DNA of 39,342 bases from Lysobacterales bacterium CG_4_10_14_3_um_filter_64_11 (lineage in GTDB: Bacteria > Pseudomonadota > Gammaproteobacteria > Xanthomonadales > Xanthomonadaceae), in the NCBI GenBank assembly GCA_002782905.1, contig PFJA01000285.1:1-39342 (forward strand). Direction: 5' to 3'. The notes under the pieces were generated by a model, which made no database searches, was not told the origin of the DNA, and saw only the letters and a program-made list of their open reading frames with translations. Below, one piece after another: positions 1 through 39,342 of the stretch. Every line of letters begins with the position of its first letter. The first letter of the stretch is position 1. Made by a program: the position numbers and the translations under genes.

Positions 1-39
1 CTGCCGGCTGATGTTCACTCCGGCATCCTGCCTCCACAG

Positions 40-76
40 TCAAGACCGGTGCTTTGAACCGCTCGGCCATCTCGCC
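40..76 (-). other. tRNA-Ser(UGA)-like 5' half fragment
   Basis: Read on the minus strand, these 37 bases look like the first half of a bacterial tRNA-Ser: a 7-base acceptor strand (GGCGAGA), then TGGCCGAGCGG, the D-arm, a CCGGT anticodon-stem strand and CTTGA, which would place anticodon TGA. The resemblance stops right after the anticodon: the following bases do not rebuild the ACCGG stem strand. The matching 3' acceptor would lie beyond the window edge, so a full tRNA cannot be strictly excluded, but the broken anticodon stem argues for a remnant. The match is from memory of tRNA-Ser sequences, not from a search. Confidence 0.4.
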
Positions 77-191
77 GTTGTCCAGCACTCGGCGCTGCGC
101 GCTGTATGACACCTCCTGATGAGGGATACGCCACTATGACGCCGCCCGGATGTCGGTCGGCTCAACCGACATGGCACTACCGAGAAACCAC

Positions 192-222
192 TGTCGGCTC
201 CGCTGGGCTTGAGCCGACCTAC
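192..222 (-). repeat. GTAG-type REP palindrome
   Basis: On the minus strand this reads GTAGGTCGGCTC, a short middle part, then GAGCCGACA, an imperfect hairpin starting with GTAG. This is the layout of REP elements known in Stenotrophomonas and other xanthomonads. Just to its left, at 152-174, is a second perfect inverted repeat, ATGTCGGT with ACCGACAT over a 7-base loop. No protein-coding gene is evident in 1-286; the only other item seen there is the tRNA-like fragment at 40-76. Confidence 0.6.
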
Positions 223-286
223 GACCGCGCTGACCGTTCGGCGGGGTGAATTGTCCCAGACTCGTGCGCGCTTGTCTTGCATCTGG

Positions 287-1249
287 CTACTTCGGCGCGG
301 TTTTACCGCGTTGCGGGGGTGCTTCACCCGCGCAACTCAAGCGGCTGGCTGCAAGCTGCGCCGGCAGGTATTCGGCGAGGTAGTCGATGAACACGCGCAC
401 CGCCGGCAACAGGCCGCGCCGCGAGGGAAACACGGCGTGACACAGGCCCTGCGGCAGGCACCATTGCGGCAGCACCACTTGCAGCGCATTGGCGCGCACC
501 GCGTCGGCGCAGATGGTTTCCGGCAACAGGGCAATACCCATGCCGGCCACCGCCAATTCCTTGAGCAACGGAAAATCATGGCCGCTCAGGCGCGGCTGCA
601 ATTCCACCCGTTCCACGTGCCCCTGCGCATCGTGCAAGTCCCAGCGTTGGCGGCTGTCGTCCTCGATCATGCTCAGCGTGGTGTGGGCACTGAGCTCGGC
701 CGGTGTTTGTGGCCGGCCGCAACGGTGCAGGTAGTCCGGGCTGGCGACCAGCAACTCCTGGATCTGGCCAAAACTGCGCAACACCAGGCTGCCATCGTCG
801 TTGAGTTGCGAGCGCACCCGCAAGGCGATATCGAAGCCTTCGTTGATGATATCGACGCGACGGTTGCTGACGTGCAACTGCACGCGCACTTGCGGATACT
901 TGCGCAGAAAGTCCGGTAGCAATTGCGCCAATTGGTGCTGCGCGATGGCGACCGGCGTGCTGAGCTTGATCACCCCGCGCGGCTCGGCACTGAGGTGGTC
1001 CACCACCTCGCGCGCGGCCTGCGCTTCGGACAACATCGCCTGCGCGTGGCGATACACGCTCTGGCCAATGTCGGTCACCGCGAAGCGACGGGTGGAACGT
1101 TGCAGCAGGCGCACGTCGAAGTCGGCTTCAAGCTGCGCGATACGTCGGCTCAGGCGCGATTTGGGAATGCCCAGGGCGCGCTCGGCCGCTGCGAAGCCGC
1201 CGTGCTCAACCACCATCGCGAAGTAATACAGGTCATTGAGGTCGTGCAT
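287..1249 (-). CDS. LysR family transcriptional regulator
   Basis: A 320-residue DNA-binding regulator of normal LysR length. The first ~60 residues (MHDLNDLYYFAMVVEHGGF...) form the winged helix-turn-helix, with the typical run AERALGIPKSRLSRRIAQLE. The rest is the effector-binding domain that senses a small molecule; the ligand is unknown. The sequence style (FDIALRVR, LVASPDYL, GMGIALLPE) fits the large CrgA/DmlR-like subgroup. I chose the start at MHDLND because family members begin there; a frame extension of seven codons exists upstream. The gene lies 78 bp downstream of serS on the same strand and has no divergent neighbour, so its target cannot be read from context. The C-terminal ~20 residues (APPQRGKTAPK) are a basic tail beyond the usual fold. 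Confidence 0.9.
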   Translation of the reverse strand: MHDLNDLYYFAMVVEHGGFAAAERALGIPKSRLSRRIAQLEADFDVRLLQRSTRRFAVTDIGQSVYRHAQAMLSEAQAAREVVDHLSAEPRGVIKLSTPVAIAQHQLAQLLPDFLRKYPQVRVQLHVSNRRVDIINEGFDIALRVRSQLNDDGSLVLRSFGQIQELLVASPDYLHRCGRPQTPAELSAHTTLSMIEDDSRQRWDLHDAQGHVERVELQPRLSGHDFPLLKELAVAGMGIALLPETICADAVRANALQVVLPQWCLPQGLCHAVFPSRRGLLPAVRVFIDYLAEYLPAQLAASRLSCAGEAPPQRGKTAPK

Positions 1250-1327
1250 GGGGCGTGAGCGCCTCGCCAACTACAGAGCGCCATCTTCGGCGGTTGCGAG
1301 CGGGCCGGCAAGGCATCGCCGCCACGG

Positions 1328-2614
<1,287 letters not shown>

Positions 2615-2640
2615 CTAATCCAGCGTTTGGCAAAACCGAC

Positions 2641-2669
2641 ATTATCCGCGCCGCTGGCACTGGCGACAA
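2641..2669 (-). promoter_or_regulatory. Sigma-70 promoter of serS
   Basis: On the minus strand, TTGTCG (2669-2664), a 17-base spacer and GATAAT (2646-2641) make a near-consensus sigma-70 promoter. The start of transcription would be about 2634, some 26 bases before the serS ATG at 2608. Assigned by eye only. Confidence 0.6.
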
Positions 2670-2757
2670 TGCGGGGCTCGGGAATGGCGCACCAAGCGCA
2701 GACGAAAAGCGCCAGCAACCTCAAAATTCGGGATGTTGGCCTCTCCGGTGCGATGCG

Positions 2758-2794
2758 CCCCGGATTTAAGCCTGCGGCCGCAACCCGGGGTTAC
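2758..2794 (-). repeat. REP palindrome (GTAACCCCGGG type)
   Basis: An imperfect hairpin, CCCCGGATTT ... AACCCGGGGTTAC, of the same family as the elements at 4793, 29670, 29749, 29817 and 39239. It sits between serS and the MOSC gene and overlaps that gene's TAA stop (2791-2793), so it may act as a 3' hairpin of the MOSC mRNA. Confidence 0.6.
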
Positions 2795-3468
2795 TCCATC
2801 CGCGCTTGCCACGATTCGACGCAGCCGCTGTGCAGGCGCGCAGCGAACAAGCGCTGCCACGCTGCCGGCAGCGGCAAGGCCAACACCTCGCGCAGCGCCA
2901 ACGGATCGCACGTGCGGTCACGAATCAATGCCAGCAGACGCGCGATCGTCCATTGCGCGAACGGGCGGTGCTGCACCACGATGGCGTCGCCGGCACGGAT
3001 GTGCCCGGCGGCGATCACCCGCAGGTACCAGCCAGCGCGCAGTGAATCCTGCACCCGCCGTGCCATGTCCGGCACCGCGAAGCGGTCGTTGAGCTTCCAG
3101 CACGGTTGCCGGCCCTGGCTCACTTCCACCATCGTGGTGCCAATCCGGCAGCGATCGCCGATGCAGACGCTGTGCTCGTCGAGACCCTCGACACTGAGGT
3201 TTTCACCGAAAGCACCGGCCTGCGCCAACCGCGCATGGCCGGGCAACTCCTGCAACCAGGTCTGATAATGCGACCACGAATAACAGTGGATCGCCTTGTC
3301 CGGCCCACCGTGTACGCGCGGATCGCCGTGCTGATCGCCTGCCAGACCCTCGCTGTCCACCGCGACCGCACCAGCCACCGCGCTTTTGCCGATGGCACTG
3401 CTGCTGCCGGGCCGGGTGTAAGGCACAGCCGAACCGATCAGCACCTCACGCACACAGGCGATCGCCAT
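2791..3468 (-). CDS. MOSC domain protein (YiiM-like)
   Basis: A 225-residue soluble protein of the MOSC family (molybdenum cofactor sulfurase C-terminal domain), similar in layout to YiiM, which binds or transfers sulfur or molybdopterin and can take part in reduction of N-hydroxylated compounds. Visible marks: GDQHGDPRVHGGPDKAIHCY at ~44-63, FGENLSVEGL at ~87-96, the conserved cysteine in GRQPCWKLNDRF (C123), and a C-terminal helical part (~165-225) matching the YiiM 3-alpha domain. I start it at MAIACV because the family begins there; the 55 upstream codons look unlike a protein N terminus. It lies 101 bp downstream of the P460 gene and may be co-transcribed. Its physiological substrate is not known from sequence. 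Confidence 0.88.
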   Translation of the reverse strand: MAIACVREVLIGSAVPYTRPGSSSAIGKSAVAGAVAVDSEGLAGDQHGDPRVHGGPDKAIHCYSWSHYQTWLQELPGHARLAQAGAFGENLSVEGLDEHSVCIGDRCRIGTTMVEVSQGRQPCWKLNDRFAVPDMARRVQDSLRAGWYLRVIAAGHIRAGDAIVVQHRPFAQWTIARLLALIRDRTCDPLALREVLALPLPAAWQRLFAARLHSGCVESWQARME

Positions 3469-3569
3469 CGTCAGCCCGCCGCCACGCGCCGCTGCGCCAA
3501 TCCGCGCACCGGCAGCGACCGGTAACCGTGGCACGATGGCACGGCGCGGCAATTCATCATCACTGCCCG

Positions 3570-4046
3570 TCAATCGCGCAACGTGCTGAACACATAGCCC
3601 TGCGCCTGCTGCGGCGCGTGGCAGGCAAAGCACGCCGTGGCCGCATTGCTGCCCACCGCGCGCGTGCTCGGGGCGCCGCCAGCAAAGCCTTCAAAGCCCC
3701 AACCACCCGTCGTGGGATACGCCTTGGCATCCTTGTGCATCACCCCTACCACCTTGCGCGCTCCTTCGGTAATCGCATTGTCGGCCGCATGGGCTTCCAG
3801 CAGATCGAACACGATCACCGCACCGTCCGGGAAACTGCCGGAACGATAGCCCTGCACCGCCTTGGCATTGGCATATAGGTGATGGATGCCACCAAACGCC
3901 GCGAACAACGGATGTCCGTCTTCGATCACCATGCTCTTGACGTGATGCCAAGCGCGATAACCTTCAGGATAGGGCACTTCCGGGTCGGCGGCGAGGCTGG
4001 AGTGAGCAAAGCTGATGAGCAACAGCACGGCAAAAAGACGCGTCAT
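3570..4046 (-). CDS. Cytochrome P460 family c-type haem protein
   Basis: A 158-residue exported protein. Residues 1-20 (MTRLFAVLLLISFAHSSLAA) are a clear signal peptide. Near the C terminus, C139-F-A-C142-H143 is the CxxCH site for covalent haem attachment. The body (PEGYRAWHHVKSMVIEDGHPLF, then DGAVIVFDLLE and TTGGWGFEGF) fits the cytochrome P460 family. Known members oxidise hydroxylamine or bind and detoxify nitric oxide in the periplasm; some (cytochrome c'-beta) only bind gas. P460 proper has a lysine cross-link to haem, and I cannot tell which lysine would serve here. The GGGAG ribosome site is well placed. The gene is divergent from a MarR regulator and has a palindrome at its predicted transcription start. 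Confidence 0.87.
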   Translation of the reverse strand: MTRLFAVLLLISFAHSSLAADPEVPYPEGYRAWHHVKSMVIEDGHPLFAAFGGIHHLYANAKAVQGYRSGSFPDGAVIVFDLLEAHAADNAITEGARKVVGVMHKDAKAYPTTGGWGFEGFAGGAPSTRAVGSNAATACFACHAPQQAQGYVFSTLRD

Positions 4047-4064
4047 GACATTCTCCCGGATTCT

Positions 4065-4087
4065 TTATGCATCGAGTCGATGCATAA
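4065..4087. promoter_or_regulatory. Palindromic operator 1 (P460 side)
   Basis: A 23-base palindrome, perfect apart from its single central base: half-site TTATGCATCGA, centre G, half-site TCGATGCATAA. It overlaps the predicted transcription start of the P460 gene (about 4083). The same half-site recurs at 4121-4141, so this is very probably a binding site for the adjacent MarR protein. Inference from symmetry and position only. Confidence 0.7.
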
Positions 4088-4089
4088 CT

Positions 4090-4118
4090 AGCCTAGGATG
4101 CGTACGCTCGGTTGTCAA
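4090..4118 (-). promoter_or_regulatory. Sigma-70 promoter of the P460 gene
   Basis: On the minus strand, a perfect TTGACA (4118-4113), 17 bases, then TAGGCT (4095-4090). The -35 box is shared back-to-back with the marR -35 box (TTGTCA at 4112-4117 on the plus strand). Confidence 0.6.
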
Positions 4119-4141
4119 GCAATGCATCGACACGATACATT
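4112..4141 (+). promoter_or_regulatory. Promoter of the MarR gene with operator 2
   Basis: TTGTCA (4112-4117), 18 bases, TACATT (4136-4141). The spacer and -10 contain the second palindrome, 4121-4141, half-sites AATGCATCGA and ACGATACATT, matching at 8 of 10 positions. Transcription would start about 7 bases on, at or next to the ATG at 4148, so the mRNA may be leaderless. Bound repressor would block the polymerase and give autoregulation. Confidence 0.55.
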
Positions 4142-4147
4142 GCAGCC

Positions 4148-4705
4148 ATGAACACCGTCCCCCTGCTCATCGAACGTCTGGGTGCCCTGATCCAGCAATC
4201 CGTGCGCGAGGACGCAGCACGCCACGGCCTGCTGCCGATCCACGTACAGATGCTGCAGTATCTGGCGCAAGCCAATCGCTACAGCGATTTGCCGATTGCC
4301 ATCGCCGAGTACCTTGGCATCAGCCGTGGCACGGTATCGCAAAGTCTTGCCGTTCTCGCAAGCCGGGGGTTGCTCACCAAGCAACCCGATGCGCGCCACC
4401 GCAAGCGCCTCCACCTGCGCCTGACCGCCGCTGGCGACGCGGTATTGCAGACCAGCTGGGCCGAACAGGTTGGGCAAGCGCTGCAAGCACTGCCCGGCGA
4501 TGGCCGGGTTCAGCAAGCGGCGTTGCGCAACCTGCTGCGAGCACTGCAACGGGTCAACGGCCAGCGTGCATTTGGTGTTTGCCGGCACTGCGCCCACTTT
4601 TGCCACGATGAAAGCGGTGCGCGCTGCGGCTTGACCCAGGAGCCGTTGGCGCAGGAACAAATCACGCGGATCTGCCGCGAATGGAGCGAACCGGCGGCGG
4701 CATGA
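4148..4705 (+). CDS. MarR family regulator with C-terminal Cys cluster
   Basis: A 185-residue winged-helix repressor. Residues ~30-95 carry the MarR DNA-binding fold (HVQMLQYLAQAN, then ISRGTVSQSLAVLASRGLL and the wing KQPDARHRKRLHLRLT). The unusual part is the tail: C145-x2-C148, H150, C152, H153, C160 and C176, in the run VCRHCAHFCHDESGARC followed by GLTQEPL. This could bind a metal or an iron-sulfur cluster, or act as a redox switch. Start chosen at MNTVPLL; the frame continues upstream but would run through the promoter. It is divergent from cytochrome P460 and both promoters carry the same palindrome, so it probably represses the P460 gene and itself. Effector unknown. Confidence 0.88.
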   Translation: MNTVPLLIERLGALIQQSVREDAARHGLLPIHVQMLQYLAQANRYSDLPIAIAEYLGISRGTVSQSLAVLASRGLLTKQPDARHRKRLHLRLTAAGDAVLQTSWAEQVGQALQALPGDGRVQQAALRNLLRALQRVNGQRAFGVCRHCAHFCHDESGARCGLTQEPLAQEQITRICREWSEPAAA

Positions 4706-4769
4706 CTACCGCGTTGCCGGCGCGCAGGCGTGCGGCACACTCACGGTATACAGGGTTTTGCTGCGGTGT

Positions 4770-4827
4770 CCCGGGTTTCGGCGGCCTTCGGCCCCGGGTT
4801 TCGGCCTGCGGCCTCAACCCGGGCTAC
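4770..4827 (-). repeat. GTAG-type REP plus partial copy
   Basis: A complete element at 4793-4827 (minus strand GTAGCCCGGGTTGAGGCC, then GGCCGAAACCCGGG) and a truncated copy at 4770-4792 beside it. They sit in the 265-base gap between the MarR gene and aroA, which have facing 3' ends. The hairpin may serve as a shared mRNA end. I see no other gene in 4706-4970. Confidence 0.75.
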
Positions 4828-4970
4828 CACACGCAACCCGCAGGGATGAAACGGAAAAGTGGTCTCGCCAGCAGCAGGCTAGAAACCTGCTGGCCAACCG
4901 AGCCACCGAGGTGCGTAACGCTATGCGTTTGCCATGACGACAGGCTTGCGGCAAGCGATGAACGCTTTGC

Positions 4971-6275
4971 TCAAGCCCGCAACCCAAACCCAACGCCGCG
5001 CGCAAGTTCGTCAAAACCGGGAAACGAAGTTGCCACATTGGCACAATCGGCGATACGCACCACGCCGCTGGCACATTGCGCTGCCACTACCAGTGCCATC
5101 GCAATGCGATGATCGCCATGCGCATGGGTGTCGCCGCCACGCAGGGTGCCGCCGTGGATCACCGCGCCATCCGGGCTTTCTTCGATGCGCGCACCGAGCG
5201 CGCGCAGGCCGCCCGCCATGGTGGCGATGCGGTCGGATTCCTTCACTCGCAATTCGGCGGCACCGGTGACCACGGTGCTGCCCTCGGCCAGCGCGGCAGC
5301 GGCGAACAACGCCGGAAACTCGTCGATCATGTCCGCCACGCACGCTGCGGGCACCACGATGCCGCGCAAGCGCGCATGGCGCACACGCAGGTCAGCCACC
5401 GGTTCGCCACCCTGCTCGCCGCACGGCTGTACGGTGATGTCGGCACCCATCGCGCGCAACACGGTGAGCAGGCCGGTGCGGCGCGGGTTCATGCCCACGG
5501 CGCGCAGCAGCAGGTCCGAGCCTGGCACCAGGCTGGCGGCAACGATGAAAAACGCGGCCGAAGAAAAATCCGCTGGCACGTGCACCGGCGTCGGCCGCAG
5601 GCGATGGCCGCCGCTCAGCCGCGCCCAGCCCGGGCCGAACGCGATCGGCCAACCAAACGCGTGCAGCATGCGCTCGCTGTAATCGCGGGTCGGGTGCGGT
5701 TCGTCAATCCGGGTTTCGCCATGCGCGTACAAACCCGCGAGCAACACCGCCGATTTCACCTGCGCACTGGCCACCGGCAAGCTGTAGTCGATGCCGCGCA
5801 GTACGCGCCCACCGCGAATACGCAACGGTGGCAGGCCGCCGGACTCGGATTCGATCAGGCCGCCCATACGCGTAATCGGGTCGATCACCCGCGCCATCGG
5901 CCGCTTGCTCAGCGAGGCATCGCCGATCAGCACGCTATCGAAGCGTTGCCCGGCCAGCAGCCCGGCGAGCAGGCGCATGCCGGTGCCGGCATTGCCGCAG
6001 TCGAGCGCTTCGGCGCAGCCGTGCAGGCCGTCGATACCGACACCGTGCACGACGCGGCTGCCAGCGCCGTCGGCATCGATGCGGACCCCCAATTTGGCGA
6101 ATATCGCGGCGGTGGCGCGGGTGTCTTCGCCTTCGAGAAAGCCGTGTACCGGCGATTCACCATCGGCAAGGCTGGCGAACAAGATGGCGCGATGTGACAC
6201 CGACTTGTCGCCAGGAACCGCAATTTCGCCGCGCACGGCGCTGCCAGTACCGGCCAGCCAATCGAGCGTACTCAC
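4971..6275 (-). CDS. aroA: 3-phosphoshikimate 1-carboxyvinyltransferase (EPSP synthase)
   Basis: Sixth step of the shikimate pathway: joins phosphoenolpyruvate and shikimate-3-phosphate to EPSP. 434 residues, normal length. Marks: GDKSVSHRA (22-30), GNAGTGMRLL (~94-103), SKRPMARVIDPI, SAQVK (170-174), DEFPALFAAAALAEG, and RVKESDRIATM near the C terminus. The GDKS and SAQxK motifs are those described for class II EPSP synthases, the class with low glyphosate sensitivity; the expected RxHxE motif appears as RDYSE, so the class assignment is tentative. The start is GTG, overlapping the hisC TGA as GTGA, which indicates translational coupling. It is the last gene of serC-pheA-hisC-aroA; cmk and rpsA, which usually follow aroA in gammaproteobacteria, are not here. 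Confidence 0.96.
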   Translation of the reverse strand: MSTLDWLAGTGSAVRGEIAVPGDKSVSHRAILFASLADGESPVHGFLEGEDTRATAAIFAKLGVRIDADGAGSRVVHGVGIDGLHGCAEALDCGNAGTGMRLLAGLLAGQRFDSVLIGDASLSKRPMARVIDPITRMGGLIESESGGLPPLRIRGGRVLRGIDYSLPVASAQVKSAVLLAGLYAHGETRIDEPHPTRDYSERMLHAFGWPIAFGPGWARLSGGHRLRPTPVHVPADFSSAAFFIVAASLVPGSDLLLRAVGMNPRRTGLLTVLRAMGADITVQPCGEQGGEPVADLRVRHARLRGIVVPAACVADMIDEFPALFAAAALAEGSTVVTGAAELRVKESDRIATMAGGLRALGARIEESPDGAVIHGGTLRGGDTHAHGDHRIAMALVVAAQCASGVVRIADCANVATSFPGFDELARGVGFGLRA

Positions 6276-7405
6276 CGGCCGCCCTGTTGCGCCAGGACCG
6301 CATCGAGCACCGCCACAAGGCGTGCATGGTCGTCAGCACTGCCAAGGCTGATGCGCAGGCAGCGGGGCAAGCCATAGCCCGCCATCGGCCGCAGCACGAT
6401 GCCGCGCGCGAGCAACCCCGCTTCGATCTGCGCGGCGTGCGGACCGAACTCCACCAGCACGAAGTTGGTTTGGCTCGGATACACGAACAACCCGCGTGCG
6501 CGCAGTTGATCGGTGAGCCATTGCCGTTGCCCGGCATTGCGCGCGCGCACCTGCGCGATGTGCGCGGGCGCGGCAAGCGATGCCTCGGCGGCGGCAAGCC
6601 CCAATGCGTTGACGTTGAACGACTCGCGCGCACGCTCCAGCACCGCAATCAGGCCCGGCGCGGCCAGCGCATAGCCCACGCGCAAGCCGGCCAAGGCATG
6701 CGCCTTGGAAAAGGTGCCGGTGACGATCACGCGCGGGTCGCGACCCAGCCATGTGCTTGCGGAAACATACTCCGGCGCGGTGACGTACTCACGATAGGCC
6801 TCGTCCACCACCACCAGCACATCGGCCGGCAGCGCCGCCAGAAACTGCGCGAAGGCATCACCCGAATACCAGGTGCCGGTCGGATTGTTGGGATTGCACA
6901 GATAGACAAGGCGAATGCCGGCATCGACGCCAGTAGCCATTGCTTGCAGGTCGTGGCCATGCGCCATTGCCTGCTCGCGCAAGAGCGCCGGTGTCTGCCG
7001 CAGCGGCGCGTTCGCGGCCTTCGCCGCCAGTGCATACACCGCAAACCCGAACTGCGCGGCCAGCACGCCGGCATCGCGGCCCGCGAATACCTGTGCCAGC
7101 AGCATCAGCAGTTCGTGCGAGCCGTTACCGAGAATGATTTGCTCGCTGGCAACGCCGTGCTCGCGCGCAAGTGCGGCTTTCAATGCGCCACCACGCGGAT
7201 CGGGGTAACGATGAATCTCGGGCAATGTCGCGGTGATGGCGTCCAGCACCCCCGGCGCGATGCCCAATGGGCTTTCGTTGGAACCCAATTCGATCAGCTT
7301 GCCCGCATGCGCGGCACGCAGCGCCACCAGATCATGGCCAGGATCGTAAGCGCACAGACTGCGGATACCCGGCTGCGCCAGGCACAGGTAATCCATGCCG
7401 CTCAC
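6272..7405 (-). CDS. hisC: Histidinol-phosphate / aromatic aminotransferase
   Basis: A fold-type I PLP aminotransferase of 377 residues. Family members convert imidazole-acetol phosphate to histidinol phosphate, and many also transaminate phenylpyruvate or prephenate. Marks: SNESPLG (42-48), NPNNPTG (171-177), DEAYREYV (201-208), PLP lysine K234 in TFSKAHALAGLRVGYA, and LRISLG near the end. Its place between pheA and aroA suggests an aromatic role (HisC2 type) rather than, or besides, histidine synthesis. The frame starts at a GTG (7405) overlapping the pheA stop as GTGA; an ATG three codons later (7396) is equally possible. Confidence 0.9.
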   Translation of the reverse strand: MSGMDYLCLAQPGIRSLCAYDPGHDLVALRAAHAGKLIELGSNESPLGIAPGVLDAITATLPEIHRYPDPRGGALKAALAREHGVASEQIILGNGSHELLMLLAQVFAGRDAGVLAAQFGFAVYALAAKAANAPLRQTPALLREQAMAHGHDLQAMATGVDAGIRLVYLCNPNNPTGTWYSGDAFAQFLAALPADVLVVVDEAYREYVTAPEYVSASTWLGRDPRVIVTGTFSKAHALAGLRVGYALAAPGLIAVLERARESFNVNALGLAAAEASLAAPAHIAQVRARNAGQRQWLTDQLRARGLFVYPSQTNFVLVEFGPHAAQIEAGLLARGIVLRPMAGYGLPRCLRISLGSADDHARLVAVLDAVLAQQGGR

Positions 7406-8586
7406 AGGATGGCGACCGGGTAGCTGCCCAACACGCGTACCTGGGCGGCAAAGCTGCCGAGCCCGTGCAACGCGTTCGCCACCGCCGCGTCCTCGACGTG
7501 ACCGCTGACATCGATAAAAAACGCATACTGCCAGCGCCCCTGATGCGAGGGCCGCGATTCGATGCGGTTCATGCTGACGCCATTGTCGGCCAACGGCTTG
7601 AGCAGATTGAACAGCGCGCCGGGCTGGTCGCGCACAAACACCAGCAGCGAGGTGCGATCATGCCCCGACGGCGGCAGCAGGTCGCGGCCGATCACCAGAA
7701 AGCGCGTGGTGTTGTCGGGACGATCCTCGATCGGGCCGGCGACCACCTTCAGCCCGTATACGTGCGCCGCCGATTCACCGGCAATGGCTGCCGCGTCATC
7801 GGCGTTGCGCGAGCGGCGCGCCGCTTCGGCATTGCTGTTGGCCGCAAAACGCTCGGTCTTGTTGCAATGCTGGCGCAACCAGTTTTTGCATTGCGCCAGC
7901 GACTGCGGATGCGCGTAGATGCGCTCAACATCTTCCAAGCGGCCGGTGCGCGAAAGCAGAAACTGATGCACCTGCAATTCGACTTCGCCGCAGATTTTGA
8001 GCTTGGAGGTGAGAAACATGTCGAGTGTGGACTGGATCGTGCCCTGCCCCGAGTTCTCCACCGGAACCACGCCAAAATCGGCGTTGCCCGATTCGACTTC
8101 CTGAAACACTTCTTCGATCGTAGCCAGCGGCAATCCGTGCGCGCTGTGGCCGAAATGCTTGTGTACCGCCTGCTGCGAGAAGGTACCCTCGGGCCCGAGA
8201 AAGCCGACCTTCAACGGCTCCTGCTGCGCCAGACACGCCGACATGACTTCGCGGAACAGCCGCACCAACACCTCATCGCTGAGCGGGCCGTCATTGCGAT
8301 CCACCACCTTGCGCAACACCTGCGCTTCGCGCTCCGGGCGATAGTAATCGATGGCCGCTTTGAGCGGGCCCTTGGCCTTGCCCACCTGCCGCGCCCATTG
8401 CGCCCGCTCGGCGATCAGTTCCTGGATGTGTTGATCGATGCTGTCGATCCGCTCGCGCGCCTGGCCAAGGGCTGGCGCCGAGGCAGCATCCGCGACCGCG
8501 TGGCTCTTTTTCGGCTTGCGGCTGGCGGTGCGTGATTCGGCAGTCGCCGGCTTGGTCGACGGTGATTTCTTGCGCGGTGGTGACAT
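7402..8586 (-). CDS. pheA: Bifunctional chorismate mutase/prephenate dehydratase
   Basis: The P-protein of phenylalanine synthesis: chorismate to prephenate to phenylpyruvate. 394 residues. After a ~38-residue basic, Ser/Lys-rich leader (RKKSPSTKP, ASRKPKKSH), the chorismate mutase domain spans ~41-122 (RERIDSIDQHIQELIAER). Prephenate dehydratase spans ~126-305, with GPEGTFSQQA (131-140), VPVENSGQGTIQST and the catalytic TRF (294-296). An ACT regulatory domain (~313-394) carries ESRP (343-346), the feedback site for phenylalanine. The basic leader is longer than in many homologues. It lies 5 bp downstream of serC and overlaps hisC. Confidence 0.96.
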   Translation of the reverse strand: MSPPRKKSPSTKPATAESRTASRKPKKSHAVADAASAPALGQARERIDSIDQHIQELIAERAQWARQVGKAKGPLKAAIDYYRPEREAQVLRKVVDRNDGPLSDEVLVRLFREVMSACLAQQEPLKVGFLGPEGTFSQQAVHKHFGHSAHGLPLATIEEVFQEVESGNADFGVVPVENSGQGTIQSTLDMFLTSKLKICGEVELQVHQFLLSRTGRLEDVERIYAHPQSLAQCKNWLRQHCNKTERFAANSNAEAARRSRNADDAAAIAGESAAHVYGLKVVAGPIEDRPDNTTRFLVIGRDLLPPSGHDRTSLLVFVRDQPGALFNLLKPLADNGVSMNRIESRPSHQGRWQYAFFIDVSGHVEDAAVANALHGLGSFAAQVRVLGSYPVAIL

Positions 8587-8591
8587 GGGGC

Positions 8592-9677
8592 TCAGGCCTT
8601 GCGCTGGGCGAAGTCAATCATGAACTGCGCCAGCGCTTCGACGCTGGCCTCGGTCACCGCGTTGTACAGCGAGGCGCGAATGCCGCCGACCACCCGATGG
8701 CCTTTCAAACCGATCAGACCATTGCTGGCGGCTTGCTTGAGAAAGTCGGTTTCGAGCACGTCGTTGGCGAGAAAAAACGGCACATTCATGCGCGAGCGGC
8801 AGGCCGGAACGACGCGATTGCGGTAGAAGCCTGCGCTGTCGTCGATTACCGAATACAACCGTTGTGCCTTGCGCCGGTTGATCGCTTCGATCGCGGCCAC
8901 ACCACCGCGTTGTTTGAGATGCTTGAAGACCAACCCGGCCAGATACCAGGCGAACGTCGGCGGGGTGTTGAGCATCGAATCGTGCTTGAGGTGGGCGCCG
9001 ATATTCAAGATCGGTGCCCGCGCCTGCCCAGCGCGCGCCAACAGTTGCGGATGAATGATCGCGACAGCAATACCGGACGGGCCGATGTTTTTCTGCGCAC
9101 CCGCGTAGATCATGGCGTAGCGCGATACATCAATGCGGCGCGACAGAATGCTGGACGACATGTCGGCAATCAGCGCCACGTTGTCCAGCACCGGCGTATC
9201 CGCAAACTCGACGCCGTGGATGGTCTCGTTGTCGGTGATGTGCAGGTAGGCGGCATCATCGCTGAGCCGCCATTGCGAAAGCGCCGGGATCTCGCTGTAG
9301 CCACTGCCCTTGGCGCTGGCGGCAATGCGAACGTCGCAATACGGCTGCGCCTGTTCCACGGCCTTTTCGCCCCAGTGGCCGGTGAGCAGGTAATCGACGG
9401 CCTGGCCCGGCGCCGCAAAGTTGAGCGGCAACAGCGCCTGGATCAGGGTGGCGCCGCCCTGCATGAACACCACCGCGTAGTCATCGGGAACCGCCAGCAA
9501 TGCGCGCAGGTCGCGTTCGGCTTCGGCGGCGATGTCGATGAACGCCTTGCCGCGATGGCTGAGCTCCATCACCGAGGCACCCTGGCCATGCCAATCCAGC
9601 AGTTCTTCCTGCGCCTGACGCAATACGGCTTCGGGCAGGGCCGCAGGACCGGCGCTGAAGTTGTGCAGGCGCGACAT
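8592..9677 (-). CDS. serC: Phosphoserine aminotransferase
   Basis: Transfers an amino group from glutamate to 3-phosphohydroxypyruvate (serine synthesis) and acts in pyridoxal phosphate synthesis. 361 residues, the usual length. The N terminus NFSAGPAALPEAVL and the block ELSHRGKAF are typical; the PLP lysine is K196 in YAGAQKNIGPSG. First gene of the serC-pheA-hisC-aroA operon, an arrangement related to the serC-pheA-tyrA-aroA supraoperon of Pseudomonas, with hisC in the tyrA position. Confidence 0.97.
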   Translation of the reverse strand: MSRLHNFSAGPAALPEAVLRQAQEELLDWHGQGASVMELSHRGKAFIDIAAEAERDLRALLAVPDDYAVVFMQGGATLIQALLPLNFAAPGQAVDYLLTGHWGEKAVEQAQPYCDVRIAASAKGSGYSEIPALSQWRLSDDAAYLHITDNETIHGVEFADTPVLDNVALIADMSSSILSRRIDVSRYAMIYAGAQKNIGPSGIAVAIIHPQLLARAGQARAPILNIGAHLKHDSMLNTPPTFAWYLAGLVFKHLKQRGGVAAIEAINRRKAQRLYSVIDDSAGFYRNRVVPACRSRMNVPFFLANDVLETDFLKQAASNGLIGLKGHRVVGGIRASLYNAVTEASVEALAQFMIDFAQRKA

Positions 9678-9729
9678 GGTGACTCCGTGACGACGGCGAG
9701 ATGCTCAGGCTAGCATGCGGCAACGCAGC

Positions 9730-9776
9730 AAAAAAGACCCGCGAACACCCGCGAACACCCTGGGTGCCGATTCGAT
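9730..9776 (-). terminator. Possible terminator after chpC
   Basis: On the minus strand, after the chpC stop at 9777, a stretch rich in ACCC and GGGT short arms ends in a run of six T (9735-9730). It contains a 10-base unit (plus-strand acccgcgaac, 9737-9760) repeated about 2.4 times. The stems are short, so this is a weak candidate for the end of the pil-chp mRNA. Confidence 0.35.
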
Positions 9777-10289
9777 TCAGGCGGCGGGCATCTCGACCGG
9801 GTGCAGCGCCTCGTCGATCAGCAACTCGATCATGGTCAAATCGGGGATCAGCGCGGCGTCGTCGTTCAACAACACCCTGGCCTTCACGCCGAGCGGCACG
9901 GCGCCGTCGCCTTCGCTGATCACCAAGCGGTCGCGCGACACATTGATCAAACGGGGAAATCCCTGGGTCAGGACGGCAAAAAACGACAGTCGCTGATTAC
10001 CGCCCAGCGCCTTGATGACTACCACCTTGGAGCCCAGTTGGCTGCGCTCCTCGGCGATGCCCGCCAAGCGGGCAAAGGCGATGACCGGCACCCGCCAGCC
10101 GCGCCAGCGCAAGCGGCCCAATAACCATGCCGGCGCGTTGGCAACGACTTCGGGATCCGAAAAGCTGATGATTTCGGCCATCGAAGCATTGGGCAGCAGC
10201 AATCGCCCGCCGGCGATGGTGATCAGCACGCCTCGCAGATCGTTGTCGACCTGCCCTGCCGCTGGAGTTTGTCTGTTCATTGTTGCCAA
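9777..10289 (-). CDS. chpC: CheW-like protein, ChpC type
   Basis: A 170-residue CheW-fold protein and the last gene of the pil-chp operon. CheW-like proteins link a receptor to a CheA-type kinase at the inner membrane; ChpC is the second such adaptor in the Pseudomonas Chp system, next to PilI. The CheW fold covers ~15-160: RGVLITIAGGRLLLPNASMAEIIS, then WLLGRLRWRGWRVPVIAFARL and SKVVVIKALG. It overlaps the 3' end of the preceding CheB-like gene by 13 bases, so translation is probably coupled. The name rests on position as well as on fold. Confidence 0.85.
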   Translation of the reverse strand: MATMNRQTPAAGQVDNDLRGVLITIAGGRLLLPNASMAEIISFSDPEVVANAPAWLLGRLRWRGWRVPVIAFARLAGIAEERSQLGSKVVVIKALGGNQRLSFFAVLTQGFPRLINVSRDRLVISEGDGAVPLGVKARVLLNDDAALIPDLTMIELLIDEALHPVEMPAA

Positions 10290-12118
10290 CGCTCCACCGC
10301 TCTCGCGGTCAATTCAGCCATCGCACCCACTTGACCACCGGCCGCCTTGGCACTGGCGCATGCGGTCGCGTCGAAACAACTCGCGGGGTCCTGCGCAATC
10401 ACCGTGGCACCAGCCGCAACGCACCCTGGCAAGGCGTCGGCCAACGACGCCGGAGCACCACTGGCAAGCGCCACCAGCAAGTCGCGCCCGAGCGACGCAA
10501 GCGCTGCGAGCTGCGCTTCGGCCGGCTGCACATCGGCGACAAACGACAAGTTGCCGTGACGGCCCATCGTCAAGCTCAACGCGTCCGGCATTACGAACAC
10601 GCGACCGGCATCCACGCTTTTGCCTGCTTCCGCCAACACCACCGGCAAGGCGCTGACCTTGGCCAATTGCGGCACCAGTCGGTCGTGATTGGCGCCCTCA
10701 AGATGCTGCATCAACACCACCGGCACGGGCAGATCGCCGGGCAGACTGGCAAGTACCTGACGCACGGCGTCGGGGCCGCCAGCACCGGAAAAGATGACCA
10801 CTGCACCATGCCGGGTGGCAACCGTACTGGCGTCATCATCGGCCAGCGACAGCCCGGCAATCAGGGCATCAAAGTCGATCTCCGCCGGCACCACCGATTC
10901 TTGCCGGTGCATGGCCATGCCATCCGCGGAATCCTCGTCGTCGACGACCAGTTCCAGATTCTCGAACGCGCTGCTCTTGTTGCGACTTTGCTTTGCGTCA
11001 TGCGCCGCGGCAAGCGCGGCGGCGGGTGCATCGCTGCCTGCGAATGGCTGCCTGTCATCGTCCTCATCGACGGGACTGCGGCGAGCGAAATCCGGCTCGA
11101 CGACGCTTTGCGCCAGCTCATCGTCGGCGCTATTGGCATCCAATTCGGCGGCCAGCGCCAACAACTCAGGATCGAGTGCGATCGCATCGTGGTCGGTTTC
11201 GCCAAACTCGGAAAAGCGCGATGCCGGCGCGTTGGCTATGTCGGCGGGTGAGGTTTCAATGACAAACGAAAAATCGGCATCCAGGTAACTGTCATCCAAT
11301 TCAATCGCCACCGGCTCACCGTCATCGCTCGCCGGCGCCGGCGCAGCGATCGGGTCGATGTCCGTTGCCATTGCCGCATCGTCTGCCGCCGTTTCGAGGA
11401 ACGCGGCAAGGTCGATTTCCTCCGACCACGCGGTGCTGTCGCGCTCGCGTGGCGCGGCGGCGGGTGCGTCTGCGGGTGCATCGGCCGTGCTGTCGCCGTC
11501 GCCAGTGAGCGCGCGCATTATCTCGTCATCATCCAGTTGCAGCGCGTCCTCGGCCGTACGCTCCGCCTCACGCACATAGGCCGGTGCATAGGCCACGCGT
11601 GCGCCGCCCCCTGGCACTTCGAGCGATGGCACCTGGCGCGCCAGGTCAGGGGTATCGCCGGTGTATTGCGACAGCGTTGCGTCGTGCATCTGCTGATCCG
11701 GCCGCAGCGGCGCGCCCGGCTGTGGCCGCATATCGAACGACGGCAGACGCCGCGCATCGGCCGGCGCCGCCGGCAGCGTTGTTGCTGCATCGCCTGACAA
11801 TTTGCTGGCGAGATGCCGTGCCCAACGCGCGAGCTCCCAACCACCCAGCTTGCGCGTCACCGCCGCCTCGTCAAAAATCACACTGACGCCAGGCTCGTCG
11901 AACACTGGCTGAAATGCGTCCAACGCCGCTTCAATGCTGTCATCCAGACTTACCACGATAATCGTGGAGCCGGTGGCACTGAGTGCTGCCGGTTCGACGG
12001 CGCGCGGATCGGCCTCGATACTGATCTGGGCACCGTAATCGAGTATCACCTGTCGCAAGTGTGCACGCGCATCGCCTTCCGCACCCAGCAGCGCCACCCG
12101 TGCGGGCGCACTAGTCAT
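10277..12118 (-). CDS. CheB-like protein with lost catalytic residues (ChpB position)
   Basis: About 613 residues. Residues numbered on the longer frame starting at GTG 12133: an N-terminal receiver-like part without a clear phosphorylation pocket (~1-110), a long acidic Ala/Asp-rich linker (~115-435), and a C-terminal CheB methylesterase-like domain (~440-618). In active CheB the triad is Ser in AS-TGG, His in QH, and Asp in GMGxDG. Here the motif reads FSGAGG, so Gly450 takes the serine place; H477 in MQHL is kept; the aspartate position is Ala562 (ASGAPAS). It is therefore unlikely to be an active receptor methylesterase and may be a scaffold. I start it at the ATG at 12118 (MTSAPARV), overlapping the chpA stop by 8 bases. 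Confidence 0.78.
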   Translation of the reverse strand: MTSAPARVALLGAEGDARAHLRQVILDYGAQISIEADPRAVEPAALSATGSTIIVVSLDDSIEAALDAFQPVFDEPGVSVIFDEAAVTRKLGGWELARWARHLASKLSGDAATTLPAAPADARRLPSFDMRPQPGAPLRPDQQMHDATLSQYTGDTPDLARQVPSLEVPGGGARVAYAPAYVREAERTAEDALQLDDDEIMRALTGDGDSTADAPADAPAAAPRERDSTAWSEEIDLAAFLETAADDAAMATDIDPIAAPAPASDDGEPVAIELDDSYLDADFSFVIETSPADIANAPASRFSEFGETDHDAIALDPELLALAAELDANSADDELAQSVVEPDFARRSPVDEDDDRQPFAGSDAPAAALAAAHDAKQSRNKSSAFENLELVVDDEDSADGMAMHRQESVVPAEIDFDALIAGLSLADDDASTVATRHGAVVIFSGAGGPDAVRQVLASLPGDLPVPVVLMQHLEGANHDRLVPQLAKVSALPVVLAEAGKSVDAGRVFVMPDALSLTMGRHGNLSFVADVQPAEAQLAALASLGRDLLVALASGAPASLADALPGCVAAGATVIAQDPASCFDATACASAKAAGGQVGAMAELTARAVERWQQ

Positions 12119-15100
12119 GGCTATCTCCACCACTCAGCAATTCACCGACATTGCGCAGCAACTCGGCTTCCTGGTATGGCTTGCCCAGATAGCGGTTCAC
12201 GCCGATCTCGAAGGCGCGCTGACGATGCTTTTCGCCGGTGCGCGAGGTGATCATGATGATCGGAATGTGGCGCAACCGCGCATCGTTGCGCATGTGGGTG
12301 GCGAGCTCGTAGCCGTCCATGCGTGGCATTTCGATATCCAGCAGCATCACATCGGGCACGCGCTCTGCGAGCTTTTCCAGTGCGTCGATACCGTCCTTTG
12401 CCGTCAGCACTTCATAGTTCTGGCGCTCAAGCACACGGCTGGAAACCTTGCGCATGGTGATCGAATCATCGACCACCATCACCAGTGGCACGCGGGCAAC
12501 CGGGCGCACCACCGCGTGCGGCTGGATCTGCGTTTCGCTGCTGTCGGCCTGGCTGAGGTGGCGGCGGACCAGCGGCAGCACGTCGAGGATGACCACCACG
12601 CTGCCATCGCCCATGACCGTAGCGCCGAAAATGCCCGGCAGCGAACTGACCTGCGGGCCAACCGGCTTGACCACGATTTCACGGCTACCCATCACCTGAT
12701 CCACCGCGATGGCGGCGCGCAATTCGCCAGAACGCGCCAACAGCAACGGCATCTGCAAACTTTCGGCTGCCTTGGCCGGCGCGTGCCCGATCAGCATGCC
12801 AAGGTCGTGCACCGGATAGGATTCACCGGCATAGGTGTAGACCGCGTCGCCACGGATCTGGCCCAGTTCCAGCTCATCGCGGTCGATGCGGTCCACGCCG
12901 GCAACCGATGCGATCGGCACGGCAAAACTGGTTTCACCAATCTTGACGAATACCGCCTGCGTCACCGCGAGGGTAAAGGGCAGACGGATCAGGAACTCGG
13001 TGCCCTTGCCGGCGCGTGAACGGATGCCCAGCGTGCCGCCCAACTGGCGTATCTCGCTGTGCACTACGTCCATGCCCACCCCGCGACCGGCCAGCTTGCT
13101 GATCGACTCGGCGGTGGAGAACCCGGTTTGCAGAATGAAGCCGAACAGCTCGCCGTCGGGCACCTGCGCGTCGGCGGCCAGCAACCCACGCTCGATCGCC
13201 TTGGCGCGGATTGCCGCGGCGTCCAGACCGCGGCCATCATCGGATACGGTGATCACCACTTCCGAGCCTTCGCGCGCGACTGCGATACGTACCAGCCCGT
13301 CTTCGGGTTTGCCGGCTTTGCGACGATCCGCTGGCGACTCCACACCGTGTGCCACCGAATTGCGCAACATGTGTTCCAGCGGTGCAGTGATGTGTTCGAG
13401 CACACTGCGGTCCATTTCGCCCTGTGCGCCATCAACCTTGAGCAGCACCGACTTGCCGGTTTCCGAGCCAGCCTGACGCAGAATGCGCCGCAGGCGCGGC
13501 ACCAGCGAATCGAACGGCACCATGCGCGTGCGCATGAGTCCTTCCTGCAGGTCGGAGCTTACCCGCGACTGCTGCAACAGCAGGGTTTCATGCTGGCGGG
13601 TGAGGTCTTCAAGCACCTGCTCAAGGTTGGTCAAATCGGCAGCCGACTCGGACAGTGCGCGGGTGAGCTGCTGCAGGGTAGAGAAGCGATCGAGTTCGAG
13701 CGGATCAAAGGTTTCGTCGGCGCTGTCCGGTTCGCGCTGGAAACGGGCAATGATCTGGGTCTCGGTTTCGATTTCGAGCTTGCGCAACTGATCGCGCAGT
13801 CGCGATGTGGTCTGGTCGAGCTCGCCCAGATTGGTGCGAAAACTCGACATCTGCTGTTCGAGGCGCGCGCGATAGATTGCAACTTCGCCGGCGTAATTGA
13901 CCAGCCGATCGAGCAAATCCGCGCGGATGCGCACCTGCTCCTGCGGCGCTCGCACCTGCATGTCGTCGGCATCGTCGAACGCCGTCTCGATGGGTGGCGA
14001 CAGGCGACCACCCGGGTGCGATTTTTTCACTTGCGCAACGACCGGCTTGTTCGTCGCTGGCGCGGTCTGCGGCGCAACCGGCGCTGTCTCTTGCGCCGCA
14101 ACGGTTGCCACTTCAGCCGCCACGATGGCGTCGAAATTACCGGTAGAGGCCTGCTCGAAGCGAGCGATCAGGTTGGCCGGCATGGCAATCGCCTGGCGCG
14201 CAGTGATCCGCGACAGCATCCCGTGCAGGCGATCAAAACCCTGTTCGAGCAATACCAGCCCGGGCAACCCGATCTCGAATCGACCCTCGGCCACCGACTC
14301 CAGCAACGATTCCATGACGTGCCCAAGATCGCCCATCTCGGCAATGCCGGACATCCGCGCACCCCCTTTCAGGGTATGCAGGTCGCGTTGCAAACCCACC
14401 ACCGGCTCGCGCTCGGAGAGGTTGTCGCGCAATTGCGTCAACAGCATGTCGGAATGATCGAGCAGGTCGGTCGACTCCTCGATGAAAATATCGAGCAATT
14501 CCTCATCGAGGTCACTCAGGTCGAGTGGCAACTCTGGATCAGCCGCGTCGTGCACCGGCGCCATCCGTGCTGGCGTTGCCGCGCTGGCGAGGTCGGTGAA
14601 GACAGCGGCTTGCGCAGCTTCGGCTTGCGCAGCTTCGGCTTCGGCGGCGACAGCTTCAGCAGCCTCAGCAGCAGCGGCTTGCGCAGCAGCGGCTTGCGCA
14701 GCAGCGGCTTCGGCGGCAGCGGCTTCAGCGGCAGCGGCTTGCGCAGCAGCGGCTTCAGCGGCAGCGGCTTGCGCAGCTTCGGCTTGCGCAGCAGCGGCTT
14801 CAGCGATGGCGCTGCTCTGCCCCGCGTCAAACTCTGCGAACGACGGCAGCGCACTGGTGTCGGGCGCATCGAGCTTGACGGCAACCAGCGATGCTGTGCT
14901 GTCGAACTCGTCATCGAGCCCAAACCCATGCGATTCCACCGTGGGCGAGGTCGGCTCGGGCAGTGTGTCGCGCTCGGCCCGCACCTGCTCGGCAAGTTGC
15001 GAACAATCCGGAACCCCGTTTTCCGGCGTCTCCAGTGCCAGCATCACCGCGCGTATCGCCGCCACACTTTGTGCGATCAGCGCAGTGCCCTGAGCACTGG

Positions 15101-17891
15101 CGATACGTTTGTGCGCCAGCAGACGCTTGATGTACGACTCCATTGGCCCGGTTACTTCGGTGATCGCCGGGACTTCTGTCATCGCAAACGCACCACTGAT
15201 CGTGTGCATCGCGCGCAGCAACGGATCGGTGGCGGCAAAACCGCGGCCACCGGCCGCTGTCAGCCACTCTTCAATGGTAGCGACGTGACCAGCGACTTCG
15301 GTCTTGAGTATCTCGAACAACACCGCATCGATCGGTTGCGCCGCCACCCGTGCCGCCCCGTCGACGGCATCGGCAGCCGCCGTGATGTCAGCCGCATGTG
15401 CCACCGCCGCAGACGCGTCGATATCTGCCTGCACACCCGCCGCGTACGGCAAGTCGTCCGCTGTCGTGGCTACCACGCTGGCATCGGTTGCCACCACCGA
15501 GTCGCCGGCCGGCGCTTGCAGCCAAGCCTCCTCACCAGCGGCAATGCGATCGGCCACCGCTTTGATCGCCTCGATATCGACGGCCACTGCAGACGAACCG
15601 GTGCGCAGCGCCTCATGCATGTGCGGCAATGCGTGGCACGCGGCATCAAGCAATGCCATCACTGCCGGCGACGCCTCGCGCGAGCCTTCCAGCACGCGGT
15701 TCAGCATATTCTCGACACGCCAGGCGAACTCACCGAGCGACAGCGCGCCCACCAGGCGGCCACTGCCCTTGAGCGTATGGAACACCCGTCGAATCGAGCG
15801 CAATACATCCAGCGCTTCGGGATTGGCACGCCATGCCGGCAAGGTCTGCTCGAGGTTCTGGACTTCCTCCTGAAACTCTTCGAGGAACACCTCGCGAATC
15901 TCGTCGTCGATATCATCGGTTGCCGTTTCGAAGCCCGCCAGCGTGCTTGCGCCCGTTGTTGCCGCAACAACCTGTGCTACCGGCACCGTTGGCCGATCGG
16001 AAACCGGCTCGTGGGTTTGCTCGGCAATCGCGGCATTGGCCAGCGCGTCATCGACCGCTGGCGTTGCATCCAGCGCAGTCGATGGCGGTGGCGCAGCAAC
16101 GGCTTGATCGTCGACATCCACCGCAGCCGGGAGATCGGCCCGTTGCTCGGGGGCGGCGGCTTCTGGTAGTTGGCCCGGCACCTGTGCCGGCAGCGGCCAG
16201 TAGCCCAGCCGCTCCATGCCTTGCCGCGCGTGCTCAAGAATGGCATCGCGCCCCGGCCGATGATCGCGCAGGGCTTCAAGAAAGTATTCAAGCGCCGCAA
16301 CCGCATCGGCAAACGTATCGATCTGCGTGGCATCAGGGACGCGCCGCAATGCAATCAACTCGCACTGGGTAAATCGACCAACCGCGGTCATCAACTGCGC
16401 GACATCGCTCAACTCGAGGATGCGCAAGGCGCCGGCCACCTCATCGAGCAGGCGCGGTACATCGCCCAGTTGTGCACTGTCCCAATTGGTTTCAATGAAC
16501 GCCACAAACGACTGTCGGGCTTGCGCGAAGTTGGCAATCGCCTCCTTGACCACGGCATCCAGCAGCAGCTTGGCTTCGTTGCCCGGCAGCGGACGATCGT
16601 TGCCGGCGCCCACGTCCACCGACACCTGGCCCAGGCGCGAAACCTGATCGTCGAGCGATGCTTCGACGTACAGCAGGGCGCCGGCGATATCGAGCAGGGT
16701 AGCTTCGTCGGCCGGGCGATTGCCGCCAACCACTTCGGCGATGGCCTGACTTTGCTCCTGTACCACACGTCGCGGCACGCCCAGACCCAGCATGCCCAGG
16801 GTGTCGGCAACACGATCAAGCACGTCCGCCTGCGCGTTCAACGCCGATACCGGGTTACCGGGCGAGCGCATGTGCAGGTCAAGCATGTCCTTGACGCGCA
16901 ACAAATCCTCTTTGATCGCGCCACATACGGTATCGAGCAATGCCCGGTTGTGACCGGTCATGCTGCCCTTGGCGTGGGCAATTTCCGCTTCGGTCGGCAG
17001 GTCGGCCTGAAGCCCAAACACATCGCGCATCTCACGAATGCGGCCATAGTCGGTGGGCGCATGCGCGACGAAGTAGAGCAACTGGCGGGTCAGTTCCAGT
17101 GGCGGGTCTTTGGAAAACGCCGCATCACCGGCATCGGCAAGCCGCTTGATCTCACGCTCGACGCGCGCCAGCGAGCGTTTGAGCGGCTTGGACGCCTCAA
17201 ACGCACCCGCCTGCAGTGCCTCCAGCGTGCCACCGGCAACCCAGAATAGGCGACGCGCATGTTCTGATCGCGTCATCGCCACCAGGGAATCGCAGACTTG
17301 CGTCAATGCGGCGATCAGTTGCGGGTTGCCTTCGTCGCGGAGCCAACGCAGCAATGAGGCCTGAAAACGCGACCGCAACGTTTCGGCGCGCGCGCGCACC
17401 TGCTCCTGCGGCAGTTCGGTGGCGGGGCCCGCGACCGCAGCCGGCAGTGGCCGGGAAAGATCCGGCGAGAACAACACCGCCTCGGACAGACCACGTTCGC
17501 CACGCGCGGCACGCAATTCGTTGAGCAACGGCAACAGCACCACCGGGATATCCTTCAGCCCCGATTGCAGGCGCTCAAGGTAATCGGGCAGTTGCACGAT
17601 ACCGCGCATCAGCACGGTAAATGCCTCGTCGCGCTCGTCGACCTTGCTCTCCAGCAGCGACAGCGCCAATTGCTCCATCTCTTCGGCGACCATCGCGGCA
17701 CCGTACAGCTCCACCATCCGCAAAGTGCCATGCACCTGATGCAGGTAGGCGGCGCAAGCGCGCATCTGGCTGGCGTCGCTGGAGTCGTCGACGAAGGCCT
17801 CGATCGCGTATCGTGCCTGGCGCAACGTCTCATCCAGCTCGGGCTTGACCCAGTTGAGCGTGGTGAAATTGATGTCTTCTTGCAGCCTCAT
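12111..17891 (-). CDS. chpA: ChpA hybrid CheA-type histidine kinase/response regulator
   Basis: The 1926-residue kinase of the Pil-Chp system, which passes signals from PilJ to PilG and PilH. His-containing phosphotransfer sites are seen at H51 (LHQVHGTLRM), H705 (FHTLKGSGR), H896 (MHTISGAFA) and H1172 (LHTLKGGAR). Two further repeats have Asp in the His place (D401, D483). An Ala-rich pentapeptide array fills 1031-1096. A dimerisation segment with a long coiled coil (~1318-1445) follows, then the ATPase domain with HMLRNSVAHGVE (1507-1518), DDGRGLD (1551) and GRGVGMDVV, then a CheW-like domain (~1640-1780). The C-terminal receiver has D1808, D1809, phospho-acceptor D1852 and K1904. Pseudomonas ChpA has the same order with more phosphotransfer modules. 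Confidence 0.95.
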   Translation of the reverse strand: MRLQEDINFTTLNWVKPELDETLRQARYAIEAFVDDSSDASQMRACAAYLHQVHGTLRMVELYGAAMVAEEMEQLALSLLESKVDERDEAFTVLMRGIVQLPDYLERLQSGLKDIPVVLLPLLNELRAARGERGLSEAVLFSPDLSRPLPAAVAGPATELPQEQVRARAETLRSRFQASLLRWLRDEGNPQLIAALTQVCDSLVAMTRSEHARRLFWVAGGTLEALQAGAFEASKPLKRSLARVEREIKRLADAGDAAFSKDPPLELTRQLLYFVAHAPTDYGRIREMRDVFGLQADLPTEAEIAHAKGSMTGHNRALLDTVCGAIKEDLLRVKDMLDLHMRSPGNPVSALNAQADVLDRVADTLGMLGLGVPRRVVQEQSQAIAEVVGGNRPADEATLLDIAGALLYVEASLDDQVSRLGQVSVDVGAGNDRPLPGNEAKLLLDAVVKEAIANFAQARQSFVAFIETNWDSAQLGDVPRLLDEVAGALRILELSDVAQLMTAVGRFTQCELIALRRVPDATQIDTFADAVAALEYFLEALRDHRPGRDAILEHARQGMERLGYWPLPAQVPGQLPEAAAPEQRADLPAAVDVDDQAVAAPPPSTALDATPAVDDALANAAIAEQTHEPVSDRPTVPVAQVVAATTGASTLAGFETATDDIDDEIREVFLEEFQEEVQNLEQTLPAWRANPEALDVLRSIRRVFHTLKGSGRLVGALSLGEFAWRVENMLNRVLEGSREASPAVMALLDAACHALPHMHEALRTGSSAVAVDIEAIKAVADRIAAGEEAWLQAPAGDSVVATDASVVATTADDLPYAAGVQADIDASAAVAHAADITAAADAVDGAARVAAQPIDAVLFEILKTEVAGHVATIEEWLTAAGGRGFAATDPLLRAMHTISGAFAMTEVPAITEVTGPMESYIKRLLAHKRIASAQGTALIAQSVAAIRAVMLALETPENGVPDCSQLAEQVRAERDTLPEPTSPTVESHGFGLDDEFDSTASLVAVKLDAPDTSALPSFAEFDAGQSSAIAEAAAAQAEAAQAAAAEAAAAQAAAAEAAAAEAAAAQAAAAQAAAAEAAEAVAAEAEAAQAEAAQAAVFTDLASAATPARMAPVHDAADPELPLDLSDLDEELLDIFIEESTDLLDHSDMLLTQLRDNLSEREPVVGLQRDLHTLKGGARMSGIAEMGDLGHVMESLLESVAEGRFEIGLPGLVLLEQGFDRLHGMLSRITARQAIAMPANLIARFEQASTGNFDAIVAAEVATVAAQETAPVAPQTAPATNKPVVAQVKKSHPGGRLSPPIETAFDDADDMQVRAPQEQVRIRADLLDRLVNYAGEVAIYRARLEQQMSSFRTNLGELDQTTSRLRDQLRKLEIETETQIIARFQREPDSADETFDPLELDRFSTLQQLTRALSESAADLTNLEQVLEDLTRQHETLLLQQSRVSSDLQEGLMRTRMVPFDSLVPRLRRILRQAGSETGKSVLLKVDGAQGEMDRSVLEHITAPLEHMLRNSVAHGVESPADRRKAGKPEDGLVRIAVAREGSEVVITVSDDGRGLDAAAIRAKAIERGLLAADAQVPDGELFGFILQTGFSTAESISKLAGRGVGMDVVHSEIRQLGGTLGIRSRAGKGTEFLIRLPFTLAVTQAVFVKIGETSFAVPIASVAGVDRIDRDELELGQIRGDAVYTYAGESYPVHDLGMLIGHAPAKAAESLQMPLLLARSGELRAAIAVDQVMGSREIVVKPVGPQVSSLPGIFGATVMGDGSVVVILDVLPLVRRHLSQADSSETQIQPHAVVRPVARVPLVMVVDDSITMRKVSSRVLERQNYEVLTAKDGIDALEKLAERVPDVMLLDIEMPRMDGYELATHMRNDARLRHIPIIMITSRTGEKHRQRAFEIGVNRYLGKPYQEAELLRNVGELLSGGDSHD
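14604..14801. repeat. 15-bp minisatellite inside chpA
   Basis: This part of chpA codes for residues 1031-1096, a run of about 13 pentapeptides of the form (E/Q)AAAA. At DNA level the unit is 15 bases built from GCAGCGGCTTGCGCA-like and GCAGCGGCTTCGGCG-like variants. The unit length is a multiple of three, so gain or loss of units keeps the frame. It lies between the third and fourth His phosphotransfer modules and probably forms a long alanine helix linker. Confidence 0.85.
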
Positions 17892-18025
17892 GCCCGGGTC
17901 TCGCCCTTGAAAGGAGAGTGTGTCGCGTGCTGCAAGCCGGCTATCAATCGCCGTGCATCATCGCCACGACACCCTCGTGCAACCTGATCTGCGCGCCATC
18001 GCCTTGCCATTCCCGGTCAACCTGC

Positions 18026-20062
18026 TCAACCGGGCAACTTGAAGTCAGCCACCGAACGACGCAAATCGGCCGCCAGTTGCGCCAGGTTGCCAATCGATTC
18101 CGCCGTTTGACTTGCGCCGTGCGACGTTTGCGAGGTGATCTCCTGAATCACGCTCATCGTCGAGGTGATGTTGGTCGCTGCAGCCGACTGCTGGCTCGCG
18201 GCTGATGAGATGCTGTTGATCAAATCCGCCAAGTCGGTGGAGACCTTTTCAATCTCGCCCAGCGCCAGGCCGGCATCCTCGGCCAAACGGGCGCCGGCGA
18301 CCACTTCGGCGGTGGTCTGTTCCATCGAACTGACCGCCTCGTTGGTATCGGACTGAATTGTCTGCACCAGTGTTTCGATGCGCTTGGTCGCGTTGGAGGC
18401 GCGTTCCGCGAGCCGCTGCACTTCATCGGCCACCACCGCGAAGCCTCGGCCCGCCTCACCGGCTGAGGCCGCCTGAATCGCGGCATTGAGCGCCAGAATG
18501 TTGGTCTGCTCGGAAATGTCGTTGATCAGTTCAACGATCGAGCCGATTTCCTGCGAGCTTTCACCCAGCCGCTTGATGCGCTTGGACGTCTCCTGAATCT
18601 GGTCACGAATCGAGTCCATGCCCTGAATCGTCTGGCGCACCACATCCGCGCCCTTGGCGGCAATCTGCACCGAGCGCTGCGCCACGTCGGCCGACTCGGC
18701 GGAGTTGCGCGACACCTCGTCGATCGATACCGCGATTTCCTGAATCTTCGACGATGCCGAGCTGATTTGCTGCGCTTGATGTTCCGCCGCTTCGGCCAGA
18801 TGCATCGCCGTTGCCTGCGTCTCCTGCGCCGCAGCAGCCACCTGCACGGCGGTCTCGTTGATCGTTTGCACCAGGCTGCGCAGCGCCTCGACCGCGAAAT
18901 TGATCGAGTCGGCGATGGCACCGGTGATTTCCTCGGTAACCGTCGCCTTGACCGTCAGATCGCCTTCCGCGAGCGAGCCCATTTCATCGAGCAGGCGCAA
19001 GATCGACTCTTGGTTGCGCTGGTTGTGTTCCTGTTGATCGCGCAGGCGGTTGTTCTGCTCACGCCAGAGGGCAAACAACAGGCCGGCCAGACCGATCGCA
19101 GCCGCGATGCCCGCGATCACGCCCACCAGCAAGCCCGGGAACAAGCGCGTGTTGGGCAGGGTGTTGAACGCGGTGTTCAGATTTCGTGCGGCATCGAGCA
19201 TCAACGCGGAATCCTGGAAGATCTGCCCGGATGCCTCCTTGACCTCAAACAGATCGGTAGACGATTCCAGAATACTGTCGACATCCTTCTGCACGTCGGT
19301 GTACAGCGCCGACAATTCGGACAATGCCCGCTGCGCGGCGCCACTTTCCAGCCGACGCAGGCCCAATTCGGCATTGCCCCGCTCCAGACCTGCCATGACC
19401 TGCGCAAAGCCCTGCGCGTCGCGCGAGAACGCGTCGGCAGCGGACACCGCGCCGGCGCCGCCCTGCAAGATCACGGTAACGCGGCGCAACATGCGATCGG
19501 CCAGCAGCAATTGCCGCATGGCGATGTAGACCTGCGAGCTGGATGATCCGGTGTCCATCATCTGGCGCACCACTTCATCCATCTTGGCCTGCAATTGCGG
19601 CACCCGGCTGGAGAACTCGGCGGCCGTGTCGGCCAGGCCAAGCACCAATTCCTCGCGCTCGGAAATGCGCTGCGCGCTACTGTTTACCGGCGCCCAGGTA
19701 TCGACCAGTTTTTGCAACGCATCGCCGACACCCGGTTGCCCCTGATAGGCAGGGACGTTGTCGTCGGCGTTACCGGTTTGCAGGTTGCGCACCAGGGTTT
19801 CGATGCGTCCACGCGTCGATTTGAGCTCGGCAAACGCCTCGAAACCGCCGGAAACGGCTTCTGCCGAGAACTTCGCAATCTGCTGCGAGAGCACCTGGAT
19901 TTCGGCGATGTATTCGCGCGCCTTGTTCTCTTCGGCATTTCGTTGGTTGCCGAAGTAGAAGTTGAGGAAGAAGGCGGCGATCGCCAACACGAGCACAAAA
20001 CTGAATAAATTGGTCAGCGCGCCGCGCCCCTTGCCCGCCTGTGCGCCTGATGCAGTGCTCAT
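18026..20062 (-). CDS. pilJ: Type IV pilus methyl-accepting chemotaxis protein PilJ
   Basis: Inner-membrane receptor of the Pil-Chp pathway, 678 residues. A short cytoplasmic head, membrane helix 1 at ~19-38, a periplasmic sensing region of two PilJ-type helical modules (~40-305), membrane helix 2 at ~307-333 ([23 protein letters not shown]), a HAMP region (~335-400) and the cytoplasmic signalling hairpin. The hairpin tip, [23 protein letters not shown] at ~518-540, is the conserved contact for CheW and kinase. In Pseudomonas PilJ senses pilin and surface contact; whether this is true here is inference. The gene lies between pilI (40 bp upstream) and chpA (134 bp downstream). pilK, the methyltransferase gene found after pilJ in Pseudomonas, is absent. 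Confidence 0.96.
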
Positions 20063-20102
20063 GATTGAACCTCATTGCGTTGTTGATTCATGGTACAGAC
20101 CC

Positions 20103-20651
20103 TCACGCGGCAGCCTGACGGAATTCGGGAGTGCGGGTAAGCAAGGCCATGTCGAACACCCCCCAGACCAGCTCATTGACACAGTAGCTTTGCTTGATGA
20201 ACCCTTCGAAGCGGCTGGCCTCGACGTCATCGCTTGCGATGGCGTCATCATCGTTGAATGTGCGTTGACCATACATCTCGTCGATCAACACAGCCACGTT
20301 GCCACCGGCCTGACGCACCACCAGAACCCGTGTCGACTCGTGCAGCGCAGTGCGCTCACCTTCCATGAACTGCTTCAAATCGACGATCGGCAACAACGTG
20401 CCACGCACATTGGCGACACCCAACATCCATGGCGCGGCGCCCGGCACCGGGGTTGCGGGGGGCAACGGAATGATCTCAACGACCTCGTCGAAACCGACCA
20501 CAAGACGGCGCTGCCCAAGCCGGAACCCGACCCCGCGCCAATGCCCTGCCGCATCGACCTGTTCCGGGCGACCAGGCTCATGCGCGAGGCTGCGCTGCTC
20601 ATAATCGAGCAGCACGGCAAACGGGTCTACCGAGGTTTGCGTGGTTTGCAT
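20103..20651 (-). CDS. pilI: CheW-like adaptor PilI
   Basis: A 182-residue adaptor that couples PilJ to ChpA. The CheW fold runs from ~38 to 170: RGVGFRLGQRRLVVGFDEVVEIIPLP, PWMLGVANVRGTLLPIVDLKQFM, RVLVVRQAGGNVAVLIDEMYGQRTF. The first ~35 residues (FAVLLDYEQRSLAHEPG) are typical of PilI proteins. It lies 7 bp downstream of pilH. Identity rests on fold and on the fixed order pilG-pilH-pilI-pilJ. Confidence 0.93.
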   Translation of the reverse strand: MQTTQTSVDPFAVLLDYEQRSLAHEPGRPEQVDAAGHWRGVGFRLGQRRLVVGFDEVVEIIPLPPATPVPGAAPWMLGVANVRGTLLPIVDLKQFMEGERTALHESTRVLVVRQAGGNVAVLIDEMYGQRTFNDDDAIASDDVEASRFEGFIKQSYCVNELVWGVFDMALLTRTPEFRQAAA

Positions 20652-20658
20652 AAGTGCG

Positions 20659-21027
20659 TCAGCCAGCCCCCAGCAGGGTTGCGATACGATCGATCAGGTC
20701 GCGTTCGTTGGGTGGCTTGACGATGTAATCGCGTGCGCCCTGGCGCAGCCCCCAGACGCGATCCGTCTCCATCCCCTTGGTGCTGACAATGATGATCGGA
20801 ATGTTCGCGGTCTCGGGGTCGCGCGTCAACGCGCGCGTCGCCTGAAAACCATTCATCCCGGGCAAAATGACATCCATCAGCACCAGGTCGGGTTTGTCCT
20901 TCCGGGCGGCTGCGATACCATCTTCGGCACTGCCCGCAGCGATCACCTGATGCCCGTTCTTTTCGAGCAGCGTGGTGAATACCCGGGTATCGGTCGGTGA
21001 ATCCTCAATGATCAGAATACGAGCCAT
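20659..21027 (-). CDS. pilH: Response regulator PilH
   Basis: A 122-residue stand-alone receiver. Acidic pocket E8-D9, phospho-acceptor D52 (VLMDVILPGMNG), and K104 in YIVKPPNE. The run STKGMETDRVWGLRQGARDYIVKP is characteristic of PilH. In Pseudomonas PilH acts as phosphate sink or counterpart to PilG in control of retraction and extension motors and of cAMP levels. There is no output domain. Confidence 0.94.
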   Translation of the reverse strand: MARILIIEDSPTDTRVFTTLLEKNGHQVIAAGSAEDGIAAARKDKPDLVLMDVILPGMNGFQATRALTRDPETANIPIIIVSTKGMETDRVWGLRQGARDYIVKPPNERDLIDRIATLLGAG

Positions 21028-21074
21028 CTAACCCCCCTTGGCAATCTGGCGTGTGGCAACAAGCGTGTACCGGC

Positions 21075-21476
21075 TCATGTGCCCGGTATGAATCGGCGGA
21101 TGGCGCCAAGCAACTCATCGCGGGTAAACGGCTTGGTCAGGTATTGCTCGGAGCCGACGATACGGCCACGCGCCTTGTCGAACAAGCCATCCTTGGACGA
21201 CAACATGATCACCGGTGTGCCGCGAAACATCTGATTGTTCTTGATCAGGGCGCAGGTTTGATAGCCATCGAGGCGCGGCATCATGATGTCAACGAAGATA
21301 ACTTGAGGCTGCTGGTCGGCAATCTTCGCCAACGCCTCGAAGCCATCGTTCGCAGTCACCACCTCGCATCCCTCCTTTTTCAGCAGGGTCTCGGCGGTGC
21401 GGCGAATGGTCTTGGAGTCATCGATCACCATGACCCGAAGCCCAGCGAAGCTACCGGACTGTGTTGCATCGTTCAT
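21075..21476 (-). CDS. pilG: Response regulator PilG
   Basis: A 133-residue receiver, first gene of the pil-chp operon. Pocket D19-D20, phospho-acceptor D63 (FVDIMMPRLDGY), K115 in QYLTKPFTRDELL. The signature VIDDSKTIRRTAETLLKKEGCEV matches PilG. The start at MNDATQ is supported by a GGGGA ribosome site 7 bases upstream and by the promoter at 21545-21573; the frame continues upstream of that promoter and should not be used. Phospho-PilG activates pilus extension and cAMP synthesis in Pseudomonas. Confidence 0.94.
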   Translation of the reverse strand: MNDATQSGSFAGLRVMVIDDSKTIRRTAETLLKKEGCEVVTANDGFEALAKIADQQPQVIFVDIMMPRLDGYQTCALIKNNQMFRGTPVIMLSSKDGLFDKARGRIVGSEQYLTKPFTRDELLGAIRRFIPGT

Positions 21477-21544
21477 CGAATTCCCCGCATGGAACACACC
21501 CATCTGGACTCGGCAGCGCGCCAAGCGCGCACTTACGCCTAGCT

Positions 21545-21573
21545 TATATCGCAATCGCACCCGCGTCTGTCAA
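21545..21573 (-). promoter_or_regulatory. Sigma-70 promoter of the pil-chp operon
   Basis: On the minus strand a perfect TTGACA (21573-21568), 17 bases, and GATATA running into TATAAG (21550-21543). Transcription would start near 21536, some 60 bases before pilG. This is the strongest promoter I see in the window and probably drives all seven genes down to chpC. Confidence 0.7.
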
Positions 21574-21628
21574 GCACTGCGTGCCACGGCAGCGGTGCAG
21601 GCACTGCGCCTGTTACGATACGCGCTTT

Positions 21629-21670
21629 GCCGGCTTGGTGCAGTGCGTCTTGCTTGGCAGCACCTTGAGC
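21629..21670 (+). repeat. 42-bp repeat upstream of gshB
   Basis: Matches 34 of 42 positions with the sequence at 26343-26384 on the minus strand, which lies upstream of yqgE in the same relative orientation. Shared cores are GGTGCAGTGC and CTTGGC. It lies in the 293-base divergent region 21477-21769 between pilG and gshB, which otherwise shows only the pilG promoter. Function unknown. Confidence 0.5.
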
Positions 21671-21769
21671 AGTCGCCTGGCCCGGCACAGGCACGTCGCC
21701 TATCGACCACTACCGCGATGCCTGCAACCGCAAGCCCGGCAGCACAACCGCCTGAACCTGGAGACCGCC

Positions 21770-22723
21770 ATGCCATGTGATGTTGCTGTCGTTATGGACC
21801 CGATTGCAGCCATCAAGATCGGCAAGGACTCCACCTTTGCCATGATGCTGGAAGCGCAGCGCCGCGGCCACCGTCTGTTTTATGTCAGCCCAGGGGGGCT
21901 CTCGGTCAGCCAGGGCGTCGCCATGGCCAAGCTGGCTGCGGTGACGGTGCGCGAGGATGCCAGCCACTACTACGATCTGGGGCCCTGGCAGCAGCGCGCG
22001 CTCGCTGAAGTACCGGTGATTCTGATGCGCAAGGACCCGCCGGTCGATGGCAACTTCATTCACGACACTCAGATCCTCTCGCTGGCCCAGGCGCAAGGGT
22101 CGCTGGTGGTCAACGAGCCGTCCGGGCTGCGTGATCTGAACGAAAAGCTGGCGGCACTGCTGTTCCCCGATCTGTGTCCGCCAACACGGGTGAGCCGTGA
22201 CCGCGAACAACTGCGGGCTTTCATCCACAGCCACCGTGATTGCGTGCTCAAGCCGCTCGATGGCATGGGTGGGCAATCGATCTTTCGTGTCCGCGCCGAT
22301 GAGGACAACCTCAATGTGATCCTTGAGGCACTGACCGGACACGGCCAATTGGCGATGGCGCAGGCCTACCTGCCCGCCATTCGCGACGGCGACAAGCGCG
22401 TACTGCTGATCGATGGCGAGCCGGTACCGTATTGCCTCGCCCGCATCCCGCAAGGCCACGAGTTTCGCGGCAACCTTGCTGCCGGCGGCCGCGGCGAAGG
22501 GCGGCCGCTAAGTGCTGACGACCGCCGGATAGCGGCCATCGTCGGCCCGGAAATGCGCCGCCGCGGCATGATCTTCGTGGGCCTCGACATCATCGGCGAC
22601 CGCCTGACCGAGATCAACGTCACCAGCCCGACCTGTATCCGCGAACTGGACGCCCAATTTGACTTGAACATTGCCGGACAGTTGTTTGATGCCATCCACG
22701 CCCGCCTCCAAGCCCGCCATTGA
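21770..22723 (+). CDS. gshB: Glutathione synthase
   Basis: Joins gamma-glutamylcysteine and glycine with ATP; an ATP-grasp enzyme of 317 residues, normal length. N-terminal block VVMDPIAAIKIGKDSTFAMM, MRKDPPVDGNFIHDT at ~86-100, the flexible glycine loop KPLDGMGGQSIF, and the metal-binding end GLDIIGDRLTEINVTSPTC. I start it at ATG 21770 (MPCDVAVV), which has GGAG upstream; a longer frame exists but runs through the divergent promoter region. The stop overlaps the start of the tonB-like gene by 35 bases. Next to pilG as in Pseudomonas. Confidence 0.96.
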   Translation: MPCDVAVVMDPIAAIKIGKDSTFAMMLEAQRRGHRLFYVSPGGLSVSQGVAMAKLAAVTVREDASHYYDLGPWQQRALAEVPVILMRKDPPVDGNFIHDTQILSLAQAQGSLVVNEPSGLRDLNEKLAALLFPDLCPPTRVSRDREQLRAFIHSHRDCVLKPLDGMGGQSIFRVRADEDNLNVILEALTGHGQLAMAQAYLPAIRDGDKRVLLIDGEPVPYCLARIPQGHEFRGNLAAGGRGEGRPLSADDRRIAAIVGPEMRRRGMIFVGLDIIGDRLTEINVTSPTCIRELDAQFDLNIAGQLFDAIHARLQARH

Positions 22724-23591
22724 CACCCTGATCCACAGGCAAGCAGGGCCTGGTGATCGCCTGAGCGCGACCCTGGCGCTGTCGCTGGTCGCGCATGGCG
22801 TGATCTTGCTTGGCATCGGCTTTGCGCGTGACGACCCGGCGGGCGTGCAACCCACCCTGGATGTGATGCTGACCGAGACCCGCAGCGAGCAGGCGCCGGA
22901 GCGTGCCGACTTCCTGGCGCAGGCCAGTCAGCGCGGCGGTGGTGACGCCGAGCAGGCCGAACGACCGCGTGAGCCACAGCTCGGCAGCGTGGTCCGCGAA
23001 CAGCCCGGCGTTGCACGCCAGCCGTTGCAGGCGCAAGCGCCGGCACCGCAACCACCGCCCAGCAATCGGGTGCTGAGCACCACACACGGCGAGCGCAGTG
23101 TGGCCAGCCCGGAAGACACCCCGCCCGAACGCAACCCGCTACTGGCACTGGGGCCGGAGTGGATCGAGCGTCAGGTCGAAATGGCGCGGCTGGCCGCAGA
23201 AGTGGAGCAGCAGACCGTAGCCTACGCACGCCGCCCCAACGAAAAACGGATCACCGCCAGTACCCGCGAATACGCCTGGGCACCGTACATGCGCGTCTGG
23301 GTCAATCGCGTGCAACGGATCGGCAACCTGAACTACCCGGAACAGGCCAGGCAACGCCGCCTGCACGGCCGCCTGGTGCTGACGGTGTCGGTGCGCCGCG
23401 ACGGCACCGTGCAGGCCATTACGGTGGTGGAATCGAGCGGCATTGCCCTGCTCGATCAATCAGCGGTGCGCATCGTACGCCTGGCGGAGCCGTTTCCGCC
23501 GCTGCCGGAAACGCGCGACCACATCGAGTTGCTGCATATCACCCGCACTTGGCAATTCGAGGCGGGCAGCTTCCGTGGGCTAACGCAATGA
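22689..23591 (+). CDS. TonB-like energy transducer (TonB3 position)
   Basis: A 300-residue envelope protein. A cytoplasmic head, one membrane helix at ~26-46 (SATLALSLVAHGVILLGIGFA, with the TonB-type histidine H35), a Pro/Gln-rich periplasmic linker (~50-160) and a TonB C-terminal domain (~205-295: NYPEQARQRRLHGRLVLTVSV, ALLDQSAVRIVRLAEPFPPLP). TonB proteins pass energy from ExbB/ExbD to outer-membrane transporters; no exbB/exbD is nearby. In Pseudomonas the gene at this place, tonB3, is needed for normal twitching motility, so a pilus-related role is plausible here too. The ATG at 22689 is preferred over an upstream TTG. Confidence 0.88.
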   Translation: MPSTPASKPAIDTLIHRQAGPGDRLSATLALSLVAHGVILLGIGFARDDPAGVQPTLDVMLTETRSEQAPERADFLAQASQRGGGDAEQAERPREPQLGSVVREQPGVARQPLQAQAPAPQPPPSNRVLSTTHGERSVASPEDTPPERNPLLALGPEWIERQVEMARLAAEVEQQTVAYARRPNEKRITASTREYAWAPYMRVWVNRVQRIGNLNYPEQARQRRLHGRLVLTVSVRRDGTVQAITVVESSGIALLDQSAVRIVRLAEPFPPLPETRDHIELLHITRTWQFEAGSFRGLTQ

Positions 23592-23603
23592 GCGGGGATA
23601 TCT

Positions 23604-23632
23604 CGGCAACCTAACGCTCGCCGTAGTTGCCG
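23604..23632 (+). terminator. Hairpin after the tonB-like gene
   Basis: CGGCAAC and GTTGCCG form a perfect 7-base stem around a 15-base loop, starting 12 bases after the tonB stop. There is no T-run, so it is either a 3' stabilising hairpin or a weak terminator. Confidence 0.4.
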
Positions 23633-23675
23633 CACGATGGGTAGAGCGCAACTGGGGACTGCGGAAAAGCAACTG

Positions 23676-24022
23676 CTCCGCAACAGACGCAAAAGGTGCG
23701 AATAACAGCGCTGGGTGGGCGGCTATGGGTTTCGTCGCGCGATGGGCAGGGATGTCCGAGTGCCGCGCAGCACATGGCGACGGCATGGGCAGATATTTTT
23801 TTCCATGCAAAATCCGCATTCCCCACGTCCGTGTGGATCATGCCGAAGGTACGACTCCATGGATGGAGGAGGCAGAGCCATGCAGGAGCAATTGCCGAGA
23901 GCACCAAAAGGAGGCGCTTTAGGCGACGCAGGAGCAGTTGCCGGATGGGCGAGAACGGCTACTACCCATCCTTCTACTGGCCCGTCGTGCTTTCCTTTGC
24001 GCAATTGGCGTCCTTGGCGGAC
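23676..24022. repeat. Degenerate inverted nonamer-repeat arms flanking an intergenic block
   Basis: The left arm (about 23676-23702, TCCGC...ACGCAAAA...GCG) and the right arm (23995-24022, CTTTGCGCAATTGGCG then TCCTTGGCGGAC) are diverged relatives of the two arms at 27629-27656 and 27700-27727. The two right arms, compared on the same strand, match at 23 of 28 positions. Here the arms enclose about 290 bases. The stretch 23592-24031 has no convincing gene; besides these arms it holds the hairpin after tonB, a GCATGG/CCATGC inverted repeat at 23783-23808, and the GGA-hairpin array. Confidence 0.5.
23855..23975 (+). ncRNA. Candidate Csr/Rsm-type RNA: array of GGA-loop hairpins
   Basis: Five adjoining stems by hand folding. 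H1 23855-23868: CTCCA/TGGAG, loop TGGA. H2 23871-23896: outer GGCA/TGCC and inner TGC/GCA, loop AGGA. H3 23898-23920: AGAGC·CC paired with GG·GCTTT, one mismatch, loop AAAAGGA. H4 23922-23942: GGCGAC/GTTGCC then GC/GC with one bulged A, loop AGGA. H5 23943-23971: GGATGGG/CCCATCC, 15-base loop, then TTCT, terminator-like. GGA in an apical loop is the hallmark of RsmA/CsrA binding sites in CsrB and RsmX/Y/Z RNAs. No clear promoter was found, and the short T-tract is weak. It lies between convergent tonB-like and pyrB genes. Prediction only. Confidence 0.45.
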
Positions 24023-24031
24023 CCAATGCTC

Positions 24032-24982
24032 TTATTGTTCAAGCAACTCCGATAACACCGCCATGCGCACGGCAACGCCGTTCGCCACCTGGTGCAATAT
24101 CCGCGATTGCGGGCCATCGGCCACCGCAGGATCGATCTCGATGCCGCGGTTGATCGGCCCCGGATGCAGCACCACCGCGTCTGGCGCCGCCCGGCGCAGA
24201 CGTTCCGGGCTCAGCCCGAACGCGCGAAAATAGCCATCCAGCGAGGGCACCAGCCCCTCGTGCATGCGTTCGCGTTGCAGGCGCAGCATAATCACCGCAT
24301 CGACATCGGCGATTGCCGTATCGAAGTTGTCATGGACCCGGCAACCGGCCAGCACGTCTGCGTCGGGCAACAGGTTTGCCGGGCCACAGACGCGGATCTC
24401 GCCCGCGCCCAGTGCCCGTAACGCGTGGATGTCCGAGCGCGCCACCCGCGAGTGCCGAACGTCGCCGCAAATCACGATGCGCAATCGGGAAAAGTCATCG
24501 CCTTTCGCCTGGCGCACGGTCAGCATGTCAAGCAAGCCCTGGCTGGGGTGCGCGTTGCGGCCATCGCCAGCATTGATCAGCACCGTTCCCGCGGTAGCGG
24601 CGGCGGCCAGTTCCGCAACCGCACCATCACGGCTGTGGCGCACCGCAAATGCGTCGACCCCCATCGCCTGCAACGTCGCCAGCGTGTCGCGATCCGATTC
24701 ACCCTTGCCGACCGACGAGGTGGCGACATCGAAATTGAGCACGTCCATGCCCAGGCGGGTGGCGGCCAATTGGAAGCTGGACCGGGTTCGCGTCGACGGC
24801 TCGAAAAACAGCGAGCACAAGGTTGCACCCGACAGCCGCTCACGCAACGCCAGGCCGCCGTGGGCGTGTGCAAGCATCGCCTGCGCGCTGTTGAGCAGAC
24901 GCTGCAGCATCGCAACCGGCATGCCATCGAGCGTGATCAGGTGGCGCAAACGGCCATCGCCGCGCAGCCAGGGGTAACTCAT
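24032..24982 (-). CDS. pyrB: Aspartate carbamoyltransferase catalytic subunit
   Basis: First committed step of pyrimidine synthesis: carbamoyl phosphate plus aspartate to carbamoyl aspartate. 316 residues. Carbamoyl-phosphate site FFEPSTRTR (59-67), TSSVGKGES (the mobile lysine loop, ~89-96), GDGRNAHPSQ (140-149) and HPGPINRG near the end. The gene overlaps ruvX by ATGA. In Pseudomonas pyrB is preceded by pyrR and followed by a pyrC-like subunit gene; neither is present here, and no pyrI is seen. Confidence 0.96.
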   Translation of the reverse strand: MSYPWLRGDGRLRHLITLDGMPVAMLQRLLNSAQAMLAHAHGGLALRERLSGATLCSLFFEPSTRTRSSFQLAATRLGMDVLNFDVATSSVGKGESDRDTLATLQAMGVDAFAVRHSRDGAVAELAAAATAGTVLINAGDGRNAHPSQGLLDMLTVRQAKGDDFSRLRIVICGDVRHSRVARSDIHALRALGAGEIRVCGPANLLPDADVLAGCRVHDNFDTAIADVDAVIMLRLQRERMHEGLVPSLDGYFRAFGLSPERLRRAAPDAVVLHPGPINRGIEIDPAVADGPQSRILHQVANGVAVRMAVLSELLEQ

Positions 24983-25461
24983 GGCAACTCCACAGCCTGT
25001 GCTTGTTCGGGATTGTCCAGCCAGCGCTCGATGATGATCACTGCCGCCATCGCATCGAGCATGGCCGCATCACGGCGGCGACGCGCACCGGCGGCACGCG
25101 CATGGGCGAAGCGGGCGGCAGCTTCCAGCGAACTGCGGCGCTCATCGACCAGGTGCACCGGCAGCGCAAAGCGTCGCAACGCTTCCTCGGCAAAGCGCAG
25201 CGCCGCCTGACGTGCCGGTTGATCGCCGCCATCCAGCGTGCGCGGGTCGCCAACCAGCAATTGCGCCGGTTGCCATTCCCGCAGCAACTGCGCAACGCGG
25301 GCCCAGTCCACCACGCCTTGCCGCACATCGACCACCGCCAATTCGCGTGCGCCGGCGGTCAATGCACTGCCCACCGCCACCCCGATGCGCCGGCTGCCGA
25401 CATCAAAACCCAGCACGCACGCCGATTGCATCACCGCCGACGGCCGTGTGCCCGACGCCAT
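24979..25461 (-). CDS. ruvX: Holliday junction resolvase-like protein RuvX/YqgF
   Basis: A 160-residue RNase H-fold nuclease, proposed to resolve Holliday junctions and to act in 16S rRNA 5' processing. Conserved acidic sites: D20 in LGFDVGSRRIGVAVG, VGDPRTLDGG, LVDERRSSLEA, and D in DAAMLDAMAAV. Overlaps yqgE (TGATG) and pyrB (ATGA), so the three are coupled. The frame begins at ATG 25461; an inner ATG at 25431 (MQSACVLGFD) would match shorter homologues better. Confidence 0.93.
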   Translation of the reverse strand: MASGTRPSAVMQSACVLGFDVGSRRIGVAVGSALTAGARELAVVDVRQGVVDWARVAQLLREWQPAQLLVGDPRTLDGGDQPARQAALRFAEEALRRFALPVHLVDERRSSLEAAARFAHARAAGARRRRDAAMLDAMAAVIIIERWLDNPEQAQAVELP

Positions 25462-26039
25462 CAGGCGTGCCCGGCATAACCGGCCAATTGTCCCGGATCG
25501 ACGCCAAGCCGGGTATTGGCGGTGTGCCAGCGCATATCCAGCGGCACGTCAAACAACAGTTCATCATCGGCCGGCACGGTGAGCCAGGCGTTGTCGGCCA
25601 ACTCCGATTCCAACTGGCCAGGCCCCCAACCCGCGAACCCCAGCATCAGCAGAAACCGCTCAGGGCCCTGGCCGGAGGCAATGGTATCCAGGACATCGCG
25701 TGAGGTACTCACCGCCAGCGACGGCGTGATACGCAGCGTCGAATCCCAATCGCGGGTACCGGCATGCAACACAAAGCCGCGGTCGGTCTGCACCGGGCCA
25801 CCCGCCAGTACCACCCGATCCGCAACGCCCGCGGAAATCCCGCTGATCTGCATCTGCGCAAATATTTCACTCAGCCGATACTCCGACAATCGATTGACCA
25901 CCAGCCCCATTGCACCGTCGTCGTTGTGCTGGCACAGCAGCACGACGGCGCGCGCGAAGCGCGGGTCGTCCATGGCTGGCATGGCGACCAAAAGCTGGCC
26001 GAGCAGCGAGCCCGACACTTCGGGAGCAGAGGTATTCAC
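25461..26039 (-). CDS. yqgE: YqgE/AlgH family protein
   Basis: A 192-residue cytoplasmic protein of the YqgE (UPF0301/AlgH) family; the biochemical role is unsettled, although AlgH was linked to alginate regulation in Pseudomonas. Typical blocks: LLGQLLVAMPAMDDPRFARAVV, LCQHNDDGAMGLVVNR, VLAGGPVQTDRGFVLH and FAGWGPGQLESEL. The start is a GTG at 26039 (NTSAPEVSG after the initiator); the frame is open far upstream but that part has no family resemblance and enters pilU. The next gene, ruvX, is its usual partner. Confidence 0.92.
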   Translation of the reverse strand: MNTSAPEVSGSLLGQLLVAMPAMDDPRFARAVVLLCQHNDDGAMGLVVNRLSEYRLSEIFAQMQISGISAGVADRVVLAGGPVQTDRGFVLHAGTRDWDSTLRITPSLAVSTSRDVLDTIASGQGPERFLLMLGFAGWGPGQLESELADNAWLTVPADDELLFDVPLDMRWHTANTRLGVDPGQLAGYAGHA

Positions 26040-26045
26040 CGGCCT

Positions 26046-26070
26046 ATTGTATCGCGGCCACCACGGCCGC
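26046..26070 (-). promoter_or_regulatory. Putative yqgE promoter with inverted repeat
   Basis: On the minus strand TACAAT (26051-26046) lies 7 bases before the GTG, so the mRNA could be nearly leaderless. Directly upstream is a perfect GCGGCC-N5-GGCCGC inverted repeat (26070-26054), in the place where a repressor or a hairpin would act. There is no convincing -35 box. Confidence 0.35.
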
Positions 26071-26342
26071 TGCCGAAAAACCGCCGCCCCGGCCATGGCC
26101 GCTTGCAAACGCGGTGCGAGGCACAGCGTTGTGACACCGCGGGTCGCCTGATCGCCTAGCAGCCTGTCGGCACATTCAGCGGCCGTCTGGCGGCCAGATG
26201 CACGGCGCGCGAGCACTGGCAGGTTTGCTCCCTGATGAGCGAGCGCAACACCGCAGATGGCCAGCCCTAAGGCCGCCCGCAGGGAGCATGCCGCAAGCGC
26301 CATGCCGGTGTTGCTGCGCTTGCCAAGGGCTTGCGGTACTAC

Positions 26343-26384
26343 GCTGAAAGTGCCGCCAAGTACGAAGCACTGCACCAGCCCGGC
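26343..26384 (-). repeat. 42-bp repeat upstream of yqgE
   Basis: The partner of the repeat at 21629-21670. It lies in the 367-base gap 26040-26406 between yqgE and pilU. On the plus strand it can be read as a peptide AESAAKYEALHQPGYAR, compared with AQGAAKQDALHQAGKAR for the gshB copy, so both may be remnants of one coding sequence. A short CCCGC/GCGGG hairpin follows pilU nearby (about 26387-26403). I see no intact gene in the gap. Confidence 0.5.
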
Positions 26385-26406
26385 TACGCCCGCAATGCCG
26401 CGGGAA

Positions 26407-27537
26407 TTACTTCGACTCCACCAGATCCACGCCATCCATGCCCTGCGACAGCGAGTGCGCATCGCCACCCTGACTGAGCTTGATCTTCAGACGCACCTCG
26501 TTGGTGCTGTCGGCGTAGCGCAGCGCGTCCTCGTAGGAAATTTCACCGGCCATGTACAGTTCAAACAACGCTTGGTCGAAGGTCTTCATGCCGAGGTTGG
26601 TCGATTCCTTCATCACCTCCTTGAGCTTGTGGATCTCGCCGTCGCGGATGTAGTCCTGCACCAACGGCGTACCCAGCAAAATCTCCATCGCCACCCGCCG
26701 CGCCTTGCCGTCGGGGGTCGGCACCAGTTGCTGCGCGACCACGCCCTTGAGGTTCAACGACAGATCCATCAACAACTGGTTGCGGCGATCTTCGGTAAAG
26801 AAGTTGATGATGCGATCCATCGCCTGGTTGGCATTGTTGGCGTGCAGGGTGGCCAGCACCAGGTGACCGGTCTCGGCGAATGCCACCGCGTGATCCATGC
26901 CCTCGCGGGTGCGGATTTCACCGATCATGATCACGTCCGGCGCCTGCCGCAGGGTGTTTTTCAGCGCCGCTTCCCAACTGTCGGTATCGATACCGACTTC
27001 GCGCTGGGTGATGATGCAGCCCTCGTGCTTGTGCACGAACTCGATCGGATCCTCGATCGTGATGATATGGCCCGATGAGTTCTGGTTGCGGTAACCGATC
27101 AGCGCCGCCAGCGAGGTCGATTTGCCGGTGCCGGTAGCGCCGACGAACAACACGATGCCGCGCTTGGTCATCGCCAGCGTCTTGAGTACCGGCGGCAGGT
27201 TGAGCTCATCGATGGTGGGGATGCGCGACTCGATCCGGCGCAACACCATACCGACCTGGTTGCGCTGATAGAAGCAACTGACGCGGAAACGGCCGACACC
27301 CGAGACGCCGATGGCAAAGTTGCACTCGTGGGTTTTCTCAAACTCCTCACGCTGCGCCGGGGTCATCACGTTCAGCACCAGATCGCGGCTCTGCTGCGGC
27401 GTCAAAGGGTTCTGCGTGATCGGCGCGATCTTGCCGTTGACCTTCATCGACGGCGGCACACCGGCGGTAACGAACAGATCGGACGCCTTTTTGTGCGCCA
27501 TCAATTTCAGATAAGAGGTGAAGTCGATGCTGCTCAT
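26407..27537 (-). CDS. pilU: Type IV pilus retraction ATPase PilU
   Basis: A PilT-paralogue motor of 376 residues, acting with PilT at the base of the pilus. Walker A GATGTGKST (133-141), the Asp box IITIEDPIEFVH, Walker B IMIGEIRTREGMDHA and the His box ATLHANNANQAMDRI. Start-region blocks (SDLFVTAGVPPSMKVNGKI) and the extended C-terminal tail beyond ~345 (EVRLKIKLSQGGDAHS...) mark it as PilU rather than PilT. Good ribosome site (GGAG, 8 bases before ATG). It lies 246 bp downstream of pilT, the gap being filled by the nonamer element. Confidence 0.95.
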   Translation of the reverse strand: MSSIDFTSYLKLMAHKKASDLFVTAGVPPSMKVNGKIAPITQNPLTPQQSRDLVLNVMTPAQREEFEKTHECNFAIGVSGVGRFRVSCFYQRNQVGMVLRRIESRIPTIDELNLPPVLKTLAMTKRGIVLFVGATGTGKSTSLAALIGYRNQNSSGHIITIEDPIEFVHKHEGCIITQREVGIDTDSWEAALKNTLRQAPDVIMIGEIRTREGMDHAVAFAETGHLVLATLHANNANQAMDRIINFFTEDRRNQLLMDLSLNLKGVVAQQLVPTPDGKARRVAMEILLGTPLVQDYIRDGEIHKLKEVMKESTNLGMKTFDQALFELYMAGEISYEDALRYADSTNEVRLKIKLSQGGDAHSLSQGMDGVDLVESK

Positions 27538-27628
27538 GGCGTTATCTCCATAAAGCCGGGACCCGGGACCGATGGGTTTCGCTGTGCTCTACTCATCCTA
27601 CGGACTCTGGGCTTGGGAAAAGCAAATG

Positions 27629-27727
27629 GTCCGCGAAACACGCAAAGTGCGCAAAGGAAAGTCCTTACCCGTGTTTGTGTTCTTTGTGTTCTTTGTGTTC
27701 TTTGCGTACTTCGCGTCTTTTGCGGAC
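27629..27727. repeat. Inverted nonamer-repeat element between pilT and pilU
   Basis: Left arm 27629-27656 and right arm 27700-27727 form an inverted repeat matching at 24 of 28 positions, each ending in GTCCGC. The arms themselves have a 9-base period. From 27674 the units are TTTGTGTTC three times, then TTTGCGTAC, TTCGCGTCT and TTTGCGGAC. The element would fold into one long hairpin. It lies in the pilT-pilU gap, so it may affect the ratio of the two messages. A diverged relative flanks 23676-24022. Confidence 0.75.
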
Positions 27728-27783
27728 ATCCGCTCTTTGCTTCTGTGTTGTTACGCTGGCTTTTCCGAGCCCCAGCCCCGGCA

Positions 27784-28821
27784 TCAATCGAACAACCGCT
27801 TGTCCTTGGCGTACTCGCGCGCCGACTGGCGTGTGATCAGGCCGCGTTTGACGATGTCCTGCAAACACTGGTCAAGGGTCTGCATGCCATATTGCTGCCC
27901 AGTCTGGATCGCGGAATACATCTGCGCCACCTTGTCTTCACGGATCAGGTTGCGGATCGCCGGCACGCCGACCATGATCTCGTGCGCCGCGACGCGGCCG
28001 CCGCCGACTTTCTTCAGCAGCGACTGCGACACCACCGCGCGCAGCGACTCGGACAACATCGAGCGCACCATCGGCTTTTCGCCGGCCGGGAACACGTCGA
28101 TGATGCGATCGATGGTCTTGGCTGCGGAGCTGGTATGCAAAGTGCCGAACACCAGATGCCCGGTTTCGGCGGCGGTCAGTGCCAGCCGGATGGTTTCCAG
28201 ATCGCGCAACTCACCGACCAGAATGTAATCGGGATCTTCGCGCAAGGCCGAGCGCAGCGCTTCATTGAAGCCGTGGGTGTCGCGGTGTACCTCGCGTTGG
28301 TTGATCAGGCACTTTTGCGAGGTGTGCACGAACTCGATCGGGTCCTCAACCGTCAGGATATGGCCGAACTCCTTTTTGTTGATGTGATCGACCATCGCCG
28401 CCAGCGTGGTCGACTTGCCCGAACCGGTCGGCCCGGTCACCAGAATCAGGCCCTGTGGCTGTTCGATCAACTCGCGGAACACCTTGGGCGCGGCCAGATC
28501 ATCGAGCGACAACACCTCGGATGGAATGGTACGGAACACCGCGCCAGCGCCACGATTTTGGTTGAAAGCGTTGACGCGAAAGCGCGCCAGGCCCGGTATT
28601 TCGAACGAGAAATCGACTTCCAGAAACTCTTCGTAGTCGCGCCGCGCCTTGTCCGACATGATGTCGTAGACCAGCGCGTGCACCTGCTTGTGATCAAGCG
28701 CGGGAATGTTGATCCGGCGAACGTCACCATCGACGCGGATCATCGGCGGCAACCCGGCCGACAAATGCAGGTCGGAGGCCTTGTTCTTTACTGAAAATGC
28801 CAGCAGCTCGGCAATATCCAC
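27784..28821 (-). CDS. pilT: Type IV pilus retraction ATPase PilT
   Basis: The hexameric motor that depolymerises pili and drives twitching, 345 residues. N-terminal PAS-like part (MDIAELLAFSVKNKASDLHLSAGLPPMIRVDG), Walker A GPTGSGKST (130-138), Asp box ILTVEDPIEFVH, Walker B ILVGELRDLETI, His box GTLHTSSAAKTIDRI and the retraction motif AIRNLIRE. The start is GTG at 28821, with GGGAG 7 bases upstream. Divergent from yggS, as in Pseudomonas. Confidence 0.97.
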   Translation of the reverse strand: MDIAELLAFSVKNKASDLHLSAGLPPMIRVDGDVRRINIPALDHKQVHALVYDIMSDKARRDYEEFLEVDFSFEIPGLARFRVNAFNQNRGAGAVFRTIPSEVLSLDDLAAPKVFRELIEQPQGLILVTGPTGSGKSTTLAAMVDHINKKEFGHILTVEDPIEFVHTSQKCLINQREVHRDTHGFNEALRSALREDPDYILVGELRDLETIRLALTAAETGHLVFGTLHTSSAAKTIDRIIDVFPAGEKPMVRSMLSESLRAVVSQSLLKKVGGGRVAAHEIMVGVPAIRNLIREDKVAQMYSAIQTGQQYGMQTLDQCLQDIVKRGLITRQSAREYAKDKRLFD

Positions 28822-28865
28822 GTACGATCTCCCTCGCCTCTATCATGGGGTGCCTCATTCGTTGC

Positions 28866-28893
28866 AGTATAGCCGCAATCAGCACAGGTCAAA
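28866..28893 (-). promoter_or_regulatory. Putative pilT promoter
   Basis: On the minus strand TTTGAC (28893-28888), 16 bases, TATACT (28871-28866), in the 81-base gap between pilT and yggS. The -35 box lies about 10 bases from the yggS ATG. Confidence 0.5.
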
Positions 28894-28902
28894 TCCGCCC
28901 CA

Positions 28903-29583
28903 ATGTCTAGCCCGGAACAGCGATTGAACAGCGTATTGCAGCGTATCGCAACGGCAACGCAAAACGCCGGATGCCGCGATCGTGTCCGCCTGCTGGCGGT
29001 GTCCAAAACCCAAAGTGATACTGCGATCCGCGCCCTTGCCGCCGCCGGGCAACGTGCGTTTGGTGAAAACTATGTGCAGGAAGCCAGCGCCAAGCACGAT
29101 GCGTTGCGCGACCTGGCGCTGGAGTGGCATTTGATCGGCCACTTGCAGAGCAACAAGGCACGCGAAGCGGCAACGCGCTTTGACTGGGTGCAAAGCGTCG
29201 ATCGCGACAGCGTCATCGCCGCCCTCGCCCGCCATCGCAGTGACACGCAGGCGCCGCTGAACGTGCTGATTCAGGTCAATATCGACGGCGAACGCAGCAA
29301 ATCGGGGTGCCTGCCGGAGCAGATCGCAGCGCTGGCGGCACGTATTGCGTGTCAAAGCCGCCTGTGCCTGCGCGGGCTGATGGCCATACCCGACCCCGAA
29401 CACGATGCTCAACAGCGCGCGATCAGCTTTTCCCGCATGCAGCAGGCGTATTGCCAACTCCGTGACAGCTACCCGCGCGTGGACACCTTGTCGATGGGCA
29501 TGAGCGGCGATTTCGAACAGGCTATTGCCCACGGTGCCAACCTGGTGCGTATCGGCACGGCTTTGTTCGGGCCGCGCGAATAG
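28903..29583 (+). CDS. yggS: YggS family PLP homeostasis protein
   Basis: A 226-residue single-domain PLP-binding protein with an alanine-racemase-like barrel; it keeps pyridoxal phosphate and amino-keto acid pools balanced and has no known catalytic activity. PLP lysine K35 in LLAVSKTQ, then GENYVQEA, WHLIGHLQSNKAR, LIQVNIDGERSKSG, RGLMAIP, and LSMGMSGDFEQAI near the end. The ribosome site is weak. In Pseudomonas proC follows directly; here a 433-base REP cluster separates the two. Confidence 0.95.
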   Translation: MSSPEQRLNSVLQRIATATQNAGCRDRVRLLAVSKTQSDTAIRALAAAGQRAFGENYVQEASAKHDALRDLALEWHLIGHLQSNKAREAATRFDWVQSVDRDSVIAALARHRSDTQAPLNVLIQVNIDGERSKSGCLPEQIAALAARIACQSRLCLRGLMAIPDPEHDAQQRAISFSRMQQAYCQLRDSYPRVDTLSMGMSGDFEQAIAHGANLVRIGTALFGPRE

Positions 29584-29669
29584 CGCGCAACGCGGAATTG
29601 ATGGCTTTCGGTCGTCGGCGACGCGATACGCCACGGGTTTCGCCGTGATCGCAGTGAACCGGTTGAGGG

Positions 29670-29703
29670 CCCCGGGTTTCGGCCTTTCCTCAACCCGGGC
29701 TAC
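29670..29703 (-). repeat. GTAG REP, first of cluster
   Basis: CCCGGGTTTCGGCC ... TCAACCCGGGCTAC; read on the minus strand it begins with GTAG. It is followed by GGGGGGTTTTT (29705-29715), so the hairpin plus T-run may also end the yggS mRNA. Its left flank (GTGAACCGG, then GGGCC) is repeated before the third element at 29817. Confidence 0.7.
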
Positions 29704-29748
29704 CGGGGGGTTTTTGCCGTGCCGCGATGCCGGTTTGCGCGTGTTGTG

Positions 29749-29783
29749 GTAGCCCGGGTTAGGCCGCAGGCCGTAACCCGGGA
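29749..29783 (+). repeat. GTAG REP, second of cluster
   Basis: GTAGCCCGGGTTAGGCC ... GGCCGTAACCCGGG, in the opposite orientation to its two neighbours, giving a head-to-head arrangement typical of REPIN pairs. Confidence 0.7.
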
Positions 29784-29816
29784 TTTTGCGCGCGGCCGTG
29801 GTGAACGGGTGCGGGG

Positions 29817-29850
29817 CCCCGGATTTCGGCTTCGCCTCAACCCGTGCTAC
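29817..29850 (-). repeat. GTAG REP, third of cluster
   Basis: CCCCGGATTTCGGC ... CTCAACCCGTGCTAC. Together with its 20-base left flank it is a near copy of the first element. The remainder of 29584-30016, including 29851-30016, shows no gene. Confidence 0.65.
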
Positions 29851-30016
29851 CAGAGCCACCACGGCACGATGATATGGCGCGCTGGGATGAACCGGAAAAG
29901 CGATGCATTGCCGGGTAACACCCAACCACTGGACTGCTTCGTGCTGAACGGCAAGCGCTGCGCTGGCTATCGTGCGAATATCGCACTTTGCACCACGCAA
30001 CCGCCAAGAGCCGTCC

Positions 30017-30868
30017 ATGACCAAACGCGAAACCACCCCACTCCACCACGACCCCATCATCGCCTTCATTGGCGGCGGCAACATGGCACGCAGCCTGATC
30101 GGTGGCCTGCTGGCGCGCGGCACCACCGCCGCATCCATCCGCGCCGCCGACCCCAATGCTGAATCTCGATCCAGCCTGTCGCATGACTTTGGCATTCAGG
30201 CCGATGCCGACAACACAGCGGCAGCCGATGGCGCCGCAATCTGGGTTCTGGCGGTAAAGCCACAGGTCATGGCAACCGTCTGCGCCAGCCTGCGTGCGCT
30301 GGCGCAGGCGCAGCGCCCGACCATCGTTTCGATTGCGGCCGGCATCACCAGCACGCAAATCGATGGCTGGCTCGGTGGCGAGCAGGCGATCGTGCGCTGC
30401 ATGCCCAATACGCCGGCACTGCTCGGGGCCGGAGCCACCGGCGTGTGCGCCAACGCCAGAGTCGGCGATGCCGCGCGTGCCCAGGTGATGGCGTTGCTGG
30501 CCGCGGTCGGTATCAGCGTCGCGATCGAAGATGAAGCGCTGATGGATGCGGTGACGGCGGTATCCGGCAGCGGCCCGGCGTATGTGTTTTTGCTCGCCGA
30601 GGCGTGGCAGGCCGCGGCACAGGCGCAAGGCCTGACAGCGGATGCGGCGCGTGCGCTGGTCAATCAAACCATTCTCGGCGCCGCGCGGATGTTGCTGGAA
30701 TCCGATGCGCCGGCAACCACCCTGCGCCAGCGCGTGACGTCGCCCGGCGGCACCACCCACGCCGCGATCACGCAGATGCAGGGTGATGGTTTCGCCGCGC
30801 TGATCGCACGCGCCATCGACGCCGCCACCCGACGCGGTGCTGAACTTGCCGCAGCGGCGTCAGTCTGA
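30017..30868 (+). CDS. proC: Pyrroline-5-carboxylate reductase
   Basis: Last step of proline synthesis, NAD(P)H reduction of pyrroline-5-carboxylate. 283 residues. Rossmann motif IAFIGGGNMARSLIGGLL (~15-32), AVKPQ, MPNTPALLGAGATG, VSGSGPAYVFLLAEAW and TSPGGTTHAAI at the C-terminal active site. Start chosen at MTKRETTP; the frame is open for 15 codons upstream without ribosome site. The downstream gene begins 94 bp later. Confidence 0.95.
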   Translation: MTKRETTPLHHDPIIAFIGGGNMARSLIGGLLARGTTAASIRAADPNAESRSSLSHDFGIQADADNTAAADGAAIWVLAVKPQVMATVCASLRALAQAQRPTIVSIAAGITSTQIDGWLGGEQAIVRCMPNTPALLGAGATGVCANARVGDAARAQVMALLAAVGISVAIEDEALMDAVTAVSGSGPAYVFLLAEAWQAAAQAQGLTADAARALVNQTILGAARMLLESDAPATTLRQRVTSPGGTTHAAITQMQGDGFAALIARAIDAATRRGAELAAAASV

Positions 30869-30962
30869 ACAAACGCAAACCCAACAGGTGACAGCAGCAC
30901 ATCGCCAGCGCGATGATGCCAACGCTGCCGTCCAAACACCTTTCGCCAGGAGGATCCCAACC

Positions 30963-31424
30963 ATGCAACCGAGCCACCATTTCGTTCGCATCGCCGCGCT
31001 GTCGTTGCTCGCCTTCGCCGCAATGCCCAGCGCCAACGCGCAGCACCAGAGCATGGTCCAGACGGGCGATATCACCGTGCACTACAACGCATTGCCGACC
31101 ACCAACATCACCGCTGACGTGGCGCACCAGTACGGCATTACCCGTTCGGCCAGCCGTGCGCTGCTCAATGTCGCGGTGCGCAAAGGCGTGCCGGGTGAAG
31201 ACAAGGCTGTGCCTGCGGTGGTGACTGCGGCGGCCACCAACCTCAACGGCCAGCGCCAGGAACTGCGCATGCGCGAAGTGCGCGAGGGCGAAGCGGTTTA
31301 TTATCTCGGGGAAACCCGGATTGCCGACAAGGAAACCCTCACCTTTGAAATCACCATCACTGCCGAAGGTGCCAACAGCCCACTGCGTGCCAGCTTTCAG
31401 CAGCAGTTCTTCGTGTCGCGCTGA
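30963..31424 (+). CDS. DUF4426 family exported protein
   Basis: A 153-residue protein with signal peptide (MQPSHHFVRIAALSLLAFAAMPSANA, cleavage near 26). The mature part (VQTGDITVHYNALPTTNITADVAHQYGITRSASRALLNVAV, ending SFQQQFFVSR) fits the DUF4426 family, small periplasmic beta-rich proteins of unknown function that are often encoded near proC and yggT in Pseudomonas and relatives. Excellent AGGAGG ribosome site 11 bases before the ATG. 12 bp before the next gene. Confidence 0.85.
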   Translation: MQPSHHFVRIAALSLLAFAAMPSANAQHQSMVQTGDITVHYNALPTTNITADVAHQYGITRSASRALLNVAVRKGVPGEDKAVPAVVTAAATNLNGQRQELRMREVREGEAVYYLGETRIADKETLTFEITITAEGANSPLRASFQQQFFVSR

Positions 31425-31436
31425 GCCACACACGCC

Positions 31437-32129
31437 ATGACATTGCTGGCGGTTCGCCATGGACAGGCGTCGTTCGGCAGTGCCGATTACGACCAGCTTT
31501 CCGGCAACGGGCATGCGCAAGCGCAGCGCCTGGGGGCGTGGTTGGCGCGCCATGACATGCGCTTCGTCACGGTCGTTTGCGGCGGCATGCGCCGGCACCG
31601 CGAAACCTGTGATGGCCTGGCGGAAGCGTTTGCCCTCGGCGGCAGCCGCTTGCCAACAGCACGGATCGACCCCGACCTGAACGAGTTCGACCATCGCGCG
31701 ATCATCACGGCGTTCATCGACCAACAGCCCGATCACCCCAGCATCCACGCCACGGCTGGCGGCAACAGCGGTACACCGCGCGAGGTATTCGCGTTGTTGC
31801 AAGCGGCACTGCGGGCATGGGTTGCCGGAACACTCGACGCGCACACGGAAACCTGGGCGGCATTCCGGCAACGCACGCAGCGTGCCTTTGCCACGCTGAG
31901 CGAACAGGCCGCCTTTCAGGAAGTGCTGGTGATCTCATCGGGCGGGGTGATCTCGCAGTTGGCGCAACAAGCATTGGGCGCCGCCGATGAACGCGCCATC
32001 GAACTGAACCTGTCGTTGCGCAACAGCGCGCTGTGCGAGTTTCATGCGCTGCCCGATGGGCTGCGCATGGGCAGCTGGAATGCGCTGCCGCATCTGGCCG
32101 ATGCGCGCGAGTTGTGGACCTATTTTTGA
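31437..32129 (+). CDS. Histidine phosphatase (phosphoglycerate mutase-like) family protein
   Basis: 230 residues. The phosphate-accepting RHG motif is at 7-9 (AVRHGQASFG), the arginine region is CGGMRRHRET, and the acid is in LNEFDH. The second catalytic histidine usually found in a (V/S)HGG motif is replaced by serine: VLVISSGGVISQL. Such members exist in the superfamily, but activity cannot be assumed. The substrate is unknown. 15 bp upstream of the acyl-CoA dehydrogenase gene, so probably co-transcribed. Confidence 0.82.
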   Translation: MTLLAVRHGQASFGSADYDQLSGNGHAQAQRLGAWLARHDMRFVTVVCGGMRRHRETCDGLAEAFALGGSRLPTARIDPDLNEFDHRAIITAFIDQQPDHPSIHATAGGNSGTPREVFALLQAALRAWVAGTLDAHTETWAAFRQRTQRAFATLSEQAAFQEVLVISSGGVISQLAQQALGAADERAIELNLSLRNSALCEFHALPDGLRMGSWNALPHLADARELWTYF

Positions 32130-32144
32130 CTTCGGGAGCCTGTC

Positions 32145-33338
32145 ATGAGCGGTGAAAGCGAACGCGCACAAAACCTGCTGACGCAGGTCGATGCCTTCAT
32201 GCAGGAGTACGTGTATCCGGCCGAAGCCGCGATCGAGGCCTGGGATGCCGATCAAGACAAACGCTGGCAGGTGTGCCCGCTGATCGAAGAGCTCAAGACC
32301 AAGGCGCGTGCGGCCGGCCTGTGGAACCTGTTCCTGCCCGACCCTGAGCATGGCGCTGGCCTGAGCAACCGCGGTTACGCGCCGCTGGCAGAGCGGATGG
32401 GTCGCTCGCTGATCGCACCGGAATTGTTCAACTGCAACGCACCCGATACCGGCAACATGGAAGTGCTGCATCAGTTCGCCAGCGCCGAACAGAAATCGCG
32501 CTGGCTGGCGCCGTTGCTGGCCGGTGAAATCCGCTCCGGTTTCGCGATGACCGAACCGGACGTGGCGTCATCGGATGCCACCAACATCGCGCTGAGCATC
32601 CGTCGTGACGGCGATGCGCTGGTGCTTGACGGCCGCAAATGGTGGACCACCGGGGCTGGCGATCCGCGCTGCGCGATCCTGATCGTGATGGGCGTCAGCA
32701 ACCCCGATAACGAGCGCCACAGCCGCCATTCGATGGTACTGGTGCCGATGGATACGCCGGGCGTGCGGGTGGTGAGGCCGCTTACCGTGTTTGGCTACGA
32801 CGACGCGCCCTATGGCCATGTCGAGCTGGCATTCGAGCAGGTGCGGGTACCGGCCAGCAATCTGATCGGCACACCCGGCTCGGGCTTTGCCATCGCTCAG
32901 GCGCGGCTCGGCCCCGGCCGCATCCACCACTGCATGCGGCTGATCGGTCTGGCACAGCGCGCGCTGGAGCTGATGCTCGCACGCGCCCGCAGCCGTACCG
33001 CCTTCGGCCGACCGCTGGGCGGTCATGGGATGGCGCAGGAAGCGATCGCACTGTCGCGTTGCGAAATCGAGCAGGCGCGCCTGCTCACCCTGCACGCCGC
33101 AGCGGAACTGGACCGGGTCGGCAACCGTGGCGCCAAGGATCTGATTGGCATGATCAAGATCGTCGCCCCGCGCATGGCCTGCACCGTCATCGATCGTGCG
33201 ATCCAGATGCACGGTGGCGCGGGACTGGCGCAGGATCGCTTTCTGGCGCGCGCCTACGCTGGTGCGCGCTCGCTGCGCATCGCCGACGGCCCCGATGAAG
33301 TGCACCTGACCGCGCTGGCGCGCTCGATGCTCGCCTGA
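32145..33338 (+). CDS. Acyl-CoA dehydrogenase (ACAD10/11-like)
   Basis: FAD-dependent oxidation of an acyl-CoA to the enoyl-CoA, 397 residues. N-terminal helical domain ([37 protein letters not shown]), FAD/substrate strand [29 protein letters not shown]-terminal domain [27 protein letters not shown], and the end motif [11 protein letters not shown], which holds an acidic residue at the place of the medium-chain enzyme's catalytic Glu. The closest type in memory is ACAD11-like bacterial enzymes; chain-length preference unknown. Confidence 0.93.
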
Positions 33339-33420
33339 GGAAATCTGTTCAAGTCAGAGTTTTGCCAGACCATGGATGGCCTGCACGCGGATCAATTACG
33401 CAAGTGATTGATCCGGCGGA

Positions 33421-33447
33421 GCCGAGTCCGGCGATGCCGCGCTCGGC
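33421..33447. terminator. Inverted repeat between convergent genes
   Basis: GCCGAG (33421-33426) and CTCGGC (33442-33447) form a perfect 6-base stem with a 15-base loop between the convergent acyl-CoA dehydrogenase and Mpo1-like genes. No T-run on either side; it may be a two-way mRNA end. Nothing else is seen in 33339-33542. Confidence 0.3.
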
Positions 33448-33542
33448 GAGCCTGAAAAGCCCAGGCTGGACGTGTTACTCACCCGAACGCAAGTAAGGCG
33501 ACAACACCGAGGCCAGGAGCGGTTTGCCGGTCAAGATCATCC

Positions 33543-33851
33543 CTAAAACCGGATCCGCCCGATCAACATGTCCTTGAACATCACCCAGTCGCCCAGCAGC
33601 GACCACAGCGGGTAGGTAAACGTGGCCGGGCGGTTTTTTTCGAACACGAAGTGCCCCACCCAGGCGAAGCCATAACCGATCAGCGGGATGCTCAACAACC
33701 CGATCGGCGCCAGCCGCCCCATGATGACCGCGGCAAGCACACCCAGCACCAGCGCGCTGCCGGTGTAATGCAGGCGGCGACACGTGCGATTGTTGTGCTC
33801 GGACAGGTAGTACGGGTAGAACTCGCTGAAGCTCTTGAACTTCTCGGACAT
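33543..33851 (-). CDS. Mpo1-like (DUF962/YGL010w-like) membrane protein
   Basis: A 102-residue protein with two hydrophobic helices (~32-46 and ~49-65). The conserved run FYPYYLSEHNNRTCRRLHYTG and GHFVFEKNRPATFTYPLWSLLGDWVMF match the Mpo1/DUF962 family. Yeast Mpo1 is an iron-dependent dioxygenase of 2-hydroxy fatty acids; the conserved histidines here (H19, H28, H67) fit metal binding. Function in bacteria is not established. Confidence 0.88.
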   Translation of the reverse strand: MSEKFKSFSEFYPYYLSEHNNRTCRRLHYTGSALVLGVLAAVIMGRLAPIGLLSIPLIGYGFAWVGHFVFEKNRPATFTYPLWSLLGDWVMFKDMLIGRIRF

Positions 33852-33913
33852 GGCGCACCTCCTAGTGTAGTGTTTCGCTCACCGTTACTTTCAGAGCGGT
33901 GCCGCAAACGCTG

Positions 33914-34822
33914 CTATGCCGCGTCATCGGGCTCGAAGAAGCTCCAGCGTACCTGCACAAACTGCGCACGCAGATCACGTTCCAGCGTGTTTATCGCGGC
34001 GATCAGGTCGGGTACCGACGGCACCGCTGCCATCTTCGCCTTGATCGACACCAGCACGTCATCGCCCAATTGCAGGGTAATCACGTTGTACACCTCGTCA
34101 AGCTCGGCGCGGCCAGCGAGAAATGTGTGGATTTGTGCCTTCAGCGCCGGATCGACACCCTGACCAATCAGCAGCCCCTTGACCTCGACCGCCACGAATA
34201 TCGCGATCACGATCAGCAGCACGCCGATCATCATGGTGCCAATCGCATCGAACAGCGGATTGCCGGTTGCCATGGTCAGCAGCACAGCCACCAGCGCAAA
34301 CGCCAGGCCCAGCAACGCCGCCAGGTCTTCACCAAACACCACCACCAATTCCGCCTGCCGGCTCTCGCGGAACCAGTGCCACAAGCTGTTGCTGCCGCGC
34401 ACCTTGTTCACTTCGTGCAACGCGGCACGCAGCGATGCCGACTCGGCGATGATGGCAAAGACCAGCACTCCGACCGCGATCCACGGGTGATTCAGGGGTT
34501 CCGGCGCGCTGAGCTTGTGCAGGCCCTCGTACAGCGAAAACATGCCGCCGACGCTGAACAGCAGCACGGCCACCAGAAACGACCAGAAATAGATTTCCTT
34601 GCCGAAGCCGAGCGGATAATCCGGCGACGGGGGCCGCTTGGCGCGGTGCATGCCAAGCAACAACAAGCCCTGATTGCCGGTGTCGGCGAGCGAATGCACC
34701 GCCTCGGCCAGCATCGCGCCCGAACCGGAAAGCAGCGCCGCGATGCCCTTGGCGAGAAAAATGGCGAAATTGGCGCCCAAAGCGAAGAAAATCGTGCGGG
34801 TCGAATCGGCTTTTGCGGCCAT
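33914..34822 (-). CDS. Cation diffusion facilitator family transporter
   Basis: An inner-membrane metal exporter of 302 residues, with a six-helix core (~8-205) and a cytoplasmic dimerisation domain (~215-300). The first metal motif is H43-x3-D47 (AVHSLADTGN). The second is E165-D166 in FGEDLAALLG, where many zinc transporters have HxxxD; this variant resembles the SLC30A9 branch. Metal specificity cannot be stated. Start chosen at MAAKADSTRTIFF; the upstream frame would cross the divergent gene's control region. Divergent from a GNAT acetyltransferase. Confidence 0.9.
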   Translation of the reverse strand: MAAKADSTRTIFFALGANFAIFLAKGIAALLSGSGAMLAEAVHSLADTGNQGLLLLGMHRAKRPPSPDYPLGFGKEIYFWSFLVAVLLFSVGGMFSLYEGLHKLSAPEPLNHPWIAVGVLVFAIIAESASLRAALHEVNKVRGSNSLWHWFRESRQAELVVVFGEDLAALLGLAFALVAVLLTMATGNPLFDAIGTMMIGVLLIVIAIFVAVEVKGLLIGQGVDPALKAQIHTFLAGRAELDEVYNVITLQLGDDVLVSIKAKMAAVPSVPDLIAAINTLERDLRAQFVQVRWSFFEPDDAA

Positions 34823-34882
34823 GCAAGTTGTGCTCGGGGCAGGGGCGCAAATTGTAGACCATGCGGCAAGCCTGCCGTCACA

Positions 34883-34904
34883 TGAACACATTAGAGTGTG
34901 TTCA
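34883..34904. promoter_or_regulatory. Palindrome between CDF transporter and GNAT genes
   Basis: TGAACACA, six bases, TGTGTTCA: a perfect 8-base inverted repeat in the 100-base divergent region, 18 bases before the GNAT ATG. It may be an operator or a leader hairpin. I see no matching second copy and do not recognise the regulator. Confidence 0.5.
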
Positions 34905-34922
34905 CCAAACCCGCGTGGCAGC

Positions 34923-35498
34923 ATGAGCCCCATGTTCAAGCCCAAACACAAATATCGCTTGGCGCGCAACGCGATGCCCGGAGCGTGGTGCGAGCGTGTG
35001 CAGCTACCCGATCAGCGCCAATTGTGGATCCGCCCGATCACCGCTGCCGACGCCGAACCAATCCGCGCCGGCTTTGCCTTGTTGCACCCGGACGAAATCC
35101 GTAAACGCTACGGTTACGCGATGAAGGAGATGTCGGCCGACTATGCCCAGCGGCTGTGTCACCCGCAGCCGGGACGAGATTTTGTGCTGGTCGCCAGCGA
35201 GCCGTTGCCGCCTGGCGTAGCGCTGGTCGGAGCGGTGGCGCGACTGGTGGTGGTTGACGATGTCAAGGGTGCCGAGTTCGCCATTTTGGTGTCGCACTTT
35301 CTCGCCGGTCAGGGGCTGGGCCGGCACCTGCTGTGCCGTCTGATCCAATGGGGTCGGCGCAAGCGACTGCGCGAGATTCATGGCGATGTGTTGAGCGACA
35401 ATCATCCGATGCTGGAACTGGCGCAAGAGCTGGGCTTCGTGCGCGACAGCCATGACCCATCCGACGACATGGTGCATATCCGCCTGCGCCTGCGCTGA
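34923..35498 (+). CDS. GNAT family N-acetyltransferase
   Basis: 191 residues. After a basic head (FKPKHKYRLARN) comes a GNAT fold: LWIRPITAADAEPIRAGFALLHPDEIRKRYG, central strands VALVGAVARLVVVDD and AEFAILVSHFLAGQGLGRHLL (the acetyl-CoA loop, Q/RxxGxG/A type, here GQGLGRH), and LAQELGFVRD at the end. The layout resembles the acetyltransferase domain of Pat-type protein acetylases, standing alone. Substrate unknown. Two near starts, ATG 34923 and ATG 34932, are both possible. Confidence 0.85.
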   Translation: MSPMFKPKHKYRLARNAMPGAWCERVQLPDQRQLWIRPITAADAEPIRAGFALLHPDEIRKRYGYAMKEMSADYAQRLCHPQPGRDFVLVASEPLPPGVALVGAVARLVVVDDVKGAEFAILVSHFLAGQGLGRHLLCRLIQWGRRKRLREIHGDVLSDNHPMLELAQELGFVRDSHDPSDDMVHIRLRLR

Positions 35499-35577
35499 CG
35501 CCAGGATCACGCGCCAGCCAGCAACGATGCTGCGGTCACCCACAGGGTGTGGCCTACAGGAGACGGTCACCGCTGTC

Positions 35578-35639
35578 GTGGGAGCGCGCCTGCGCGCGAA
35601 GGTTCTCGCGGCATTGTTCGCCGGCAGGCCGGCTCCCAC
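35578..35639. repeat. GTGGGAGC-type REPIN
   Basis: Two REP sequences in inverted orientation: GTGGGAGCGCGCCTGCG with CGCGAA, a spacer, then TTCGCCGGCAGG and CCGGCTCCCAC. This REP type is common in Pseudomonas and in xanthomonads. A further single arm, TTGTGGGAGCC, lies at 35714-35724. They fill the 261-base gap between the GNAT gene and mfd; apart from a possible TACACT -10 box at 35744-35749, I see nothing else there. Confidence 0.7.
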
Positions 35640-35759
35640 AGCAGCATTGCCTTGGCACGGAGTGTCTACAGGGAAATCTCGGAGCGCACCCTGTGCGCCA
35701 GGCAGCGCCGCTCTTGTGGGAGCCAACCACCTGCGCCTCGCGGTACACTGCGCGCCCTC

Positions 35760-38700
35760 ATGACGACATCATCCCTGCTCTTGCCACCGCTACCGCGTGC
35801 TGGCCAACAACGTGCGCGCTGGCAACAGCCGGCCAGCATCAGCGCCCAAGCGCTGGCCCTGATCGGCGCCGCCCAGCAACACAAGGGGCTGCTGCTGGCG
35901 GTGGTTCGCGATACCCACGGCGCGCACACCCTGGAACAGGATTTGCGGGTTTTCGCAGGCGATCTGCCGGTGCTGCATTTCCCGGACTGGGAAACCCTGC
36001 CCTACGATCAGTTCAGCCCGCATCCGGACATCATCTCGCAACGGATTGCCGCACTGTACCGTCTGCCCGGCATTCAGCGCGGCGTGCTGGTGGTGCCGGT
36101 CAGCACGCTGATGCAGCGGCTACCGCCGACCCGCTTCATCGGCGGCAACGCGCTGCTGGTGCGCAAGGGCCAACGCCTGGACATGGATGCCGAAAAGCGC
36201 CGTTTGGAAGCCGCTGGCTACCGCAATGTCGGGCAAGTGCTCGATCCGGGCGATTTCGCGGTGCGCGGTGCGCTGCTCGATGTCTACGCCATGGGTGCCG
36301 AGGAGCCGTATCGCATCGAGTTGTTCGATGACGAGGTCGAATCGATCCGCAGCTTCGACCCGGAGAGCCAGCGCTCGCTGCATCCGATCGATGAAATCAG
36401 CCTGCTGCCCGCGCGCGAGTTTCCGCTCGACGACGCGGCGTGCAGCGCCGTGCGCAGCCGCCTGCGCGAGCGCTTCGCCATCGACCCGCGGCGCTGCCCG
36501 CTGTACCAGGATCTGAAACAGGGCGGCACACCCGCCGGCATCGAGTATTACCTGCCGCTGTTTTTCGCTGAGGGCAGCACCCAGTCGCTGTTCGACTATC
36601 TCGGCGACAACACCCTGGCCGTGCTTGCCAGTGACGCGTTGGACGCGGCGGAAAGTTTCTGGGCGCAAACCGCCGAGCGTTACGAACAGCGCCGGCACGA
36701 TCTGGAGCGGCCGGTATTGCCGCCCGACGAACTGTTCCTCGCCGCGCAGGCCTTGCGCACGCGACTCAATGCGATGCCTCGCATCGAGTGGTGCCCGCCA
36801 ACGCACCCGCACTACGGCGAAGCACATCGTCTGGGCGTGCAGCCGGCACCGAGCCTGCCCCTGGCGCAGAAGGGCGAACCAGCGGCCGCGCTGAAAAGCT
36901 TCCTCGGCAACTACCCGGGGCGCGTGCTGCTGGCAAGCGATTCCGCCGGCCGCCGCGAAGCGCTGCTGGAGTTGCTTGCCGGCGATGGCATCAAGCCGCA
37001 AACCGTGGCCGACTGGCATGCGTTCGCGGCGCAAACCGACAGTCGTTGGGCCATTACCGTGGCGGCGATCGATGACGGCTTTGCGCTCAGCGAGCCGCCG
37101 CTTACCGTGCTCACCGAGCGCCAGTTCTACCCCGAACGCGCGGCGCAGCCGCGCCGCCGCAAACGCGCCGGTCGCGACCCGGACAGCATCATCCGTGACC
37201 TGACGCAGATCGCCATCGGTGCACCGATCGTGCATGAAGATCATGGTGTCGGTCGTTATCAGGGCCTGACCACACTCGATGCCGGCGGTCAGCTCGCCGA
37301 GTTTCTGGAAATCCAGTACGCCAAGGGCGACAAGCTGTACGTGCCGGTGGCGCAGTTGCATCTGGTCAGCCGCTACAGCGGCGCCGCGCCTGAGCTGGCG
37401 CCGTTGCACGCACTGGGTGGTGAAGTCTGGGAAAAGGCCAAGCGTCGGGCCGCTGAAAAAGTGCGCGATGTGGCCGCCGAACTGCTGGAAATCCAGGCCC
37501 GCCGGCAGGCCCGCAAGGGCCTCGCGTTGCCGCTCGACCGCGCCTTGTACGAGCCGTTCGCGGCCGGATTCGCGTTCGAGGAAACCGCGGACCAGATGGC
37601 GGCCATCGAAGCGGTGATTGCCGAACTTGGCCGCCCGACGCCGATGGATCGCGTGGTCTGCGGCGATGTCGGCTTCGGCAAGACCGAAGTCGCGCTGCGC
37701 GCTGCCTTCGTCGCCGCCAACGCCGGCAAGCAGGTGGCGGTACTGGTACCAACGACCCTGCTCGCTGAGCAGCATTACCGCAACTTCCGCGACCGTTTCG
37801 CCGATTGGCCGATCCGGGTCGAGGTGTTGTCGCGGTTCAAATCGCCGAAGGAAACCCGCGCTGCGCTGGAGCAACTCGCCAGTGGCGGCATCGATGTCGT
37901 GGTTGGCACCCACAAACTGTTGCAGAACGACGTCACGTTTCACGACCTCGGGCTGGTGATCGTCGATGAGGAGCAGCGTTTTGGCGTGCGCCAGAAAGAG
38001 CGCCTGAAGGCACTGCGCGCCGAGGTGCATCTGCTCACGCTCACTGCCACCCCGATCCCGCGCACCCTGAACATGGCGATGAGCGGCCTGCGCGAACTGA
38101 GCCTGATCGCCACCGCGCCCGCGCACCGGCTGGCAGTGAAAACCTTTATTGCCCCCTGGGATGCCGCCGTACTGCGCGAAGCCTTCGCGCGTGAACTGGC
38201 GCGCGGCGGCCAGGTGTATTTTCTGCACAACGAAGTCAGCAGCATCGAGCGCATGGCGCGCGAACTCGGTGAACTGGTACCCGACGCGCGCATCCGCGTT
38301 GCCCACGGCCAGATGCCTGAACGCGAGCTGGAAGCCGCCATGCTCGACTTCCACCGCCAGCGCTTCAATGTGCTGGTGTGTACCACCATCATCGAATCGG
38401 GCATCGACATCCCGAGCGCCAACACCATCATCATCAACCGCGCCGACCGCTTTGGCCTGGCGCAATTGCACCAGTTGCGCGGCCGGGTTGGGCGTAGCCA
38501 CCACCGCGCCTATGCCTATCTGATCGTGCCCGATCGCAAGGCGATGACCGGCGATGCCGAAAAACGCCTGGAAGCGCTGGCCAACCTCGACGAACTCGGT
38601 GCCGGCTTCACCCTCGCCACCCATGATCTGGAAATCCGCGGCGCCGGCGAGCTGCTGGGCGAGGAACAAAGCGGGCAGATCGCCGAGATCGGGTTCTCGC

Positions 38701-39221
38701 TGTATTCCGAACTGCTGGAGCGTGCGGTGCGTTCGCTCAAGCTCGGCCAGATCCCCGACCTCGACGCCAGCCATTCGCATGGTGCGCAGATCGAACTGCA
38801 TGTCCCGGCGTTGATTCCAGATGACTACCTGCCCGATGTACACACCCGATTGACCTTGTACAAACGCATCGCCAGTGCGCGCGACGCCGAGGCGTTGCGT
38901 GAACTGCAAGTCGAGATGATCGATCGCTTCGGTTTGTTGCCCGAGCCGGCGAAAAATCTGTTCGCGATCGCCGAACTCAAGCTCGGCGCCAGCGCACTGG
39001 GCATCCGCAAACTCGACCTGGGCGATCGCGGTGGCCGTATCGAGTTCAACAGCCAGCCCAACGTCGACCCGATGAGCGTGATCCGGCTGCTCCAATCGCA
39101 GCCGCGTCACTACCGCATGGATGGGCCGGACAAGTTGCGCATCAGCCTGGATCTGCCCGCCGCCAGCGAACGCCTGCGCAGTTGTCGCGGCTTGCTGCTG
39201 GCGCTGCAAAAAGCCGATTGA
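35760..39221 (+). CDS. mfd: Transcription-repair coupling factor Mfd
   Basis: A 1153-residue DNA translocase that removes RNA polymerase stalled at lesions and recruits UvrA. The UvrB-like N-terminal modules cover ~1-340 (FPDWETLPYDQFSPHPDIISQRI), the RNA-polymerase-interacting domain ~480-550 (APIVHEDHGVGRYQGL), and the RecG-like motor ~590-950, with Walker A GDVGFGKTE (from 635), DEEQ at 736-739 and LTATPIPRTLNMAMSG. The TRCF domain is at ~1000-1120. Length and motifs are normal. The start at ATG 35760 (MTTSSLLLPPLPRAG) follows the REPIN region; the open frame upstream runs through repeat DNA. Confidence 0.97.
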   Translation: MTTSSLLLPPLPRAGQQRARWQQPASISAQALALIGAAQQHKGLLLAVVRDTHGAHTLEQDLRVFAGDLPVLHFPDWETLPYDQFSPHPDIISQRIAALYRLPGIQRGVLVVPVSTLMQRLPPTRFIGGNALLVRKGQRLDMDAEKRRLEAAGYRNVGQVLDPGDFAVRGALLDVYAMGAEEPYRIELFDDEVESIRSFDPESQRSLHPIDEISLLPAREFPLDDAACSAVRSRLRERFAIDPRRCPLYQDLKQGGTPAGIEYYLPLFFAEGSTQSLFDYLGDNTLAVLASDALDAAESFWAQTAERYEQRRHDLERPVLPPDELFLAAQALRTRLNAMPRIEWCPPTHPHYGEAHRLGVQPAPSLPLAQKGEPAAALKSFLGNYPGRVLLASDSAGRREALLELLAGDGIKPQTVADWHAFAAQTDSRWAITVAAIDDGFALSEPPLTVLTERQFYPERAAQPRRRKRAGRDPDSIIRDLTQIAIGAPIVHEDHGVGRYQGLTTLDAGGQLAEFLEIQYAKGDKLYVPVAQLHLVSRYSGAAPELAPLHALGGEVWEKAKRRAAEKVRDVAAELLEIQARRQARKGLALPLDRALYEPFAAGFAFEETADQMAAIEAVIAELGRPTPMDRVVCGDVGFGKTEVALRAAFVAANAGKQVAVLVPTTLLAEQHYRNFRDRFADWPIRVEVLSRFKSPKETRAALEQLASGGIDVVVGTHKLLQNDVTFHDLGLVIVDEEQRFGVRQKERLKALRAEVHLLTLTATPIPRTLNMAMSGLRELSLIATAPAHRLAVKTFIAPWDAAVLREAFARELARGGQVYFLHNEVSSIERMARELGELVPDARIRVAHGQMPERELEAAMLDFHRQRFNVLVCTTIIESGIDIPSANTIIINRADRFGLAQLHQLRGRVGRSHHRAYAYLIVPDRKAMTGDAEKRLEALANLDELGAGFTLATHDLEIRGAGELLGEEQSGQIAEIGFSLYSELLERAVRSLKLGQIPDLDASHSHGAQIELHVPALIPDDYLPDVHTRLTLYKRIASARDAEALRELQVEMIDRFGLLPEPAKNLFAIAELKLGASALGIRKLDLGDRGGRIEFNSQPNVDPMSVIRLLQSQPRHYRMDGPDKLRISLDLPAASERLRSCRGLLLALQKAD

Positions 39222-39238
39222 GCCGATCCATACCCCAA

Positions 39239-39333
39239 GTAGCCCGGGTTATAGCCGCGAAGCGGCGCAACCCGGGGCACGCAGTGCCGGCGCAACCCGG
39301 GGCACGCAGTGCCGGCGCAACCCGGGGCACCGC
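39239..39333 (+). repeat. GTAG REP with 25-bp tandem extension
   Basis: A REP (GTAGCCCGGGTTATAGCC ... GGCGCAACCCGGGGC, 39239-39278) followed by tandem 25-base units that each restart with GCGCAACCCGGGGCACGCAG, at 39265, 39290 and 39315; the third is incomplete. It begins 18 bases after the mfd stop. The array appears to be amplification of the right REP arm. Confidence 0.8.
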
Positions 39334-39342
39334 GAAGTTGTA

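Follow-up and report, generated by a model that had tools for sequence, protein, structure and literature searches.

A dispersed and probably mobile nonamer hairpin element nested in G-tract heptamer repeats between pilT and pilU of a Xanthomonadaceae genus

The pilT-pilU spacer and its repeats

The window, i.e. the whole stretch of 39,342 nucleotides that was analysed (contig PFJA01000285.1 of Lysobacterales bacterium CG_4_10_14_3_um_filter_64_11), encodes pilT and pilU on the minus strand. The spacer between the two genes contains an inverted repeat of 9-base units (NNCGCAAAG), set between the remnants of another repeat. The features are the following.

23667..24030, no strand: second, diverged member of the family, 364 bp, in the tonB-like/pyrB spacer, enclosing about 290 bp of other sequence
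26407..27537, minus strand: pilU, an open reading frame with homologues 88-91% identical in 80 named Xanthomonadaceae loci
27556..27570, no strand: left outer G-tract heptamer remnant CCGGGACCCGGGACC, outer arm of an older heptamer inverted repeat (from the sequence)
27571..27603, no strand: palindromic repeat module GATGGGTTTCGCTGTGCTCTACTCATCCTACGG amid the left heptamers, a GTAG-type REP by resemblance (from the sequence)
27604..27629, plus strand: A end, ACTCTGGGCTTGGG with AAAAGC and AAATGG, then TCCGC; conserved in copies as CTCGGG.CTCGGGAAAAGCAAATGG
27630..27661, plus strand: A arm of nonamers, TCCGCGAAACACGCAAAGTGCGCAAAGGAAAG; matches arm model R1 (described below) with E = 7.0e-12
27662..27697, no strand: middle, with TTTGTGTTC units (27674-27700); core of 97 bp, two 9-base units (18 bp) above the family's 79-bp class
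27698..27726, minus strand: B arm of nonamers, pairing with the A arm; HMM match at 27698-27730(-)
27727..27764, minus strand: B end, CATCCGCTCTTTGCTTCTGTGTTGTTACGCTGGCTTTT, conserved in subfamily I
27765..27782, minus strand: right outer G-tract heptamer arm CCGAGCCCCAGCCCCGGC, immediately after pilT (from the sequence); heptamer arrays occupy the same position in relatives
27784..28821, minus strand: pilT, an open reading frame with homologues in the 80 named Xanthomonadaceae loci

The original prediction described two 28-base arms, a 9-base unit present three times between them, and diverged relatives of the arms near 23676-24022. All of these are found: the arms lie at 27629-27656 and 27700-27727, with 24 of their 28 positions paired, there are three TTTGTGTTC units beginning at 27674, and both a repeat search and a profile search place the diverged arms at 23667-23699(+) and 23992-24030(-). 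The tonB-like/pyrB spacer has no nonamer arms in the three congeners G001, G002, and G003. At pilT-pilU, the conserved unit is longer than first noted (approximately 27604-27782) and includes AAAAGC/GCTTTT and the flanking heptamer remnants. The copy belongs to subfamily I, and its 97-bp core amounts to 79 bp plus 18, i.e. two extra TTTGTGTTC units. Its outer heptamer arms are degenerate (GGGACCCGGGACC before pilU and, on the coding strand, GGGGCTGGGGCTCGG beside the pilT stop) and are intact in the congeners, with (GGGACTC)n or (GGGACCC)n arrays at the left position in all three. The GATGGGTTTCGCTGTGCTCTACTCATCCTACGG module, assigned to the GTAG REPs (Di Nocera et al. 2013) by resemblance only, also adjoins other copies of the element. 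The B end has kin in the AGAGCAACAACGCAGAAGC tract (minus strand), which heptamer-only loci of G001 and G002 have as their core.

Across 80 named Xanthomonadaceae, the length of the pilT-pilU spacer varies between about 10 and 170 bp, and a G-tract heptamer inverted repeat (such as GGGATTC, GTGATTC, or GGGAATC) with an AARAGC-type motif inside is very common in it. These heptamers are the repeats of Rehm et al. 2015 (PMC4692102), who described GGGAATC-type heptamer (G-quadruplex) repeats in Xanthomonas and named pilU as repeat-associated. Spacers shorter than 90 bp (27 of the 83 examined, several of them of 10-20 bp) have no such structure; of those with at least 90 bp, 28 out of 56 fold with z < -3. 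The left and right halves of the spacer share 4.66 7-mers within the same genome, compared with a mean of 1.44 and a maximum of 2.64 in 2000 permutations, and this excess indicates that the left and right heptamer arms change together. In the 80 loci (L061-L140), the spacer arrays keep their left-right complementarity while the unit differs between species. An AARAGC-like motif lies on the inner side of 41 out of 73 G-tract heptamer arrays in the pilT-pilU and other spacers of these loci, against a background of 6%, and array and motif are found together in many genera besides Xanthomonas.

Among the congeners, the pilT-pilU spacer of G003 has heptamers and a nonamer core, as has the window with its degenerate heptamers, and that of G002 has only heptamers, fourteen units of them on one side. 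The G001 assembly is interrupted within a long array at this place, and no nonamer core is visible in what can be read to the left and right of the break. Around the break (end of contig C26 and start of C99; loci L215 and L216), one flank carries a dozen or more tandem octamers GTGGTCCC and the opposite flank GGGACCC heptamers. The original prediction held that the element splits a pilT/pilU operon and proposed a comparison of filled and empty gaps. The core does differ, being present in the window and G003 and absent from G002 and from the visible part of the G001 spacer, but the gap already holds the heptamer arms. Because a heptamer inverted repeat fills the spacer in many relatives, the nonamer element is nested in an older repeat and no tight operon was newly opened; the idea of a newly split operon is not supported.

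Copies, structure, and turnover of the nonamer family

Within its own 2.92-Mb genome, the element region returns 44 BLAST matches, the second best with E = 1.7e-21. We built a sequence-only model (R1) from 29 arms, which identifies 104 arms in the same genome (E ≤ 0.01) and at least 150, 81, and 91 in the three congeners. These counts rest on sequence searches and the loci listed. So many matches and arms show that the feature is not due to chance, and the search for further copies that had been suggested from the window thus found them in the genome and in its relatives. Five of 200 genomes of the order Xanthomonadales match R1 at E ≤ 1e-6: the own genome and four from genera g59 and g75 of another family, f11, the majority of which have many copies. 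Among 398 other genomes of the phylum there was one weak match. The 80 named Xanthomonadaceae loci (1.57 Mb) contain no nonamer arms and two unrelated period-9 arrays, and searches of plasmids and phages gave no match to the element. Viral contigs gave two exact pattern matches, one seemingly by chance in a coding-like stretch and one repeat-like. A 28.9-kb IMG/VR contig (IMGVR_UViG_3300042991_001436, L298) has a nonamer arm, GGTCCGCAAAGGACGCAAAGAGCGCAAAG, with repeat modules alongside. Searching the literature by sequence string returned only chance strings in unrelated papers, and the 9-mer family appears to be new, since we found no description of it in the literature searched.

The copies are stereotyped units spread over unrelated spacers. 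From TCCGC to GCGGA, the core measures exactly 79 bp in 17 of the 54 paired elements and 128-130 bp in another 7; some of these elements are orthologues across genomes, which leaves fewer independent sites, roughly 15 in the 79-bp class. Subfamily I has the order GGGACTCGGGAAAAGCAAATGG, 79-bp core, CATCCGCTCTTGCTTCTGCGTTGTTGCTCTGGCTTTTCCGAGTCCC, and its conservation stops within the heptamers at both sides. In subfamily II the right part differs, reaching about 55-60 bp beyond the core and lacking heptamers on that side. The 129-bp class contains a REP-like palindrome in the middle of the core, and longer copies enclose other palindromic modules. Heptamers flank 33 out of 44 elements in the genus and 1 out of 10 in f11, the other hairpins (11 and 9, respectively) being without heptamer arms. 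In the f11 genome G105, three loci (L271, L274, L280) are composite, with GGGACTC heptamers followed by GCAAAGGAC nonamers and with GTGCCCTC octamers at the far side; two of them add further short units, GAAGGAAGC-like or GCAAAGAAA-like, so that each locus holds several unrelated tandem units.

Across copies, A arms are identical to each other at 0.90 of positions and B arms at 0.85. The identity between A and B is 0.734 within a copy and 0.743 between copies. Since A and B are no more alike within than between copies, the arms are not kept matched in place and the unit is inherited whole, which rules out in-place palindrome homogenisation of the nonamer arms. Non-orthologous copies of G003 are up to 94.7% identical, whereas orthologues between the own genome and G003 are only 76-86% identical, indicating that, once the two had split, copies in G003 either spread or became homogenised.

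We traced ten copies of the own genome and ten of G003 into the other congeners via the flanking DNA, and read the synteny of the window directly. Presence, orientation, or inner cargo varies among congeners at about 20 orthologous spacers. The own L009 site has no nonamer arms in any of the three relatives. Some sites are almost empty in one relative (L011 in G003, 20 bp vs 230; L026 in G002, 33 vs 452), and at L224 and L228 the whole units of G003 have no counterpart in the other three genomes. Orthologous copies are inverted relative to each other at L006 (own vs G003) and L234 (G001 vs G003), and at L026 the own genome and G003 have common arms and different inner cargo. At four sites where relatives carry a nonamer core we found heptamer arms with a short core: L006 (in G001), L230 (G001 and G002), L229 (G002), and L234 (G002). 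The short core, which in several of these is AAAAGCAAGAGCAACAACGCAGAAGCAAAAGC or close to it, is similar to the element's B end. The 'empty' spacers are often filled with other repeats, mainly palindromic REP-like modules, and for this reason no clean insertion junctions were found at the traced sites. As the congeners diverge by around 16% in aligned DNA, old losses are hard to separate from new gains.

Other repeats turn over as well. In the spacer upstream of proC (window 29587-29963), the window has palindromes of the CCCGGGTT type, G003 has a nonamer element, and G001 and G002 have single nonamer-like arms together with other repeats, so that four genomes show four repeat contents. Palindromes of the CACAGGGTGGGCTCCTACA or GTCGGGTTA type adjoin RAYT-type genes of the congeners (L173, L176, L179), and in several places where the congeners carry such palindromes the window genome has CCCGGG-type modules.

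Possible routes of spread and effects on pilT and pilU

In our view, the feature is likely to be one member of a non-coding, non-autonomous family dispersed in a Xanthomonadaceae genus, in which whole units would spread and cores would be swapped. This agrees with the original prediction, which preferred a non-autonomous dispersed element to an ordinary terminator and is supported by the many copies, their stereotyped length, the presence/absence polymorphism, and the lack of a U-run after the stem. The nonamer element is probably mobile. Its unit would span around 130-180 bp, both ends being formed by G-tract heptamers plus AAAAGC; the hairpin that they enclose would have two distinct short nonamer arms and a middle that may house other palindromic repeats. 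The simplest reading of the sequences is a nest in which heptamer arms would enclose a short core, this core a nonamer hairpin, and the hairpin REPs.

Two routes may be at work. Whole units would reach new spacers via a mobilising enzyme, and recombination between common heptamer arms could bring cores in or take them out, in either orientation, including at pilT-pilU. Arrays of 9- and 7-base units would grow by slippage, the window copy being an example. An exchange of cores via shared arms would explain the orientation flips and the absence of target duplications. It cannot explain all copies, because only 33 of the 44 elements in the genus and 1 of the 10 in f11 are flanked by heptamers, and another route is needed for the rest. 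We find rather doubtful the more radical version in which heptamer arrays with their inner AARAGC are cassette ends, or lasting docking sites, and cores are exchanged and flipped between loci by array recombination without any classical transposase.

A MITE moved in trans by a DDE or other transposase, the terminal inverted repeat of which is the heptamer plus AAAAGC, is a specific form of the best explanation, minus core swapping. It is a reasonable possibility, if one short of probable: there are unit-like copies with inverted ends (GGGACTCGGGAAAAGC...GCTTTTCCGAGTCCC), and whole units are found where relatives are without nonamer arms (L224, L228, and the own L009 site). Yet k-mer matches (k from 4 to 9) at the flanks of 54 elements gave no sign of target-site duplication above permuted pairs, in a test limited by element boundaries that are uncertain because the ends are tandem arrays. 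Nor was an autonomous copy or parent transposon found at the two long-spaced arm pairs that we examined (L283 and L218), which contain ordinary genes or no domain, and no transposase. The enzyme might instead be a RAYT tyrosine transposase, acting on a REP/REPIN-like or TIRYT-type repeat. All four congeners have RAYT-type genes, long-TIR families tied to such enzymes are known (PMC3733652), and some copies contain REP modules. This alternative is already weakened and we deem it quite improbable, because nonamer arms are absent around the nine Y1_Tnp loci of the genus (in about 2-3.4 kb around each), some of which have other palindromes there, and because the arms are nonamer arrays instead of a short tagged palindrome.

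Two further explanations dispense with an enzyme. An origin of the repeats in place, by slippage and inverted duplication followed by drift, fits arrays that clearly grow by units (18 bp more in the window copy, at least 14 units in heptamer arrays). Exact common lengths, subfamily-specific ends, and identities of up to 94.7% between non-orthologous copies speak against such an origin, which we find highly improbable; it is refuted for the nonamer core as a whole and stays a contributing process. The structure could also be a local regulatory RNA hairpin or processing signal, selected to set the pilT:pilU ratio. The predicted minus-strand RNA of the element folds at -46 kcal/mol (z = -5.0, with 0 of 200 shuffles as good), many species have a hairpin in this spacer, and the arms of the heptamer versions change together. 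Such a role is nonetheless unlikely as the explanation of the element, for the nonamer family is dispersed over many unrelated loci, its arms are no more similar within a copy than between copies, the 27 short spacers lack such a structure, and half of the longer ones miss the z < -3 fold.

We rejected an intrinsic terminator, since there is a single weak match, no more than in shuffles, and no T run after the full stem. Rfam gave no match above the gathering score (best 21.9 bits vs 73). With no terminator tail and with pilU starting just past the repeat, the element at pilT-pilU most probably persists as a tolerated passenger within a transcribed spacer that has long hosted a hairpin. The most that its predicted RNA stem would do is to adjust the stability of the message or the pilU:pilT ratio.

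Relation to known repeats

What appears to be new here is the nonamer family, with its unusual nested layout; the outer heptamers are already known. The nested elements connect the Xanthomonas G-rich heptamer repeats with repeat units that turn over from one congener to another. Their ordered nesting (heptamers, nonamer hairpin, REPs) allows insertion order, core swaps, and flips to be read at each site. If true, the exchange of cores between array-bounded sites would amount to a transposase-free spread of spacer sequence.

The outer arms share with the repeats of Rehm et al. 2015 (PMC4692102) their neighbourhood, their intergenic G-tract heptamer arrays, often in convergent inverted pairs, and a variable number of units. 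They differ in that the arrays here are (GGGACTC)n/(GGGACCC)n, joined to AAAAGC, and surround other modules as well as a nonamer hairpin; the AAAAGC/AAGAGC motif is absent from the available portion of the text of that article. That study reported no general link of the heptamer repeats to mobile elements, and described them for Xanthomonas and not for other gamma-proteobacteria, whereas we find them across genera of Xanthomonadaceae. The nonamer core itself is not a repeat of this type, as its NNCGCAAAG units have a period of 9 and no G-tracts.

Like MITEs, the nonamer element is multi-copy, short, non-coding, and hairpin-forming, has terminal inverted repeats, and shows presence/absence polymorphism at orthologous sites. 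Unlike them, it shows no target duplication above chance, its ends are expandable tandem arrays, and its cores seem exchangeable; no parent transposon was found at the loci examined. It resembles GTAG/CGTC REPs and TIRYT-linked TIR repeats (Di Nocera et al. 2013, PMC3733652) in being an intergenic palindrome with a patchy distribution. We rejected its classification as a GTAG/CGTC REP, because the hairpin ends in TCCGC...GCGGA with AAAAGC outside, and it has neither tag. It also lacks the RAYT link of such repeats. REPs nested in other palindromes were described in the same work for Anabaena variabilis and Halothiobacillus neapolitanus; the nonamer element, in contrast to these REPs, is the container and not the nested part. 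Likewise, palindromic modules such as GTCATTGCGAGGAGCGAAGCGACGTGGCAATCC, of the RPE/CGTC type by resemblance, lie within some copies as cargo, whereas the nonamer element is their carrier.
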